Notes under the pieces: model-generated
Seen by the model: the letters and a program-made list of their open reading frames with translations, nothing else
The model's database searches: none
Told to the model about the DNA's origin: nothing
Program-made: the position numbers and the translations under genes
Shown: one piece after another, positions 1 to 64,000 of the stretch
Layout: each line of letters starts with the position of its first letter
Numbering within the stretch: the stretch's first letter is position 1
Assembly (NCBI RefSeq): GCF_004343305.1
Contig: NZ_SMAF01000005.1
Span: 1-64,000 of the forward strand
Direction: 5' to 3'
Length of the DNA stretch: 64,000 nucleotides
Source of the DNA: Pseudofulvimonas gallinarii
Lineage (GTDB): Bacteria > Pseudomonadota > Gammaproteobacteria > Xanthomonadales > UBA2363

Positions 1-117
1 CGGCGACTCGCCTTCGCGCATGCGATCCAGTGCCATGAGACGCATCTCTTCCAGCGCCGCTCGCGATACCTTGCGTCCGTCTCTCTTCATGTCGGATTGG
101 ACAGCACTGGCGGACAT
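1..117 (-). CDS. IS630-family transposase, N-terminal fragment (cut by window edge)
   Basis: Only the first 39 codons are present; the rest lies left of the window. The peptide contains RDGRKVSRAALEEMRLMA followed by RMREGESP. This matches the conserved start of IS630-type transposases, a basic RDGRK stretch followed by the first helix of the N-terminal helix-turn-helix. The start could be the ATG at 117 or an internal Met nine codons later (MKRDGRK), which sits closer to the usual family start. The call rests on remembered family similarity over a short piece. Terminal inverted repeats and the DDE catalytic domain cannot be seen. Confidence 0.6.
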   Translation of the reverse strand, partial: MSASAVQSDMKRDGRKVSRAALEEMRLMALDRMREGESP

Positions 118-219
118 TGGTTCCCTAATTTACTGACTTATGAGTAACTACGGTGTTGGCGGGACTCCCCTGCCGCGACGACGCACGGCTGGCTGCCATG
201 TGGGGATGGGCAGGGACTA

Positions 220-1710
220 TCACAGCCGCCAGAGGGCCTCCTCGAAATCGTGGCGGAAGAGCGGTGGTTCGCCTTGCGATTCCCACGCGCCGGCATCGCA
301 CCTCGGCGCGGCCCCGTCACCGCCGGGCTGCGGGCGCGTCACGCCGCGAGCGTCCGTTTGCAGGCAGGCGGTCGCGTCGGCGACGTTCGGCGCCGCCGGG
401 TTTCCGCCATCCACGGCAAAGCTGCCTGCGAACAGCGATACCGTTTCCACGGGCCCGCCATTGTCCTTCAGCGCCTCGATGCGCAGGTCGGCGAAGGTGG
501 CGTTGGCGTCCAAGCCACAACCGGATGCAAGCATGATGTTGAATCCGCTCGCATTCAGTGGTGCTTGAGGTAACACGTAGCCGCATGCGCTGTCCCCACT
601 TGCCCCGCTGGGGGCGATCACGCTGTTGTACACCGTCATACCGGCGTCACCGGCATACGAGCCCCGACCGTGATAGATCGCGGTGGGCATGGCGTACCCG
701 GCCGTCGTGGTGCCCAATACCGTCAGGTGCCGGGCGATGACCCGCCGAGTGCCCAACTCCAGATTGCTTCCGATGCCGACCTCGTTGCCTACAAAATTAA
801 CATTATGGATCCGGGTCTCGGTGTAACCGGTGGCGTTGTCCACGTATACGGTCGAGCGGCGGGCATGGTTTCCAAAGAAGAGGCTGTCAGTGATCTCGGC
901 CTGCGTACCCGTGGCGTGAATGACCGAACCCACGCCGGCCCCGGGCTGGTCGTCTTTCGCCTGGCTCCAGTTGCCCAGAAAGCGGCTACGCGTGATGGTG
1001 AGGTCGACATCGCTCAGACTCAGCACACCGCCCCGTCCCAGGCTGGAGCCTTCAGCACCATTGTCGAGAAAAGTCGAACCGCTGATGAACAAGCGGGTTC
1101 TCATGTCGACACCACGCTGCAGGAGCACGCCACCCATGCCCTGAGCCACGTTTGCCTCGAAATGGCTGTTGACGATTTCAACGTGGCGCCGGTCGGCCCG
1201 GATGGCGCCTCCAGTGGCGTTCTGGCTGGACGAGCGGGCGACGCAATTCCGCAGGGTCACGCCGCGGATGTCGAGCTTGCCAACCACCCCAGCCGGAGGC
1301 ACCGCTGCGACCACGCAGGCCGCTTCGGAGAAATCCGTGGCCGCGTTACGCAGTTCCAGCCAGGAAATCGACAACTCGCGGTTGCTGCTGCCGTTGTACG
1401 CGGTGATCAGCTGATGTGCGTTGTTGCCATCGATAACCACCGGCTGTGACGACTTCAAGCCTGTGATCAGCACGACGGGCTTGGCGATCGACGGCAGCGA
1501 CGACTGCAGGACGATGGCCTGGTTCGGCTGCGTGAGGTCGAACCAGATCTGGTGGTTGTCTCCAGCGGCGGCATTCATGTCGACCAACGCCTGGCGTAGT
1601 GACCCGGGGCCGGAATCATTGTGGTTGACCACCCAGAACTGGGCGGCCATCGAGGATTGGGCCAGCAGCCCGAATGCAAGGCAGGAAAGCGTTCTGGCAG
1701 CGGCGCGCAT
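220..1710 (-). CDS. Secreted right-handed beta-helix protein with C-terminal FxxxFE-type tail
   Basis: This 496-residue protein opens with a signal peptide (basic start, hydrophobic LSCLAFGLLAQSS, cleavage near AA-QFW at about residue 23). The mature part is rich in repeating N-x-I/V-T, G-G-x and short beta-strand units. Its beginning (W-V-V-N-x-x-x-D-S-G-P-G-S-L-R-Q-A) is typical of bacterial pectin-lyase-like parallel beta-helix surface proteins that carry the S-L-R-x-A box. No catalytic motif for a polysaccharide lyase was recognised, so a structural or adhesive role is as likely as an enzymatic one. The end, GEPPLFRHDFEEALWRL, is a divergent form of the D-x-I-F-x-N-G-F-E tail seen in three other secreted proteins here. 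The ATG at 1710 has GGAGA six bases upstream. Confidence 0.75.
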   Translation of the reverse strand: MRAAARTLSCLAFGLLAQSSMAAQFWVVNHNDSGPGSLRQALVDMNAAAGDNHQIWFDLTQPNQAIVLQSSLPSIAKPVVLITGLKSSQPVVIDGNNAHQLITAYNGSSNRELSISWLELRNAATDFSEAACVVAAVPPAGVVGKLDIRGVTLRNCVARSSSQNATGGAIRADRRHVEIVNSHFEANVAQGMGGVLLQRGVDMRTRLFISGSTFLDNGAEGSSLGRGGVLSLSDVDLTITRSRFLGNWSQAKDDQPGAGVGSVIHATGTQAEITDSLFFGNHARRSTVYVDNATGYTETRIHNVNFVGNEVGIGSNLELGTRRVIARHLTVLGTTTAGYAMPTAIYHGRGSYAGDAGMTVYNSVIAPSGASGDSACGYVLPQAPLNASGFNIMLASGCGLDANATFADLRIEALKDNGGPVETVSLFAGSFAVDGGNPAAPNVADATACLQTDARGVTRPQPGGDGAAPRCDAGAWESQGEPPLFRHDFEEALWRL

Positions 1711-2118
1711 TATGTCTCCATTCGTCGAAATTCCCGCCGGTCGGCACTGCCATCCCGGCCTCTGCCCAGCTGTAACGCAAACCGGGGCCTCGACCGGCCA
1801 GCAGGGGCGCTGGCGGAACGCCTGATGAGATTGCGGCCAGCGGGCAAGTCGCCGCCAGCGCCCGTCTCCGGCGCCGCTCGATGCCGGAGAGAAAGCAACA
1901 GGGTTACGGGCGCAGGCGCGGAAATGCAGTCAGGGCCGCCGTTGCCGCCGCCTGTGGGTCGGATTCTGAACTCGAACCCCGTATCGCCGGATGCTTGAGA
2001 GGGAACCGCCTCGCACGCTCCATGGCCACCCGCAGGCGATCATGGACCCAACTCCCCACTCTGCCGCCAGACGCTCCACTACCGCGCAGGGACCCGCGTT
2101 TATGGACCGCGGCAACCC
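1711..2118. other. Gene-free 408-bp stretch with two strong hairpins
   Basis: No convincing gene was found between the beta-helix gene and rluF; the small open frames have no start context or recognisable product. On the minus strand this would be the leader of the beta-helix gene. It holds a 12-bp perfect inverted repeat at 1805-1816/1852-1863 and an 8-bp one at 1865-1872/1883-1890. Confidence 0.6.
1805..1890 (-). promoter_or_regulatory. Structured leader: tandem hairpins upstream of the beta-helix gene
   Basis: GGGCGCTGGCGG at 1805-1816 is the exact reverse complement of 1852-1863, with 35 nt between. Immediately beyond, TCTCCGGC at 1865-1872 pairs with GCCGGAGA at 1883-1890 across a 10-nt loop. 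Inside the first loop a second CCAGCG (about 1836-1841) competes with the one at 1855-1860 for the same left arm, so two alternative folds are possible. The block ends about 95 nt before the start codon of the beta-helix gene at 1710. Function is unknown; a regulatory leader or a rho-independent signal are both possible. Confidence 0.4.
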
Positions 2119-2829
2119 TCACCACTCCGTCCGCTGCGGCAGCAGCGCGCGCAGTTCGGCATCAGTGAGGTTGCGCCACTGGCCGGGCTTGAGGTGGCCG
2201 AGCCTGAGGTCGTTGATGCGCACGCGGCGCAGCTGGGTGACGCGATAGCCGAAGGCGGCGGACATCAGGCGGATCTGCCGGTTCAGTCCCTGGGTGAGGA
2301 CGATGCGGAATCCGTACTTGGCGATGCGGCTGGTGCGGCAGGGTCGCGTCAGCTGGCCGTGGATGCGCACGCCGCGCGACATGCCGGTAAGGAATTCCGG
2401 CGTCACCGGCTTGTTGACGGCAACAAGGTACTCCTTTTCGTGGCCGTTCTCGACGCGCAGCAGCTCGTTGACGATGTCGCCGTTGCTGGTGAGCAGGATC
2501 AGCCCTTCCGAATCCTTGTCGAGGCGGCCGATGGGAAAGATGCGCTGCTCGTGGCCGACGAAGTCGATGATGTTGCCGGCGACGCCGCTCTCGGTGGTGC
2601 AGGTGATGCCGACCGGCTTGTTGAGCATGATGTAGACGTGCCTGCGGCCGCCTTTGCTGCCAAGCACCGGCAAAGGCCGGCCGTCGAGCAGCACCTCGTC
2701 GCCATCGGTCACTTCGCGCCCGTTGCTGCCGGGTTCCCCGTTGACTGTAACGCGGCGTGCGGCGATCAGCCGGTCGGCTTCGCGACGCGAGCAGAAGCCG
2801 GTGCCGGCGATGTACTTGTTGAGGCGCAT
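2119..2829 (-). CDS. rluF: 23S rRNA pseudouridine(2604) synthase RluF
   Basis: RluF isomerises a uridine in helix 69-74 of 23S rRNA (U2604 in E. coli) and can also act on tRNA-Tyr. The 236-residue protein has an N-terminal S4 RNA-binding domain (about residues 1-60, starting RLNKYIAGTGFCSRREADRL). The RsuA/RluB/E/F-type catalytic domain follows. The catalytic motif GRLDKDSEGL lies at 101-110, with Asp104 as the expected nucleophile. The motif LNKPVGITCTTE and the late LTQGLNRQIRLM are diagnostic of RluF rather than RluB. It lies alone between the beta-helix gene and dbpA, both on the same strand but separated by long gaps. Confidence 0.92.
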   Translation of the reverse strand: MRLNKYIAGTGFCSRREADRLIAARRVTVNGEPGSNGREVTDGDEVLLDGRPLPVLGSKGGRRHVYIMLNKPVGITCTTESGVAGNIIDFVGHEQRIFPIGRLDKDSEGLILLTSNGDIVNELLRVENGHEKEYLVAVNKPVTPEFLTGMSRGVRIHGQLTRPCRTSRIAKYGFRIVLTQGLNRQIRLMSAAFGYRVTQLRRVRINDLRLGHLKPGQWRNLTDAELRALLPQRTEW

Positions 2830-3009
2830 GGATCAGGTTCCGGTGGAAGGTCGCTACGCGCCCACCGCGGCGGCGTGGCAGGTCGCCGCTGGCGTGGCCA
2901 TGCGTGCCTGGTCGGCGTCAGCGCATGGACGCGAGGTGGTGTGGCCGAATGGTGGCATGAAGCGGCGGCGGCGCGGAACTGCGGCCACCCCGCGGACGCG
3001 CCGCCGGGG

Positions 3010-4386
3010 TCAAAGCAGCCGCACCCGGAACGATCGGCCCTTGATCTTCCCGGCCTGCAGGCTGGCCAGCGCCGCCCTGGCGAGCTTGTGTCGCACGGCG
3101 ACATAGCTGCGCGTCGGGAAGACATCGATCTTGCCGAGGTCGCTGGCCTGCAGGCCGCCAGCGCCGGTGAGCGCGCCGACGATATCGCCCGGGCGCAGCT
3201 TGTCGGTGCGGCCGGCGTCGATGCGCAGCGTCGCCATGGCGGCGGGCGGCACGCGGCTGCGATCACCCCCACTGAAGGATGGCGGCCGCGACCAGCGTGG
3301 GGTCATGCCCAGCTGTTCGGCGATCTGGCTTGCGCGGTGCATCTGCGCCGGCGCCACCAGATTCAGCGCCATGCCGGTCTGTCCCGCCCGCGCGGTGCGG
3401 CCGATGCGGTGCCGGTACGTGTCGGCATCGTGCGGCAGTTCGTAGTTCACCACGCAGGCCAGCTCGCGGATGTCAAGGCCGCGCGCGGCGACGTCGCTGG
3501 CGACCAGAACGGTGAGGCTGCGGTTGGCGAAGCGCAGCAGCACTTCGTCGCGGTCACGCTGCTCCAGGTCGCCGTGCAGTGCGCCGACGGCGAAGCCGCA
3601 GCGCGCCAGCCAGTCGGCCACATCGGCGACATCGCGGCGCGTGTTGCAGAACACCACGGTCGATTCCGGCGAATGCAGCACCAGCAGCCCGGCGAGTGCA
3701 GCCGGTTTCGCGGCGGTGTCGACTTCATGGAAATGCTCGGCGATCTGCGGCGCGCCGAGTTCGTCACCGATGGCGATTTCTTCCGGTGCACGCAGGCTGC
3801 GCTTCGCCAGCTCGCGGATTTCGTCCGGCCAGGTCGCGGAGAACAGCAGGCTCTGCCGGCGCGCAGGCAGGCGCTTGACGATGGCGGCGATGGATTCATC
3901 GAAGCCCATGTCGAGCATGCGGTCGCCTTCGTCGAGCACCAGCGTGCGCAGGCCCGATACATCGAGCGCGCCGCGCTGCATCAGTTCAAGGATGCGCCCG
4001 GGCGTGCCGACGACGATATGCGGCGGATGCTGCAGGGAGGCCAGGTGCGGCGACAGCGACACGCCGCCGGCAAAGACACTGACCTTGACGTTGGCAATGC
4101 CGGCAGCGAGGCGGCGGATGGCCTTGCCGACCTGGTCGGCCAGTTCGCGCGTGGGCGCCAGCACCAGCGCCTGGCAGCGGATCTGTGCTGGGTCGAGATG
4201 ACTGAGGATGCCGATGCCGAAGGCGGCGGTCTTGCCGCTGCCGGTCGGTGCCTGCGCGATGACATCGCGGCCGGCGAGGATCGGCGGCAGCGAGGTGGCC
4301 TGAATGGGGGTCGGCCGGTTGAAGCCGAGGTCGTCGAGGACACGGCGCAGCGGCTCGATCAGGTCGAGTTCGGAAAACGTTTGCAT
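3010..4386 (-). CDS. dbpA: ATP-dependent RNA helicase DbpA
   Basis: DbpA is a DEAD-box helicase activated by hairpin 92 of 23S rRNA that helps late 50S subunit assembly. The 458-residue protein carries a Q-motif (RPTPIQ near 24-29), Walker A APTGSGKT at 46-53, PTRELADQ at 79-86, SAT at 183-185 and HRIGRTARAG near 325-335. The C-terminal 75 residues match the DbpA-specific RNA-binding domain, ending in GKIDVF...GKIKGRSFRVRLL, which separates it from RhlE and SrmB. Motif II reads DEGD (152-155) instead of DEAD, an Ala-to-Gly change usually tolerated but unusual for DbpA. Neighbouring rluF also acts on the 23S peptidyl-transferase region. Confidence 0.93.
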   Translation of the reverse strand: MQTFSELDLIEPLRRVLDDLGFNRPTPIQATSLPPILAGRDVIAQAPTGSGKTAAFGIGILSHLDPAQIRCQALVLAPTRELADQVGKAIRRLAAGIANVKVSVFAGGVSLSPHLASLQHPPHIVVGTPGRILELMQRGALDVSGLRTLVLDEGDRMLDMGFDESIAAIVKRLPARRQSLLFSATWPDEIRELAKRSLRAPEEIAIGDELGAPQIAEHFHEVDTAAKPAALAGLLVLHSPESTVVFCNTRRDVADVADWLARCGFAVGALHGDLEQRDRDEVLLRFANRSLTVLVASDVAARGLDIRELACVVNYELPHDADTYRHRIGRTARAGQTGMALNLVAPAQMHRASQIAEQLGMTPRWSRPPSFSGGDRSRVPPAAMATLRIDAGRTDKLRPGDIVGALTGAGGLQASDLGKIDVFPTRSYVAVRHKLARAALASLQAGKIKGRSFRVRLL

Positions 4387-4500
4387 CCGCCATGATCGCA
4401 GGTGCTGCCGCCACAGGCCAATCCGCGCCTGAACCAGAGACGTGCCGTGATGGCGATGCGGGGTCCGGTCCGCAGCGCCGGCCGCCCGGCGGAGCGCGGA

Positions 4501-7233
4501 TCAGCGCGGTGAAAGCGCCGGCAACAGCTCGCGCGCCAGGGCCGAAACGCCTGGCGCCAGCGGCGCCTCCGTGAGGCCGGCAAGCAGCGTCTCGGCTTCG
4601 CCGTCCCTGCCGTGCTGTTGCGCGCAGACGGCCGCCAGGATTCGCGCTTCCTGTGCCTGGTGAGCGGGCAGGTCCGCCAGCGCGACAGTCCTCGGCAGCG
4701 GATCGCAGTCGGGCGGGAGCTGCTGCAGGCGGTACTGCAGTCGTGCCTGGACCAGCAGCGGCGTGGCGGCTTCGGCGCCCGGGTAGTAGCTGGGCTCGGC
4801 GTCGACAAAAGGACGCACCCGGCCGATCAGGTCCAGCGCTTCCGGCCAGCGTCCCTGGTCCTCGTGGATCTGCGCCTTGACCATCAGCGCCTGCACGGCG
4901 GGCCGGCTGGTGCCCTGCCCCTTGCCTTCGAAAATCGTGAACGCTTCTTCCAGCGCAGCGAGCGCGTCGTCGGGCTTGCCGGCCTTGCGCAGGATGACGC
5001 CCTGGTTGACCAGCGCCGCGGCTAGGCGTTCATGGTCGGGCGCGAGGTTGCGCCGACGGATGGCCACCACCTGCTCCATCATCGCCACGGCCTCCTCGAC
5101 GCGGCCGAGGCGGCTCAGCGACTGCGCGACATTGTTCATCGCCACGCTGGTGCGCGTGTCGTCCTCGCCGTACAGGCGCGTGACCTGCGCAAGGTATTCG
5201 CGCTCGATGGGCTCGGCTTCCTCGCTGAGGCCGGCGCGTCCCAGCGCGAGGCCGTGCGCATTGAGCAGCAGCGACGAGGTAAGCAGCGGCAGTTCTGGCG
5301 AAGCCTGCACCGCTTCGTACGCGACGCGCGTCAGCGGCACGACTTCAGCGGCGCGTCCCAGCCTCGCCATGGCCGCGGCCAGCGCAGGCAGCATTTCCGC
5401 CATCTGCGCCGACGCCGGCCCATGCTGCGAACGCACTTCATCGAACAGCGGCAGCAGCACCTGCGCGGCGTCCTCGTGCCGGCCGAGGTGGTTGAGGCTG
5501 GTGCCGACCTTCAGGCGCGCCGTGGTCAGCAGTTCCGGATCGGTGATGCCGGCCGCTTCGAGGATCCGCAGCTGGGCCCGCGCATGGTCGAGCGCCCGTT
5601 CGTACTTGCCGGCATACAGGCTGCTGTCGCCCAGGCGACGATGCACCGTGACCTGCAAGGCCGGATCGCCGGCCGCTTCGGCATCGCGCAGCGCGCGCTT
5701 CAGCAGTTCGGTCGCGCGCGGATGTTCGCCCAGGCCCTGGTAGGCGTGACCCATCGTCGCCAGCAGGCGACCGCGCACGTCCGGCTGCATGCCCGGCTGC
5801 GCGTCGATGCGTTCGACGGCGCGATCGAGCAGGTCGCGCACGCCGGGCTCGCTGCCGTCCGTCACTTCGGGATTGGCCTGTTCGAAGACGCCGGAGAGGA
5901 ACGACGACACGGCCTGCGCGTTGGCCGCTTCCAGCCGTGCCATGTCACGCTGCCGGCGTGTCTGTCCGGCCTGCCATAACGACAGCAGCAGCCCGCCGAC
6001 CAGGAGCAGGACGACGGTCGCGCCGAGTGCGCTGGCCAATGCGTTGCGGCGCAGGAAACGTCCCGCGCGGTAACGCAGCCGGCCGCGCCGCGCCGACACC
6101 GGCCGATGCGAAAGATAGGCGCGCACGTCTCCCGCCAGCGCCGCCACCGACAGGTAACGCTGCACCGGATCCTTCCGCAGCGCCTTGAGTACGATGGCAT
6201 CGAGGTCGCCGCGAAGGCGGCCGCTGAGCAGCGCCGGGCTGCTGCGTCGGCGCCGCGCCAGCAGCCGTCCCTGCCGACTGGTGTCGCCTGCGGCGCGCGA
6301 CGGCAGTGTCGGCTCGCCGGTCAGGACCGCCTGGCTGTAGGCGGCCGGCGTCGGCGTATCGACCGGATACGGATGGGCGCCGGTCAGCAGTTCGAAGAGG
6401 ATCACGCCCAGTGCGTGCACATCGATGCTGGTGGTCACCGGATCGCCGCGCAGCTGCTCCGGCGCCGCGTATTCAGGGGTGAAGATGCGCGTTTCCGAGC
6501 GGTCCTCGACGCCGTCCTGCAGCAGCTTGGCGATGCCGAAATCGAGCAGCTTCACCTGCCCGGTGGTATCGACCATGATGTTCGACGGCTTCAGGTCGCG
6601 ATGCACGATCAGTTTCCGGTGCGCATGTTCCACCGCTTCACAGACGGTGAGGAACAGTTCCAGGCGCGCACGGATGTCCAGGCGCGCGTGGTCGCAGTAG
6701 GCGATCAGGTCGAGGCCATTGACGTATTCCAGGACAAGGTAGGGCTTGCCGTCCTCGCTGACGCCCCCATCGAGCAGGCGCGCGATGTTGGGATGTTCCA
6801 GCTGTGCGAGGATCTGCCGCTCGGCGCGGAAGCGCCTGCCCAGCGATTCGACATCCCAGCCGGACCGCACGAGTTTGACGGCCGCGCGCTGCAGGTACTG
6901 GCCATCGGCACGCTGCGCGAGATAGACCGCGCCCATGCCGCCACGACCGATCTCGCGGTCCAGGCGCCATGCACCCAGGCGCAGTCCGGCCCACTGGTCG
7001 CCCTGTGATTCCGCCGGCGCGGCTTCCAGCGCTTCGCGCAGCATCGCAGTCGGCACGTCGATGGCGAGCGTGTCCGGTGCCTCGGCCTCGGCGGCGATCA
7101 GCCCCTCGACCTGGTCGCGCAGCCCGGCATCGCCGGCGCAGGCCTCGTCCAGGAACGGGCCGCGCGCATCCGGATCCAGGTCGAGCGCACGCTCGAACAG
7201 GTCACGGACTTGCCGCCAGCGCTCGCTGTCCAC
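4501..7233 (-). CDS. Membrane Ser/Thr protein kinase with C-terminal TPR repeats
   Basis: This is a PknB-type kinase of 910 residues. A short N-terminal segment (about 1-80) resembles the anti-sigma/kinase leader found in this family. The kinase domain spans roughly 88-370: GRGGMG at 96-101, Lys120, Glu138, HRDLKPSN at 211-218, DFG at 231-233 and APE at 257-259, all intact, so activity is expected. One transmembrane helix lies at about 398-420. After it come about 480 residues of tetratricopeptide-like helical repeats, probably periplasmic and serving for protein binding. The start is GTG at 7233, preceded by a strong AAGGAGG with 7-nt spacing. No sigma-factor gene adjoins it, unlike the second kinase at 47265-49802. 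Substrate and signal are unknown. Confidence 0.85.
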   Translation of the reverse strand: MDSERWRQVRDLFERALDLDPDARGPFLDEACAGDAGLRDQVEGLIAAEAEAPDTLAIDVPTAMLREALEAAPAESQGDQWAGLRLGAWRLDREIGRGGMGAVYLAQRADGQYLQRAAVKLVRSGWDVESLGRRFRAERQILAQLEHPNIARLLDGGVSEDGKPYLVLEYVNGLDLIAYCDHARLDIRARLELFLTVCEAVEHAHRKLIVHRDLKPSNIMVDTTGQVKLLDFGIAKLLQDGVEDRSETRIFTPEYAAPEQLRGDPVTTSIDVHALGVILFELLTGAHPYPVDTPTPAAYSQAVLTGEPTLPSRAAGDTSRQGRLLARRRRSSPALLSGRLRGDLDAIVLKALRKDPVQRYLSVAALAGDVRAYLSHRPVSARRGRLRYRAGRFLRRNALASALGATVVLLLVGGLLLSLWQAGQTRRQRDMARLEAANAQAVSSFLSGVFEQANPEVTDGSEPGVRDLLDRAVERIDAQPGMQPDVRGRLLATMGHAYQGLGEHPRATELLKRALRDAEAAGDPALQVTVHRRLGDSSLYAGKYERALDHARAQLRILEAAGITDPELLTTARLKVGTSLNHLGRHEDAAQVLLPLFDEVRSQHGPASAQMAEMLPALAAAMARLGRAAEVVPLTRVAYEAVQASPELPLLTSSLLLNAHGLALGRAGLSEEAEPIEREYLAQVTRLYGEDDTRTSVAMNNVAQSLSRLGRVEEAVAMMEQVVAIRRRNLAPDHERLAAALVNQGVILRKAGKPDDALAALEEAFTIFEGKGQGTSRPAVQALMVKAQIHEDQGRWPEALDLIGRVRPFVDAEPSYYPGAEAATPLLVQARLQYRLQQLPPDCDPLPRTVALADLPAHQAQEARILAAVCAQQHGRDGEAETLLAGLTEAPLAPGVSALARELLPALSPR

Positions 7234-7365
7234 GCATCACCCTCCTTGTTGCGGCGAGCATAGCCGTTCGACGACCGGCGCCCAAGCCATCCCGTGCAGC
7301 CGGCGGCGATCCGCCGCTGATCCAGGTCAACGCGGCCGGATGGCGGCGGCGCGATACTGTCCGCC

Positions 7366-7806
7366 GTGAAGAATCCGACCCGCACGGCCAACGCAGTTCC
7401 CGTACCGGCGCCTGCCTGTGCGGCCGCCAGCGGCGCGATCAGCGAAGACGACATCGTCGCCCTGGTACACCGTTTCTACGCGAATGTACGCGAGGACGCC
7501 GTGCTCGGCCCGATCTTCACCCGCCATGTCGACGACTGGGACGCCCACCTTGCGTTGCTGGTGGATTTCTGGTCGGCGCTGCTGCGCGGTACGCGCCGGT
7601 TTCGCGGCGCGCCCGTGACCCGCCACAACGCCCTGCCAGGCCTGGACGCGGCGCTGTTCGAACGCTGGCTGGCGCTCTTCGATGCAACCACGACGTCGCT
7701 CGGTCATCCGCTGCTGAAGGCGGAGGCTGACGCGCAGGCGCGCCTGATCGCGACACGGCTGTGGCAGCGCTACCGTGAAAACGCGGAATCCGGGCGCGAC
7801 GGGTGA
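7366..7806 (+). CDS. Group III truncated haemoglobin-like protein
   Basis: A 146-residue cytosolic globin of the 2-on-2 type, expected to bind haem and handle O2 or NO. After a 25-residue Ala/Pro-rich extension the globin fold starts (ISEDDIVALVHRFYANVREDAVLGPIF, here quoted in two parts: ISEDDIVALVHRFY and VREDAVLGPIF). The motif DWDAHLALLVDFW contains His61, which fits the E7 position of Campylobacter Ctb-like group III globins. TRHNALPGL contains His87, the probable proximal haem ligand. Start is GTG at 7366; an internal start would trim the extension but not the fold. The next gene, moaB, begins 22 bp downstream on the same strand. Confidence 0.8.
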   Translation: MKNPTRTANAVPVPAPACAAASGAISEDDIVALVHRFYANVREDAVLGPIFTRHVDDWDAHLALLVDFWSALLRGTRRFRGAPVTRHNALPGLDAALFERWLALFDATTTSLGHPLLKAEADAQARLIATRLWQRYRENAESGRDG

Positions 7807-7816
7807 CAGGCGCAGG

Positions 7817-7822
7817 CATAAT
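7817..7822 (+). promoter_or_regulatory. Possible -10 element of moaB (CATAAT), suggesting a leaderless start
   Basis: CATAAT lies seven bases before the ATG at 7829, so transcription from it would begin at or next to the start codon. No good -35 hexamer is visible. Weak evidence. Confidence 0.25.
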
Positions 7823-7828
7823 CGCAGC

Positions 7829-8350
7829 ATGAGCAATGCCACGCCCGCCTTCTCGCCACTCACCATCGCCGTCCTCACCGTCTCCGACTCGCGGACGCTG
7901 GAGACCGACACCAGCGGCGATTACCTCGTCGAAGCGCTGGCCGGCGCGGGCCATAGACTGGCCGCGCGCGAACTGCTGCCCGACGACCGTTACCGTCTGC
8001 GCGCCGTGGTATCGGCGTGGATCGCCGATCCGGCCGTCGATGCGGTGCTCATCACGGGTGGCACCGGCTTCACGGGCCGCGATTCGACACCGGAAGCGAT
8101 CGCACCGCTGCTGGACCGCGAGATGCCCGGGTTCGGCGAAGTGTTCCGCATGCTGTCCTGGGACGAGATCGGCACTTCGTCGCTGCAGTCCCGTGCACTG
8201 GCCGGCATCGCCAATGCCACCTTCGTGTTCTGCCTGCCCGGCTCGACCTCGGCCTGCCGCACCGGCTGGGAGAAGATCATCGCCGCGCAGCTGGACAGCC
8301 GGACGCGGCCCTGCAACCTCGCCGGCCTGCGGCCGCGGCTGCGGGAGTGA
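7829..8350 (+). CDS. moaB: Molybdenum cofactor biosynthesis protein MoaB
   Basis: MoaB/MogA-family proteins adenylate molybdopterin before molybdenum insertion. The 173-residue product shows the fold hallmarks LTVSDSR near the N terminus, [22 protein letters not shown]-type motif ([15 protein letters not shown] in the middle) and FCLPGST near the C terminus. The upstream frame is open to 7775, but those residues are not MoaB-like, so the ATG at 7829 is preferred. No other moa or mob genes are in the window. Confidence 0.9.
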
Positions 8351-8461
8351 TGCGGCAATCGTGGGCCGACGCATGCGACACGCTGGCAACATTCCCCGGC
8401 ATGGACGCCGGCCGCGGGTGGCAGGACGTTTGTTCTTGCTCCGGCCGACCGTCGGAAGCTG

Positions 8462-8571
8462 ATCCGCGACTTCCCATCCGCGACTTCCCATCCGCGACTT
8501 CCGATCCGGGACTTCCGATCCGGGACTTCCGATCCGGGACTTCCGATCCGGGACTTCTCCGGGACTTGATC
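8462..8571. repeat. 14-bp direct tandem repeat, seven-plus copies
   Basis: The unit ATCCGGGACTTCCG is repeated head to tail. Copies 1-2 (8462-8489) read ATCCGCGACTTCCC and copy 3 (8490-8503) ATCCGCGACTTCCG. Copies 4-6 (8504-8545) are identical ATCCGGGACTTCCG. Copy 7 (from 8546) breaks into CCGGGACTTGATC. The unit can be read as two related 7-mers. It lies downstream of moaB and could be transcribed with it. Confidence 0.9.
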
Positions 8572-8593
8572 GGCGGCTTCCAATTCGCGATGC

Positions 8594-8615
8594 CGGATCC
8601 GCGACGGCGGATCCG
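8594..8615. terminator. Hairpin CGGATCCGC/GCGGATCCG between convergent genes
   Basis: A perfect 9-bp stem with a GACG loop, directly following the tandem repeat. There is no clear U-tract on either strand, so it may be a bidirectional stop structure or a decayed part of the repeat. Confidence 0.35.
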
Positions 8616-8635
8616 ATTCGATCAGCGCTGCGTGA

Positions 8636-8665
8636 CGCGATGCGTGCGCAGTCGTGCGCATCGCG
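8636..8665. terminator. Hairpin CGCGATGCG/CGCATCGCG between convergent genes
   Basis: A perfect 9-bp stem (8636-8644 with 8657-8665) and a 12-nt loop, 35 bp beyond the stop of the HAD phosphatase gene on the minus strand. No U-run follows. It could end either convergent transcript. Confidence 0.35.
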
Positions 8666-8699
8666 CCACTCCTCGGGCCGGCGCGGGGGATGCGGACGG

Positions 8700-9365
8700 T
8701 TATTCCGCGTCGAATCCCAGTTCGTACAGCGAGCTGTCCAGCGCCGCGGCATCGCGATAGACGCGATAGGCGCCGGCGCGCAGCAGTTCGTCCTCGCCGT
8801 AGCCACCGCTGAGCACGCCGATGCCGAGCATGCCGGCGCGGCGCGCGGCCAGCAGGTCCCAGACCGCATCGCCGACGACATAACAGCGCGCCGGCTCGCA
8901 ACCGAGGCGCTCGGCACAGCGCAGGAACAATGCCGGATCGGGTTTCGCGCGCGCGACATCGCCACGCTGCACGACCACCATGTCCCCGGGCACGCCCAGC
9001 GCTTCCAGCGAGGCGTCGATCTCCGGTCGCCTGCCCGACGTGGCGATGCCGTGCACGATGCCGCGTTCGCGCATTCCGCGCAGCAGTTCGATCGCGCCCG
9101 GCAGCGGCCGCCGCTCCGGCAGGATCTCCCGGAAGATCTCGCCATGCCGTGCCTGGATGTGGCCAACCTCGGCGACAGTGAGATCGCGTCCCAGTTCGCG
9201 ACCTGCGGCCCGCGTGAACAGTCCGCCGCTCATGCCGATGCGGCGGTGGATCCGCCATCCGTCCAGCGCCAGCCCCGCTTCGGCAAAGGCCTTCTGCCAC
9301 GCGAAGACGTGCGCGTAAACCGTATCGATCAGGGTGCCGTCGAGGTCGAAGATCAAAGCGTCCAT
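8700..9365 (-). CDS. HAD-superfamily phosphatase (phosphoglycolate-phosphatase-like)
   Basis: A 221-residue HAD subfamily IA hydrolase. Motif I is [10 protein letters not shown] at residues 6-15, with the nucleophile Asp7 and acid/base Asp9. Motif II is the Ser/Thr in IATSG, motif III the Lys in [10 protein letters not shown], and motif [11 protein letters not shown]. The C1-type cap domain follows motif I. The substrate cannot be read from sequence; Gph- and beta-phosphoglucomutase-like enzymes share this layout. It is the last gene of the tight minus-strand set yihY-tlpA-acyP-HAD, starting 11 bp after acyP. A second member of the superfamily lies at 59757-60452 in a ubiG operon and is the better Gph candidate. 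Confidence 0.8.
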
Positions 9366-9376
9366 GGAGACGTTCC

Positions 9377-9658
9377 TCAGCGCCGGACCGTGAAGGGATC
9401 GGGAAACTCGTGCCCGCCGGCAGCCTCGCGCAGCACGGCTTCGACGCGCGCCAGCGGCGGACCGGTGTGCAGCCAGCGTTCCAGCGCATCGACATGGTCC
9501 AACGCACCGCGCGCCAGCACCTCGACCCGGCCGTCAGGCAGGTTGCGCGCATAGCCGTGCAGCGACAGCGCCTGCGCCCGTTCCACCGTCGAGGCGCGAT
9601 AGAACACGCCCTGCACGCGACCGGACACCAGGAAGCGCACGGCGATGACGTCGCTCAT
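9377..9658 (-). CDS. acyP: Acylphosphatase
   Basis: This 93-residue protein hydrolyses acyl phosphates such as carbamoyl phosphate and 1,3-bisphosphoglycerate. It has the full family length and signature. [13 protein letters not shown] near the N terminus contains the phosphate-binding Arg, and [13 protein letters not shown] carries the catalytic Asn. Its ATG overlaps the stop of the upstream tlpA-like gene by four bases (ATGA), so the two are translationally coupled. Confidence 0.93.
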
Positions 9659-10182
9659 GGCCGGTCCGCCCCGCCGCCGTCGCCAGCGACCGCGGCATCG
9701 ATGACGCGTTCCAGCTCGGCGCGCGTGACCGGCCCGAGGAAGGCCTTGGCGACGACACCGTCCGGTGCGACGACATAGGTCAGCGGCAGGCCGCGCGGGA
9801 CTGGAAAACCGGCGGGCGGCTCGAATACGTCGACGGGCGCCACCGGGTACTCGATCGGATGCTCGGCCAGGAAGGCGTCGAGGTCACCGCGTTCGATTTC
9901 CTCGAAGTCAAGGCCCAGGACTTCGACGTCATCGCGGCGCGACAGTGCGTTGAGGTCGGGAATTTCCTTGATGCAGGGCGTGCACCAGGTCGCCCACCAG
10001 TTGAGCACGACCCACTTGCCACGCAGCGCAGCCAGGTCGAAACCCTTGCCATCCAGCGTGGCGATCCCGAGCGTCGGCGAAGTGCCGACCAGCGACTGCG
10101 CACCGGATTGCGCCTGCGCCGCAGGCGGCAGGGCAATGGCGGCGGCCAGCAGGACGGCGGACAGGACGGGGTGGAATTTCAT
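9655..10182 (-). CDS. TlpA-type periplasmic thiol-disulfide reductase
   Basis: A 175-residue exported thioredoxin-like protein. The signal peptide runs to about AAQAQ (residues 1-25). The redox motif is WATWCTPC with CTPC at 67-70, and the cis-Pro loop is in RGLPLTYVV. Proteins of the TlpA/ResA group reduce disulfides in periplasmic or cytochrome c maturation targets; the partner is unknown here. It overlaps yihY upstream and acyP downstream by four bases each, indicating one polycistronic message. Confidence 0.85.
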   Translation of the reverse strand: MKFHPVLSAVLLAAAIALPPAAQAQSGAQSLVGTSPTLGIATLDGKGFDLAALRGKWVVLNWWATWCTPCIKEIPDLNALSRRDDVEVLGLDFEEIERGDLDAFLAEHPIEYPVAPVDVFEPPAGFPVPRGLPLTYVVAPDGVVAKAFLGPVTRAELERVIDAAVAGDGGGADRP

Positions 10183-11438
10183 CGTGGTTCCTTGGTGCGC
10201 TGCCCGCGCACGTAATCGGCGACGCTGCGATTGAGCACGAGCAACAGGCTGTCGGTCCCTGCGCCCAACGTGAGGTCGGCGGCATCGGGGACGACGTTGC
10301 CACGGCGCGTCAGCGGAATGCGGTAGGCGCCCGCTTCATAGATGTCCGAAAGCATTACCTGCTCCAGGTCGCGCGTCACGCGCCAGAGTCCGAGGCTGGT
10401 GCGTTCGACGACGCGCAGGCCGGCCAGGTCGCTGAGGATCCGCAGCAGCTGCTCGTCACTGAGGCCGCCGACACGGTCGTGCATGGCTTCCAGCGTCATG
10501 CCGCGGCCTTCTCCGTGCGCTTCGGACAGTGCCTCCAGCAGGCGCAGCACGGCTGCGAATTCATGGCCTGTCGGCAGCTTGCGTTCTTCCGGGTGGTAGC
10601 GGAACGAACTGAGCACCGCCGCCAGCGACGCACCGAGCAGCACGATGTTCCAGGACAGGTACACCCAGAACAGGAAGATCGGCACCACGGCGAACGCGCC
10701 GTAGATGCGCTGGTAGGAGGGGAAACTGGTCAGGTAGAAGGCGAAACCACGCTTGCCCAGTTCGAACAGGATGGTCGCGACCAGCGCACCCATCGCCGCG
10801 TGGCGCCAGCGCACTTCGGTGTTCGGCACCACCGCGTAGCTGAGCGTCAGCGCCAGCCAGGTCACCAGTCCCGGCAGCAGCACGAGCAGGCGGTCGGCGA
10901 AGCGCAGCTCGCGGTCCAGTTCGGCGAACATGGGCAGCGCGAAGAAGTAGGTGGACATCGCAAGGCCGGCCACGACCAGCATCGGCCCGAGCGACAGCAC
11001 CGTCCAGTACATGACGAACCGCGACACCGGCCTCCGCGGCCGGGTGACGCGGAAGATGCGATTGAAGGCGTCTTCGATGGAATACATCATCAGCAGGGCG
11101 CTGACGATCAGGAAGATGATGCCGACGCCGGTCAGGCTGGAGGCGTTCGCGGCGAAACTGGTGATGTAGCCCTCGATGGTGTCGCCGGTCGCCGGCACAA
11201 AATTCGTGAAGACGTAGCTGCGCAGGCGCTGGGACCATTCCTCGAAAACCGGGAACGCCGACAGGATGCCGAACACCGAAACCGTCAGCGGCACCAGCGC
11301 GAAGACGGTCGTATAGGACAGCGCACCGGCGTACTGGAAGCAGTTGTCCGCCCAGAAGCGGTGCCAGAGGTAGCCGAAGAAGGCCTTCCAGCGTTCCCGC
11401 TCGAAGCGGTCCCAGCGCGCGCGCAGGCGATCAGGCAC
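10179..11438 (-). CDS. YihY/BrkB-family inner-membrane protein
   Basis: A polytopic membrane protein with about six transmembrane helices. The family signature follows the first amphipathic region (FWADNCFQYAGALSYTTVFALVPL), and GKRGFAFYLTSFPSYQRIYG lies later; each is quoted here only by key residues NCFQYAGALSYTT and SYQRIYGAFA. A cytoplasmic C-terminal domain of about 130 residues resembles a winged-helix fold. YihY was once called ribonuclease BN in error, and its true role is unsettled. Start choice: GTG at 11438 has GGAG eight bases upstream. A TTG at 11507 would add 23 residues without family similarity and would overlap the promoter of wrbA. It is first gene of the operon with tlpA, acyP and the HAD gene. 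Confidence 0.85.
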   Translation of the reverse strand: MPDRLRARWDRFERERWKAFFGYLWHRFWADNCFQYAGALSYTTVFALVPLTVSVFGILSAFPVFEEWSQRLRSYVFTNFVPATGDTIEGYITSFAANASSLTGVGIIFLIVSALLMMYSIEDAFNRIFRVTRPRRPVSRFVMYWTVLSLGPMLVVAGLAMSTYFFALPMFAELDRELRFADRLLVLLPGLVTWLALTLSYAVVPNTEVRWRHAAMGALVATILFELGKRGFAFYLTSFPSYQRIYGAFAVVPIFLFWVYLSWNIVLLGASLAAVLSSFRYHPEERKLPTGHEFAAVLRLLEALSEAHGEGRGMTLEAMHDRVGGLSDEQLLRILSDLAGLRVVERTSLGLWRVTRDLEQVMLSDIYEAGAYRIPLTRRGNVVPDAADLTLGAGTDSLLLVLNRSVADYVRGQRTKEPR

Positions 11439-11476
11439 GCGCCCGGCTCCGCTGGCGCCCGGTGCGGCGGCTGTGA

Positions 11477-12468
<992 letters not shown>

Positions 12469-12494
12469 TCCATTCGCTTCCGGAACCGATCGCC

Positions 12495-12980
12495 ATGGAG
12501 CAACTCTGCATCGTCACCACGGGTGGCACCATCGACAAGATCTACTTCGACGACAAGTCGGACTTCCAGATCGGCGATCCGCAGATCGGCCAGATCCTGC
12601 GCGATCTCGGTGTCGCCTTCCGCTTCGACGTGATCCCGCTGCTGCGCAAGGACAGCCTGCACGTCACCGACGAGGACCGCGACCTGGTCCGCCGCACCAT
12701 CGAGGCACAACCGCACTCGCATGTACTGGTCACCCACGGCACCGACACCATGGTCGAGACCGCGCAGGTGCTGGACGGCATTCCCGGCAAGACCATCGTG
12801 CTGACCGGCGCGCTCAATCCGGCGCTGTTCCGCGGCTCCGATGCGGTGTTCAACATCGGCTGCGCGGTCGGCGCCGTGCAGTCGCTGCCGCCGGGCGTGT
12901 ACATCGCCATGAACGGTCGCATCTGGCACCCGCGCGACGTGCGCAAGAACCGCGACGCCAACCGCTTCGAAGCCGTCTGA
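12495..12980 (+). CDS. Short asparaginase-domain protein
   Basis: 161 residues holding only the N-terminal asparaginase domain. The Thr-containing loop VTTGGTIDKIYFDD lies at residues 7-20 and the second catalytic motif THGTDTMVETA at about 77-87, so both active-site Thr elements are present. Normal L-asparaginases have 320-350 residues with a C-terminal domain that helps form the site between subunits. This protein lacks that domain and still ends in a normal stop. The family of short asparaginase-like proteins is known in proteobacteria, but activity is unclear. It is probably co-transcribed with wrbA and DUF2069, 26 bp apart. Confidence 0.75.
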   Translation: MEQLCIVTTGGTIDKIYFDDKSDFQIGDPQIGQILRDLGVAFRFDVIPLLRKDSLHVTDEDRDLVRRTIEAQPHSHVLVTHGTDTMVETAQVLDGIPGKTIVLTGALNPALFRGSDAVFNIGCAVGAVQSLPPGVYIAMNGRIWHPRDVRKNRDANRFEAV

Positions 12981-12999
12981 CCACGTGGCGCCGCGGCTG

Positions 13000-14592
13000 C
13001 TACTGGAAGCCGTTCGCGAAGATCAGGTCGCCGCCGGGCGTGCGGCTGGCCTGTGCGGTGTTGCCCCAGGCACCGAGGTTGACGCGACCGCCGTTCGGCT
13101 GGCTCTCCTGCGCGTAGTCTGACGCCGGATCACCGGCGTCGATGGCCGGACTGGTGACGGCATCGACGACCCAGCCCGACGGCGTGTAGCGGCCGCCCGC
13201 CGAACGCAGGTGGTAATCGCCTGCGGCGGCATTGGCGAACAGCGGATCGGCGCTGAAGTTGCCGGTACCCGCCTGCGTGGTGATCGAGTACGACACCGTG
13301 ACCGTGCCGCCGGACAGCGTCGCGAAATCGCGCGAGTTGCCGCGGAAGATCGCGTTGCGCACGGTGATCGCCGAGCCGCCTTCGACCACCACCGCCGCGC
13401 CATCAGGCTCGGTACCGGGACAGTGGTGGTCGGCGATGGTGACGTTTTCAATCTGCACCATCGAAGGCCCGCCCGGGCCGCCATCGACATAGATCGCCGC
13501 CGCCGAACGTGCACCCTGCGGACAACGGTTGCGGCTGAGGATGTCGTTGCGCATCGTGCCTGTCGCACCTTCGTCCCAGTACACACCCGAGCCGGCTGTC
13601 GGCGTGTAATTGTCGGTGATGGTGTTGCCCTGGAGGTCGGCACCGGCGGCGGCGACAATGATGCCGCCACCCCAGCCATAGCCTGCGGTCGCGCCGATGA
13701 CGTTGCCGCGCACGACGTTGTCACGCACCTGGGTGTCGGCGGTGGAGATGTAGATACCGCCACCATGGTCGTGGTGGCCGGTGTTGCCTTCCACCAGGTT
13801 GCGTTCGATCAGCGCATGACGTCCGACCACGTTGATCGCGGCGCCCTTGCCGGCTTCATTGTCGTGGATCCAGTTGTCCTGAATGTGCACCTTGCCGGTG
13901 AAACCGCCCCAGCTCGGCGTCGCCGCGTGGATGCCGCCACCGCGCGTATCGGCGCTGGCGTGGTTGTAAGTGCGGTTGCCATGGATGCGGTTGTGCGAGA
14001 TCACCGTGGTGCCGGCACCCTGCTGCTCGACGTGCACGCCACCGCCGGCACCGCCCCCGGTCTGCCAGTCCGTACCCAGTCCGCGGCCGTTGGTGAGCAC
14101 GAAGCCGTCCAGCGTCGTGGTCTGGCTGCTGTTGACGTGAAGTTGCACGCACGGCGCGACCATGCCGCCATTGATGATGGTGGCGTTCGCATCCGAGTCA
14201 CGACCGGTGAAGCCGCTGTCGAATCCGCCGAGCAGCGTAAGGTGCTTGCCGACCGGATTACCGTAGCTGCCCAGCGCGACGTTTTCGGCGTAGATGCCGG
14301 CGGCGACCTGCACGATATCGCCGGCCTTGGCGGCGCTGGTCGCGGCTGAAATCGTCGCCAGCGGTGATGCGGCCGTTCCATTGCCGCCCGGCGGTGCGCC
14401 GGCACGCACGCACCACACGGCGAGGCCGGCCTGCGCGCCGGTACACGCATGTATCTGCCCGTTGTCACCGCGGAGACCCTGCAGCGCCGACAGCGCCGGG
14501 CTGGCGACCGCACCCGCCTCCGCCAGCAACGTGAGCGCACAGCCCGCGAGCACCTGCCGCAGCGCACGACAGCGATTCGTCCGTCCATTCAT
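13000..14592 (-). CDS. Secreted right-handed beta-helix protein ending in IFANGFQ
   Basis: A 530-residue exported protein with a signal peptide (residues 1 to about 31, ALTLLAEAGAVASPA). Its mature part is dominated by Asn-rich beta-helix rungs such as GNTGHHDHGGGIYIS and LQGNTITDNYTPTAGSG, the pectin-lyase-like fold of the DUF1565/parallel-beta-helix type. ASPLATISAATSAAKAGDIVQV near 80-100 is typical of the first rungs in this class. The chain ends GGDLIFANGFQ without a membrane helix, sharing the tail motif of three other secreted proteins here. ATG at 14592 has GGGGG upstream. Ligand or enzyme activity is unknown. Confidence 0.8.
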   Translation of the reverse strand: MNGRTNRCRALRQVLAGCALTLLAEAGAVASPALSALQGLRGDNGQIHACTGAQAGLAVWCVRAGAPPGGNGTAASPLATISAATSAAKAGDIVQVAAGIYAENVALGSYGNPVGKHLTLLGGFDSGFTGRDSDANATIINGGMVAPCVQLHVNSSQTTTLDGFVLTNGRGLGTDWQTGGGAGGGVHVEQQGAGTTVISHNRIHGNRTYNHASADTRGGGIHAATPSWGGFTGKVHIQDNWIHDNEAGKGAAINVVGRHALIERNLVEGNTGHHDHGGGIYISTADTQVRDNVVRGNVIGATAGYGWGGGIIVAAAGADLQGNTITDNYTPTAGSGVYWDEGATGTMRNDILSRNRCPQGARSAAAIYVDGGPGGPSMVQIENVTIADHHCPGTEPDGAAVVVEGGSAITVRNAIFRGNSRDFATLSGGTVTVSYSITTQAGTGNFSADPLFANAAAGDYHLRSAGGRYTPSGWVVDAVTSPAIDAGDPASDYAQESQPNGGRVNLGAWGNTAQASRTPGGDLIFANGFQ

Positions 14593-14770
14593 GCCAGTTT
14601 CCCCCTGTCAACGGACAACCACACGGTACAGCAAGACCTGTCCGCCGGGTTCAACGGCAAAGCCGCTGCCGAAGGGCCAGCCGCCGTTGCCGGCGGCCGC
14701 CCGCGAACCGGGCGGCGGCGAGACGTGGTGCGCGCTTTCCAGCTAGGCTGCGCGCACCGACGGAGGCCCC

Positions 14771-16000
14771 ATGCACACGATCACGACCACGGAGCTTTTC
14801 CTGATCGCGATGGCGATCATCTTCACCGTGCCCTACCTGATCTGGCGGCTGGCCCGCACGGACTACTGGGCGCCGCTGGTGGTGGTGCAGATCGTCGCCG
14901 GTATCCTGCTCGGCCCCGGCGTGCTCGGCGCGGCTTTTCCGGACTATTACACTTTCATATTCCGGCCCGAAGTGATCACCGCCCTCAACGGCCTGGCCTG
15001 GTGGGCGGTGATGCTGTTCGTCTGCATCGCCGGCATCGAGCTGGACCTGGTCAAGACCTGGCGCAACCGGCGCGAAACCGGCATCACCGCCGGCCTCGCC
15101 CTGTTCGTGCCGCTGCTGGCGGGCTCGCTGCTGGCGTTGCTGTTGATGCGCTGGCCCGGATGGGTCGGCAGCGCTGCGCAGCCCTGGCAGTTCGTCGTCG
15201 GCATCGGCATGTCCTGCGCGGTGACGGCGCTGCCGATCCTGATCCTGTTGATGGAGAAACTGCAGATCCTGCGACAGCCTCTGGGCCAGCGCATGCTGCG
15301 CTACGCCAGCCTGGACGACATCGCGATCTGGGCGGTGCTCGCCTTCATCCTGATGGACTGGGAACGCATCGGCCGCCAGGGCGCGTTCCTCGCCGTATTC
15401 GCGGTCGCCTGCATCGGCTTCCGGCGCGTGATGCGGGCGATTCCCGAACGCGACCGCTGGTACGTGCTGCCGATCTGGCTGTGCATCTGCGCCTTCGGGG
15501 CCGACTGGGCCGGGCTGCACTTCATGGTCGGCGCCTTCCTGGCCGGCGTGGTGATCGACGGCCACTGGTTCCGCCAGGACCACATGGACCAGTTGCGCAA
15601 CCATGTGCTGCTGGTGCTGATGCCGGTGTTCTTCCTGAGCACCGGCCTGCGCACGACCTGGGAAACCGGCGGTGCCGCGGTGTTCCTGGTCGCCGGCCTG
15701 CTGCTGCTGGTCTCGGTGGCCGGCAAGCTGGCCGGCGTGCACCTCGCCGCCCGCATCCTGCACTGGCCACGCGGTGACGCCACGCTGGTCGGCTGGCTGC
15801 TGCAGACCAAGGCGCTGATCCTGATCATTTTCGTCAACGTGCTGCTCGACAAGTCGATCATCACCTCGGCGACTTTCACGGCGATGCTGCTGATGGCCGT
15901 GGCCAGCACCATGATCACCATTCCGCGCGTGGCGCCGCTGCTGGCGCGCCAGCGCGACCGGGTGGTCGGGACCGGAACGCCGGAAAATGCCGTGTCCTGA
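14771..16000 (+). CDS. Cation:proton antiporter (CPA2/KefB-like membrane domain)
   Basis: A 409-residue membrane protein with about 11-13 transmembrane segments from residue 8 onward. VVQIVAGILLGPGVLG near 36-51 and LFVCIAGIELDL near 83-94 match the conserved Na+/H+ exchanger regions of CPA2 transporters. FMVGAFLAGVVID and FFLSTGLRTTW match later ones. No C-terminal TrkA-N nucleotide-binding domain is attached, so it is not a complete KefB/KefC. The transported ion (Na+ or K+) cannot be read from sequence. It stands alone between the beta-helix gene and trmJ. Confidence 0.85.
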   Translation: MHTITTTELFLIAMAIIFTVPYLIWRLARTDYWAPLVVVQIVAGILLGPGVLGAAFPDYYTFIFRPEVITALNGLAWWAVMLFVCIAGIELDLVKTWRNRRETGITAGLALFVPLLAGSLLALLLMRWPGWVGSAAQPWQFVVGIGMSCAVTALPILILLMEKLQILRQPLGQRMLRYASLDDIAIWAVLAFILMDWERIGRQGAFLAVFAVACIGFRRVMRAIPERDRWYVLPIWLCICAFGADWAGLHFMVGAFLAGVVIDGHWFRQDHMDQLRNHVLLVLMPVFFLSTGLRTTWETGGAAVFLVAGLLLLVSVAGKLAGVHLAARILHWPRGDATLVGWLLQTKALILIIFVNVLLDKSIITSATFTAMLLMAVASTMITIPRVAPLLARQRDRVVGTGTPENAVS

Positions 16001-16004
16001 GCGT

Positions 16005-16760
16005 TCAGCCGCGGCCGGCCAGCCTGGCCATGCGTTCGGTGTCGGCGAGGACGCCGTGCAGGATCGCCACTTCGCGCTCGCTCATCTGCGCGCGCAGGAA
16101 CAGGCGGCGCAGGCGGCGCGTGATGGTCGTACCATCCTTTCCCTTGTGGAAATCGATGGCGTGCAGCGCTTCGTCCAGATGGCGGAAGAAGCCTTCCATC
16201 TCGGCGCTGGTGGCGGGCCGCTCGCGCGGGCCGGCTTCGGGATCGGGATCGACGACCTCTCCCGAGTCCAGCGCGGCGATGCGAAGCTCGTAGGACAGCA
16301 CCTGCACCGCCTGCGATAGGTTCAGCGACGAGTACGCCGGATTGGCCGGAATGCGCACGCAGGCATGGCAGCGCTGCAGTTCCTCGTTGCTCAGGCCGGT
16401 GCGCTCGGTGCCGAACAGCAGGCCGACCTCGACGCCGCCGCGCGCGGCGTCGAGCAGCGCCGCGGCCGCTTCCCGCGGCGACAGTTCCGGCAGCGCCACG
16501 CCCCGCCGCCGGGCGCTGGCGCCGACCAGCAGCTGGCAATCGGCGATGGCCGGGTCAAGGGCCCCGTGCAGCACGGCCCGGTCCAGCACGTCCGTCGCGC
16601 CGGCGGCCAGGGCAGTGGCTTCGTCGTGCGGGAACAGGCGCGGCGCGACCAGGTGCAGGCGGTCCAGGCCCATGGTCTTCATGGCCCGGGCCGAGGAGCC
16701 GATGTTGCCCGGCTGCGTGGTCTCGATGAGGACGACACGGACGCGGTCGAGCAGGCTCAT
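16005..16760 (-). CDS. trmJ: tRNA (cytidine/uridine-2'-O-)-methyltransferase TrmJ
   Basis: TrmJ 2'-O-methylates position 32 of several tRNAs using S-adenosylmethionine. The 251-residue protein has the SPOUT knot signatures: VLIETTQPGNIGSSARAMKTMG at the start (residues 10-31, key TxPGNIGSSARAM), LLFGTERTGLSNEEL and IPANPAYSSLNLSQAV. The last 90 residues form the TrmJ-specific tail. It is divergent from suhB with a 108-bp gap, the same arrangement as in E. coli. Confidence 0.93.
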   Translation of the reverse strand: MSLLDRVRVVLIETTQPGNIGSSARAMKTMGLDRLHLVAPRLFPHDEATALAAGATDVLDRAVLHGALDPAIADCQLLVGASARRRGVALPELSPREAAAALLDAARGGVEVGLLFGTERTGLSNEELQRCHACVRIPANPAYSSLNLSQAVQVLSYELRIAALDSGEVVDPDPEAGPRERPATSAEMEGFFRHLDEALHAIDFHKGKDGTTITRRLRRLFLRAQMSEREVAILHGVLADTERMARLAGRG

Positions 16761-16868
16761 AGGGGCGTTCCTTCAGGACAGCGGCCGCCCGCCTCGGGTA
16801 CACTTCGCGACCGCAGGCCGATGCCCGGCATCCGCCGTCCTGTCCCTACGATCTTTTCCAGTTCCGTC

Positions 16869-17672
16869 ATGATCAAACCCGCACTCACGGTGGCGGTAAA
16901 GGCCGCCCGCGCCGCCGGCAACGTCATCCTCCGTCGCATGGCGCGCCTTGACGCGATCCCTGTCGCCGAAAAGGACCGATTCGATTTCGCCAGCGAAGTG
17001 GATCGCCAGGCCGAGGCGGAAATCATAAAGGAACTGACGCGCGCCTATCCGCGCCACGCCATCCTCGCCGAAGAAAGCGGCGCCCGCGGCAAGGGCGACA
17101 CCGTCTGGGTCATCGACCCGCTGGACGGCACGCACAACTACCTGCGCGGCTTCCCGCACTTCTGCATCTCGATCGCGCAGATGGTGCGCGGCCAGGCCGA
17201 GCTGGGGGTGATCTTCGATCCGATCCGCAACGAGCTGTTCACCGCCAGCGCCGGCGGTGGCGCGTTCCTCAACGACCGCCGCATGCGCGTCAGCGACCGC
17301 AAGTCGCTGGAAGGTGCGCTGATCACCACCGGCCTGCCGTTCCGCCAGCGCAAGCACCTGGATGCGCAGCTGGCCATGTTGCGCGAGCTGCTGGACACGC
17401 AGCAGGCCGAGGACGTGCGACGCACCGGATCGGCGGCGCTGGACCTGGCCTATGTCGCCGCCGGCCGCACCGATGCGTTCTTCGAGATCGGGCTGAAGCC
17501 ATGGGACATGGCAGCCGGCCAGCTGATGGTGCGCGAGGCCGGTGGCCGCTGCACCGATTTCACCGGCGGCGACCGCTACATGAACAACGGGCACATCGTG
17601 GCCGGCAACCTGCGCGTCCTTGAAGCGATGGTGGCGGCCATCAAGCCGCACCTGACCCTCGAGCTTCGCTGA
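16869..17672 (+). CDS. suhB: Inositol-1-monophosphatase SuhB
   Basis: A 267-residue member of the Mg2+-dependent inositol monophosphatase family. In enterobacteria SuhB also joins the NusA/rRNA antitermination complex. Metal-binding motifs are complete: EESG near 69-72, DPLDGTHNY near 84-92 and WDMAAGQLMVREAGG near 213-227. ATG at 16869 is chosen because the frame upstream runs through trmJ antisense sequence. Divergence from trmJ supports the name. Confidence 0.93.
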   Translation: MIKPALTVAVKAARAAGNVILRRMARLDAIPVAEKDRFDFASEVDRQAEAEIIKELTRAYPRHAILAEESGARGKGDTVWVIDPLDGTHNYLRGFPHFCISIAQMVRGQAELGVIFDPIRNELFTASAGGGAFLNDRRMRVSDRKSLEGALITTGLPFRQRKHLDAQLAMLRELLDTQQAEDVRRTGSAALDLAYVAAGRTDAFFEIGLKPWDMAAGQLMVREAGGRCTDFTGGDRYMNNGHIVAGNLRVLEAMVAAIKPHLTLELR

Positions 17673-17686
17673 GCGGACCGCCGGCC

Positions 17687-18391
17687 ATGACCGGGGCGGC
17701 GGACTTCATCGAGGTGTACCCCGACGCCCTCGATGCCGGCTTCTGCCGGCAGGTGATCGAACGCTTCGACGCCAGCGACGCCGTCCAGCCCGGCCGCGTC
17801 GGCGGCGGCGTATTCACCGAACTGAAGGACAGCCGCGACCTCTCCATCTCCGGCCTGCCCGGCTGGAACGACGTCGAGGCGGCGATCAATACCGCGGTGT
17901 TCTCGGCGTTGCTGCAATACCTGCGCAAATACCGCCATGCGCTGATCGCGCCATTGATGCTCGAGGTCATCGACCCGGCGACTGGCGAACCACGGCGCCT
18001 GGATGCCGGATTGTTCGACCGCCTCGACGACGACGCCCTCGGCCCGGTGGTCCAGCACGTCTTCCGGCCCGGTCCGGTGAACCTTCAGCGCTACAGCGCC
18101 GGACGCGGCGGCTACCCGTACTGGCACTGCGAACTGTATCCGCGCGGCACCGACGCCGAGACGCTGCACCGCCACCTGCTGTGGACGCTGTACCTCAACG
18201 ACGGCTTCGGTGCCGGCGAGACCGAGTTCCTGTATCAGCAGCGGCTGGTCGAGCCGCGCACCGGCAGCGCATTGCTGGCGCCGACGGCGTTCACGCACAC
18301 CCATCGCGGCAACACGCCGGCCCGCGGTGACAAGTACATCGCCACCGGCTGGATCCTGTTCCGCCGCGCCGAACAGCTGTTCGGCGGCTGA
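17687..18391 (+). CDS. 2-oxoglutarate/Fe(II)-dependent oxygenase family protein
   Basis: A 234-residue protein with a prolyl-4-hydroxylase-like double-stranded beta-helix. The putative iron ligands are in WHCELYPRG and THTHRG, giving H-x-E...H instead of the H-x-D...H usual in this group. The Lys in GDKYIATGW would bind 2-oxoglutarate. LTLYLND-like LLWTLYLNDGFGAGETEF precedes the distal His, as in hydroxylases that act on proteins or small molecules. It follows suhB by 14 bp, so co-transcription is likely. The substrate is unknown. Confidence 0.72.
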   Translation: MTGAADFIEVYPDALDAGFCRQVIERFDASDAVQPGRVGGGVFTELKDSRDLSISGLPGWNDVEAAINTAVFSALLQYLRKYRHALIAPLMLEVIDPATGEPRRLDAGLFDRLDDDALGPVVQHVFRPGPVNLQRYSAGRGGYPYWHCELYPRGTDAETLHRHLLWTLYLNDGFGAGETEFLYQQRLVEPRTGSALLAPTAFTHTHRGNTPARGDKYIATGWILFRRAEQLFGG

Positions 18392-18398
18392 AAAGCAA

Positions 18399-18420
18399 CG
18401 GCCGGATCGATGCCCGGCCG
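18399..18420 (-). terminator. Rho-independent terminator for zipA (possibly bidirectional)
   Basis: CGGCCGG (18399-18405) pairs with CCGGCCG (18414-18420) around an 8-nt loop. Read on the minus strand the stem is followed by TTGCTTTT, a fair U-tract. It sits between the convergent oxygenase and zipA genes. Confidence 0.6.
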
Positions 18421-18447
18421 CCACTGTCCCCGTTGGATTCTTCCGGC

Positions 18448-19245
18448 CTACCAGGCGTCGCGGATGTGGTTGCGTTCCTGCTCGCGATCGTAGGTACGCA
18501 TCTCGTTGCGCAGGTAGGCGACGGTCTGTTCGACCAGCGGATTGCGCGACTCGTCGAGCAGGTCGGCGTCGAGCAGGTCGGCGACGCGCTGCGCCACCGG
18601 CAGCATCGAGTTCCAGGCATCCAGCGCCGGAAGCGGGCCCGGCAGGGTCATGAACAGGGTCAGGCCCGGCGTTTCCAGCGCCGACAGGTCACTGAGGTCG
18701 AAACTGCCGGGCTTGGCGATGTTCGCCATGCTGAAGATCGGGCCTTCCTTCTCGCGGCCGTCGATCAGGCGGTGGTAGATCCCCATGTCGCCATAGACCA
18801 GGCCGACCTTCTCGGCGACGACAACCAGGTCGGTGCCGCGCAGGACCTGGTCCGGCCTGGCCAGCACGAACAGCGTGATGATGCGGTCGAACTGCTTGTT
18901 CGGCCGCGCGCCCGGCTGCGGCCCGTCATGACGCACCGGTGCCGGCGCCGCCTCGTCGTCGTCGAACAGCGATTCCTGTCCGGGCTCGCGCTCGTCCTCG
19001 GCCAGCAGCTGGCCCAGCTCGTCGAGCTGGGAGCGCAGGTCCGGATCGATGCCGACGCCCTCGACCTCGTCGTCCACGGCATCGCCGAAGCCGGGTTCGA
19101 CGCGGCTCGATGCGAACCCGCGGCGGGTTTCGCGGGGACGATCCACAGGGACCGAGGACCGCGTGCTCCACCAGTACACGGCCGGCAGCACGACCGCGAA
19201 TCCGACGGCCAGGATGATCAGGGTCAAGGTCAACTGGTTGCTCAT
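18448..19245 (-). CDS. zipA: Cell division protein ZipA
   Basis: ZipA tethers FtsZ to the inner membrane at the division site. The 265-residue protein has an N-terminal transmembrane helix (residues about 6-26), a short charged linker and a C-terminal FtsZ-binding domain from about residue 125. That domain contains VYGDMGIYHRL and PGSFDLSDLSALETPGLTLFM, hallmark segments of ZipA. It lies directly downstream of smc on the same strand (82-bp gap), a conserved order. The ligA gene that usually follows zipA is not there; a convergent oxygenase gene takes its place. Confidence 0.92.
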   Translation of the reverse strand: MSNQLTLTLIILAVGFAVVLPAVYWWSTRSSVPVDRPRETRRGFASSRVEPGFGDAVDDEVEGVGIDPDLRSQLDELGQLLAEDEREPGQESLFDDDEAAPAPVRHDGPQPGARPNKQFDRIITLFVLARPDQVLRGTDLVVVAEKVGLVYGDMGIYHRLIDGREKEGPIFSMANIAKPGSFDLSDLSALETPGLTLFMTLPGPLPALDAWNSMLPVAQRVADLLDADLLDESRNPLVEQTVAYLRNEMRTYDREQERNHIRDAW

Positions 19246-19327
19246 GACGACATCCGCTGGGACGTGTGGATGATTGCAGGATTGTTGCGCTGCTGCACGC
19301 TTCCGGTCGGACGTGCGCCGGATACGT

Positions 19328-22300
19328 TCAGGCGACGCCAGCCAGTTCCGATGCTTCGGCGAGATCGACCGTGACCAGGCGCGACACGCCCGGCTCGCGC
19401 ATGGTGACGCCGCACAGCTGGCGCGCCGCCTCCATCGTCACCTTGTTGTGGGTGACGCAGAGGAACTGCACGTTCTCGCTCATCTCGCGGACCATGTCGC
19501 AGAAGCGGCCGACATTGGCCTCGTCGAGCGGTGCGTCCACCTCGTCGAGCAGGCAGAACGGCGCCGGGTTGAGGCGGAAGATCGAGAACACCAGCGACGC
19601 CGCGGTCAACGCCTTTTCGCCGCCGGAAAGCAGCGAGATGTTCGACACGCGCTTGCCGGGTGGTCGCGCCATGATCGCCACGCCGGTGGTCAGCAGGTCG
19701 TCGCCGGTCAGTTCAAGGTAGGCGTGGCCGCCACCGAACAGGCGCGGAAACAGTTGCTGCATGCCGGCGTTGACGCGGTCGAAGGTGTCCTTGAAACGGC
19801 TGCGCGTCTCACGGTCGATCTTGCGGATCGCATTCTCGAGCGTCTCCAGCGCCGCCGTGAGGTCGGCGTTCTGGCTGTCGAGGTACTCCTTGCGCTTGCC
19901 CTGCTCCTCGAATTCCTGGATGGCCGCGAGGTTGACCGGTTCGAGGCGGCGGATCTTGCCGTCGAGGTCCTCCAGCGCCGCCGACCAGACTTTCGGATCG
20001 GCATCGTCGGGCAGCGTGTTGAGCAGTTCGTTGCGGTCGAAGCCGGCTTCGGCGACGTCCTGCGCCAGCGCCTCGGCGCGCAATTGCGCGGCCTGCACGC
20101 GCATGCGCGCCTGGGTGATGCCTTCGCGCAGTTCGGCGACCTGGCGTTCGAGGCGGTGGCGGCTCTGTTCGTAGCGGCGGAACTCCGCTTCGCCACTTTC
20201 CATCGCCTGCCGTGCCGCGGCCAGATCCTTGTCGACCAGCACGCGCTGGTCGAGCAGCAACTGCCGGCTGCGCTGCAGTTCGTCCTGCGGCGACTGCGTC
20301 TGTGCCAGCTGTTCGGCGATCTGCTGCGCGCGCGTCGTCAGTTGCTGCTGCTGCGATTGCATGCGCGCCAGCGCCTGGCGCAGCGAGCCCAGCGCGGAAC
20401 GCCGCGCTTCCAGCTCGCGGTCGACGGCATGCAACTCGCCGCGGGCGCGATCGGCGGCGTGGCGGGCCTGCTCACGCGCGTCCAGCAGGCTGCGCCGCTC
20501 GCCTTCCAGCTGCGTGCGTTCGGACTCCAGGTCGCCCATGCGCGTGAGCGCTTCTTCCAGGCGCGCGCGCCCTTCGCTGACCTCGATCTGGCCCTGCTCC
20601 AGCTGCGCCTGAAGCGCCACCACTTCGTCGTCGATCTGCGTCAGGCGGCGTTCGGCGGTTTCCAGGCGGCCGCGCTGGCTGCTCAGGGAACCGGCCATCT
20701 CGCTCAGCGCGCGATGCGCCTGGTAGAGCGCACGCTGCGCGTCGTCGCGTTCGATTTCGGAGGCGCGCTTGCCGTCCTTCAGTTCGGCCAGCTGCTGTTC
20801 CAGTTCTTCGGCCTGCGCCGCCAGCGCGTCCAGCTCGGCACGCACGGCGGCGATCTCGTTCTCGCGCGCGAGCATGCCGGCCTGGCCGCCGTTGCCACGC
20901 ACCGTGCGTACGAAATCGCGGCCCAACCAGACGCCGTCCGGCGTGATCGCCGATTCATCCTCGGGCAGCGAGGGCAGCAGCCGGCGTGCGGCATCGATGT
21001 CCTCGACGGCGCGCACCCGTGCCAGCAGTCGAAGCGCGGCCGCAGGTCCGACGACATGCGCGGCCAGGCTGCCTGCGGCGCCGCGCGCGCCTTCGCGGTC
21101 GGCGACGATGCTGAAGGCCTGGTCGGCCTCGCCGGCGATGGCCTGCACGAAGGCGTCCGGGTCATCCTGCAGAGCAGCGTCCAGCCAGCCTGCCAGCACG
21201 GTTTCAACAGCGCGCTCCCAGCCGGCATCGACCTTGAGCGCCGCACCGAGTCGGCGGCCACCACCCAGGCCCAGTCGCTGCAGCAGCGCCTTGCGCTCCG
21301 GCTGGTCGTCGCCCAGCGCCGCGTGCTGAAGGGCCTCCAGTGCCGAGAGGCGACCGCGCAGGCCCTGGTCGCGCTTGCGCAGTTCAGACAGTTGCGCCTG
21401 CGCCTGCTGTTCGGCGCGTTCGGCATCGGCGAAGGCCTGGCGACGCGTTTCCAGGTCCGCGGTCGCCTGTTCCAGGCGCTCGCGCAGCTCCGCTTCGCTG
21501 TTTTCCAGTTCCGCCAGCGCGGCATTCAGCGCGTCGGCGTCGTTGCGCGTGCGCTCGTCGGACAGCGCAGCCAGGCGTCGTCCGGCATCGAGCAGCTGCT
21601 TGTCGAGCAGGTCGATGCGCGCGCGCTCGACTTCGGCGGCGCGCGAGGCTTCGTGCGCCGAGCGCGCGTAACCATCCTGGCGCGACTGCCAGTCGGCCAG
21701 CGCCGCCTCGGCGTTGCGCAGGGCTTCGCCGGCCTGTTCGGCCTGTTCGCGGGCGCCTGACAGGCGCGGCTCGGCTTCCTCGATGGCGAGCACCAGGTCT
21801 TCGATCTGGCCCTCGTCGGCCTGGATGTGGCCTTCGATTTCCGACAGCGTCTGCGCCGTCTCGGCCTGCTGTCGCTGCAGGCGCTCGGCCAGGTCGCGCT
21901 GGTGGTTGAGTGTCTGCTCGATGCGGGCGATCTCGCCGGCGACGCGGTAGCTTTCGGCCTGCACGGCGTTGAAGCGCTCGGCGGCCTCGGCCTGCTGCTC
22001 GCGCAGCGTTTCCATCGCCGCTTCGACTTCCCGCTGCTCGGCGACCAGGCGTTCCAGTTCGGTTTCCTGCTCGCCCAGGCTGCCACCTTCGGTGCCGAGC
22101 TCGTTTTCATGCCGGCGCAGTTCCAGCAGTTTCAGTTCCGCTTCCTTGCGCGCGTGCTCGGCCTTGAGTTCCTGCCAGCGCTCGGCGGCGCGCGCCTGGC
22201 GGCGCAGGTGTTCGATCTGCTTGCCGATTTCCTCGCGCAGGTCGCTGAGGCGTTCGAGGTTCTCGCGCGTGTGGCGGATGCGGTTCTCGGTCTCGCGGCG

Positions 22301-22828
22301 GCGTTCCTTGTACTTGGAAATGCCGGCCGCCTCTTCAAGGTGCACGCGCAGCTGTTCCGGCGCCGCCTCGACGATCTCCGAGATCATGCCCTGCTCGATG
22401 ATCGCGTAGCTGCGCGGGCCCAGGCCGGTGCCGAGGAACAGGTCGGTGATGTCGCGGCGGCGGCAGCGCGTTCCGTTGAGGAAATAGCTGGAGCTGCCGT
22501 CGCGGGAAACGCTGCGCTTGACGGAGATCTCGGCGAAATTGGCGTACTCGCCGACGATGCTGCCGTCGGAGTTGTCGAACACCAGTTCCACGGTCGCGGT
22601 ACCGACCGGCTTGCGTGCGTTCGAACCGGAGAAGATCACGTCGGTGAGCGAATCGCCGCGCAGGCGGCTGGCCGCGCTTTCGCCCATGACCCAGCGGATG
22701 GCGTCGATGATGTTCGACTTGCCGCAACCGTTCGGACCGACGATGCCGGTCAGGTTGGTGGGCAGGTGCAGGGTTGTCGGATCGACAAAGGACTTGAACC
22801 CGGACAGTTTGATCGTGCTCAGACGCAT
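19328..22828 (-). CDS. smc: Chromosome segregation protein SMC
   Basis: A 1166-residue SMC ATPase that organises and segregates the chromosome with ScpA and ScpB (not in the window). Walker A GPNGCGKSN is at residues 31-39. Long coiled coils at about 165-500 and 670-1020 flank a hinge near 510-660. The C-terminal head contains the signature LLSGGEKALTA and Walker B CLLDEVDAPLDEANV. The ATG at 22828 (MRLSTIKLSGFKSF) is the conserved family start; the frame stays open upstream but adds 29 unrelated residues. Zip A follows, as in other gammaproteobacteria that carry SMC rather than MukB. Confidence 0.97.
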   Translation of the reverse strand: MRLSTIKLSGFKSFVDPTTLHLPTNLTGIVGPNGCGKSNIIDAIRWVMGESAASRLRGDSLTDVIFSGSNARKPVGTATVELVFDNSDGSIVGEYANFAEISVKRSVSRDGSSSYFLNGTRCRRRDITDLFLGTGLGPRSYAIIEQGMISEIVEAAPEQLRVHLEEAAGISKYKERRRETENRIRHTRENLERLSDLREEIGKQIEHLRRQARAAERWQELKAEHARKEAELKLLELRRHENELGTEGGSLGEQETELERLVAEQREVEAAMETLREQQAEAAERFNAVQAESYRVAGEIARIEQTLNHQRDLAERLQRQQAETAQTLSEIEGHIQADEGQIEDLVLAIEEAEPRLSGAREQAEQAGEALRNAEAALADWQSRQDGYARSAHEASRAAEVERARIDLLDKQLLDAGRRLAALSDERTRNDADALNAALAELENSEAELRERLEQATADLETRRQAFADAERAEQQAQAQLSELRKRDQGLRGRLSALEALQHAALGDDQPERKALLQRLGLGGGRRLGAALKVDAGWERAVETVLAGWLDAALQDDPDAFVQAIAGEADQAFSIVADREGARGAAGSLAAHVVGPAAALRLLARVRAVEDIDAARRLLPSLPEDESAITPDGVWLGRDFVRTVRGNGGQAGMLARENEIAAVRAELDALAAQAEELEQQLAELKDGKRASEIERDDAQRALYQAHRALSEMAGSLSSQRGRLETAERRLTQIDDEVVALQAQLEQGQIEVSEGRARLEEALTRMGDLESERTQLEGERRSLLDAREQARHAADRARGELHAVDRELEARRSALGSLRQALARMQSQQQQLTTRAQQIAEQLAQTQSPQDELQRSRQLLLDQRVLVDKDLAAARQAMESGEAEFRRYEQSRHRLERQVAELREGITQARMRVQAAQLRAEALAQDVAEAGFDRNELLNTLPDDADPKVWSAALEDLDGKIRRLEPVNLAAIQEFEEQGKRKEYLDSQNADLTAALETLENAIRKIDRETRSRFKDTFDRVNAGMQQLFPRLFGGGHAYLELTGDDLLTTGVAIMARPPGKRVSNISLLSGGEKALTAASLVFSIFRLNPAPFCLLDEVDAPLDEANVGRFCDMVREMSENVQFLCVTHNKVTMEAARQLCGVTMREPGVSRLVTVDLAEASELAGVA

Positions 22829-23027
22829 GCGTTTGGGAACATCCTGGGACCGGGCCGCGCGCGGCGACCGCAGAGGCCATGCGATCGGGGTTCGTGGCCG
22901 GTTGCAAAGCGCCACGACGGGCGCGCGAGTATATCAGCGCCATCCGACGCTGCCGCCGCCAGGCGTGCGGGCGGACACACTTCCCCGACGCGCCCCGCGG
23001 CCGCAACCTGTTTCCGATCAGGAGCTT

Positions 23028-23051
23028 ACGCCTGCTTCCGGAAGCAGGCGT
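23028..23051. terminator. Perfect 24-bp palindrome downstream of the PPIase gene
   Basis: The sequence from 23028 to 23051 equals its own reverse complement (arms ACGCCTGCTT, centre CCGG). It lies 5 bp beyond the stop of the PPIase gene and upstream of smc on the minus strand. It would form a 10-bp RNA stem with a tetraloop, but no U-tract follows on the minus strand. A transcription stop or a protein-binding site are both possible. Confidence 0.45.
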
Positions 23052-23056
23052 GAGGA

Positions 23057-23899
23057 TCAGGGAACGGAGATGTCGATCCGTGCCCGCGCCTTGAGCGCGT
23101 CCACTTCGGCGCGGGTGTCACGCGACACCAGCATGCGGCGGATGCCTTCGCGCACCTGCTCGAACGGCGGCGGCGAGAATGGACGCCGGTCCATCAGGTG
23201 GATGACATGCCAGCCGTAGGGCGTCTGCACCGGAACCGGCGTGGTCTGGCCCGGCTCCATCTCGCGCAGCGCGGCGGCGAATTCCTCCGGCACCTGGCCG
23301 AGCTTGATCCAGCCCAGGTCCACCGCCTGCCGGGCCTGGCTGCCGAACTGCGTGCGCACGTCCTCGAACGGCGTGCCGGTCAGCACCGCGCCGGCGGCCG
23401 ACAGGGCCGGTCCTTCCTCGGCGAACAGCAGGTGCGCGACCTGGTATTCGCGATCCCCGTTGACCTGCATCTGCTGGTCGTATTCCGCCCGCAGATCGGC
23501 TTCGTCCGGCTCATGGCGCGCGCCGAGGCGACCCATGACCACATTGGCCCGGCCGGCCAGGGCGTTGAGTTCGACATCGGCCCGGGCGGCGGCGTCGGCG
23601 ACGCTTTCATCGCGGCGGGCCGCGGCGACCAGCACCGCGTACTCGACCAGTTCGTCCAAGGCACGCGTGCGCTGCGCCGGATCGGCAAGGTCCAGGCCGC
23701 GTCCGCGCGCGAGCGCCTCGAGCAGCGGCTGGGTGATGGCCAGGCCATCGACGCGTGCCACGACCTTGTCGGCGTCGGCCAGCGGCAGCGGTGCCGTCAC
23801 GGTACTTGCGTCGGCGCGAGGTCCGGCATCGCGATTGCACGCAGCCAGCGGAACGGTCAGGGGAAGGGCGAGCAGGATGAGACGGGCGATCTTGTTCAC
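23057..23899 (-). CDS. Parvulin-type peptidylprolyl isomerase, predicted lipoprotein
   Basis: A 280-residue envelope chaperone. The signal peptide ends in a lipobox, PLAAC, with Cys21 as the predicted lipidated residue. A SurA/PrsA-like N-terminal helical region (about 40-130) precedes a rotamase domain (about 140-250) that contains VAHLLFAEEGPA, DLGWIKLGQVPEEF and PVQTPYGWHVIHLMD. The family catalyses cis-trans isomerisation of X-Pro bonds in exported proteins. Start is GTG at 23899. It resembles the EpsD-type PPIases but no exopolysaccharide genes are near. Confidence 0.82.
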   Translation of the reverse strand: MNKIARLILLALPLTVPLAACNRDAGPRADASTVTAPLPLADADKVVARVDGLAITQPLLEALARGRGLDLADPAQRTRALDELVEYAVLVAAARRDESVADAAARADVELNALAGRANVVMGRLGARHEPDEADLRAEYDQQMQVNGDREYQVAHLLFAEEGPALSAAGAVLTGTPFEDVRTQFGSQARQAVDLGWIKLGQVPEEFAAALREMEPGQTTPVPVQTPYGWHVIHLMDRRPFSPPPFEQVREGIRRMLVSRDTRAEVDALKARARIDISVP

Positions 23900-23990
23900 G
23901 GCGGCATCGACCAGATTCGGGGCGGACAGTTCCCGGACCGCGGCACCCGGCGCGCTGGCGCGACGGCTGACCCGGGACGGGACGCGGAAC

Positions 23991-24290
23991 TCAGGGCAGG
24001 ACCTGGCGGAACGGCCTGACCTCGACCGACGCGTACACGCCGGCCTTCACATAGGGATCGGCCTCGGCAAAGGCCTGTGCCGCGGCCAGGTCCTCGAACT
24101 CGGCGACGATGAGGCTGCCGGTGAATCCGGCCGGCCCCGGGTCCTCGGCGTCGACGGCTGGCAGCGGTCCCGCCAGCAGCAGGCGCCCGGCATCGCGCAG
24201 GGCCTGCAGGCGCGCCAGGTGTTCGCCGCGCGCCGCCAGGCGCTGCGGCAGGGTGTCGGGCGCGTCACAACCGAGGATCAGGTACCACAT
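23991..24290 (-). CDS. YciI-family protein
   Basis: A 99-residue protein of the YciI/ferredoxin-like fold. Family features are [12 protein letters not shown] at the start, [20 protein letters not shown] with the conserved His at residue 27, and [13 protein letters not shown] with the conserved Asp-Pro-Tyr near the end. YciI homologues are small dimeric proteins with a suspected His/Asp active site; the reaction is unknown. ATG at 24290 is preferred because upstream residues are not conserved. It is divergent from the SnoaL-like gene. Confidence 0.85.
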
Positions 24291-24374
24291 GGCCACTCCT
24301 GTGTCTTGCGCCGGATTGTAACCGCTGCGACCGCGCGCGCCTTCCGGGCCCCGGCGGACGCGATCCGCTGCGGC

Positions 24375-24380
24375 TAGACT
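24375..24380 (+). promoter_or_regulatory. Possible -10 element (TAGACT) for the SnoaL-like gene
   Basis: TAGACT lies 38 bp before the start codon at 24418. Similar TAG-x-x-T hexamers precede mfd (43666) and other genes here. No clear -35 hexamer is seen. Confidence 0.25.
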
Positions 24381-24417
24381 TGCCGCCTCGCAATATCCGT
24401 ACGAGGACCGGTCCGCC

Positions 24418-24843
24418 ATGATCGACGCCGACGCCGCCCGCCAGCTGGTCGAGCGCTATTACAACGCCTTCAACGGGGGCGACTGGGAAGCCATGCTTGC
24501 CCTGCTCGATGAAGACGTCGTCCATGACCTCAACCAGGGCCCGCGCGAGACCGGCCGCCAGGCCTTCCGCGAATTCCTGGCGCGCATGCAGCGCAGCTAC
24601 CGCGAACGCCTGGAGGACATCGTGGTCCTCGCCAGCGCCGACGGCAGCCGGGCCGCCGCGGAATACACGGTGCACGGCCGCTACCTGGCCACCGACGACG
24701 GGCTGCCCGAGGCCCAGGGTCAGGCCTACGTGCTGCCCGGCGGCGCGTTCTTCGACCTTCGCGACGGCCGCATCACCCGCGTCAGCAACTACTACAACCT
24801 GCAGGACTGGCTGCGCCAGGTCGGCGCAGCCGGCGCCGGCTGA
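24418..24843 (+). CDS. SnoaL-like / ketosteroid isomerase-related protein
   Basis: A 141-residue cone-shaped NTF2-like protein. [32 protein letters not shown] (residues 7-38, key RYYNAFNxGDW) is the classic opening of the SnoaL/ketosteroid isomerase fold. [20 protein letters not shown] ends it. Such proteins bind or isomerise small hydrophobic ligands; no substrate can be inferred. The gene stands between yciI and accA. Confidence 0.8.
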
Positions 24844-24956
24844 TCCGGCCGCTGGCCCTCGCACCTGCGGCGCAAGGCTTCCGTCGTGGCAAGGGAGCTG
24901 CCCTACCCGGGTGACGGCAGCGACACCGTCCTGCCGGCCGGCCAGGAAGCCGCTGC

Positions 24957-24962
24957 TATACT
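24957..24962 (+). promoter_or_regulatory. Probable -10 element of accA (TATACT)
   Basis: TATACT lies 28 bp before the accA start codon. A weak -35 (CTGCCG at 24931-24936) is at a 20-bp spacing, longer than ideal. Confidence 0.4.
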
Positions 24963-24990
24963 GCCAAGCTGTCCCACGCCCGACATCTCG

Positions 24991-25950
24991 ATGAATCCGA
25001 ACGTCCTCGATTTCGAGCAGCCCATCGCCGAACTGGAGGCGAAGATCGCCGATCTTCGCCAGACCAGCCATGGCAGCGCGATGAATATCGAGGACGAGGT
25101 CGCGAAGCTGCGCGCCAAGCTCACGGCGCGCACGGAGCAGATCTTCGCCAACCTGACGCCCTGGCAGGTCGCGCAGCTGGCGCGCCACCCGGGCCGTCCA
25201 TACACCCTGGACTACATCGAGCGCATCTGCGACGAGTTCCAGGAACTGGCAGGCGACCGCGCCTATGCGGACGACCCGGCGATCGTCGGCGGCCTTGGGC
25301 GCATCGACGGCCGCAGCGTGATGGTCATCGGCCACCAGAAGGGCCGTGACACCAAGTCAAAGATCCGCCGCAACTTCGGCATGCCGCGTCCGGAGGGCTA
25401 CCGCAAGGCGCTGCGCCTGATGGAGATGGCCGACCGCTTCGGCCTGCCCATCTTGACCCTGATCGACACCCCTGGCGCCTACCCCGGTGTCGGCGCCGAG
25501 GAACGCGGCCAGTCCGAAGCCATCGCGCGCAACCTGATGGTGATGGCGCAGCTGAAGGTGCCGGTGGTCTGCACCGTGATCGGCGAAGGCGGCTCCGGCG
25601 GCGCGCTGGCGATCGGCGTCGGCGACCGCACGCTGATGCTGCAGTACTCGACCTATTCGGTGATATCGCCGGAAGGGTGCGCCTCGATCCTCTGGAAGAC
25701 CGCGGAGAAGGCCAAGGACGCCGCCGAGGCCCTCGGCATCACCTCGCAGCGCCTGCACGAACTGGGGCTGGTGGACCGCATCCTGCCGGAGCCACTGGGC
25801 GGCGCCCATCGCGATCCCGAAGCGATGGCGCAGACATTGAAGGGCGCGCTGCTGGACGAACTCGAGCAGCTCGACCGCCTGACCGTGCAGGAGCGGGGTG
25901 AACGCCGCTACGCGCGCCTGCGCGGCTACGGCGCCTACCACGGCGGCTGA
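24991..25950 (+). CDS. accA: Acetyl-CoA carboxylase carboxyltransferase subunit alpha
   Basis: AccA with AccD transfers the carboxyl group from biotin to acetyl-CoA, the first step of fatty-acid synthesis. At 319 residues it has the expected length. It begins with [16 protein letters not shown] and a coiled-coil helix. The oxyanion and CoA-binding motifs [15 protein letters not shown] and [14 protein letters not shown] are intact. ATG at 24991 is chosen because upstream residues are not AccA-like. tilS follows 31 bp downstream; this neighbourhood is conserved in gammaproteobacteria. Confidence 0.97.
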
Positions 25951-25981
25951 CCGCTTGCCGCGGGCGGGACAACGGCCCGGC

Positions 25982-27289
25982 ATGGACATCCTCCGCGACA
26001 TCGCCCACGCACTGGCCGGCCTGCCGGCCGGTCGCCTGCTGGTCGGCTTCAGCGGCGGCATGGATTCGACCGTGCTGCTGCATGCGCTCGCCGCGCTGCC
26101 TGAAGCCCGTGCCCGCGACCTGCGCGCGATCCACGTCGATCATGGCCTTCAACCCGACAGCCGCCGCTGGGCGGAGCACTGCGCCGGCGTCTGCGCCGGC
26201 CTGGGCATCCCGATCCTCGTGCAACGCGTGCAGGTGACCGTTGAAGGCGAGGGCCCGGAAGGCGCCGCGCGCCGCGCACGCTGGCAGGCCTTCCGCGAGC
26301 AGGCTGGCCACGACGACATTATCGTGCTGGCCCATCATCGCGACGACCAGGCGGAAACCGTCCTGCTGCGGCTGTTGCGCGGCGCCGGGCCGACCGGCCT
26401 GGCGGCGATGCGGATGTGGAGCGAACGCGACGACGGACTGCGCGTATGGCGGCCGCTGCTCGCGACTCCACGCGCGGGCCTGGAACGCCATGCACGACAC
26501 GCCGGACTGGCATGGCTCGACGATCCGGGCAACGCGACCGGCGAATATGACCGCAACCACCTTCGCCACGACATCCTTCCCGCGCTTCGCCCGCGCTGGC
26601 CGCAGGTCGATGCCGTGCTCGCTCAGGCGGCCGAGCGCATGGCCGACGCGCAGGCGCTGGAACTCGCTGTCGCCGGACAATGGCTGGCCCGGGCGACTAC
26701 GCTGCGCCCCGAAGTGCTGGCGCTTGCCCCCCTGAGCGATGCGCCGCGGCCACAGCGCTGGGCGACCTTGCGCCTGTGGCTGCAACGGCTCGGCGTGCCC
26801 GACACCGGCGCCGCGCGCCTGGCGCAGATCGACCGCGAAGTGATCGGCGCGGCCATCGACGCCGATCCCCGACTGCTGCTGGGCACGCATGTGCTGCGCC
26901 GCTTCCAGGGCCATCTACATCTGTTGCAGGCGGGCGCGGATTCGCCGCTGGAGTACCGCATCGACTGGGATGGCCGCGGTGTGCTGGCGCTGCCAGACGG
27001 TTCACGGCTGGCACTGGATCCGCCACCTGTGCAGCCGCTTCCGCTGAGGGTGTCGTCGCGTCGCGGCGGCGAACGCCTGCGCGTGCATGAGCAAGGCCCG
27101 CGACGCGAACTGCGGCTGCTGTTCCAGGAACTCCGCGTGCCGACCTGGGAGCGTGCACGCTGGCCGGTGATATGGCAGGCCGGTGAAGCGGTCGCCTTCG
27201 CCGATGTCGTCCTCGCGGGCGCGTTTGCGCGCCAGCTCGAAGCACAGGGCATGACCCTGCGCTTCACGCCCGCGGGCGCCCCCCGTTGA
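25982..27289 (+). CDS. tilS: tRNA(Ile)-lysidine synthetase TilS
   Basis: TilS attaches lysine to C34 of the CAU-anticodon tRNA-Ile, switching its decoding to AUA and its charging to isoleucine. The 435-residue protein carries the PP-loop [13 protein letters not shown] near residues 24-36, [10 protein letters not shown], and the [17 protein letters not shown] segment, all diagnostic. The C-terminal substrate-binding domain (from about 340) is present. ATG at 25982 follows accA by 31 bp. Confidence 0.95.
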
Positions 27290-27321
27290 CCGCCGCCGGG
27301 CGCACGTTTACCTTTCCCCGC

Positions 27322-27585
27322 ATGTCCAAGACCCCGACCGCCACTCCCGCGCAGGACGCCTTGCCGGTTGCCGAATTCGAGAATGCCCTGGGCGAACTCG
27401 AAGGCCTGGTGGCACGGATGGAAACCGGTGAGCTCAGCCTCGACGACTCGCTGGGCAATTTCGAGCGCGGCATCGCGCTGTACCGGCAATGCCAGCGCGC
27501 GCTCGACCAGGCCGACCTCAAGGTGCGGCAACTGCTCGATGCCGCCGATCCAGACAGCGCGGTCGCCTTCGATCCCGACGCCTGA
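27322..27585 (+). CDS. xseB: Exodeoxyribonuclease VII small subunit
   Basis: XseB binds XseA to form exonuclease VII, which degrades single-stranded DNA. The 87-residue helical protein shows [32 protein letters not shown] (key ELExLVxRMExGELSLDxSLxxFERG), the family signature, followed by [12 protein letters not shown] at 27322 is used. It overlaps no other gene, and ispA starts 16 bp after its stop, the standard xseB-ispA pair. Confidence 0.95.
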
Positions 27586-27601
27586 CCCTGCGCCTGCGCC
27601 C

Positions 27602-28483
27602 GTGAGCAATCCGATCCAGTCGCTGCGCCAGCGCTGCGACGAACACCTCAGCCGCGTCCTGCATGCCGGCAGCGGCGTGCCACCCCGACTGCTCGACGCC
27701 ATGGGCCACGGCGTGATGGCCGGCGGCAAGCGCCTTCGCCCGTTGCTGGTGTATGGCGCCGGCCAGGCCTGTGGCGCGCCCCTCGACCATCTCGACGCGG
27801 CCGCTGTCGCCATCGAGCTGGTGCATGCCTACTCGCTGGTCCATGACGATCTTCCCGCCATGGACGACGATGACCTGCGCCGGGGACAGCCGACGGTCCA
27901 CAAGGCCTACGACGAAGCCACCGCGATCCTCGCCGGCGATGCCTTGCAGGCGCTGGCCTTTGAAGTCATCACGCGGGGCGTGGACGCCGGCGCCAGCGCC
28001 GACGTGGTGCTGGCGCAGTGCCGCGAACTTGCCCGTGCCGCCGGTGCGGCCGGCATGGCCGGCGGCCAGGCACTGGATCTGGCCATGGTCGACCAGTCGC
28101 CGGACCTCGACTCGCTCAGCCACATGCACAGCCTCAAGACCGGCGCGCTGATCCAGGCCGCGGTCCGCCTCGGTGCGCTCGCCGGCGACGCAGGGCCGAC
28201 GCAGCAGGCACGACTCGACCGCTACGGCGCCGATATCGGCCTGGCATTCCAGATCCAGGACGACGTGCTTGACGAGATCGGCGACGTCGCCGTCACCGGC
28301 AAGGCGGTTGGCGCCGACCGCGAACGCGGCAAGCCGACCTACACGGCGCTGCTCGGCGTCGAAGCCGCGCAGGCGCGCGCGCAGGAACTGCTGGCACGCG
28401 CCCTGAAGGCGCTGGAAGGCCTGCCCGGTGACAGCACGCTGCTGCGCGCCGTCGCCCTGCAGTTGGTCAATCGCCAGCACTGA
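27602..28483 (+). CDS. ispA: Farnesyl diphosphate synthase (geranyltranstransferase)
   Basis: IspA makes C15 farnesyl diphosphate from IPP and DMAPP for quinone, undecaprenol and other isoprenoids. The 293-residue protein has the first Asp-rich motif VHDDLPAMDDDDLRRG and the second FQIQDDVLDEIGD, plus GGKRLRPLLV and KTGALIQAAV. The GTG start at 27602 is inferred from family length; the frame is open further upstream only through xseB sequence. The dxs gene, which usually follows ispA, is absent here and replaced by a secreted DUF11 protein. Confidence 0.95.
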   Translation: MSNPIQSLRQRCDEHLSRVLHAGSGVPPRLLDAMGHGVMAGGKRLRPLLVYGAGQACGAPLDHLDAAAVAIELVHAYSLVHDDLPAMDDDDLRRGQPTVHKAYDEATAILAGDALQALAFEVITRGVDAGASADVVLAQCRELARAAGAAGMAGGQALDLAMVDQSPDLDSLSHMHSLKTGALIQAAVRLGALAGDAGPTQQARLDRYGADIGLAFQIQDDVLDEIGDVAVTGKAVGADRERGKPTYTALLGVEAAQARAQELLARALKALEGLPGDSTLLRAVALQLVNRQH

Positions 28484-28593
28484 AGCCCGTCCCCCCGTCG
28501 TCAGGACCGGACGTGCGCTGCATCACGGTCACAGGTCGGCAACGGCCCTAGGCTGGCAGCAGCCAATGCACCGGATCAGCCTTGGGAGGGGTC

Positions 28594-29619
28594 ATGAGAA
28601 TCGTTGCTGCGGGAATGCTGGCCTTGGCCAGCGCATATGCGGGTGCGGCGGAGGTGACGGTCAAGAACGATTCGCTCACCGATTTCGGTACCGCCGCCAT
28701 CGTCTGGGGATTCGTCGAAGGCGAGAAGGCCGCGTCCTGGCTGACTTCGCCCTGCAACGGCACGCTGCGGGCGGTACAGATCTTCTGGCGCTCGCCAAGC
28801 GGCACCAGCGGCCAGAGCATCCACGATTCCATCGAGATCTTCCGCAGCGGCACCTTCCCGACGCCCGGGGCGCTGGTGGAAACCATCGCCGGTCCCGTGC
28901 TCGCGGACGGTGCCCTCAACGAGTGGCGCTACGTCGACGAGAACAACCTCGTGCCGCTGGCAGTGGACGTCGCCGAAAACGAAACCTTGGTCGTCAGCTT
29001 CACCTTCGACCATGAGCCGGAGCAGCTCGTCGCGCCCAGCGTCGTCCGGGATTCCGACGGCGTGCAGCCGAACCGGAACGGCCTATATGCAATGCTCGCC
29101 CCGGGCACGTACATGTGGTTCAACTCGGCCTCCCTGGGCGTGGCCGGCGACTGGGTGATCCGTGCGGTGATCGACTGCCCCGTCGTCGATCCGGAAGCCG
29201 ATGTCGCCGTCGACATGACCGCGGACGCCGAAGGCTACACGCCCGGTCAGCCCTTGACCTATACCGTGGTGGTCGACAATGCCGGTCCGGCCGCGGCCAC
29301 CAGCACCACCATCGTCGACGTCTTCCCGGCGGCGTTCACCAGCCCGGCCTGGACCTGCACCCCGAGCGGTGGCGCGACCTGTCCGGCCAGCGGCAGCGGC
29401 AACATCACGCACGTCATCAGCCTGCCTGCCGGCGGTTCGGCGACCTACGAGATCACGGGCACCGTATCAGCCAGCGCCAGCGGCACGCTGAGCAACAGCT
29501 TTTCCGCCGTGGTCGGCGGCATCATCGATCCGGAGCCGTCGAACAACACGGTGACGCTGGAACTCGAGGAGCTGCTGGACGACGACACCGTTTTCGCCAA
29601 CGGATTCGAGGACGGCTGA
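28594..29619 (+). CDS. Secreted DUF11-domain protein ending in VFANGFEDG
   Basis: This 341-residue exported protein has a signal peptide (residues 1-19, cleavage near AGAAEV). The N-terminal region, about 20-195, is rich in beta-strand and resembles lectin-like fold segments but was not recognised. DUF11 follows, about 203-325 (YTVVVDNAGPAAATSTTIVDVFP, key VxNxGP), a repeat module common in bacterial surface proteins. The C terminus is DDTVFANGFEDG with no membrane helix, one of four such tails in the window. ATG at 28594 has GGGAGGGG 5 bases upstream. Confidence 0.75.
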   Translation: MRIVAAGMLALASAYAGAAEVTVKNDSLTDFGTAAIVWGFVEGEKAASWLTSPCNGTLRAVQIFWRSPSGTSGQSIHDSIEIFRSGTFPTPGALVETIAGPVLADGALNEWRYVDENNLVPLAVDVAENETLVVSFTFDHEPEQLVAPSVVRDSDGVQPNRNGLYAMLAPGTYMWFNSASLGVAGDWVIRAVIDCPVVDPEADVAVDMTADAEGYTPGQPLTYTVVVDNAGPAAATSTTIVDVFPAAFTSPAWTCTPSGGATCPASGSGNITHVISLPAGGSATYEITGTVSASASGTLSNSFSAVVGGIIDPEPSNNTVTLELEELLDDDTVFANGFEDG

Positions 29620-29665
29620 GTCCTCCCCGATCCCGCCGCAGCCACGCCCGGCGAGTCGGGCGCGG

Positions 29666-30910
29666 TCAGGCTCCGGCCAGCCAGCGCAGGATCTGGCCGA
29701 GCAGGTAGGCCAGGTAGGTGCCGGTCGCATAGCCGACCGTACCGAGGAGCACGCCGACCGGCGCCAGGCTCGGATGGAAAGCGGCGGCCACCACCGGCGC
29801 CGACGCCGCGGCACCGATGTTGCCCTGCGAACCGATGGCGAAATAGAACAGCGGCACGCGCAGCCAGCGCGCCACCAGCCAGATCAGCAGGATGTGCACC
29901 AGCATCCAGATGGCGCCGAGCAGGAACAGCCAGGGCTTGTCGAGCAGCGCCGCCAGGTCCATCTGCATGCCGATCGAGGCGATCAGGAAATACAGCAGGA
30001 TGGAACCGATCTTCGAGGCACCGGCACTTTCCAGGGCGCGCGCACGCGTGAAGCTCAGGCACAGCCCGAACGTCGTCGCGAGCACCACCACCCAGACGAA
30101 GGCGGAATCAAGGCTGAAACGCGCGGCCCAGGCGACGTTGCGACCGAACCAGCCCGCCAGCGGTTCGGCGATGAGATGGGCCAGCGCAACGAGCCCGAAG
30201 GCAACGCCGACAATCACCATCAGGTCGGCCAGTGTCGGGATGCGCGCGTTCTCCGCCTGGTAGCGCGCGACGCGCTCACGCATCTCGTCGAGCGCGCGGG
30301 TGTCGGCACCGGTGCGGCGGTCGATGCGCTCTGACTGTCCGGCCAGATAGAGCAGCACCGCCATCCAGGTGCTTGCCACGGCGACGTCCACGACCGCGAA
30401 CTGTCCGAACGTCGTCGCGTCGACGTTGAACACCTCGCGCATGGCGACCATGTTGGCGCCGCCACCGATCCAGCTGCCGGCCAGTGCCGCCATGCCGGCC
30501 CAGGTGTCGCCAGCGACGGTTTCCGGATGGATCCAGCCCATGACGATGAAGGCGATCGGACCGCCCAGGAAAATACCCAGGGTGCCTGCGAGAAACACCA
30601 GCAGCAGCTTCGGCCCCAGGCGGATGATCCCCTTGAGGTCGATCGACAGCGTCAGCAGCACCAGCGCCGCCGGCAGGAACACGTCACGGGACAGCGGCTT
30701 GTAAATGCTGCTGTTGAGACCATCGATCAGGCCGGTGGTGTTGTAGATGGCCGGGATGAAGTAGCACAGCAGCAGGGCCGGCACGTAGGTGTAGAAGCGC
30801 TTAAGCCAGGATGTCGGTCCGGTCGCCGTCCAGAAGATCAGGCCGAGCGTCGCGGCGATGAGTCCGAAGACGACGATGTCGTTGCTGATGAGTGGGCTGC
30901 TGGCCGGCAT
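29666..30910 (-). CDS. DUF819-family membrane protein (possible permease)
   Basis: A 414-residue membrane protein with about 11 transmembrane segments. It carries a conserved GSWIGGGANMVAMREVFNVD motif (residues near 146-165) and a near-C-terminal FYFAIGSQGNIGAAASAPVVAAAFHP motif (key SQGNIGAAASAP), both typical of DUF819 (YjcL-like). A cytoplasmic loop of about 40 residues follows the sixth helix. The transported substrate is unknown; a cation or organic-acid transporter has been suggested for the wider family. It lies downstream of the LysR gene in the same orientation. Confidence 0.8.
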   Translation of the reverse strand: MPASSPLISNDIVVFGLIAATLGLIFWTATGPTSWLKRFYTYVPALLLCYFIPAIYNTTGLIDGLNSSIYKPLSRDVFLPAALVLLTLSIDLKGIIRLGPKLLLVFLAGTLGIFLGGPIAFIVMGWIHPETVAGDTWAGMAALAGSWIGGGANMVAMREVFNVDATTFGQFAVVDVAVASTWMAVLLYLAGQSERIDRRTGADTRALDEMRERVARYQAENARIPTLADLMVIVGVAFGLVALAHLIAEPLAGWFGRNVAWAARFSLDSAFVWVVVLATTFGLCLSFTRARALESAGASKIGSILLYFLIASIGMQMDLAALLDKPWLFLLGAIWMLVHILLIWLVARWLRVPLFYFAIGSQGNIGAAASAPVVAAAFHPSLAPVGVLLGTVGYATGTYLAYLLGQILRWLAGA

Positions 30911-31034
30911 CGGGCTGTCCGTGGGCTGTAAATCGGCCGGACAGTGTAGGCGGATGCGCCGCCAGCGTCACATCGACTGTGTTCGGTGTTTCGTTGCCGG
31001 ATGGAAGGTCCCTGCCCCCGAGACAGGTGCACCG

Positions 31035-31991
31035 TCAGCGTTCGGAATGGCCAGGATCGGAATGGCCGCGGGTGAACAGGCCCGGCTTGACGAGGTCGAC
31101 GAAGCGCCGCGCGTGCGGCGTCAGGACGCGGCCCTTGCGGACGACGACGCCGTAGCTGCGCTGCGGGAAATAGGCGCGAAGGTTGCGCACCAGCAGGCGC
31201 TCGCGGTCCGAGGCAGTCAGGCAGAAGCCGGTGACGATCGAGATGCCCAGGCCCATCGCGACGTACTGCTTGATGACTTCCCAGCCGCCCACTTCCAGCG
31301 CCAGTTTGTAGGGCACGCGGCGCTGCTGGAACACCAGGTCGACCAGCCGCCATGTCGACAGGCGCCGCGGCGGCAGGATCAGCCCGTGCGGCGAGATGTC
31401 CTCGAGCGTCGGCTCGGCGATCTGCGCCAGCGGATGGTCCAGCGGCGCGATCAGCATCGGATCGAAGTGGTACACCGGCTCGTAGGCGATATCGGGGGGC
31501 ACTTCCAGCATCGAGCCGATCGCCAGGTCCACCTGGTCGTTCCGGATCAGGGCCAGGCCATCGCGGCCGGTGACGTTGTGCAGGTGGACGTGGACGCCGG
31601 GATGGCGTTCGCGGTTACGCCGCACCAGCGTGGGTAGCAGGTGCAGGATGGTGGACTCGCCGGCGGCGATGTTCAGTTCCCCGGTGTCCATGCCGCTGAG
31701 GGTCTGGCGGAGGGATTCGTCGATGCCGTCGATGCCCTCGATAAGCGGCCGTGCCAACTCGTAGAGGGCCATGCCTTCGCGGGTGACGCGCAGGTTGCGG
31801 CCCTGCCGCTCCAGCAGCGGCACCGCCATTTCCTCCTCCAGCGCACTCAACTGCAGGCTGACCGCCGACTGGCCCAGATAGAGCGCGTCGGCGGCCCGTG
31901 AAAGGGTGCCGAATTTCACCAGCGCGCAGAATGCACGCAACTGCTTGAGCCGGTTGCCTTTGTAGTAGTAACGGGCGGGTTGTGCGGGCAT
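31035..31991 (-). CDS. LysR-family transcriptional regulator, probable regulator of aceBA
   Basis: A 318-residue LysR-type regulator. The helix-turn-helix lies at about 17-60 (GTLSRAADALYLGQSAVSLQLSALEE, key AADxLxxxQSAVSxQL). The periplasmic-binding-like effector domain follows from about 90. It is most like the CysB-type branch. The ATG at 31991 has GGAAA seven bases upstream; a TTG at 32015 is less likely. It is transcribed divergently from aceB, and the 146-bp gap carries a strong palindrome with T-N11-A centres, the site shape LysR regulators use. Control of the glyoxylate shunt and its own expression is inferred. Confidence 0.85.
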   Translation of the reverse strand: MPAQPARYYYKGNRLKQLRAFCALVKFGTLSRAADALYLGQSAVSLQLSALEEEMAVPLLERQGRNLRVTREGMALYELARPLIEGIDGIDESLRQTLSGMDTGELNIAAGESTILHLLPTLVRRNRERHPGVHVHLHNVTGRDGLALIRNDQVDLAIGSMLEVPPDIAYEPVYHFDPMLIAPLDHPLAQIAEPTLEDISPHGLILPPRRLSTWRLVDLVFQQRRVPYKLALEVGGWEVIKQYVAMGLGISIVTGFCLTASDRERLLVRNLRAYFPQRSYGVVVRKGRVLTPHARRFVDLVKPGLFTRGHSDPGHSER

Positions 31992-32040
31992 GCCGTTTCC
32001 GGATCTGCGGACCAATTCTGGCCATTACTTTAACATCGTC

Positions 32041-32069
32041 AAACTGTTTGTTTGAAACAAACGGTTTGT
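32041..32069. promoter_or_regulatory. Near-perfect 29-bp palindrome between the LysR gene and aceB
   Basis: Left arm CAAACTGTTTGTTT (32041-32054) and right arm AAACAAACGGTTTG (32056-32069) are reverse complements with one mismatch in 14, separated by one base. The inner TTGTTT-G-AAACAA is a T-N11-A dyad typical of LysR-family operators. It lies 69 bp before the aceB start and 50 bp before the regulator start. It is AT-rich against a GC-rich background. Confidence 0.75.
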
Positions 32070-32137
32070 GAAAGCCGTTCCGTCAAACCTACAGTCGGGC
32101 TTCCGCCAACACCGGCGACGATTTCTGGATCCCGACC

Positions 32138-33742
32138 ATGGCAGCGGATGCCTCGACCCCTTCGGATGCCCTGCGCATCACCGTTCCGGCCGGTACGGCC
32201 GGCCAGGACTGCATTCTGACCCCGGCGGCGAAAGCCTTTGTGGCACGCCTTGGCCGCCGCTATGAATCCCGCCGCTGCGCGTTGCTGGAAGCGCGGCAGG
32301 CCCGCCAGGCCGCCTGGGATGCCGGCGACCTCCCCGACTTCGATCCCGACACCCGGTCCATCCGCGAGGGCGACTGGCAGGTCGCGCCGATTCCGGAGGT
32401 GCTGCGCGACCGCCGCGTCGAAATCACCGGCCCGGTCGACCGCAAGATGGTCATCAACGCGCTGAACTCCGGCGCGCGCGTATTCATGGCCGACTTCGAG
32501 GATTCCTGCTCGCCGACCTGGGATGCGCTGATCCAGGGCCAGATCAACCTGCGGGACGCCGTCGACGGTCGCATCGAATACACCGCGCCGGACGGTCGCC
32601 ACTACCAGCTCCGTGGCGGCAACACCGTGCTGATGGTGCGTCCGCGCGGCTGGCACCTGGAGGAGAAGCACGCGCTGCTCGACGGCCACCCGGTCAGCGC
32701 CAGCCTGTTCGACCTCGCCCTGTTCGCCTTCCACAACGCCCAGGCACTGCAGTCGCGCGGCCTCGGCCCTTTCTTCTACCTGCCCAAGCTGGAGCATGCC
32801 TGCGAAGCGGCGCTGTGGAACGACGTGCTCGACGACATCGAGGCCGAGCTGGCGCTGCCGACGGGCACGATGAAGGTCACCGTGCTGATCGAGACGCTGC
32901 CGGCGGCGTTCCAGATGCACGAGATCCTGCACGCGCTGCGCACCCGCATCGTCGGCCTGAACTGCGGGCGTTGGGACTACATCTTCTCCACCATCAAGAC
33001 TTCGCGCGCGCACGCCGATCGCGTCCTGCCCGAGCGCGGCCAGGTCGGCATGACCGCACCCTTCCTCAAGGCCTATTCCGAGCTGCTGATCAAGACATGC
33101 CATCGCCGCGGCGCGCTGGCGATGGGCGGCATGGCGGCACAAATCCCCATCAACAGCGATCCGGTCGCCAACGAGGCGGCGATGGCGAAGGTGCGGGCCG
33201 ACAAGAAGCGTGAAGCCGAAGCCGGCCACGACGGCACCTGGGTCGCGCATCCCGGCCTGATCCCGGTCGCGCTGGCCGAATTCGACCGCTGCATGCCGGA
33301 CGCCAACCAGCTCGAGGTCAGCCGCGACGACGTCATTGTCGGCCGTGACGACCTGCTCGCCGTGCCGGCCGGCACGATCACGGCGGCCGGCTATCGCGCC
33401 AACATCGAGATCGCCGTGCGCTACCTCGCGGCCTGGCTGGACGGCCTGGGCTGCGTACCCATCCATCACCTGATGGAAGACGCCGCCACCGCCGAGATCT
33501 CGCGCAGCCAGCTTTGGCAGTGGCAGCACCACGGTGCCCGCCTCGACGACGGCACGCGGATCACCGCGGAAATGTACGCGGCCGTGTCGGGCGAAGTGCT
33601 CGCCGAGCTGCAGCGCGACCTGGCGCCTTCGACGCCGGGCTATCCACGCCTGGTCGAGGCGGCCGGACTTCTCGCCCGGTCGGTCAACGCCGACACCCTC
33701 GTCGATTTCCTCACGCTGCCGGCCTACGACCGGCTGCCCTGA
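32138..33742 (+). CDS. aceB: Malate synthase A
   Basis: AceB condenses glyoxylate with acetyl-CoA to malate in the glyoxylate shunt. The 534-residue protein is of the A-type length. It carries ADFEDSCSPTWDALIQGQINLRDA, GLNCGRWDYIFSTIKTSRAHA (key GLNCGRWDYIFS) and DGTWVAHPGL, and GAMAMGGMAAQIP-like RGALAMGGMAAQIP; catalytic Arg and Asp residues are present. It lies downstream of the palindrome and 51 bp before aceA, in one probable transcript. Confidence 0.96.
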   Translation: MAADASTPSDALRITVPAGTAGQDCILTPAAKAFVARLGRRYESRRCALLEARQARQAAWDAGDLPDFDPDTRSIREGDWQVAPIPEVLRDRRVEITGPVDRKMVINALNSGARVFMADFEDSCSPTWDALIQGQINLRDAVDGRIEYTAPDGRHYQLRGGNTVLMVRPRGWHLEEKHALLDGHPVSASLFDLALFAFHNAQALQSRGLGPFFYLPKLEHACEAALWNDVLDDIEAELALPTGTMKVTVLIETLPAAFQMHEILHALRTRIVGLNCGRWDYIFSTIKTSRAHADRVLPERGQVGMTAPFLKAYSELLIKTCHRRGALAMGGMAAQIPINSDPVANEAAMAKVRADKKREAEAGHDGTWVAHPGLIPVALAEFDRCMPDANQLEVSRDDVIVGRDDLLAVPAGTITAAGYRANIEIAVRYLAAWLDGLGCVPIHHLMEDAATAEISRSQLWQWQHHGARLDDGTRITAEMYAAVSGEVLAELQRDLAPSTPGYPRLVEAAGLLARSVNADTLVDFLTLPAYDRLP

Positions 33743-33793
33743 ACCCGCCCACCCGCCTCGACCACGCCCTTCCCAGGAACCAAGGACAAGATC

Positions 33794-35089
33794 ATGACGA
33801 CGACCCTGCCGACCTCCCAGCAGCTGCAGCTCGAATGGCGCAACAACCCGCGCTGGAACGGGATCACCCGTCCCTACTCCGCCGAAGACGTCGTGCGCCT
33901 GCGCGGCACGGTCAGCGTCGAGCATTCGCTGGCCCGCCGCGGCGCCGAACGCCTGTGGCGCTCGCTGCACGATCAGCCGTTCGTGAACGCCCTCGGTGCC
34001 CTCACCGGCAACCAGGCCATGCAACAGGTCAAGGCCGGCCTGCAGGCGATCTACCTGAGCGGCTGGCAGGTCGCCGCCGACGCCAACACATCCGGTTCCA
34101 TGTACCCGGACCAGTCTCTGTATCCGGTCGACTCCGTACCCAGTGTCGTGCGCCGGATCAACAAGACGCTGCTGCGCGCCGACCAGATCCACCACGCCGA
34201 AGGCAAGGACGACATCGACTGGCTGGTGCCGATCGTCGCCGACGCCGAAGCCGGTTTCGGTGGCGTGCTCAATGCCTATGAGCTGATGGCGCACATGATC
34301 GAGGCAGGCGCCGCCGGCGTGCACTTCGAGGACCAGCTGGCCAGCGCCAAGAAGTGCGGCCACATGGGCGGCAAGGTGCTGGTGCCGACGCAGGAGGCCG
34401 TGCAAAAGCTGGTCGCCGCCCGCCTCGCCGCCGACGTCGCCGGCGTGCCGACGCTGATTGTCGCGCGCACCGATGCCATGGGCGCCGGGCTGATCACCAG
34501 CGACATCGACGGGAACGACAAGCCCTTCCTGACCGGCGGCCGCACCGTCGAAGGCTTCTTCGAAACCCGCCAGGGCATCGACCAGGCGATCAGCCGCGGG
34601 CTGGCCTACGCCCCCTACGCGGACCTGATCTGGTGCGAGACCTCGACGCCCGACCTGGAGCAGGCGCGCCGGTTCGCCGAAGCGATCCATGCGAAGTTCC
34701 CTGGCAAGATGCTGGCCTACAACTGCTCGCCGAGCTTCAACTGGAAGAAGAACCTCGACGAGGACACCATCGCGCGCTTCCAGAAGGAAATCGCCGCCAT
34801 GGGTTACCGGTTCCAGTTCATCACGCTGGCCGGCTTCCATGCGCTCAACTATTCGATGTTCACGCTGGCACGCGGCTACAGGGAGCGCCAGATGGCCGCC
34901 TACGTGGAGCTGCAGGAAGCGGAGTTTGCCGCCGAGTCGGTGGGCTATACCGCTGCCAAGCACCAGCGCGAAGTCGGCACCGGTTACTTCGACCAGCTCA
35001 ACCAGGTGGTCGCCGGCGGCCTGTCCTCGCTGTCGGCCCTGTCGGGCTCCACCGAAGAGGAACAGTTCCATCCTTCCGAAGCGGCCTGA
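33794..35089 (+). CDS. aceA: Isocitrate lyase
   Basis: AceA splits isocitrate into glyoxylate and succinate and works with AceB to spare carbon during growth on acetate or fatty acids. The 431-residue protein contains the catalytic signature KKCGH at residues 186-190 with Cys188, and the YNCSPSFNW motif near 310. The phosphate-binding and metal-binding residues of [10 protein letters not shown]-type [10 protein letters not shown] are present. It follows aceB by 51 bp and a hairpin terminator follows it. Confidence 0.97.
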
Positions 35090-35111
35090 GCGCTGGTCCC
35101 TTGAACCGATC

Positions 35112-35137
35112 GCGAAGCGGCCCGATGGCCGCTTCGC
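35112..35137 (+). terminator. Terminator hairpin after aceA
   Basis: A perfect 11-bp stem, GCGAAGCGGCC (35112-35122) with GGCCGCTTCGC (35127-35137), and a CGAT loop, 22 bp after the aceA stop. TGTTCCC follows, giving a weak U-tract on the plus strand. It also lies upstream of the stop of the convergent amidohydrolase. Confidence 0.6.
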
Positions 35138-35186
35138 TGTTCCCGTCGCAACCGCCAGGCCAGCGCGGCGAGGTCGCGGGCGTCGG

Positions 35187-36257
35187 CTATTCGTCGCGTC
35201 CTTCCGCTTCGCCCAGCCGCGCCGGGCGCGAAGGCAGAACCGACATGAAGTTGTCATGCGCGACCTTGCGGGCAACATCTGGCGGCAGCGCGTCGAGCAG
35301 TGCGACAAACCGATGCATCGTGCGTTCCAGGCTATCGAAGCGGCCGACCAGATCGCTGCCGAGCATGAAACGGTCGGGATGCTTCCGCACCAGCGCCAGC
35401 CACGCACGCCGGGGATCGTCGTCGCCATCCAGGATGTGCGGCTCCAGCACCGACCAGGACAGGTCGATCCAGAGGTTGGCGTGTTCACTGAGCAGCGCGT
35501 CGATGGCCTCGACCAGGCCGGGCATGCGTTCCTGCCAGCGGTTGACCGTTCCGCTGGTACCGGCATGCGCCCAGATGATGCGCGTACGCGGATTGCGCTC
35601 GAGCGCATTGCGCAGTTCGTCGAGATAGATCAGGTCGCGTTCGCGCAACGACGTGACATTGCTGTGCAGGAGCACCGGCAGGTCATGTCGCGCCGCCATG
35701 CGGTAGATGCGCATCATCGCCTCACTGTCCGCCCTGGGCACGTCACCCTGCACCAGCGCGGTCAGGTGGTCGTGACGCGTCATGACCTCGCCGATGCCTT
35801 CCCAGAAATCCGGGTACAGGCGGATCATGTGCTCGATATGCAGGGTCGCGTTCTTGTCGTCGGGATTGATGCCGCTGAGGAAAGGATGGATGCGGCGGCG
35901 CTTCGATGCCGGCAGCGACCGGACCGCTTCGGCGAGGATGGCATCGGTCGCGCTGTACCAGTACAGCGGTGCGTCATCGCCGAGGTAGTAGCGCGGACGG
36001 CGCGGCTCGTTCTCGTGCCATTTCTTGGTCAGCGGCATGCCCATGAGGGCGACGTCACGGACGTTCGCCGCGTCCATCGCACGGAACAGCGATGCCATGC
36101 CTTCGCTGTCCTGGAAGAAATCCACATAGTGCAGGTGCGCGTCGGCGAAACGGTATGTCTTGCGCGCGGTGTCATCGGCCCGGATGGGTCCTGAACCAGA
36201 CGCGGCGATCGAAACGAGCAGGAGAAAACGGCAGGCCATACGCATGCCGCTGATCAT
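35187..36257 (-). CDS. Exported amidohydrolase-2-family protein
   Basis: A 356-residue protein with a signal peptide (hydrophobic CRFLLLVSIAASG then ADD near residue 30). Metal-binding motifs of amidohydrolase_2/TIM-barrel enzymes are visible: FADAHLHYVDF (H-x-H), PVLLHSN, RIIWAHAGTSG and FMLGSDLVGRF. The family hydrolyses or decarboxylates small cyclic or aromatic substrates; this exported version has no assigned one. The start may be ATG 36257 or in-frame ATGs a few codons later, which only shorten the n-region. Confidence 0.75.
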   Translation of the reverse strand: MISGMRMACRFLLLVSIAASGSGPIRADDTARKTYRFADAHLHYVDFFQDSEGMASLFRAMDAANVRDVALMGMPLTKKWHENEPRRPRYYLGDDAPLYWYSATDAILAEAVRSLPASKRRRIHPFLSGINPDDKNATLHIEHMIRLYPDFWEGIGEVMTRHDHLTALVQGDVPRADSEAMMRIYRMAARHDLPVLLHSNVTSLRERDLIYLDELRNALERNPRTRIIWAHAGTSGTVNRWQERMPGLVEAIDALLSEHANLWIDLSWSVLEPHILDGDDDPRRAWLALVRKHPDRFMLGSDLVGRFDSLERTMHRFVALLDALPPDVARKVAHDNFMSVLPSRPARLGEAEGRDE

Positions 36258-36468
36258 CGCCGCCCCAGCCTGAAAACGGAAGGAACGACGACCAACGCCG
36301 GGAAGCCGTCTGGCGAAGCCAGCCGGAGCAAGGAACTTCCAGGCAGGCAGACGAACGTCCGCAGGGTCGGGACGGCGAAATCAAGCCAGTCGAAATCGGT
36401 ATCGCCGGCAGCGCAGCGCCCGGAAGCCATCGGGCCGATCACGGTTCGCCCGGCATGCGGGCGCCGGT

Positions 36469-37647
36469 TCAGAACAGCGCGGTGAGCAGCAGTTCGGTTT
36501 CGATCTGTTCGCCGCTGCGGTACGGCCGCAGGAACGGATCGATCTGGCCCAGGAAATAACTGGCCGGTGCGTAGCTGGCCGACAGGCCAAGCTGCAGGTT
36601 CGAGGTCAGCCGGCGGATGTAGCCGACGGCGTAGTTGTGGTGGGTGAAATCATCGGCCAGCGCGCGACGCAGCGCCGGCGAAGTCGGCGTCGGCTGCTGG
36701 CGCGTGGAATAGCGCAGGGCAAAGGTGTCCTTGCCGCTCGGCTGCCAGCGCCACTCGGCGCTGTAGATGGTCAGGTCACGCCAGCGGAAATCCGGGCTGG
36801 AACCATCGCCCAGCAGCGCAAGGAAGCTGTTCGGCAGGTTCGGGCTCAGGAAGGGCTGTACATCGCTGTACTGCACCTGCTCGATACCGAAGGACAGCGT
36901 CGTGCGCGGCGCGATGCGGTAATCGAGCGCCGCCGACACGGTCGCCGGCAGGTCGAACCGGCCCGGCTCCGAATACACACCGAGGTAGGTGTGGAACGCG
37001 TCCATGTCGATCTTCGACCGGTAGCCGAAGCGGTAACCCCATTGCTGGCCCAGCTGGCCGGCCATGCCGATGCGAACGCCCTGGCCGAACGAGGATTCCG
37101 TACGGCCGTGAGTGTCGCCGAGAACGCCCAGGCCCACTTCACTGCCACTAAAGGAGCCGAAGTCCCACGAGGCATAACGCTGGTAGGCGAAGACGGCGCC
37201 CAGTTCAACCTGGCCGAAGCGGGTCTGTGCGACCACGCCGGGACTGAAGATTTCCTGGCGCAGGCCAAGTGCGCCGATCTCGCTCAACTTGAGCGGTGCG
37301 AAGGCGCCATTGCCACCGCGGCCCAGTTCCGTGAAGGAGGACCGCGAGGATTCAAGACTCATGCCGAGACGACCATTGCCGAAGCGCGAACGCGAGGTGC
37401 CGGCAAAGGCCAGGCTCATCAGATCGGGCGCTTGCGTGGCGGGCCGTTCAGCCCAGTCGAACTCGGGTACGATGCGCGAACGGGCGTATTCCTGCCAGCT
37501 CGCCTGTGTGTGTTCAGCCACCATCGCCTGCTGCAGCAAGGCATAACCACCCGTCTCCCCGTTCTGCGCCAGGGCAGAAAAGGAAAAAGGGAGCGCGAGC
37601 ACGAGGCCGGCGACTCCCTTGAAATGGTTTGCTGTTGCTACCGGCAT
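36469..37647 (-). CDS. Outer-membrane beta-barrel protein, FadL-like in layout
   Basis: A 392-residue protein with a signal peptide ending near SALAQNG (about residue 28). Alternating aromatic/hydrophobic strands such as YRFGYRSKIDMDAF and TLSFGIEQVQYSDV fill the rest. The last strand ends in LLLTALF with a C-terminal Phe, the Bam recognition signal for outer-membrane barrels. Motifs such as GxRFDLPATVSAALDYRI and WRxLTIYSAEWRW resemble the FadL/TodX type, which carries hydrophobic compounds, but the identity is not certain. It is divergent from thiD with a 119-bp gap. Confidence 0.7.
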   Translation of the reverse strand: MPVATANHFKGVAGLVLALPFSFSALAQNGETGGYALLQQAMVAEHTQASWQEYARSRIVPEFDWAERPATQAPDLMSLAFAGTSRSRFGNGRLGMSLESSRSSFTELGRGGNGAFAPLKLSEIGALGLRQEIFSPGVVAQTRFGQVELGAVFAYQRYASWDFGSFSGSEVGLGVLGDTHGRTESSFGQGVRIGMAGQLGQQWGYRFGYRSKIDMDAFHTYLGVYSEPGRFDLPATVSAALDYRIAPRTTLSFGIEQVQYSDVQPFLSPNLPNSFLALLGDGSSPDFRWRDLTIYSAEWRWQPSGKDTFALRYSTRQQPTPTSPALRRALADDFTHHNYAVGYIRRLTSNLQLGLSASYAPASYFLGQIDPFLRPYRSGEQIETELLLTALF

Positions 37648-37766
37648 ACCCCTAGGAGATTCGGAGTTGAAAATGAGCGCTGTGGTGTACGGGCCACAGA
37701 ATGGCGTGCGCGCAACACGCTGTCAAGCCCGATGTTGCAGGGAATCCGCATTTTTTGAGCCGAGAG

Positions 37767-38591
37767 ATGTCTGAAAAAAACAACATGCTGCCAAACCGCC
37801 CTCGTCCCGTCGTCCTGACCATCGCCGGCTCCGATTCCGGCGGCGGTGCCGGCATCCAGGCCGACCTCAAGGCCTTCATGGCCCTGGGCTGCCACGGCCT
37901 GAGCGCGATCGCCGCCCTCACCGCCCAGAACACGCGCGGCGTGACGGCGATCCATCGCCCGCCGCGACGCTTCCTGCGCGCCCAGCTCGACGCGCTGTTC
38001 GACGATTTCCCGATCCAGGCCGTCAAGATCGGCATGCTCGGCACGGTGCCGGTCATCGAAACCGTCGCCGAGGTGCTTGCCGAACGCGCGGCAGTCAACA
38101 TCGTCCTCGACCCGGTCATGATCGCCAGTTCCGGCGCCCGCCTGTCCGAACGCCGCGCCCTCGATGCCTTGCGCCGTCGGCTGCTGCCGCTGGCCGATGT
38201 GCTGACGCCGAACCTTCCGGAAGCCGAAGCCCTGCTCGGACGGCAGATCAACAACGAGGATGCGCAGAGCGAAGCCGCCTTGGCGCTGCTTTCACAGGTC
38301 CGTGGCGGCGTACTGCTCAAGGGCGGCCACCTGCCCGGCGACACCCTGACCGACCTGTTCCTGCAACGCGATGGCCAATGCCATACCTGGCAGCACCGGC
38401 GCCTGCCGATCGAAGGCCACGGCACGGGCTGTACGCTGGCGTCGGCCATTGCCGCCCGCCTGGCCCGGGGTGATTCACAACTCGAAGCGGCCGGCCACGC
38501 CATCGCCTTCCTGCAGCGCGCGCTCGGCGCCGCCTACCGCCCCGGCGCCGGCCCACTCCACGTCCCCGACGCGCTGCGTGCGATGGCGTGA
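37767..38591 (+). CDS. thiD: Hydroxymethylpyrimidine/phosphomethylpyrimidine kinase
   Basis: ThiD phosphorylates HMP and HMP-P in thiamine synthesis. The 274-residue ribokinase-fold protein has TIAGSDSGGGAGIQADLKA at residues about 18-36, DPVMIASSGARL, NLPEAEALLG and the anion hole GHGTGCTLASAIAA, all diagnostic. ATG at 37767 is chosen; no TPP riboswitch motif was recognised upstream. Other thi genes are absent from the window. Confidence 0.95.
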   Translation: MSEKNNMLPNRPRPVVLTIAGSDSGGGAGIQADLKAFMALGCHGLSAIAALTAQNTRGVTAIHRPPRRFLRAQLDALFDDFPIQAVKIGMLGTVPVIETVAEVLAERAAVNIVLDPVMIASSGARLSERRALDALRRRLLPLADVLTPNLPEAEALLGRQINNEDAQSEAALALLSQVRGGVLLKGGHLPGDTLTDLFLQRDGQCHTWQHRRLPIEGHGTGCTLASAIAARLARGDSQLEAAGHAIAFLQRALGAAYRPGAGPLHVPDALRAMA

Positions 38592-38627
38592 GCTGCGCCC
38601 TCGCCACGCGGCGACCGGTGGCCGGCG

Positions 38628-39890
38628 TCAGGTCTCGGCCATGGCCCCTTCCATCACGGTGATCGCGCGCTCGCGCAGGTGCTGCCACTGCGCCGCATCG
38701 ACCGCGCCAGCGACTGGATACCGCGGTGGTGCATGGACTGGTGCCTGCAGGAGTCCGGCGCAGATGTCGGCGAAGTCGTTCCATGTAACCAGGACGCCAT
38801 CTCCGGTCGCGTCGGGCCTGCCTGCGGGAACGTCGGCGACCGCCACCAGATCGCTCTGCGGCAGCTCGGCCTCGCAGCCCGAAGGCCAGGTGCACCAGGT
38901 CCGCAAGCGGCCCTGATCTCCAGGAAGTTCCATGACGCCCGTCGTCGCGACGAAGACGTCCCGATCTTCGCTCTCGTGGAGCCACCGCAGCAGTTGTGCC
39001 TGTTCCGCGTAATCCATGGCCAGCCGCATGATCCGGCAATTGTGTGCGGCGACTTCCGCCTCGCCCGTCAGGACCGCAACCTGCCAGGCCTGCTGCGCGT
39101 CTTGCCGAAGTACCGCCGCCGACATGGGCCAGGGCTGCTCCTCATGGCACTTCGCGACATGGTCCATCATGGCCTTGCAGGCACGCTCGTGCGTGCCGTC
39201 GGCCGCGAACAGGAGGCCACGGTTACTGACTACATAGACCGCATCGGCCGCGAACGGGAGTTGCTGTCGCACCTTGTCCAGCAGCAGGAAGGATGCCTGG
39301 TAGCCGGGCTCGCCGTGGAGTTCGCAGAACCCGGCGGCGTCGCGCACCCAGTGCGGCGCAGGCAATCCTCGAAGATTGGCCATCGCCTCGACCATGACGG
39401 TGTCGACGTCCACGCCCCAGGTCTGGATATTTTCAAGGGTCACGTGCTGGACGTCGTACTCGTAGTCCAAGACCAGTCGGATGCCAAGGTCACCTGCCAG
39501 CGGAATCGCCGGTGGCCGCTCGTTCCTCTCGTGCCCGCGCAGTTGCGCATCGAGCGCGAAGAAGCTGTCATCGGACAGGACGCGGATGACCGGAAACACC
39601 CGGTTGCGGGCCATCGTCCACAGCTGCGGTGCGCGACGCGTGGCCGGAGCGGAAGCCATCATGCTCACGACATCCTGTACGACCTGGCGACGGCCGCCGC
39701 GTGGTGATACCTGGTACGCGCGCCAGACATTGTAGAGTTGCAGCCCGTCACCGTCCGGGCCCTGCAGTGTCTGCGCGTGAGGGTCGTAGGCCCAGGCGCC
39801 CGCACCAACGCGGGACAGTTCACGTTGCAGCAACGCCGCGAATTGGTGAATCGGCATCCGCAATCGCGCACAGCCGCGCCAGTGGAACAT
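38628..39890 (-). CDS. DUF1444-like cytosolic protein
   Basis: A 420-residue protein of unknown function without signal peptide or membrane helices. The stretch VYVVSNRGLLFAADGT and the Asp-rich segment LGIRLVLDYEYDVQHVTLENIQTWGVDVDTV (key VLDYEYDVQHVTLE) resemble the DUF1444 family, whose members occur in Bacillus and proteobacteria. The N-terminal 120 residues and C-terminal 80 show no known domain. The ATG at 39890 has AGGGAG 8 bases upstream and is preferred to the GTG at 39896. It is convergent with thiD. Confidence 0.55.
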   Translation of the reverse strand: MFHWRGCARLRMPIHQFAALLQRELSRVGAGAWAYDPHAQTLQGPDGDGLQLYNVWRAYQVSPRGGRRQVVQDVVSMMASAPATRRAPQLWTMARNRVFPVIRVLSDDSFFALDAQLRGHERNERPPAIPLAGDLGIRLVLDYEYDVQHVTLENIQTWGVDVDTVMVEAMANLRGLPAPHWVRDAAGFCELHGEPGYQASFLLLDKVRQQLPFAADAVYVVSNRGLLFAADGTHERACKAMMDHVAKCHEEQPWPMSAAVLRQDAQQAWQVAVLTGEAEVAAHNCRIMRLAMDYAEQAQLLRWLHESEDRDVFVATTGVMELPGDQGRLRTWCTWPSGCEAELPQSDLVAVADVPAGRPDATGDGVLVTWNDFADICAGLLQAPVHAPPRYPVAGAVDAAQWQHLRERAITVMEGAMAET

Positions 39891-40035
39891 GCTCACGCTC
39901 CCTTACGGCGGACGCCCGCCCTGCCGGCAGGATACTAGCGCGAAGTTGAAACAAGACCACACCGTGACGACCGGCTTCATGCCCTTGGCGGCGCGCCAGT
40001 CGCGGGCAGCTTGTTGTTTCGCGCGAAAACTGACC

Positions 40036-40062
40036 CCGTTCGCGACAGGTCGTCGCGAACGG
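40036..40062 (-). terminator. Terminator after the hisS/ammonia-lyase operon
   Basis: CCGTTCGCGAC (40036-40046) pairs with GTCGCGAACGG (40052-40062) around a 5-nt loop. Read on the minus strand the stem is followed by GGTCAGTTTT, a fair U-tract. It lies 26 bp beyond the stop of the ammonia-lyase gene. Confidence 0.7.
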
Positions 40063-40088
40063 AACCGCCGGGAGGGCGCGCAGCCCGT

Positions 40089-41981
40089 CTACACGGAAAG
40101 CGGTGCGGACAGTGCGGCTTCGGCTTCGCGCACCGGGACGCCTCGCCGCACCAGATCGGCGGCGGTGGCCAGGTCGCCGGTGAGGACACGGTCGTAGTCG
40201 AGGAAGCTGATGCCGGACCGGCGGACCGCCGCGAGCACTGCTTCGGCGGCGGCGCCACCCTGCGCCGGTCCGCGCTCGCGCAGGTCGCCGGCGAAGGCCG
40301 CCAGCTCCTGCCCGAAACGTGCTTCGGCTTCCGGCGCCAGCGCCAGCGGCCGGTCGATCTTCGCCGCGAGGCGCTGCGGATCGGCGGCCAGCGCGCTGGC
40401 GGCATCGAGCATGCGCTGGCGCAGCTCCAGCGCCTGCGTGGCGGTGAACAGTTCGATCGCCAGCACCTGCTCGACATCACGCAGCATGGCCAGCAGATCC
40501 AGCGCGTCGGTCGCGCCCATGGACACGTGGTCCTCGGCGTTGGCGCTGGTCGGCACCGAATAGACGGCGGCCGGATGCGCGCGCGTGGCCAGCGCGTTGA
40601 CCAGCGCGGCGGCGGTGTACTGGACGATCATCAGGCCGGAGTCTGTGCCTTCGGGATTGGCGATCAGGAACGGCGGCAGGCCGTCGCTGGTGGCCGGGTC
40701 GGTGAGCTTGGCGATGCGCCGCTCGGCGATCGAGGCCAGCACCGGCAAGGCGCTCTTCAGGTGCGCCAGCGCCAGCGCCAGCGGCATGCCGTGGAAGTTG
40801 CCGGCGGAGACCACGCTGCCGTCTTCCGGGAACACCAGCGGGTTGTCGGTCACCGCGTTGAGTTCGATCTCGAACACGCGCGCGGCGTGTGCGCGGGCGT
40901 CCTTCACGGCGCCGTGCACCTGCGGTACGCAGCGCAGTGAATAGCTGTCCTGCGGCTGCGCCTTCTTGCCGCCGCGGAACGGCAGGTTGCGCTGGAAGAA
41001 CGCTTCGCGCCCGGCGCGCTCGCCCAGCGGCACCCAGCGCCAGCGCAGGTCGAAGTTCTCGCGCGAGGCCGCGCCGTCGGGCCAGCTTTCGGCGGACCAG
41101 GGATGGAAGCGCGGCGCCTGGTGATAGGGCTGGTCGATCAGGCCGCTGCCGTCGAGCAGGCGGCGCAGGTTGTCGGCGGTGGCGATCTGCCCGGGATGCG
41201 GCCGCGCCGCGTGCACGCGCGCATCCAGCGCCGCGCTGCGCGCGCAGAAGGCTTCCATCGACAGCGCCGCGGTGATGTCGGCGGTCTTGATCAGGCGCTC
41301 CATGTCGTCCAGCGCCAGCACGCCGATGGCCAGCATCAGCGTGGTGCCGTTGTTCAGCGCCAGGCCTTCCTTGAACGACAGCACCAGCGGCCGCAGGCCG
41401 ATGGCGGCCAGGCCCTCGCCGGCCGGCATGCGTTCGCCGCGCAGGAAGGCTTCGCCGCGACCCAGCAGCATCAGTGCCTGGTGCGACAGCGGCGCCAGGT
41501 CGCCACTGGCGCCGACCGAGCCCTGCGCCGGAATCACCGGCAGCAGATCGGCGTTGAGGCAGGCCACCAGTTGTTCTAGCGTCTCGGCACGCACACCCGA
41601 GTGTCCTTGCAGCAGCGTGTTGACGCGGATGGCCATCATCGCGCGCACGACGTCGCGCGGCAGCGGTTCGCCCACGCACACGGCATGGCTCTCGATCAGC
41701 TTGCGCTGCAACTCGGCGACCAGGGATTCGTCGGCATCGGCGCCGGACAGGTGCGCCGGCCGCTGGCGACGCTCGCCGAGCAGCTTGTCGGCATTGCTGC
41801 CGAAGCCGGTGGTGACGCCATACAGCGGTTCCCCGCGGGCCAGCTGTTCGGCCAGGAAATCCGCGGTCGCGCGCACGCGGTCGAGGGCGGCGACATCCAG
41901 TTCCACGCGCGCGTCGGCGCGCGCGATCGACACCACATGCCCACGGCCGAGATCGCGGCCATCCAGACGGATCGTGCTCAT
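40089..41981 (-). CDS. Histidine-ammonia-lyase-like (MIO family) enzyme, atypical
   Basis: A 630-residue member of the aromatic amino acid lyase/aminomutase family. The Ala-Ser-Gly that forms the MIO cofactor is at 158-160 in [14 protein letters not shown]. Tyr54 in YGVTTGFG and His99 in ESHAVCVG are conserved. [16 protein letters not shown] (343-358) and GNFHG are also present. Bacterial HutH has about 510 residues; here an insert near 285-340 and a C-terminal extension of about 60 residues are added. The Glu of HutH (ASENK segment) is replaced by Ala in LVNALA (461-465), which in HutH is needed for histidine turnover. Its start overlaps the hisS stop by four bases; no hutU, hutI or hutG is near. 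Confidence 0.75.
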
Positions 41982-43369
41982 GCGCGCGGCACTCCGGCCA
42001 TCGCCCGCGCCTGGGCGATCTCCACTTCCAGCGTGGCCGCCAGCTCGTCCGCCGCCACCTCGAATTGGGTTCCCCTCTGCATGTCCTTGACCGAAACCAC
42101 GCCCTTGGCCAGCTCGTCGCTGCCCAGCAGGGCGACGAAGCGGATGCCGGCGCGATCGGCATACTTGAGCTGCTTGGCGAGCTTGGCCGCTTCCAGCTGC
42201 GCTTCCACCGCGATGCCGGCGGCGCGCAGGCGCGTGGCCAGTTGCAGCGCCGGGCCGAGCAGGCTTTCGTCCATCAGTGCGACCAGCACCTGCACGGTGG
42301 ACTCGGCGTCCTTGTACAGGCCCAACTCGCGCAGTTGCCAGAACAGGCGCGTGGCACCGATGGACAGCCCCACGCCCGGCAGACGCGACTTGGTGTAGTG
42401 CGAGGCCAGGTCGTCGTAGCGGCCGCCCGAACACACGCTGCCGATCTCGGGGTGATCGGTGAGGATCGTCTCGTAGACCGTACCGGTGTAGTAGTCCAGG
42501 CCGCGCGCGATGGCGAAGTTCAGGCACACGTGCGAATCGGGCACGCCGAAGTCGACCAGCCGGTCCAGCACTTCGCGCAGCTCAGCGGCGCCCTGTGCCA
42601 GCAGCGGATGCGCCAGATCGCGCTCCAGATCGGCCAGCAATCCGCGCGCATGGGCATAGCTGGTCGAGCGGGTGCCGACGAACGCCAGCAGGCGCCCGAT
42701 GATGTCGTCGCCCAGGCTGAAGCGTTCGCGCAGGGTATCGCGCAGATACTCCGGGCCGCGCTTGTCCAGCTTGTCGACCTCGCGCAGCACCAGCGTCTGC
42801 GGTTCGCCCTCGGCGATGCCCAGCGCCGCCAGCACGCCACGCAGCAGCTTGCGGTTGTTGATCTGGATGCGAAAACCGCCGAAGCCCAGCTCGGTGAACA
42901 GGCTGTAGATCACCGCCGGCAGCTCGGCATCGAAACGCACCGGCAACTCGTCCTTGCCGACGATGTCGATGTCGCACTGGTAGAACTCGCGGAAGCGCCC
43001 GCGCTGCGCGCGCTCGCCGCGGTAGACGCGCTGGATCTGGTAGCGCCGGAACGGGAACGCCAGCTGGTGCTCGTACTGCGCCACGTAACGCGCCAGCGGC
43101 ACGGTCAGGTCGAAGCGCAGGGCCAGCTCCGGCTCGCGTCCCGCCTCGCGGTCGCCGGTGGATTGCGCGAAGTACACCTGCCGCTCGGTCTCGCCGCCCT
43201 CCTTGGTCAGCAGCACCTCGGTCAGCTCCATCACCGGCGTCTCGATCGGCAGGAAGCCGAAGCGCTCATAGGTGGCGCGGATGGTATCGAGCAGGCGCTG
43301 GAAGGCGATCTGCTCGCGCGGCAACAGTTCAAGCGCACCCGGTAGGGTACGCGGCTGGACCAGGCTCAT
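41978..43369 (-). CDS. hisS: Histidyl-tRNA synthetase
   Basis: HisRS charges tRNA-His. The 463-residue class II synthetase shows motif 2 [21 protein letters not shown] (key [13 protein letters not shown]), the HisA region [13 protein letters not shown] and motif 3 [15 protein letters not shown]. Wording such as [15 protein letters not shown] and [11 protein letters not shown] is closer to the eukaryote/archaea-like branch than to the E. coli type; this branch also occurs in other Xanthomonadales. ATG at 43369 ([19 protein letters not shown]) is chosen; the frame upstream is not HisS-like. It is co-transcribed with the ammonia-lyase-like gene (ATGA overlap). Confidence 0.95.
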
Positions 43370-43441
43370 GGGCGACCTCGAGGGAATCGCGACAAGATTA
43401 GCAAATCCGGCCCCTCCCCCGGACTTCTGTCGCCGCCCCCG

Positions 43442-43470
43442 TTGCAAGCGCGTTCGGGTGCCACTATTAT
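43442..43470 (+). promoter_or_regulatory. Promoter of the tRNA-Pro gene
   Basis: TTGCAA at 43442-43447 and TATTAT at 43465-43470 are separated by exactly 17 bp. Transcription would start near 43477, about 12 bases before the tRNA, after a GC-rich discriminator (CCGGGCTCGCC) typical of stringently controlled stable-RNA promoters. Confidence 0.7.
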
Positions 43471-43488
43471 TCCGGGCTCGCCGAACGT

Positions 43489-43565
43489 CGGGGTGTAGCT
43501 CAGCCTGGTAGAGCGCTACGTTCGGGACGTAGAAGTCGCAGGTTCAAATCCTGTCTCCCCGACCA
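43489..43565 (+). tRNA. tRNA-Pro, anticodon CGG
   Basis: 77 nt folding into a full cloverleaf. The anticodon stem CTACG/CGTAG encloses TTCGGGA, giving anticodon CGG (Pro, reads CCG). The D-arm contains AGCCTGGTA, the T-arm GCAGG-TTCAAAT-CCTGT, discriminator A73, and CCA is encoded at 43563-43565. The acceptor stem CGGGGTG/CTCCCCG has one U6-U67 mismatch. Confidence 0.95.
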
Positions 43566-43585
43566 TCCAGTTCAGGCATCCGACA

Positions 43586-43613
43586 GACCGGCCCCGCGCC
43601 GGTCTTGTTGTTT
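43586..43613 (+). terminator. Rho-independent terminator of tRNA-Pro
   Basis: GACCGGC (43586-43592) pairs with GCCGGTC (43598-43604) around a 5-nt loop, directly followed by TTGTTGTTT. It begins 21 bases after the tRNA. Confidence 0.8.
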
Positions 43614-43665
43614 CCGGCGGACACGCACCGCCCTCGGTCCGGCGATGGCGGCCGGGGCAGCAGGC

Positions 43666-43671
43666 TAGAAT
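43666..43671 (+). promoter_or_regulatory. Possible -10 element of mfd (TAGAAT)
   Basis: TAGAAT lies 102 bp before the mfd start codon in the gap after the tRNA terminator. No good -35 is seen. Weak evidence. Confidence 0.3.
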
Positions 43672-43772
43672 CCCCGCGGCCGGGTCATCCCGGCGCTGAC
43701 GTTTCCCGCACGGTGCCCGCCACCGCGTTGCGGGCGGCGGCGTTTTCCCGCTTCACACCGAACAGGTTCCGC

Positions 43773-46700
43773 ATGAGTCCGATTTCCCTTCCCACTCCCA
43801 AGGCCGGCCAGCAGGTCGCCTGGGTGGCTCCGCCGCCGGGCGCGGCACTAGCACTTGCGCTGGCCGAGGCGGCACGTTCGCTGTCGGCACCCGTGCTGGC
43901 GATCACCGCCGACACGCCGGCCGCGCATGCCCTGGAAGCTGACCTGGCGGTATTTGCCGGCGACCTGCCGGTGACGCAGTTCCCGGATTGGGAAATCCTG
44001 CCCTACGACCTGTTCGCGCCACATCCGGACATCGTCTCGCGTCGTATCGCGGCGATGAACGCGCTGCCGCGCCTGCGCCACGGCATCGTGGTAGTGCCGG
44101 TATCGACGCTGATCCAGCGCCTGCCGCCACGCCGGTATGTCCATGGCCGCACACTGCAGGTGCAGACCGGCGACCGCCTCGACCTGGCTGCCGAACAGGA
44201 GCGCCTGGTCCACGCCGGTTACCGGCATGTGCCGCAGGTGACGGAACCCGGCGAATTTGCCGTCCGCGGCGCCCTGCTCGACATCTTCGCGATGGGCCAG
44301 GCGACGCCGGTGCGGATCGAACTGTTCGACGACACCGTCGATTCGATCCGCGGCTTCGATCCGGAAACGCAGCGCTCGACCGATCGCATCGAGCGCCTGG
44401 AACTGCTGCCGGGCCGCGAGTACCCGCTGGACGAACAGGCGCGAAAGGATTTCCGCGATGCCTTCTTCGACCGTTTCCCGGAAGCCGATCCACGCCGCGT
44501 GGAACTGCTGGTCGATCTCAAGGATGGACTGACGCCGGCCGGGCTGGAATCGTGGCTGCCGCTGTTCTTCGACAGCACCGAAACGCTGTTCGACTACCTG
44601 CCCGACGACACGCTGCTGGTGCTGGCGGGCGACATCCCGACAGCGGCGGCGCGGGTCGTCCACCAGGCTCAGGTGCGCTACGACAACCGCGCCCACGACC
44701 TGGTGCGGCCGATCCTGCGTCCTGACGAGCTGCTGCTGGGCGAAGAAGCGCTGCGCCAGCAGCTCAACCGCCACGCGCGCGTCGAGCTGGCCGCGGAAGA
44801 TCGTCCTCATCGCAGCACGCTGGCGGTCTCGACGGCGCCGCCGCTGCCGGCCGCCACGCGCGGCGAGGCGCCAGGCGGCCCGCTCGCGTCGTTCCTGCGC
44901 AGCCATGCCGACCAGCCGGTGCTGCTGGCCGTCGATTCCACCGGCCGCAAGGAAGCGCTCGCCGAACAGCTGCGCGAACACGGCATCGACTGCGATGCGC
45001 CCGCCGACTGGGCCGATGTGGTGGCCCGCGTATCGCAGGCGGAGGGTGGCGCGCGCCGGCCGATGATCGCGCCGCTGCCGCTGTCCGGCGGCTTCACGCT
45101 GCACTCGCCGGCACTGGTCGTGCTCAGCGATGCCGAGCTGGCCGGCGAACGGGCGCGCCCCGGCCAGCGCCGCCGCGGCAGCACGACACGCGATCCGGAA
45201 ACCATCCTGCGCGACCTCACCGACCTGGCCATCGGTGCCCCGGTCGTGCACGAGGACCACGGCGTCGGCCGCTACCAGGGCCTGGTGACGCTGGAAGCGG
45301 GCGGCATGCCCAACGAATACCTCGCCATCGAATACGCCGGTGGCGACAAGCTCTACGTGCCGGTGGCCAGCCTGCACCTGGTCAGCCGCTACACCGGCGG
45401 TTCCAGCGAGACCGCGCCGCTGCACACGCTGGGCAGCGAGCAGTGGTCGAAGGCGAAGCGCAAGGCGGCGGAAAAGATCCGAGACGTCGCCGCCGAACTG
45501 CTGGAAATCCAGGCGCGGCGGGCGGCCCGCAGCGGCGAACCGGTGCAGCCGGACCGCACGATGTACGAACAGTTCGCCGCCGGATTCCCCTTCGAACCGA
45601 CGCCGGACCAGGCCGTCGCCATCAACGCCGTGCTCAACGACCTCGCGCAACCGCGGCCAATGGACCGGGTGATCTGCGGCGACGTCGGTTTCGGCAAGAC
45701 CGAGGTCGCGCTGCGTGCCGCCTTCGCCACCGCCATCGCCGGCAAGCAGGTCGCGCTGCTGGTGCCGACGACACTGCTGGCCGAACAGCACTACCGCAAC
45801 TTCCGCGATCGTTTTGCCGACTGGCCGGTGAAGATCGAGCTGCTGTCGCGCTTCCGAAGCGCCAAGGAAGTGAACGCGGCGTTGAAGTCGGTGGCCGAAG
45901 GCAAGACCGACATCGTCATCGGCACCCATCGCCTGCTGTCGCCGGACGTGAAGTTCGATCGCCTCGGCCTGGTCATCGTCGACGAGGAACAGCGCTTCGG
46001 CGTCCGCCAGAAGGAACGCCTGAAGGCGCTGCGCGCGGAAGTTCATCTGCTCACGCTGACCGCCACGCCCATTCCACGCACCTTGAACATGGCGATGACC
46101 GGCCTGCGCGACCTGTCCATCATCGCCACGCCACCGAAGGCCCGGGTCGCGGTGCAGACGCTGGTGACGCAATGGGATCCGGCGCTGATCCGCGAAGCCT
46201 TCGCGCGCGAGCTGGGTCGCGGCGGCCAGGTGTACTTCCTGCACAACGACGTCTCGACCATCGAAAAGCAGGCCCGCGAGCTGGCTGAACTGGTACCCGA
46301 AGCGCGCGTGCAGATCGCGCATGGCCAGATGCCGGAGCGCGAGCTGGAGCGGGTGATGGCCGACTTCTACCGCCAGCGCTTCAACACGCTGGTCGCCTCG
46401 ACCATCATCGAATCGGGCATCGACGTGCCCACTGCCAACACCATCCTCATCAATCGCGCCGACACCTTCGGCCTGTCGCAGCTGCACCAGTTGCGCGGGC
46501 GTGTCGGCCGCAGCCACCACCGCGCCTTTGCCTACCTGCTGGTACCGGAGCGCAAGGCGATGACCGCCGATGCCGAGAAGCGCCTGGAAGCGATCGCGTC
46601 ACTAGAGGAACTGGGCGCCGGTTTCATGCTCGCCACGCACGACCTGGAGATCCGCGGCGCCGGCGAGCTGCTCGGCGAGGAACAGAGCGGCCAGATCGAA

Positions 46701-47255
46701 GCGATCGGCTTCAGCCTCTACACCGAACTGCTAGAGCGCGCGGTGCGCGCGATCAGGTCCGGAAAGGTGCCCGACCTCGACGACACCAGCCATCACGGCG
46801 CCGAGGTAGAGCTGCATCTGCCGGCGCTGATCCCTGACGACTACCTGCCCGATGTCCACACGCGGCTGATGCTGTACAAGCGCATCGCCACCTGCGCCGA
46901 CAACGACGCCCTGCGCGCGATGCAGGTGGAAATGATCGACCGTTTCGGACTGCTGCCCGACCAGGTCAGGAACCTGTTCGCGGTCACGGCGCTGAAGCTG
47001 CGCGCGACCATCCTCGGCGTCCGCAAGCTGGAATTCGGCGAGAACGGCGGCCGCGTGATCTTCAATCCGCAGCCGGGTTTCGATCCCCTGAACCTGATCC
47101 GCATGGTCCAGGCCGAACCGAAGACCTATGCCTTCGACGGCCAGGACAAGCTGCGCATCAAGGCGGCGCTGCCGGCGCCGGCGCAGCGCATCGCGGCGGC
47201 GCGGGTGCTGCTGGGGCGGTTGCACGGGGGCGATGCCGTCGACCTGGTCTCCTGA
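43773..47255 (+). CDS. mfd: Transcription-repair coupling factor Mfd
   Basis: Mfd removes RNA polymerase stalled at DNA lesions and recruits UvrA. The 1160-residue protein begins with the UvrB-like domain (LPYDLFAPHPDIVSRR near 75). The RNA-polymerase-interacting CarD-like domain lies near 490-590 (HEDHGVGRYQGL). Helicase motifs follow: GDVGFGKTEVA near 635, DEEQRFGVRQKE near 735 and TATPIPRTLNMA. The translocation motif with LHQLRGRVGRS and the C-terminal UvrA-inhibitory domain complete it. ATG at 43773 is chosen; the open frame upstream is not Mfd-like. Convergent with the downstream kinase gene, 9 bp apart. Confidence 0.96.
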   Translation: MSPISLPTPKAGQQVAWVAPPPGAALALALAEAARSLSAPVLAITADTPAAHALEADLAVFAGDLPVTQFPDWEILPYDLFAPHPDIVSRRIAAMNALPRLRHGIVVVPVSTLIQRLPPRRYVHGRTLQVQTGDRLDLAAEQERLVHAGYRHVPQVTEPGEFAVRGALLDIFAMGQATPVRIELFDDTVDSIRGFDPETQRSTDRIERLELLPGREYPLDEQARKDFRDAFFDRFPEADPRRVELLVDLKDGLTPAGLESWLPLFFDSTETLFDYLPDDTLLVLAGDIPTAAARVVHQAQVRYDNRAHDLVRPILRPDELLLGEEALRQQLNRHARVELAAEDRPHRSTLAVSTAPPLPAATRGEAPGGPLASFLRSHADQPVLLAVDSTGRKEALAEQLREHGIDCDAPADWADVVARVSQAEGGARRPMIAPLPLSGGFTLHSPALVVLSDAELAGERARPGQRRRGSTTRDPETILRDLTDLAIGAPVVHEDHGVGRYQGLVTLEAGGMPNEYLAIEYAGGDKLYVPVASLHLVSRYTGGSSETAPLHTLGSEQWSKAKRKAAEKIRDVAAELLEIQARRAARSGEPVQPDRTMYEQFAAGFPFEPTPDQAVAINAVLNDLAQPRPMDRVICGDVGFGKTEVALRAAFATAIAGKQVALLVPTTLLAEQHYRNFRDRFADWPVKIELLSRFRSAKEVNAALKSVAEGKTDIVIGTHRLLSPDVKFDRLGLVIVDEEQRFGVRQKERLKALRAEVHLLTLTATPIPRTLNMAMTGLRDLSIIATPPKARVAVQTLVTQWDPALIREAFARELGRGGQVYFLHNDVSTIEKQARELAELVPEARVQIAHGQMPERELERVMADFYRQRFNTLVASTIIESGIDVPTANTILINRADTFGLSQLHQLRGRVGRSHHRAFAYLLVPERKAMTADAEKRLEAIASLEELGAGFMLATHDLEIRGAGELLGEEQSGQIEAIGFSLYTELLERAVRAIRSGKVPDLDDTSHHGAEVELHLPALIPDDYLPDVHTRLMLYKRIATCADNDALRAMQVEMIDRFGLLPDQVRNLFAVTALKLRATILGVRKLEFGENGGRVIFNPQPGFDPLNLIRMVQAEPKTYAFDGQDKLRIKAALPAPAQRIAAARVLLGRLHGGDAVDLVS

Positions 47256-47264
47256 CCGGACGGG

Positions 47265-49802
47265 TCAGCGGCGCTGGCCGGCTTCCTCGATGTCGGTGCG
47301 CAGCGGCTTGAGCCAGGCGTTGAACTGGTCGCCCGACACGCCCATCGCCGCGTAGCTGGCCTCGGCGTCGGCCAGCGCGGCGCGCGCGTGCGGCAGCCGC
47401 CGCAAAGCCAGCAGCGCACGTGCTCGACCGGCATGCAGCATCGCCTGCAACGACGGATTGCCCCCCTGCGCATCGAGGCGTTCCTGCACGGAAGCCAGCA
47501 CCGCCAGCGCGTCGTCGCCACGGCCCATGCGCGCATAACTGCCGGCCAGCGCGATGCGCAGCGTCAGGATGGAAGGATTGTCGCCTCCGCCCTGCCCGCT
47601 GGCCATGGTCACGGCGCGATGCAGGGTTTCAGCCGCCTCCTCGTAACGCTGCTGGTAGAGGATGCTGGTGCCGAGGCTGCCGAGCAGCAGTGCGCTATCC
47701 AGCGATGCCTCACCATAGAGCTGGTCGCGCAGGCCGATCAGTTCGCGATAGGTTGACTCCGCCTCGGCATGGCGTCCCTGCGCGGTGAGGATGCTGGCGC
47801 GCGTGCCGAGCAGCGCGATGGCGTTGCTGCTGCCGCTCTGTCCGATGTCGAGCGCCTGCTGGATGGCCAGCGCGCGATCCGACGCTTCGCCCGCCTGGTC
47901 GAAACGGAAAGCCGCCATCAGCGTGATGGCGAGGTTGTTGTAGGCGTCGGCCAGCGCCTCGTCCGGCGTCGGCAGCAGCCTGTGGCGCTCCTCGATCACC
48001 GCCTGCTGGATGGCCAGCGCCTCGTTGAGCTGGCCCATGCCGCGCAGGATCTGCGCACGCATGCCCTGGCTGTCGTTGATCGCCAGCGCATTGCGCGCCG
48101 GCGCCCTGCGCCAGATCGCCTGGGCGTGGTCGAGATGTTCCAGCGCGCGGTCCGGCTGGCCACGCCGGTATTCGAGCTGGCCCTGCAACGCGTTCGCCCG
48201 CGCCAGCGTGTCGGCGTCGGCCTGTGGGCCGGATGCCGAAAGGATGCGTTCCAGCAGGGGCCGCGCACCTTCGGTGTCGCCCATCGCCAGGTACAGCTCG
48301 GCCACCATCAGCGCCGTGGTGTAGCCGGTGCCCGTGTCGTTGCGGAACTGCGAGAACAGCCGCGCGCTGCTGCGCGACAGGATCTCGCGCGCACTGACGT
48401 CGCCCTCGCCTTCGCGATCGGCGGCGACACGGAACATCAGTGCGATGTAGTCACGCACCGCGTTGCTGCGTTTCAGTTCGGTCTGCGCCAGTTCGCGTTG
48501 TTGCCGCTCGCTGTACGCGCGCTCCAGCGCCCAGGCCAGCGAAACCAGCAGACCGACCAGCAGCGCGACCACCAGCGATACCGCGACGGCATTCCGGGTC
48601 ACGAACTTGCGCAGGCGGTAGGCCCAGCCGCGGCCGGACACCTTGACCGGTGCGCCGGCGAGCCAGCGGCGCAGGTCGTCGGCGAAGGCGTCGACCGTGG
48701 CGTAGCGCTGCGGCACCTCGACCGCCAGCGCCTTGCCGAGAATGCGGTTGAGATCGCCGCGCACGGCGGACAGGTAGCTGCGCATGGCCTGGCCGCGACG
48801 CGCCAGGCGCTGCGTCACCGTTTCGTCTTCGTCGCCGCCGCCGGCATCGGCGCCGCGAAGGATCGCCGTGCCCAGCGAAGGCACCGGCCGGGTACGCATG
48901 CGATGCTGCGCGGCCAGCAGGTCATGCCGGTCGACGTCATGCGGGAGCGCGCCGCTGACCAGTTCGTAGAGGATCACGCCCAGGGCATATACATCGGCGG
49001 CGACGCCGGCCGGCTCGCCCGCCAGCTGTTCGGGCGCGGCGTATTCCGGTGTGAATGCCATCAACGGTCCCGCCGCCGTCATCGTCAACTCGGCTTCGGC
49101 TTCATCGTGCAGCAACCGCGAAATGCCGAAGTCGAGCAGACGCACCACGCCCTGCTCGTCCACCATCACGTTGCCGGGCTTCAGGTCGCGGTGGACCACC
49201 AGCTGCGTGTGTGCGTACTGCACGGCCGCGCAGACATCGAGAAACAGCCGCACGCGGGCGCGCACGTCCAGCCGCCGTTGGTCGCACCAGCTGCGGATGG
49301 ACTCCCCCTGCACCAGCTCCATGGCGAACCAGGGCCGCTGGTCGGCGGTGACGCCGCCGTCGACCAGTCGCGCCAGGTTGGGATGGCTGAGCCGCGCGAG
49401 GATGCGGCGCTCGCGCAGGAAGCGCTGCTGCACATCGTCGTAGTCGAAACCGCGGCGGATCAACTTGATCGCCACCGTCTGCGCGAAGCCGCCCTCCTCG
49501 CGTTCTCCGCGGTAGACAACACCCATGCCACCGCGGCCGATGCGCTCCCGGATGCGGAACGGCCCCAGGCGCTGGCCGAGCATGGCGTCCGTGGCGGCGC
49601 CACGGGGGCGGTCGTCGTCGCCATGCACCCATGTCGCGGTGCCGCTTTCAATCGCTTCGGCGTCGCGCAGCAGCGCTTCGGCGGCGGAAAGCAATGCCGC
49701 GTCGCCAGCGCACTGGGCGGAAACGAAATCGCCGCGGTCACCGGGCTGCCGTTCCAGCGCGGCGCGAACCAGCTTCAGCAGACGCGGATCGTCGAGGTCC
49801 AT
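47265..49802 (-). CDS. Membrane Ser/Thr protein kinase with TPR repeats, sigma-factor partner
   Basis: An 845-residue kinase built like the one at 4501-7233. The kinase domain spans about 82-380: GRGGMG at 89-94, Lys113, HRDLKPGN at 204-211 and DFG at 224-226, so it should be active. One transmembrane helix is near 404-425. About 400 residues of TPR-like helices follow, probably periplasmic. It starts 36 bp after the stop of an ECF-type sigma gene on the same strand, an arrangement seen repeatedly in Xanthomonadales and thought to link kinase output and sigma activity. Targets are unknown. Confidence 0.87.
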   Translation of the reverse strand: MDLDDPRLLKLVRAALERQPGDRGDFVSAQCAGDAALLSAAEALLRDAEAIESGTATWVHGDDDRPRGAATDAMLGQRLGPFRIRERIGRGGMGVVYRGEREEGGFAQTVAIKLIRRGFDYDDVQQRFLRERRILARLSHPNLARLVDGGVTADQRPWFAMELVQGESIRSWCDQRRLDVRARVRLFLDVCAAVQYAHTQLVVHRDLKPGNVMVDEQGVVRLLDFGISRLLHDEAEAELTMTAAGPLMAFTPEYAAPEQLAGEPAGVAADVYALGVILYELVSGALPHDVDRHDLLAAQHRMRTRPVPSLGTAILRGADAGGGDEDETVTQRLARRGQAMRSYLSAVRGDLNRILGKALAVEVPQRYATVDAFADDLRRWLAGAPVKVSGRGWAYRLRKFVTRNAVAVSLVVALLVGLLVSLAWALERAYSERQQRELAQTELKRSNAVRDYIALMFRVAADREGEGDVSAREILSRSSARLFSQFRNDTGTGYTTALMVAELYLAMGDTEGARPLLERILSASGPQADADTLARANALQGQLEYRRGQPDRALEHLDHAQAIWRRAPARNALAINDSQGMRAQILRGMGQLNEALAIQQAVIEERHRLLPTPDEALADAYNNLAITLMAAFRFDQAGEASDRALAIQQALDIGQSGSSNAIALLGTRASILTAQGRHAEAESTYRELIGLRDQLYGEASLDSALLLGSLGTSILYQQRYEEAAETLHRAVTMASGQGGGDNPSILTLRIALAGSYARMGRGDDALAVLASVQERLDAQGGNPSLQAMLHAGRARALLALRRLPHARAALADAEASYAAMGVSGDQFNAWLKPLRTDIEEAGQRR

Positions 49803-49838
49803 GATCGTTGGCGACGAGGGGAGCCGGATCGACCCGGC

Positions 49839-50405
49839 TCAGGTGGACAGCCTCGAGCGCAACCATGCCTGCGCGGTCGCCCAGTCGCGATGTACGGTGC
49901 GTCGCGCGACGCCGAGCGTGTCGGCGACCTGCTGCATGTCCAGGCCGACGAAGTAATGCAGTTCGACGACCTTGCTCATGCGGGCGTCGATCGATTCCAG
50001 CACCGTCAGCGCCTGGTCCAGTTCGGCCAGATCGGTGCCATCGGGAATCGGCAGGTCGAGTGCGGCCGTGAAGGCATCGCGGCGCCAGCCGCCTCCGCGC
50101 TTGCCGGTCGCCGCCGCCCGAGCGCGGCTGACCAGGGTCTGACGCATCATCAGCGCGGCGGCATTGATCAGGTGCGCGGTGTTGTGGAAATCGGCTGCCG
50201 GCCGGTCCAGCAGCTTTAGCAGCACGTCGTGGACCAGCGCCGTAGCCTGCATCGTGGTGTGGCCGGCGTGGCCACGCAGCTGGCCGGCGGCCAGCCTCCG
50301 CAGCTCGGCATAGACCATCGGCAGCAGCCGCTCGAGCGCGCTCCGGTCGCCGTCGCGCCAGCGATGCAGCAGTTGCGTGACCTCGCCGTCGGAAGCCGTA
50401 GCCAT
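49839..50405 (-). CDS. ECF-type RNA polymerase sigma factor
   Basis: A 188-residue sigma-70 family factor of the group often called the TIGR02999-like family. Region 2 appears as LLPMVYAELRRLAAGQLRGHAG (residues about 25-46, key YAELRRLA). Region 4 follows as VVELHYFVGLDMQQVADTLGVARRTVHRDW (key GLDxQQVAxxLGVxxRTVxRDW), a helix-turn-helix. No anti-sigma factor gene adjoins it; the neighbouring transmembrane kinase probably fills a regulatory role. ATG at 50405 (MATASDGEVTQLL) matches the family start. Confidence 0.87.
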   Translation of the reverse strand: MATASDGEVTQLLHRWRDGDRSALERLLPMVYAELRRLAAGQLRGHAGHTTMQATALVHDVLLKLLDRPAADFHNTAHLINAAALMMRQTLVSRARAAATGKRGGGWRRDAFTAALDLPIPDGTDLAELDQALTVLESIDARMSKVVELHYFVGLDMQQVADTLGVARRTVHRDWATAQAWLRSRLST

Positions 50406-50466
50406 GGCCGGAAAGTAGCGGCACCGATGCCGCAGGTAAAGCGCCGCGGCCTGGTGGGCGACGACG

Positions 50467-50766
50467 TCAGGGCACGCCGGGGAAGTGGTCGACGAGCTTG
50501 ATCGTGAAATCGGGGAAATGGTCGACGATCTGGATGGTGAAATCCGGGAAGTTGTCCACCCGCTTCCATTTCCCTGCCGAATCGGGGAAATGGTCAACCC
50601 ATTGCACGTGCAGGTCGGCGAAATGATCGACGATCTTCACCTTGTAGTCGGCGAAGTGCTCGACGATCCTGACCTTGCCGTACAGACGCGAGAGATCGAC
50701 CTCGGCGGCATGGACCGGCATGCCGACCACGGCCGGCAACACCATCCAGAACAGTGCGCGCTTCAT
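50467..50766 (-). CDS. Exported short-repeat protein, probable 7(1) septoil-knot domain
   Basis: A 99-residue exported protein. The signal peptide is MKRALFWMVLPAVVGMPVHAA (residues 1-21, shown in parts here: ALFWMVLPAVVG). The mature part is six near-identical strand units of 11-13 residues with the core [KT]-[VI]-x-[IVLW]-V-[DE]-[HN]-F-[AP]-D: VRIVEHFADY, VKIVDHFADL, VQWVDHFPDSAG, WKRVDNFPDF, IQIVDHFPDF, IKLVDHFPGVP. This repeat, including the GKW step after the third unit, is what I recall for the Pfam septoil-knot family, which AlphaFold predicts to form a 7(1) torus knot. It lies between uup and the sigma gene on the same strand, 61 bp before the sigma start. Function is unknown. Confidence 0.6.
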   Translation of the reverse strand: MKRALFWMVLPAVVGMPVHAAEVDLSRLYGKVRIVEHFADYKVKIVDHFADLHVQWVDHFPDSAGKWKRVDNFPDFTIQIVDHFPDFTIKLVDHFPGVP

Positions 50767-50810
50767 CGCAGCTCCTCCATGGCCGGACCCGCCGGCACCG
50801 GTGAACAACT

Positions 50811-52703
50811 CTATTCCAGTTCCGCCCAGCGCGCATAGGCCGCTTCCAGCTCGGCCTGCAGCTGTCCGAGGCGCGCGTTGTGTTCCATGATCGCGGCGCT
50901 GTCGCGACGGTAGAAGGCCGGATCCGTCATCTCCGCGGTGAGCGCGGCGATGGTGCTTTCCAGTGCTTCGATGCGGCCGGGGAGCTGTTCGAGTTCGCGC
51001 GCATCCTTGTAGCTGAGCTTGCGCCGCGCCGGCGCGCCCGCAGCAGGTCCGGCGTTGCTTCCGGGCTCGCGCGCGCCACTGCCGGCTGCCTGCCGGGGTG
51101 CCGTCGAAGCGGGTTCCGCCGGCGCCGGCCGCTGGCGCAACCAGTCGCTGTAGCCGCCGACGTATTCGCCGACGCGACCATCGCCTTCCATCACCAGCGT
51201 CGAGGTGACGACGTTGTCGAGGAAGTCGCGATCATGGCTGACCAGCAGCAGCGTGCCCGGGTACTCGCCGAGCAGTTCCTCGAGCAGCTCCAGCGTCTCG
51301 ACATCCAGGTCGTTGGTCGGTTCGTCCATCACCAGCAGGTTCGCCGGCTGCGCGAACAGGCGCGCCAGCAGCAGGCGGTTGCGTTCGCCGCCGGACAGGC
51401 GGGTAATCGGCGCCCGTGCGCGGTCCGGCGTGAACAGGAAGTCCTGCAGATAGCCCATCACGTGCTTGCGGACGCCACCCACCTCGACGTATTCCTGGCC
51501 CTGGCTGACGTTGTCCAGCGCGTTCCAGTCCTCGCGCAGGCTGGCACGGTGCTGGTCGAAATAGGCGATCTGCAGCTGCGTGCCCAGCTCCACTTCGCCC
51601 CGCTGCGCCTTCAGTTCGCCGAGCAGCAGGCGCAGCAGCGTGGTCTTGCCGCTGCCGTTGGCGCCGATCAGGCCGATGCGGTCACCGCGCAGGATGGTGG
51701 TGTCGAAATCGCGCACCAGCACGCGGTCGCCGTAGGCGAAGTGCAGGCCCCGTGCCTGGACCACCTTTCGCCCGGACCGCCCGGCTTCCGCCAGTCCGAG
51801 GCTGACGTTGCCCTGCAGCTCACGGCGCTGCGCGCGCTCGGCGCGCATCGCCTTCAGCCGTCGGACACGGCCTTCGTCACGGGTCCGGCGCGCCTTGATG
51901 CCCTGCCGGATCCACGCTTCCTCCTGCGCCAGCATCTTGTCGAAGCGGGCGTTCTCCAGCGCCTGCGCGTGCAGGCGTTCGTCGCGACGCCGCAGGTAGT
52001 TGTCCCAGTCGCCCGGCCAGCTGGTGACCTGGCCACGGTCGATCTCGACGATGCGCGTCGCCAGCGCGCGGACGAAGCGGCGGTCATGGCTGACGAACAC
52101 CAGTGCGCCGGCGAAGCCCTTGAGGAAACCTTCCAGCCAGTCGATCGACTCGATGTCCAGGTGGTTGGTTGGCTCGTCGAGCAGCAGGATGTCCGGTGCC
52201 GACGCCAGCGCCCGCGCCAGCAGGACGCGGCGCTTCATGCCGCCGGACAGGCCATCGAACCGCGCGCGGCCGTCCAGGCCCAGGCGCGTCAGTGTTTCGG
52301 TGACGCGATTGTCCAGCGTCCAGCCCTGGGCGGCCTCGATGCGCGCCTGCACCTGCGCCAGCGCCTCGGTGTCGAGGTCTTCGGCGTCGAGCAGATGGTG
52401 GTAGCGGGCCAGCCAGTCGCCAAGTTCGCCCAGGCCGCCGGCGACGACGTCGAAGACATCCCCACCCTGTCCTGCCGGCACTTCCTGTTCGAGGCGGGCG
52501 ATGCGGACGCCGCCCTGCACGCGCATGTCGCCGTCGTCCGGTTTCAGTTCGCCCGACAGCAGTTTCAGCAGCGTGGACTTGCCGGCGCCATTGCGCCCGA
52601 CCAGCGCGATGCGCTCGCCGGGTTCGATCGCCAGGTCGACGTGTTCAAGCAACAGGGGACCGCCGACGCTGAAGTCAACGCCGTGCATGTTCAGAAGGGC
52701 CAT
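50811..52703 (-). CDS. uup: ABC-F ATPase Uup
   Basis: Uup is a cytosolic ABC-F ATPase affecting ribosome function and transposon excision. The 630-residue protein has two ABC domains: Walker A GRNGAGKS at 36-43 with LSGGMKRR at 152-159 and LLLDEPTN at 173-180, and a second with GANGSGKT near 343 and LSGGERNR near 440. The linker between them has the ABC-F arm, and a C-terminal coiled-coil from about 560 (REHNARLGQLQAEL-like) is the Uup-specific DNA-binding part. ATG at 52703 (MALLNMHGVDFSVGG) is chosen; the long open frame upstream is not related. Confidence 0.92.
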   Translation of the reverse strand: MALLNMHGVDFSVGGPLLLEHVDLAIEPGERIALVGRNGAGKSTLLKLLSGELKPDDGDMRVQGGVRIARLEQEVPAGQGGDVFDVVAGGLGELGDWLARYHHLLDAEDLDTEALAQVQARIEAAQGWTLDNRVTETLTRLGLDGRARFDGLSGGMKRRVLLARALASAPDILLLDEPTNHLDIESIDWLEGFLKGFAGALVFVSHDRRFVRALATRIVEIDRGQVTSWPGDWDNYLRRRDERLHAQALENARFDKMLAQEEAWIRQGIKARRTRDEGRVRRLKAMRAERAQRRELQGNVSLGLAEAGRSGRKVVQARGLHFAYGDRVLVRDFDTTILRGDRIGLIGANGSGKTTLLRLLLGELKAQRGEVELGTQLQIAYFDQHRASLREDWNALDNVSQGQEYVEVGGVRKHVMGYLQDFLFTPDRARAPITRLSGGERNRLLLARLFAQPANLLVMDEPTNDLDVETLELLEELLGEYPGTLLLVSHDRDFLDNVVTSTLVMEGDGRVGEYVGGYSDWLRQRPAPAEPASTAPRQAAGSGAREPGSNAGPAAGAPARRKLSYKDARELEQLPGRIEALESTIAALTAEMTDPAFYRRDSAAIMEHNARLGQLQAELEAAYARWAELE

Positions 52704-52850
52704 GGCGGCATTGTAATGCCGGCCGGGCGCTGCCAATGTCGTGTTTCCGGCGTCCGCTCCACATTCATGTTCAGGGAGCGACATCCGGCGCGGGCGACTG
52801 CCTCGCGCCCCATCAGGCCGCGACGGCCTCGAAAAACGGGAGACGAAACG

Positions 52851-55511
52851 ATGCGGAATACTCCGACCTACCTGCTTCGGCTGGCCATCCCCGCAGCTCT
52901 GGCAGGCGCAGGCAGCGCCCACGCCGGCGCCACTGAAAGCAGCTGGTGGCGTGTCCATGCAGGTCCGGACGCCGCCGCGGCAGCGCACTTCCGTGGCGGC
53001 GAGGACTATTCGCACTTCCGCTGGCTGGCACTGCCCGCCGACGACGCGGCGGCGCTGCGAGCGGCGGGCATCGAGGTGCATGCCGCCGACGACGCCTTCG
53101 AGCTGGCGCTCGGTGGGGTGCGCTTCGATCCGCTGCGCGACGGCGCGCCGCCGCCGGGCATCCGGCGCAGCTGGTCCCCGCAGCCGGGCGACGACTGGCG
53201 GCTGGTCCAGTTCACGGGTCCCCTGCGCAGCGCCTGGCTGAAGGGCCTGGCCGAAGCCGGCATGGAGCCGGTGCAGTACATCCATCCCTACACCTACGTA
53301 GTCTGGGCCGATGCGGAAAGCAGCCGCCGCGCCGCGCAACTGGAAGGCGTTCGCTGGGTCGGCGAGTTCCTGCCGGACTACCGCTATGCACCACCTTTCC
53401 GCGGGCGCGCCGCCGGCCCGGTCACCGTCGAGCTGCTGGCACGGCCGGGACTGCCGTCGATCGACGACGCGCTGTCCGCGCGCAACGTCGAGGTGATCAG
53501 TCGCGGCCACATGGATCGTCACTTCGAGGTGATCGAGATCATCGTCGATGCGGGCGAGCTGGAAGATATCGCCACCCTGCCCGGCATCTACAGCGTGCAG
53601 CCGGTCGCCGTACCGCAGAACCGCAGCGAGATGAGCGTGCAGATCAACAGCGGCAATGTCGACGGCAGTGGAGCCGCGTTTCCCGGTTATCGCGATTACC
53701 TCGACGACATCGGCGTCGACGGCAGCGGCGTGATCCTCGCCTGCGTGGATAGCGGCACCCAGGCGGACCATCCGGACCTGGTCAACCGCATGTTGCCCTG
53801 CAATGGCGCCCCCAGCTGCGGCACCGGCGCCCAGTCGGGTGCGCACGGAACCCACGTCGCCGGCATCATGGTCGCGGACGGCTCGTCCGGCACCCTCAAC
53901 ACCGGCGGTTTCCTGCGCGGCCTGGGCATGGCGCCCGGTGCCCGACTGGTCGAACAGCGCTACACGAACGCGATTACGGCGCCGCAGTACCTCAATCGCA
54001 TGCGCGACTCGGTACGCAACAACGCGGTGCTTTCCAACAACAGCTGGGGTGGTGGTGGCCCCGCCGGATACGAAAGCACGGCACGCCAGGTCGATATCGG
54101 CAGTCGCGACGCCGATGCCGATGCGCCGGGCGACCAGCCCTTGCTGTACGTGCTTGCCATCGACAACGGCTATGGCGGCACCAGCTCGCAGGGTGTGCCC
54201 GACGAGGCGAAGAACATCTTCACCATCGGTTCCGCCTGGGCGCAGGTCAGCGCGGAAACGCAGGACCTGCGCAACAACGACATTTCCGAGAACAGTGCGC
54301 ATGGCCCGGCACTGGACGGGCGCTTCATACCCTTCATGATCGCCAACAGCCGCTATACGGAATCATCCGCGGGGACCAGCGGCTACGCCATGCAGGGCGG
54401 CACCAGCCAGGCCGCTCCGCATGTCGCCGGCGCCAGCGGCCTGTTTTTCCAGTACTACCGCAAGCTTTATGGCAGCGATCCCAGCCCGGCCATGGTGAAG
54501 GCCTCGTTCCTCGCCATCACGCGTGACCTCACCGGCAACAATGACGCCGACGGCAACGTGATCGCGCCGCGTCCGGCCAGTACGCAGGGATGGGGACGCA
54601 TGCAACCGCACAAGGTGCTGGCGCCGGACCACCCTGTCGTCCACATCGACCAGACCCATGTCTTCGCCGAAAGCGGTGAAACCTGGCAGGTCCGCCTGGC
54701 CGCCGCCGACCCGGATGCACCGATGCAGGTGATGCTGGTCTGGACGGATGCGCCTGGCCCCGGACTTGGCGGCGCCACGCCGGGCTGGGTGAACGACCTC
54801 GACCTGCGCGTGACCGCCGCGGACGACAGCCTTTACCTGGGCAATGTGTTCAACGCCGGCTGGTCGGCCACCGGCGGCACGCCCGATACGCGCAACAACA
54901 GCGAAGGCGCCTTCCTGCGCGCCGACCAGCACCAGGGGCATATCGACATCGAGGTGCTGGCTGCGAACATCGCCGGCAACGCACTGCCGAACGCGGGTGC
55001 CGACAATGCACAGGACTTCGCGCTGGCCTGCTACAACTGCGTCATGCCGGCCGCTGGTGCCGACCTGGCCCTGGTGCTCACCGACGTTCCCGATCCGGTC
55101 ACCGCCGGCACCGCGCTCACCTGGGTGATCGGCGTCAGCAACATGGGACCCGGTGCGGCGACCAACACCCGGGTGCAGCTCGCCTTGCCGCCGGAAGCCG
55201 TGTACAGCACGCGCTACGTCGATCCGGGTCCGTCGGGGCTGGACTGGTCCTGCGCCGCATCCGGCAGCGACGTCGAATGCCAGCTCGACGGCGATCTGCC
55301 CGCCGGTGTCATCGCCCCGCTGCTCAGCGTGGAGGCGATGATCGCCGTCACCGCCGAGGGACCGATCGAGGCCACCGCAACGGCATCGAGCGACACGCCC
55401 GATCCGTACGGCGGCAACAACAGTCGCAGCGAAACCACGGAGGTGTTGCCCAGCGGCGACATCCTCTTCAGGGACGGTTTCGAGTGCGCCGCCGGCAGAC
55501 CCGGCTGCTGA
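52851..55511 (+). CDS. Secreted S8 family serine peptidase (subtilase) with DUF11 and tail motif
   Basis: An 886-residue exported protease. The signal peptide ends near SAHAGA (about residue 26). An N-terminal propeptide region runs to about 255. The catalytic domain has Asp300 in ILACVDSGTQADH, His332 in AHGTHVAGIM, the oxyanion Asn397 in SNNSWG and Ser519 in GGTSQAAPHVAG, so it should be active. A P-domain-like beta-sandwich lies about 600-720, then DUF11 at about 725-860. The C terminus GDILFRDGFE then a short Cys-containing tail matches the motif found in three other secreted proteins here. ATG at 52851 follows GGGAGA. Confidence 0.88.
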   Translation: MRNTPTYLLRLAIPAALAGAGSAHAGATESSWWRVHAGPDAAAAAHFRGGEDYSHFRWLALPADDAAALRAAGIEVHAADDAFELALGGVRFDPLRDGAPPPGIRRSWSPQPGDDWRLVQFTGPLRSAWLKGLAEAGMEPVQYIHPYTYVVWADAESSRRAAQLEGVRWVGEFLPDYRYAPPFRGRAAGPVTVELLARPGLPSIDDALSARNVEVISRGHMDRHFEVIEIIVDAGELEDIATLPGIYSVQPVAVPQNRSEMSVQINSGNVDGSGAAFPGYRDYLDDIGVDGSGVILACVDSGTQADHPDLVNRMLPCNGAPSCGTGAQSGAHGTHVAGIMVADGSSGTLNTGGFLRGLGMAPGARLVEQRYTNAITAPQYLNRMRDSVRNNAVLSNNSWGGGGPAGYESTARQVDIGSRDADADAPGDQPLLYVLAIDNGYGGTSSQGVPDEAKNIFTIGSAWAQVSAETQDLRNNDISENSAHGPALDGRFIPFMIANSRYTESSAGTSGYAMQGGTSQAAPHVAGASGLFFQYYRKLYGSDPSPAMVKASFLAITRDLTGNNDADGNVIAPRPASTQGWGRMQPHKVLAPDHPVVHIDQTHVFAESGETWQVRLAAADPDAPMQVMLVWTDAPGPGLGGATPGWVNDLDLRVTAADDSLYLGNVFNAGWSATGGTPDTRNNSEGAFLRADQHQGHIDIEVLAANIAGNALPNAGADNAQDFALACYNCVMPAAGADLALVLTDVPDPVTAGTALTWVIGVSNMGPGAATNTRVQLALPPEAVYSTRYVDPGPSGLDWSCAASGSDVECQLDGDLPAGVIAPLLSVEAMIAVTAEGPIEATATASSDTPDPYGGNNSRSETTEVLPSGDILFRDGFECAAGRPGC

Positions 55512-55517
55512 GGAAAC

Positions 55518-55553
55518 GCAAGCCGGGCCTGCCGCAAGGTGGCCCCGGCTTGC
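55518..55553. terminator. Terminator hairpin between convergent subtilase and SDR genes
   Basis: GCAAGCCGGG (55518-55527) pairs with CCCGGCTTGC (55544-55553), with an inner CC/GG extension and a bulge. It sits 7 bp after the subtilase stop. No strong U-tract; likely bidirectional. Confidence 0.5.
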
Positions 55554-55561
55554 CGTCGGCG

Positions 55562-56266
55562 TCAGGAGAGGCCAGATACCACCAGATGCTGGCCATGGAT
55601 GGCCGACGCCGCTTCCGAACACAGGAAACGCAGTGACTCCGCCAGCGTATGCGGTGACACCCAGCGCGCCGAATCGGCGCCGGGCATCGCGGCACGATTG
55701 GCCGCAGTATCGATGATGCTGGGCGCGACACTGTTCACCGCGATGCCCTTTTCGCGCACTTCCGCCGACAGTGTCTCGACCAGTCGCTGCAGCGCGCTCT
55801 TCGACGCCACATAGGCGCCCATCTGCGCGACGCCCTGCGCCGCCGAACGCGCAGACACCGCGACGATGGCCCCGCGGCCCGCGGCCAGCATGTGCGGCAC
55901 CACCGCATGCGTGCAGGCGGCGAACGACCAGGCGTTGAGGTCCATCATGCGCTGCCAGGATTCGCGGCTGAGCTGGTGCACGCTCTCGCCCATCTCGAAG
56001 CCGCCGGCGATATGCACCAGCGCGTCGACGCGGCCGAAGGCGTCGACGGCGGACATGGCCGCGGACTGCATCGACGCGATGTCGGTGACGTCGCCGGCGC
56101 TGAGGACATGGTGGTCATCACCGACCAGGTCGGGAAAAGCGTCGTACAGCAACGCCAGCTCGCGATCGACGAGCAGCAGATGTGCGCCTTCCGCGCGGAA
56201 GGTGGCGACGGCGGCACGTCCGAGCGCGCCCGCGGCGCCAGTAATCATTACGGAACGGGATGTCAT
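55562..56266 (-). CDS. SDR-family NAD(P)-dependent oxidoreductase
   Basis: A 234-residue short-chain dehydrogenase/reductase. The Rossmann motif MITGAAGALGRA is near residues 7-18 (GxxGxxG as GAAGALG). The catalytic Tyr-Lys is in GAYVASKSALQ (Y153, K157 region), with NSVAPSIIDT after it. The substrate is not identifiable. ATG at 56266 is chosen; the frame is open far upstream only in unrelated sequence. It is convergent with the subtilase. Confidence 0.8.
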   Translation of the reverse strand: MTSRSVMITGAAGALGRAAVATFRAEGAHLLLVDRELALLYDAFPDLVGDDHHVLSAGDVTDIASMQSAAMSAVDAFGRVDALVHIAGGFEMGESVHQLSRESWQRMMDLNAWSFAACTHAVVPHMLAAGRGAIVAVSARSAAQGVAQMGAYVASKSALQRLVETLSAEVREKGIAVNSVAPSIIDTAANRAAMPGADSARWVSPHTLAESLRFLCSEAASAIHGQHLVVSGLS

Positions 56267-56361
56267 GGCTTCACCAGGTTCAAATCGCACAGGAGCGGGA
56301 CGATAGCGCGACCGCCCGCCGTTGCCCAATCCGCCCGCCTGCGGTGCAGGCCGCGCCCGCG

Positions 56362-56844
56362 TCAGAGGGCGCGGCGCTCCGGCTCGACGGCGCGCATCGG
56401 CATCACACCGGGGGGCGCCAGCGAATGCGCCGCCGGCAGGTGTCCACACGACGCGTCGTGGACATGGCCGTGGCTGAGGCGCAGGTTGACCAGATGCGCG
56501 GCGCCCACCAGCACGCCACCTGCGGTCATGAATACCGCATGCCAGACCACGTCGTCGTGCAGCTCGCTGAAGGCGCCGATGGCCAGCAGAACCAGCCCGG
56601 GGATCAGGAACCAGAACGCGCGGAACGTACGGTGCCGGCGATAGCCGGTGATCAGGCTGCCCAGGCCGAGAATGGCCGCGAACACCACGAAACCCTCTTC
56701 CAGGCCGGCGAGGCTCCATGCACCCAGGGCGGGCAACAATGCCAGCAGCAGCGGCCATGCCGCGCAATGCACAGCACACAGCCAGGCGGCACCGACGCCC
56801 AGGCGATCCACACCGCGCTGCCACACCGAAGAAGAAAGGGCCAT
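56362..56844 (-). CDS. MerC-like membrane protein
   Basis: A 160-residue membrane protein with four hydrophobic segments and the motif WLCAVHCAAWPLLLALLP near residues 18-35 (C-x-x-x-C as CAVHC), as in MerC mercury transporters. A His/Cys-rich tail, HGHVHDASCGHLPAAH, suggests metal binding. In many proteobacteria MerC-like genes sit near Zur-controlled genes, and a Zur-like box lies directly upstream here. A transport role for zinc or another thiophilic metal is inferred. The ATG at 56844 (MALSS) has better spacing to GAGCGG than the one at 56850. Confidence 0.72.
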   Translation of the reverse strand: MALSSSVWQRGVDRLGVGAAWLCAVHCAAWPLLLALLPALGAWSLAGLEEGFVVFAAILGLGSLITGYRRHRTFRAFWFLIPGLVLLAIGAFSELHDDVVWHAVFMTAGGVLVGAAHLVNLRLSHGHVHDASCGHLPAAHSLAPPGVMPMRAVEPERRAL

Positions 56845-56865
56845 GTGCATCCGCTCGAAACAGGG

Positions 56866-56880
56866 CGTTAGTTTATAACA
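56866..56880 (-). promoter_or_regulatory. Zur-like box upstream of the merC-like gene
   Basis: On the minus strand TGTTATAAACTAACG matches 12 of 15 positions of the gammaproteobacterial Zur core (TGTTATA-W-TATAACA). It lies 22 bp before the start codon at 56844 and 90 bp after the folE2 stop. It is a bare motif match with no known binding data for this organism. Confidence 0.45.
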
Positions 56881-56969
56881 AAACTGACCGGCCCGCGGCG
56901 GGGTCCCGGCCATGGCGCGGAGCCGACGACCCGGTCGCTGGCGATGAAGACCTGGACCGCGTCCTGGCT

Positions 56970-57917
56970 TCAGACCGTGGAGCCGCCAAGATAACCGCCG
57001 GGCACGCCCTTGCTGGCGACAGCGACGGCGTTGTGCGGATGCAGGCTTTCGAAGTGGCTGGCGCGCAGCCAGAAGTCGGTAATGCGTGCGTCGCGATCGA
57101 GGGCGGACTGCATGCGTCGCGCCGCGTCCTCGCAGAACATCAGGTTGCCGCCGTTGAGGCCGGCGAAGGCCTGCTCGTCCTCGCGCTTCACGGCGGTCTG
57201 GACCGGCGTCTGCAGCGCCGATTCGATGCAATCGATGAGGTCGACGAACGGCAGGCTTTCCACGTCTTCGCGCAGCCGCACCTTCACCTCGGCGCTGGAG
57301 CGCTGGCTGTGCGGCGTGGCGCAGATGCCCTGCTCGCTGCCCAGCCATTCGGCGACCTGTTCGCGCGCGAGCAGGTCCTGGGTGGAAAAATCGGCGCGGA
57401 AACGCTGCTGGATGAGCTGCCGTGCCAGCGCGGCGGATGCCGGGCAGGTGCTGGAGTACAGGACTTCCAGCCCCAGTTCGAGATCGAAGCGGCCACCTTC
57501 CAGCTTCGCGGTCAGCACGACCGGATACGACTTCCAGCCGGCGTTGTCGGACACCAGCGCACGGCGACGAACGAGGTAATCGAAGCGGATGCGCAGCAGC
57601 GCCCGGCTGGACAGGTCGCGGTGCGAGGCGAGGAAACCGTCGAGCAGCGTGCGCAGCAGCGCCGGCTTGACGGCCTGCGTACTCAGGGCCTGGTCGACAT
57701 GCAGGTACAGGCGCGACATGTGGATGCCGCGCTGGTCGGGCCGGGCCAGGTCGACGAAAGCCCCGACACGCGCCGGGAACCGCATCGGCTGATCATCTTC
57801 GCCAACCAGCATGACCGGCGCCTGGATGTCGTCCATGCCGACCCAGTCGAGCCGACCGGACAGGCCGGGCTGGGCGACGTACGCGACGTCAGGCAGGGAA
57901 CGGGCCGAGTTTGACAC
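56970..57917 (-). CDS. folE2: GTP cyclohydrolase FolE2
   Basis: FolE2 converts GTP to dihydroneopterin triphosphate for folate synthesis and, unlike FolE, works without zinc. The 315-residue protein shows DQRGIHMSRLYLHVDQAL (key GIHMSR), CPASAALARQLIQQRF with the active-site Cys, and HSQRSSAEVKVRL, all FolE2 signatures; FolE-type motifs are absent. GTG at 57917 (VSNSARSLPDVA) with AAGG upstream is preferred over an ATG 22 codons further. FolE2 is typically a zinc-starvation (Zur) gene, and the merC-like neighbour fits this. Confidence 0.88.
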   Translation of the reverse strand: MSNSARSLPDVAYVAQPGLSGRLDWVGMDDIQAPVMLVGEDDQPMRFPARVGAFVDLARPDQRGIHMSRLYLHVDQALSTQAVKPALLRTLLDGFLASHRDLSSRALLRIRFDYLVRRRALVSDNAGWKSYPVVLTAKLEGGRFDLELGLEVLYSSTCPASAALARQLIQQRFRADFSTQDLLAREQVAEWLGSEQGICATPHSQRSSAEVKVRLREDVESLPFVDLIDCIESALQTPVQTAVKREDEQAFAGLNGGNLMFCEDAARRMQSALDRDARITDFWLRASHFESLHPHNAVAVASKGVPGGYLGGSTV

Positions 57918-58121
57918 AGCAGGGCTACCTTGAAGACCGGTGCGGCAGGATGCCACAGCGGGAAACGGGATGCTGCGATGCACGAACGCAGCGGCGATGT
58001 CCGTTCAGTTGTGGTCGGCTGGCCGCGATTTCAACGGATTCCGGCTCCACGCGCGGATTCTGGACGCTTTCCGGCGAAGCGGCCGCCCGGTAGCGCCCGC
58101 TTTGCACCGGCCATCACCGGG

Positions 58122-58889
58122 TCATTCTCCCGCGGATGCAGCCTCTTCTGTCTTCGCGCCGGCGGCGGCCGGCATGAGGAAACGGCTGTCGTCGATGGGT
58201 GCGTCCAGTTCGTATTTTTCGATCACGAACGACTGCGCACCCGGCATGCCTTCGATCGTCTGCGTCATCGAATGTGGCAGCGTCAGCGCGCCCACCCGGC
58301 GGAAGTTGCCGAAATCGATGCCGACCTTCACCGGGCGGCCCTGCATGGTGGTGGAGATCTGCCACTTCAGGTCGAGGTAACGCTCGCTGTCGAGGTGGCT
58401 GAGGATCTCGCCGCCATTGTTCAGCGTGATCTTCAAGGTCACGACTTCGGCGCCATCGACTTCGCCATAGCCGACGACTTCCACCTGGTGGCCCTTCGCC
58501 TCCCAGTCCACCAGTGGCCCATCGATGTCGGCCTGGCTGCGGAAATTGCGCAGGTCCTCCTCACCCATCGGCGTCGGCTGCAGGATGCCCATGAACGGCA
58601 TGACCTGCCAGCCGCTGTCGCCATCCACCGCCTGGATGCCGGTCATGCCTTGCGCCGAGAACTCGACGCGCAGTTTGCCGGGGCGCTTGGCTTCGGTGAC
58701 GTAGGGCATGGTCATGCCGGCGGTGGTCATCGTGCCCGTCGTACGGTAGCTGTCCAGGGCGCGGATGGCATCGAGCCCGCCGCGCGCCTGGAAGTGGCGG
58801 TCGAGCACTTCGTCCAGCGGCGGGGCATCGGCAGCCTGCGCCAGCGACGGCAGCGCCAGGGCGGCGGCCAGCAGGATTCGGAACGTCAT
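58122..58889 (-). CDS. LolA-like/outer-membrane lipoprotein-sorting-like exported protein
   Basis: A 255-residue exported protein with signal peptide (LLAAALALPSLAQAAD, cleavage near residue 19). The body is rich in beta-strand, with LDSYRTTGTMTTAGMTMPYVTEAKRPGKLRVEF and a curved-sheet pattern like LolA/LolB-fold lipoprotein carriers. KWQISTTMQGRPVKVGIDFGNFRRVG and LPHSMTQTIEGMPGAQSFVIEKYELDAPI (key PHSMTQTIEG) fit the outer-membrane-lipoprotein-sorting group. ATG at 58889 has GAGGAG upstream. Role and cargo unknown. Confidence 0.6.
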   Translation of the reverse strand: MTFRILLAAALALPSLAQAADAPPLDEVLDRHFQARGGLDAIRALDSYRTTGTMTTAGMTMPYVTEAKRPGKLRVEFSAQGMTGIQAVDGDSGWQVMPFMGILQPTPMGEEDLRNFRSQADIDGPLVDWEAKGHQVEVVGYGEVDGAEVVTLKITLNNGGEILSHLDSERYLDLKWQISTTMQGRPVKVGIDFGNFRRVGALTLPHSMTQTIEGMPGAQSFVIEKYELDAPIDDSRFLMPAAAGAKTEEAASAGE

Positions 58890-58945
58890 GCTCGGATCTC
58901 CTCGGAAAAGTGGGAAGGTGCCGCCATGTTAAGGCGTACGGGCCT

Positions 58946-58975
58946 GCCAGCCAGTGACATCCGTCATTGGCCGGC
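58946..58975 (-). terminator. Possible terminator of the mtaD-ubiG-gph operon
   Basis: GCCAGCCAGTGAC (58946-58958) and GTCATTGGCCGGC (58963-58975) pair over 13 bp with one mismatch and one G-U, around a 4-nt loop. It lies 3 bp beyond the stop of the squalene/phytoene-synthase-like gene. No U-tract is present. Confidence 0.4.
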
Positions 58976-58977
58976 TG

Positions 58978-59760
58978 TCAGCGCGCGCGCCAGGCCGACC
59001 AGAGCGCCCGCAGCGCCGGCAGGCGGAGGTCGCCGGCCCAGGCCCTCCGCGGATCACGGAGGGTCGAGGCCAACCGCAGGCGAGCCAGCGCGGCCTGGCG
59101 CCGACGATAGTCTTCGCCCTCCGCCGCAACGGCGGGCGCCGAGTCCAGCAACGCGCGTGCATGGTCGGCCAGCACCGCGGTCGCGATCGCAGGGTCGTCC
59201 CGCAGCGTGGTGCGCGTGCCGCCATGCCGCGCCAGCAATGACAGCGGCAGCGGCAGGCGACCCCGGCCGAGCTCACCAGAGGCATGCGGCACCTGCTCGG
59301 CGACGAGGGCAAAAGCGTGCAGTTCCGCGGCGGCGGCCTCGGGCAGCCAGTGCGCGTCGAGCGCGGCCTGGGCGTCGGCAAAGCGCCGCCAGCGTGCAAC
59401 CAGGCCAGCGAGGTCGGCTTCGCTGTCTTCACTCGCCAGCCCCAGGGCGGCCTGCACCAATCCGGCACCGGCAGCCTGCAGCGATGCGTCAGCGCAAGCC
59501 GGCAGCACGCGCGTCAACGGATGGCGCGGCGCGCCCTCGGCGAGCGCCGTCCATTCCTGCAGCCACCATTCCAGCTTGACGGCGGCCACGCGTGGATCGC
59601 TGCGCGTCAGGGCCGCCTGGCGCAGTTCGAAACCGATGCATTCCAGAACCGCACGGAGGTCACGCCTGGCGGAGGATTCGAAGACCAGCAGCAGCCGATG
59701 CCAGGGTTCGGCGGCCAGCCACTTGTCGATGAACGCCTGGTGCGGTGCCGGTGTGCTCAT
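58978..59760 (-). CDS. Squalene/phytoene synthase superfamily protein, degenerate
   Basis: A 260-residue, all-helical protein. Its sequence pattern (RRDLRAVLECIGFELRQAAL, then VAAVKLEWWLQEW with a conserved K-x-x-W-W) is that of the squalene/phytoene synthase and NDUFAF6 group. The two Asp-rich metal-binding motifs needed for prenyl transfer are not visible, so the enzyme is probably not a normal head-to-head prenyl synthase. Its start overlaps the gph stop by four bases; it ends the operon mtaD-ubiG-gph. Assembly-factor activity or an altered reaction are possible. Confidence 0.6.
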   Translation of the reverse strand: MSTPAPHQAFIDKWLAAEPWHRLLLVFESSARRDLRAVLECIGFELRQAALTRSDPRVAAVKLEWWLQEWTALAEGAPRHPLTRVLPACADASLQAAGAGLVQAALGLASEDSEADLAGLVARWRRFADAQAALDAHWLPEAAAAELHAFALVAEQVPHASGELGRGRLPLPLSLLARHGGTRTTLRDDPAIATAVLADHARALLDSAPAVAAEGEDYRRRQAALARLRLASTLRDPRRAWAGDLRLPALRALWSAWRAR

Positions 59761-60452
59761 GGTGCGGCCATCGCCAGCAATTGCCGGGGGTGCGCGACGA
59801 TGGCATCGGCGCCCCAGCCTTCGATGTCCCCGGTGTCGGTATAGCCCCAGCGCACGGCGATGCTGCGGCAACCGGCGGCACGGCCGCAGTCGATGTCGCG
59901 CGGATCGTCGCCGACAAACAGCGCCGTAGCCGGGTGCACGCCGAGGCGATCGCAGGCCACCCGCGCCGGCATCGGATGGGGCTTGCGCTCCGGCAGGCTG
60001 TCGCCACCGAGGATCACCGGGAAACGCGGCGCCAGTCCCATCGCTTCAAGCAGGGCGACCGCCATGCGCTCCGGCTTGTTGGTGACGATGGCCATGGCGA
60101 TGCCCGCCGCCTCCAGCGCATCCATCAGCGCGGCCATGCCGGGAAACAGGATTGTGTCCCGGTAGACGTCATCCTGGTAGACGGCGAGGAATTCCTCGAC
60201 CAGCAGGCGCCGATCCTCGTCCGTGCCCGAGGCGAATCCGGGCAGTCCGTAGCCGAGCATGGCGCGCGCGCCACGCGAGATCTCCAGCCGGAAACCCTTA
60301 TCGTCCAGCATCGGCAAACCGCGGCGTTCGCGCACGACGTTGAGCGCACGCAGCAGGTCGGGCGCGGTGTCGAGCACGGTGCCATCGAGGTCGAACAGCA
60401 CCGCCCGGCAGCGGAAGGTTCCAGCTGCCGGCATGGAATCGGGCGGGTTCAT
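59757..60452 (-). CDS. gph: Phosphoglycolate phosphatase Gph
   Basis: A 231-residue HAD-superfamily phosphatase. Motif I FDLDGTVLDTAPDLL (residues about 20-34) with the nucleophile Asp, motif II Thr in IVTNKPERM, motif III Lys in PERKPHPMPARVA and motif IV FVGDDPRDIDC are complete. Gph removes 2-phosphoglycolate formed during DNA repair. It overlaps ubiG by four bases (ATGA), the gene order ubiG-gph being conserved in xanthomonads and pseudomonads, which supports Gph over other HAD enzymes. Confidence 0.85.
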   Translation of the reverse strand: MNPPDSMPAAGTFRCRAVLFDLDGTVLDTAPDLLRALNVVRERRGLPMLDDKGFRLEISRGARAMLGYGLPGFASGTDEDRRLLVEEFLAVYQDDVYRDTILFPGMAALMDALEAAGIAMAIVTNKPERMAVALLEAMGLAPRFPVILGGDSLPERKPHPMPARVACDRLGVHPATALFVGDDPRDIDCGRAAGCRSIAVRWGYTDTGDIEGWGADAIVAHPRQLLAMAAP

Positions 60453-61183
60453 GCCGGTTTGCGTGCGGCGAGCAGGTAGTTCACGCCGACATCGCGGGCC
60501 AGCGCCGCATGACGGGAAAACGGGTTGTAGGACAGGCCGGCGATGTCGACGACGTCGAGCCCGGCGCTGCGGCACCAGCCGGCCAGTTCGCCGGGGCGGA
60601 TGAACCGTTCGTACTCATGCGTGCCACGCGGCAGCAGGCCGAGGACGTACTCGGCACCGACAATGGCCTGCAGGAACGACTTGACCGTGCGGTTGAGCGT
60701 CGACAGGCAGAGCACGCCGCCCGGTTTCAGCGCCCGCGCGCAGGCCGTGACAATCGCCGCCGGATCGGGCACATGCTCGATCATTTCCATGCAGGCGACG
60801 ACGTCATAGCTGCCCTCGTGATCGGCGACGTGCGCCTCGACGGGTTCGAGACGGTAGTCGACGGGCAACCGCTCCGCGCTCGCATGCAAACGTGCCACGT
60901 CGAGCAGCGGTCCTGCCAGATCCAGGCCGGTGACCGTCGCACCGGCGCGCGCCATCGCTTCGCTGAGCAGGCCGCCGCCGCAACCGACATCCAGTGCGCG
61001 CACGCCACGCAGCGACTGCTGGCCTTCGATAAACGTCAGCCGGACGGGATTCAGATCATGCAGGGGCCGCATCGGGCCATCGCGATCCCACCAGCCGGCC
61101 GCCAGGCGGGCGAAACGGTCGAGCTCGGCCGGATCGACATTGGCGCTGGAATGCGCGTTGACGCTGGAACGGACAGCGGTCAT
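60449..61183 (-). CDS. ubiG: Ubiquinone biosynthesis O-methyltransferase UbiG
   Basis: UbiG methylates two hydroxyl groups in the ubiquinone ring using S-adenosylmethionine. The 244-residue protein has the SAM motif ALDVGCGGGLLSEAMARAGA near 56-75, WWDRDGPMRPLHDLNPVRL near 33-51 and ACMEMIEHVPDP near 130, all UbiG-specific. It sits between mtaD and gph in a tight minus-strand operon. Confidence 0.95.
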   Translation of the reverse strand: MTAVRSSVNAHSSANVDPAELDRFARLAAGWWDRDGPMRPLHDLNPVRLTFIEGQQSLRGVRALDVGCGGGLLSEAMARAGATVTGLDLAGPLLDVARLHASAERLPVDYRLEPVEAHVADHEGSYDVVACMEMIEHVPDPAAIVTACARALKPGGVLCLSTLNRTVKSFLQAIVGAEYVLGLLPRGTHEYERFIRPGELAGWCRSAGLDVVDIAGLSYNPFSRHAALARDVGVNYLLAARKPA

Positions 61184-61186
61184 GGC

Positions 61187-62527
61187 TCAGCTCCCCGCGC
61201 TGATGCGTTCACGCCAGGCATGCGCGCGGGCCAGGATACCGGGCACATCCATGTCGACCAGTTCGCCGTGACGCAGGCGCCGGCGCCCATCCAGCCAGAC
61301 TTCGCGGACCTGGTGGCGGCCGGCCGCATAGACGAGCTGCGACACCGGGTCGTACACCGGCTGCGTCTCCAGCGACGAAAGATCCACGGCGACGAGGTCG
61401 GCACGCTTGCCAGCCTCGATCGAGCCGATGCGGTCGTCCATGCGCAGCGCCCGCGCGCCTTCGATGGTGGCCATGCGCAGCACCTGCGCCGCCGGCAATG
61501 CCGCGGCATCGCCGCTGACCGCCTTGGCCAGCAGCGCGGCCGTGCGCATCTCGCCGAACATGTCGAGATCGTTGTTGGAAGCCGGACCGTCAGTGCCCAG
61601 CGCCAGCCGGACGCCGCACTGGTGCAACCCATGCGTCGGACAGAAACCGCTGGCCAGCTTGAGGTTGGATTCCGGGCAATGCACGACGGTGACCCCAGCC
61701 TGGGCGCAACGCTCCATCTCGGCCTGCGTGAGCTGGGTCATGTGCACGGCCAGCAGCCACTCGTTGACCAGGCCGAGCCCATCCAGTCGCGCCAGCGGTC
61801 GTTGCCCGTACTTCTGCCGGGACTCCTCGACCTCCTGCGCGGTTTCATGCACATGCATGTGCACCGGCACGCAAAGCTGGTCCGACAGCACGCGGATGCG
61901 CTCCAGCGAGGCATCGCAGACGGTGTATGGCGCATGCGGCGCGAAGCAGGTCGACACCAGCGCATCGCCGCGATGCGCATCGTGCAGGGCCAGGCCCTTG
62001 TCGAAATACTCGTCGGCCGTCGCCGCCCAGGCGGTCGGGAAATCGATCACCGGCAGGCCGACCAGGGCGCGGAAGCCGTGCCGGCGATAGGTCGCCGCCA
62101 TCACGTCGGGGAAGAAATAGTTCTCGTTGCAGCAGGTCGTGCCGCCACGCAGCATTTCCGCGATCGCCAGTTCGACGCCGTCACGCACGAACTCCGGGCC
62201 GATGACGCGCGCCTCGGTGGGCCAGATGTGCTGGTTCAGCCACACCATCAACGGCGTGTCGTCGGCCAGGCCACGCAGCAGCGTCATCGGATTGTGGTTG
62301 TGCGCATTGACCAGGCCTGGCATCAAGGCATGGCCGGCGAGACGGACATGTTCGTCGGCGTCATAGCGCGCCTGCGCATCTGTGGCGGGCAGCACCGCCA
62401 CGATGGCGCCGTCGTGAACGGCGACCGCCTGGCCGGACAGGGCCGCGACCGACGGTTCCACCTGGATCAGCCATTCCGGTTCGACCAGCAGGTCGACGCG
62501 GGTCTTCGGATCAGTCTGGTTTGTCAT
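61187..62527 (-). CDS. mtaD: 5-methylthioadenosine/S-adenosylhomocysteine deaminase
   Basis: A 446-residue amidohydrolase of the TRZ/ATZ deaminase family. Metal ligands are visible: NAHNHNPMTLLRG near the start (H-x-H), HMHVHETAQEV and VVHCPESNLKLASGF. ALGTDGPASNNDLDMFGEM is the distal Asp motif. The family deaminates methylthioadenosine and S-adenosylhomocysteine in methionine salvage. It is the first gene of mtaD-ubiG-gph, 3 bp before ubiG, a conserved order that supports the name. Confidence 0.85.
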   Translation of the reverse strand: MTNQTDPKTRVDLLVEPEWLIQVEPSVAALSGQAVAVHDGAIVAVLPATDAQARYDADEHVRLAGHALMPGLVNAHNHNPMTLLRGLADDTPLMVWLNQHIWPTEARVIGPEFVRDGVELAIAEMLRGGTTCCNENYFFPDVMAATYRRHGFRALVGLPVIDFPTAWAATADEYFDKGLALHDAHRGDALVSTCFAPHAPYTVCDASLERIRVLSDQLCVPVHMHVHETAQEVEESRQKYGQRPLARLDGLGLVNEWLLAVHMTQLTQAEMERCAQAGVTVVHCPESNLKLASGFCPTHGLHQCGVRLALGTDGPASNNDLDMFGEMRTAALLAKAVSGDAAALPAAQVLRMATIEGARALRMDDRIGSIEAGKRADLVAVDLSSLETQPVYDPVSQLVYAAGRHQVREVWLDGRRRLRHGELVDMDVPGILARAHAWRERISAGS

Positions 62528-62818
62528 CGCGCAATTCTACGTGATGACCCGCAGGCTCGCCGGTCCGAAGCCGAACGGCGGCTGCATGAGGCGCCCACGG
62601 CGAACGGAGACGCCGCGGCGATTCTTCGCGGACATGCCGCCCGTCCCACCCTGAGGTGTGGCGGCGGTTGCGGGTAATGATGCTCGCCCGTTGGGCCGTG
62701 CCTGCTTAACGGGGCGCGCCACCCCGGCGCGCTGGACGTTCCGCTGGCGGCACCGTCCTTCGTCGCACCAGACGCGTGACCGCGCCCGATGCTGGTGAAC
62801 CCGTTGTTCGCGGCGGGC
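62528..62818. other. 291-bp gene-free stretch between efp and mtaD
   Basis: No gene, clear terminator or repeat was recognised. The small open frames here show no Shine-Dalgarno context or known product. It should contain the mtaD promoter. Confidence 0.5.
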
Positions 62819-63388
62819 TTACTTGCCGACGCGCGAGACGTAGGCACCCGTGCGGGTGTCGATCTTGATCATCTCGTTGTTCTCGACGAACAGCGGGACG
62901 CGCACGGTGGCGCCGGTTTCCAGCTTGGCCGGCTTGCCGCCGCCGCTGGCGGTATCGCCACGCACGCCCGGATCGGTCTCGACGATCTGCAGTTCGACGA
63001 AATTCGGCGGCGTCACCGAGATCGGCACGCCGTTGTACAGCGTCACCACGCATTCTTCCTCGCCCTTCAGCCACTGCGCGGCTTCGCCCATGGCGGCGGC
63101 GTCGGCCTGGTACTGCTCGAAGGATTCCTGCTGCATGAAGTGCCAGTACTCGCCGTCGGAATACAGGTACTGCATGTCGGTGTCGATGACGTCGGCGCCC
63201 TCGACCGAGTCGCTGGACTTCATCGTCTTCTCGGTCGTGCGACCGTTCTTCAGGTTGCGGATCTTGATGCGGGTGAAGGCCTGGCCCTTGCCCGGCTTGA
63301 TGAAGTCCGCTTCGACGATGACATAGGGTTCGCCATCGACCAGGATCTTCAGTCCGGTCTTGACGTCGTTCAGGCCGTAGGTCGCCAT
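62819..63388 (-). CDS. efp: Elongation factor P
   Basis: EF-P binds between the P- and E-sites and relieves ribosome stalling at polyproline stretches. The 189-residue protein has the KOW-like domain I with the modifiable loop PGKGQ, where Lys34 is the residue beta-lysylated by EpmA after EpmB makes (R)-beta-lysine. Domains II and III follow ([16 protein letters not shown] with [10 protein letters not shown]). ATG at 63388 has GGAG seven bases upstream. It is divergent from epmB, the modification partner. Confidence 0.96.
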
Positions 63389-63432
63389 AGGTGCTCCAAT
63401 TGGAATCGAATGGGGTCGGGGCGGCCGGACGC

Positions 63433-63438
63433 TACAAT
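63433..63438 (+). promoter_or_regulatory. Possible -10 element of epmB (TACAAT)
   Basis: TACAAT in the efp-epmB gap, 27 bp before the epmB start. No well-spaced -35 is seen. Confidence 0.35.
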
Positions 63439-63465
63439 GCGCCCCAGCCCGCCGCCAGACCGCCC

Positions 63466-64000
63466 ATGATACCTGCAAGCCCGTTCACCCCGCAGCCCGA
63501 CTGGCGGATTGCCTGGCGCAACGCCCTGACCGAACCGCTGCCGCTGCTGGAGAGGCTGGGCCTGGGCCATCTTGCCGGGCAACTGCTGCCCGCCGGCGAC
63601 ACCGGTTTTCCCATGCGGGTGCCGGAAAGCTACGTGCGCCGCATGCGCCATGGGGATCCGACCGATCCGCTGCTGCGCCAGGTGCTGCCCGGCGCCGCCG
63701 AGCTGGTCGACCGGACCGGATACGTCGATGACGCCGTCGGCGACCTCGCCGCCCGCCGCACGCCGGGCGTCATCCACAAGTACCACGGGCGCGTGCTGCT
63801 GATCGCCACCGGGGCCTGCGCCGTCAACTGCCGCTACTGTTTCCGCCGCCATTTTCCCTACAGCGAGGAACTGGCGGCACGCGAACGCTGGCGCGCGGCG
63901 CTCGACTACATCGCATCCGATGCGTCCATCGGCGAAGTCATCCTGTCCGGGGGTGACCCGCTGGCGCTGGGCACGGCGAAGCTCGCCGAGCTGACCGACG
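63466..64000 (+). CDS. epmB: EF-P beta-lysylation protein EpmB, 5' part (cut by window edge)
   Basis: The first 178 residues of a radical SAM lysine 2,3-aminomutase-like enzyme that converts (S)-lysine to (R)-beta-lysine for EF-P. The radical SAM cluster motif CAVNCRYC is at residues 118-125 (Cys118, 122 and 125), followed by FRRHFPYSE, an EpmB/KamA-type segment. [18 protein letters not shown] precedes it. The C-terminal half is outside the window. It is divergent from efp, its target, with a 77-bp gap. Confidence 0.92.

Follow-up and report, generated by a model that had tools for sequence, protein, structure and literature searches.

A probably exported member of the UU089.1 knotted-protein family in Pseudofulvimonas gallinarii, with moron-like relatives on viral contigs

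A knot in a protein may confer resistance to pulling and to proteases. The secretion pore passes an unfolded chain only, and the knot of an exported protein must form afterwards. A small gene of Pseudofulvimonas gallinarii, set among the genes of an ABC-F type ATPase, an ECF sigma factor and a Ser/Thr protein kinase, raises the question of what an exported and probably knotted protein does for its cell, and whether it serves the signalling genes at its side. The first-pass annotation of this DNA had assigned the product to a ‘septoil-knot’ family and had suggested that it might be a ligand or envelope part of the sigma factor and kinase unit. In this work, we describe the gene, its family and its predicted fold, the setting of its relatives in bacterial genomes and on viral contigs, and the function that these would suggest. 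Throughout, the window is the whole stretch of DNA that was analysed, 64,000 nucleotides long (NZ_SMAF01000005.1, positions 1-64,000; assembly GCF_004343305.1).

The features of the locus are collected in Table 1. The knot gene had been placed at the right coordinates with its strand left out; it is read from the minus strand, with its ATG at 50766, its last codon at 50470 and its stop codon at 50467-50469. Residues 1-20 of the product, MKRALFWMVLPAVVGMPVHA, resemble a signal peptide when judged by eye and by hydropathy, which supports the earlier claim of export, and the predicted mature chain has 79 aa and lacks any cysteine. The pattern [VI][DE][HN]F[AP] begins at residues 35, 46, 57, 70, 81 and 92 (spacing 11, 11, 13, 11 and 11), six occurrences in the mature chain against a maximum of 2 among 100,000 shuffles of it. 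The six strand units described at first sight, with GKW opening the fourth, are thus borne out with minor deviations from the formula then given: unit 1 reads E-H-F, unit 4 reads D-N-F, and unit 6 ends in F-P-G instead of F-P-D. Judged by its homologues, the gene is real, since relatives are found in other groups (five, at 34-64% identity, in records named accordingly) and, within the order, in 23 of the 100 further genomes searched. It is present as a single copy in its own genome (E<=0.001). Its GC3 is 0.84, beside 0.85-0.86 for its three neighbours; its overall GC of 0.59 lies below their 0.69-0.70, perhaps owing to the residue makeup of the repeat. A 117-aa plus-strand ORF (50485-50838) overlaps the gene in antisense and was taken as a shadow ORF.

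Table 1. Position and basis of the knot gene, its parts and its neighbours in the window
Feature	Positions	Strand	Basis
CDS of the 99-aa knot-family protein	50467..50766	-	ORF; phmmer match to PDB 8iwa, E=1.2e-5; phrog_6462, E=1.2e-23
Putative signal peptide, residues 1-20, ending VHA before AEVD	50707..50766	-	Cleavage site by eye; 12-residue hydropathy maximum 2.14
Six strand units, residues 30-97	50476..50679	-	Motif count, AlphaFold secondary structure, 8iwa superposition
GKW loop, residues 65-67	50566..50574	-	Alignment; G65 and W67 invariant in 28 aligned sequences
ABC-F type ATPase, upstream	50811..52703	-	Pfam: two ABC_tran stretches, ABC_tran_Xtn, C-terminal domain
ECF sigma factor PF07638, downstream	49839..50405	-	Pfam E=4e-42
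Ser/Thr protein kinase with TPRs, next downstream	47265..49802	-	Pfam Pkinase E=1.6e-42

A phmmer search against all PDB sequences returned a sole significant match, the Ureaplasma protein UU089.1 (Q9PR55; 8iwa and four more entries, 8iwb, 8iwc, 8jrm and 8w68), and a 28-sequence profile returned the same single match at E=9.5e-15, with no other PDB sequence at E<=1. The two alignments are offset by one repeat unit in register, as is natural for a repeat protein. In PHROGs, residues 26-99 match positions 30-103 of the phrog_6462 profile, which is also matched by the viral-contig relatives L086 (6e-46), L083 (2.1e-28) and L085 (1.6e-18); this family, annotated there as of unknown function, is the sole model found for the window protein. 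Pfam and NCBIfam hold no model for it, the matches to Na_Ala_symp, LAMB4, agcS and tnaC_leader being weak and far below cut-offs. Of the original family assignment, the homology to the 7_1-knot protein therefore stands, as does the fold with a caveat discussed below, and the expected Pfam family does not; nor was ‘septoil knot’ found in the literature searched as the name of a protein family, the phrase being met in work on soft-matter rings. The homology identifies the window protein, with its export signal, as a member of the Q9PR55 knotted-protein family, phrog_6462, and the gene as a new exported member of a family already in PHROGs without a function and, as far as seen, without a link to the knot. 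Whereas phrog_6462 has viral members, the window copy lies in a chromosome, with no phage gene among the three neighbours identified.

The two proteins are of similar length (89 aa for Q9PR55, 79 aa for the mature window chain), and the units of Q9PR55, homologous in sequence, carry SF-PD. They differ in that the window protein has a signal peptide, more regular units and a shorter C-terminal tail, and in that its GKW loop stands where Q9PR55 has a degenerate stretch. Q9PR55 is the one solved member of the family and has the most complicated knot known in any protein. According to Brems et al. 2022 (PMC9278004), the knot predicted by AlphaFold for Q9PR55 is 7_1, with its core at 27-83, and that for P73136, a homologue that the paper places in the same family, is 5_1, one winding fewer. 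The first-pass annotation had called the knot of the family predicted; it is no longer a prediction alone, the 7_1 knot of Q9PR55 having been confirmed by crystallography according to the accessible passages of a review and of the AlphaKnot 2.0 paper (PMC13352647, PMC11223836).

The AlphaFold2 model of the window protein, built from 19 aligned sequences, is confident (mean pLDDT 90.6, pTM 0.74) and has six strands, at mature residues 10-14, 21-25, 32-36, 46-49, 56-60 and 67-71. The accessible text of PMC10672856 warns that AlphaFold takes no account of topological barriers. With VIA-align, 65 residues of the model can be laid on 8iwa at an rmsd of 2.7 A, residues 1-75 of the model being matched to 12-81 of the chain; the Z of 7.7 falls short of 8, the value from which the tool regards a match as comfortable. 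The Foldseek search gave seven matches, the best four all Q9PR55 chains (E 1.1e-5 to 1.4e-3), yet its superposition on 8iwa is poor (TM 0.39, at most 0.40 on Q9PR55 chains; rmsd about 10 A). We read this high rmsd as a slip of one repeat in register, because the model of L086, a divergent phage relative (pLDDT 83.8), gives in Foldseek 10.2 A on 8iwa_A but 3.5 A on 8iwa_D (TM 0.56 and 0.61); VIA-align places that model at 3.2 A over 68 residues. Q9PR55 chains were the only ones listed by VIA-align among the 19 and 36 chains supplied, which proves no absence elsewhere, and a search of BFVD gave no match at E<=0.001. From the strand correspondence, the knot of the window protein is likely 7_1. 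A protein of the same family and equally exported might instead hold a 5_1 knot, or one too shallow to last, in a family that is topologically mixed, as the pairing of Q9PR55 with P73136 would allow; by the VIA mapping, moreover, the published end of the Q9PR55 core (83) falls near mature residue 77 of 79, and the C-terminal margin is therefore small. Against this, none of the six predicted strands falls outside the aligned range, and the number of strands would thus agree with that of the 7_1 protein. Both the 5_1 knot itself and this broader alternative appear to us rather unlikely, if well within consideration.

Export seems to be common in the family. Among the relatives, a hydrophobic stretch (12-residue mean >= 1.8, the ATG with the most hydrophobic stretch being chosen) marks 41 of the 46 N-termini that were scored. 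The rows of this count are not independent; the doubtful starts of L010 and L095 (-0.12 and 1.37) figure in it as having no signal, and of the 49 N-termini attempted the pattern left out three (L004, L098 and L099). By eye, these stretches are mostly signal peptides, and L003 perhaps has a lipoprotein signal. Eight members from one family of the order, f8 (L021, L022 and L024-L029), have by eye an N-terminal transmembrane anchor followed by a Ser-rich linker, with no cleavable signal. Three viral-contig members (L075:5007-5243, L076:4895-5143 and L077:5007-5255) are devoid of any signal peptide and are, from their sequences, apparently cytoplasmic versions of the knot protein.

Cysteines are coupled across the family. 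One before unit 1 and one in the GxW loop are both present in 31 sequences, both missing in 22, and only one is present in six (n=59; Fisher p 4e-10, overstated since the rows are related). The count covers 59 of 61 unique sequences, two having been skipped, and L010, which was misparsed, belongs to the class with neither by eye too. The pair recurs in the viral members L083, L086 and L138, in a Bacteroidales metagenome-assembled genome (L004) and in genomes of the order that includes P. gallinarii. It likely forms a disulfide, as expected outside the cytoplasm, and such a bond would make untying harder by fastening the N-terminal tail at mid-chain.

The nearest candidates for a functional partner are the adjoining signalling genes, present as first described, with which the protein might be co-regulated or to which it might signal as a ligand, a sensor or an envelope part. 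On the minus strand, the ABC-F, knot, sigma factor and kinase genes follow one another with gaps of 44, 61 and 36 bp, and a simple scan of 49700-51100 detected no terminator-like and no promoter-like site, a weak result given that 0.6 and 0.1 are expected by chance. Furthermore, for the nearest tree relative of the window protein (L007/L031, genome G012; 66% identity, fork support 91), the gene immediately upstream encodes a kinase with TPRs too, and its stop overlaps the start of the knot gene. The arrangement is nevertheless not kept in relatives: in the flanks fetched for 29 other knot loci (L002-L006 and L031-L054, with L033 and L054 from one genome), several of which, L006, L032, L033, L035, L038 and L054 among them, are clipped by contig ends, the window sigma factor has 0/29 matches and the window kinase 1/29 (E<=1e-5), the latter at L031. 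The L031 kinase is not an ortholog of the window kinase, because the window kinase ranks 24th of 28 as a match for it in its own genome and the L031 kinase ranks 42nd of 50 as a match for the window kinase in the other. Since Ser/Thr kinase matches are abundant (30 in the window's genome, 46 in that of L031 and 12-66 across the nine genomes checked), one further knot-kinase adjacency is near what chance would give.

The same genome harbours a second ECF sigma factor and kinase pair (L073, G000:C6:47222-49772), whose proteins are 62% and 45% identical to those of the window, and this paralogous pair has no knot gene. In both congeners, which lack the knot gene, an ECF-type sigma factor is matched at 41% identity some 2 kb past the ABC-F gene, the ORFs of that stretch having been read in one of them (G001). 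The ABC-F gene itself is context and lies outside any conserved unit. Other window neighbours gave weak or generic matches only when used as queries in the flanks of the knot loci, including the ABC-F gene in L039 (23%) and L052 (66 aa) and a protease in L041 (68 aa); a match of the mfd query in L052 is a RecG helicase by Pfam. As a conserved system, the proposed link to the sigma factor and kinase is largely refuted on these comparisons, which bear on that part of the original claim only. A role within this unit is very improbable, and the window protein is not a dedicated part of it.

The knot gene has a patchy presence in the order, where 24 of 101 genomes carry it, its own included; it is absent from both congeners searched. 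The phrog_6462 profile matches 38 of 398 genomes of the order, its own included, and none of 14 control genomes, and profile searches found two of 369 genomes in the class and six of 398 in the phylum, again with its own genome counted. Three relatives (37-42% identity over 72-73% of the query) lie on plasmid records, NZ_CP092209.1 and NZ_CP092208.1 of Leptospira weilii and NZ_CP156686.1 of Burkholderia stagnalis. In the Bacteroidales assembly JAAYIU010000461.1, one open frame (L004:7260-8216) holds two complete knot domains in tandem (HMM scores 84.8 and 124.0), with a likely signal-peptide start near 7615 in another frame, and the assembly copy may be frameshifted. If both of its domains fold as 8iwa, this protein would form a composite knot of up to 14 crossings.

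Relatives of the gene are also found on viral contigs. Scans of IMG/VR returned 20 and then 22 viral-contig loci, and the 22 were grouped by us, from the protein and its neighbours, into 11 lineages. A PHROGs scan of one representative per lineage places genes for terminase, tail, baseplate or lysis functions in the neighbourhood in eight of the 11. In the remaining three (L078/L135, L079/L136 and L138), there are no confirmed phage structural neighbours, PHROGs giving only unknown families, a methyltransferase-like match and one weak tail-fibre match. A baseplate-hub setting is seen in four lineages (L083:4914-5204, L084:4917-5267, L085:4857-5219 and L086:5001-5306), in two positions and orientations: in the first three, the knot gene lies between the baseplate-hub families phrog_4930 and phrog_5233 and runs antiparallel to them, and in the L086 group it follows phrog_5564 in the baseplate region on the same strand. 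Elsewhere, it runs opposite to the genes of an endolysin and spanin pair, terminase genes being close by (L074), to a minor tail gene (L080-L082, from PHROGs on L082) or to a tail gene (L075), or lies in a small opposite cassette near terminase (L076/L077). It runs opposite to both neighbours in six of the 11 lineages when ORFs under 80 aa are ignored; with small ORFs counted, the orientation is clearly opposite in four and mixed in one, from ORF calls that are mechanical. These viral relatives, and not the window copy, are moron-like, being extra genes among late genes and in several lineages on the opposite strand.

Evidence for the viral setting comes from PHROGs and from IMG/VR contigs, which may in some cases include flanking host DNA. 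A collection of 50,697 phage records contained no match for three family queries, nor any for the DNA of the L086 region, and the contigs may therefore belong to prophages, or to phages seen only in host genomes or metagenomes. In a tree of 60 rows, the viral and chromosomal labels need eight changes, of which well-supported branches force only two, and they are more clustered than shuffled labels (mean 14 changes; none of 500 shuffles reaching so low a number). The changes speak for mobility, and the clustering speaks against the explanation favoured below. The five members tried match no PADLOC model. In the literature searched, with most subscription journals and bioRxiv lying outside it, no paper was found on knotted proteins and prophages, none of the titles listed links 7_1 knots with phages, and no function is given for the 7_1 knot; the coupled cysteines, the export and the viral contigs of the family did not come up in it either. 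The accessible portions of PMC11184937 and PMC10598012 add nothing on the function of the knot.

Taken as a whole, we consider that a stable, knot-stabilised envelope protein spread by prophages, perhaps acting in superinfection exclusion, explains the family best, a view that we hold with somewhat better than even confidence. In this explanation, the chain would be exported by the Sec route, its signal would be cleaved, and the 79-aa remainder would then wind into a torus-type knot in the periplasm, where the knot would provide a small scaffold that resists pulling and proteases. Such a protein would presumably act as a binder of some envelope target, with no catalytic role. Since phages carry the family as moron-like cargo and the products are targeted to the envelope, the ancestral task was most likely an envelope function expressed by the lysogen; chromosomal copies such as the window gene would have been acquired horizontally and then kept. 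Superinfection exclusion is put forward, by analogy, as a tentative first candidate for this function. According to the accessible parts of PMC3952083, Ltp of the temperate phage TP-J34 is a lipoprotein that excludes superinfecting phages by stopping DNA injection, and Glo is a soluble periplasmic protein of superinfection exclusion. The likeness to both lies in export, with no homology claimed. The gene of Ltp differs in its place, as it belongs to the lysogeny module, and late genes surround those knot genes that were examined. A bolder form of the idea, to which we give little credence, holds that the knot is itself a phage envelope device, in which exported prophage morons beside tail, baseplate or lysis genes block a superinfecting phage at a periplasmic step, the window gene is one of several domesticated copies, and the tandem L004 protein is possibly a double seven-crossing knot.

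The neighbours of the knot gene in chromosomes differ among groups and are steady inside some genera, and they speak for a host envelope factor with no phage role, namely a binding or stress protein of the periplasm that is occasionally acquired by phages. Pfam names for neighbours, taken from single representatives, include CorA, SulP, acetyl-CoA synthetase, a YfbK-like protein, CreD, an OPT transporter and a hexapeptide-repeat protein. A CorA-like gene lies upstream at three loci of one genus (by clustering, with Pfam on one), followed downstream of the knot gene by SulP in one (Pfam) and by ORFs of like size in the other two; an ORF of about 650 aa lies downstream in six of the eight transmembrane-anchored f8 members, five of these ORFs falling in one cluster, and is acetyl-CoA synthetase-like by Pfam in one locus (L045). 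Steady chromosomal loci fit a resident host role at least as well, and yet the several kinds of viral contigs and the moron-like positions on them count against it, so that we regard a purely host factor as a real but unlikely alternative. An origin as part of the virion, with chromosomal copies derived from tail genes, would account for the direct neighbourhood of phrog_4930, phrog_5233 or phrog_5564 in four of 11 lineages and for the viral members that lack a signal peptide. It is improbable, however, as most members have a hydrophobic signal that would carry them away from the cytoplasm, the site of virion assembly, and in three of those four lineages the knot gene is antiparallel to the tail genes.

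For the knot, the relatives on bacterial viruses are a first hint of its purpose. Together, the viral contigs, the envelope setting, the cysteine pair and the divergent sequences would give the knot a testable function. In addition, the natural variants of the family, with and without the likely disulfide, anchored in the membrane, lacking a signal or arranged in tandem, may serve to study how a knot forms after secretion.
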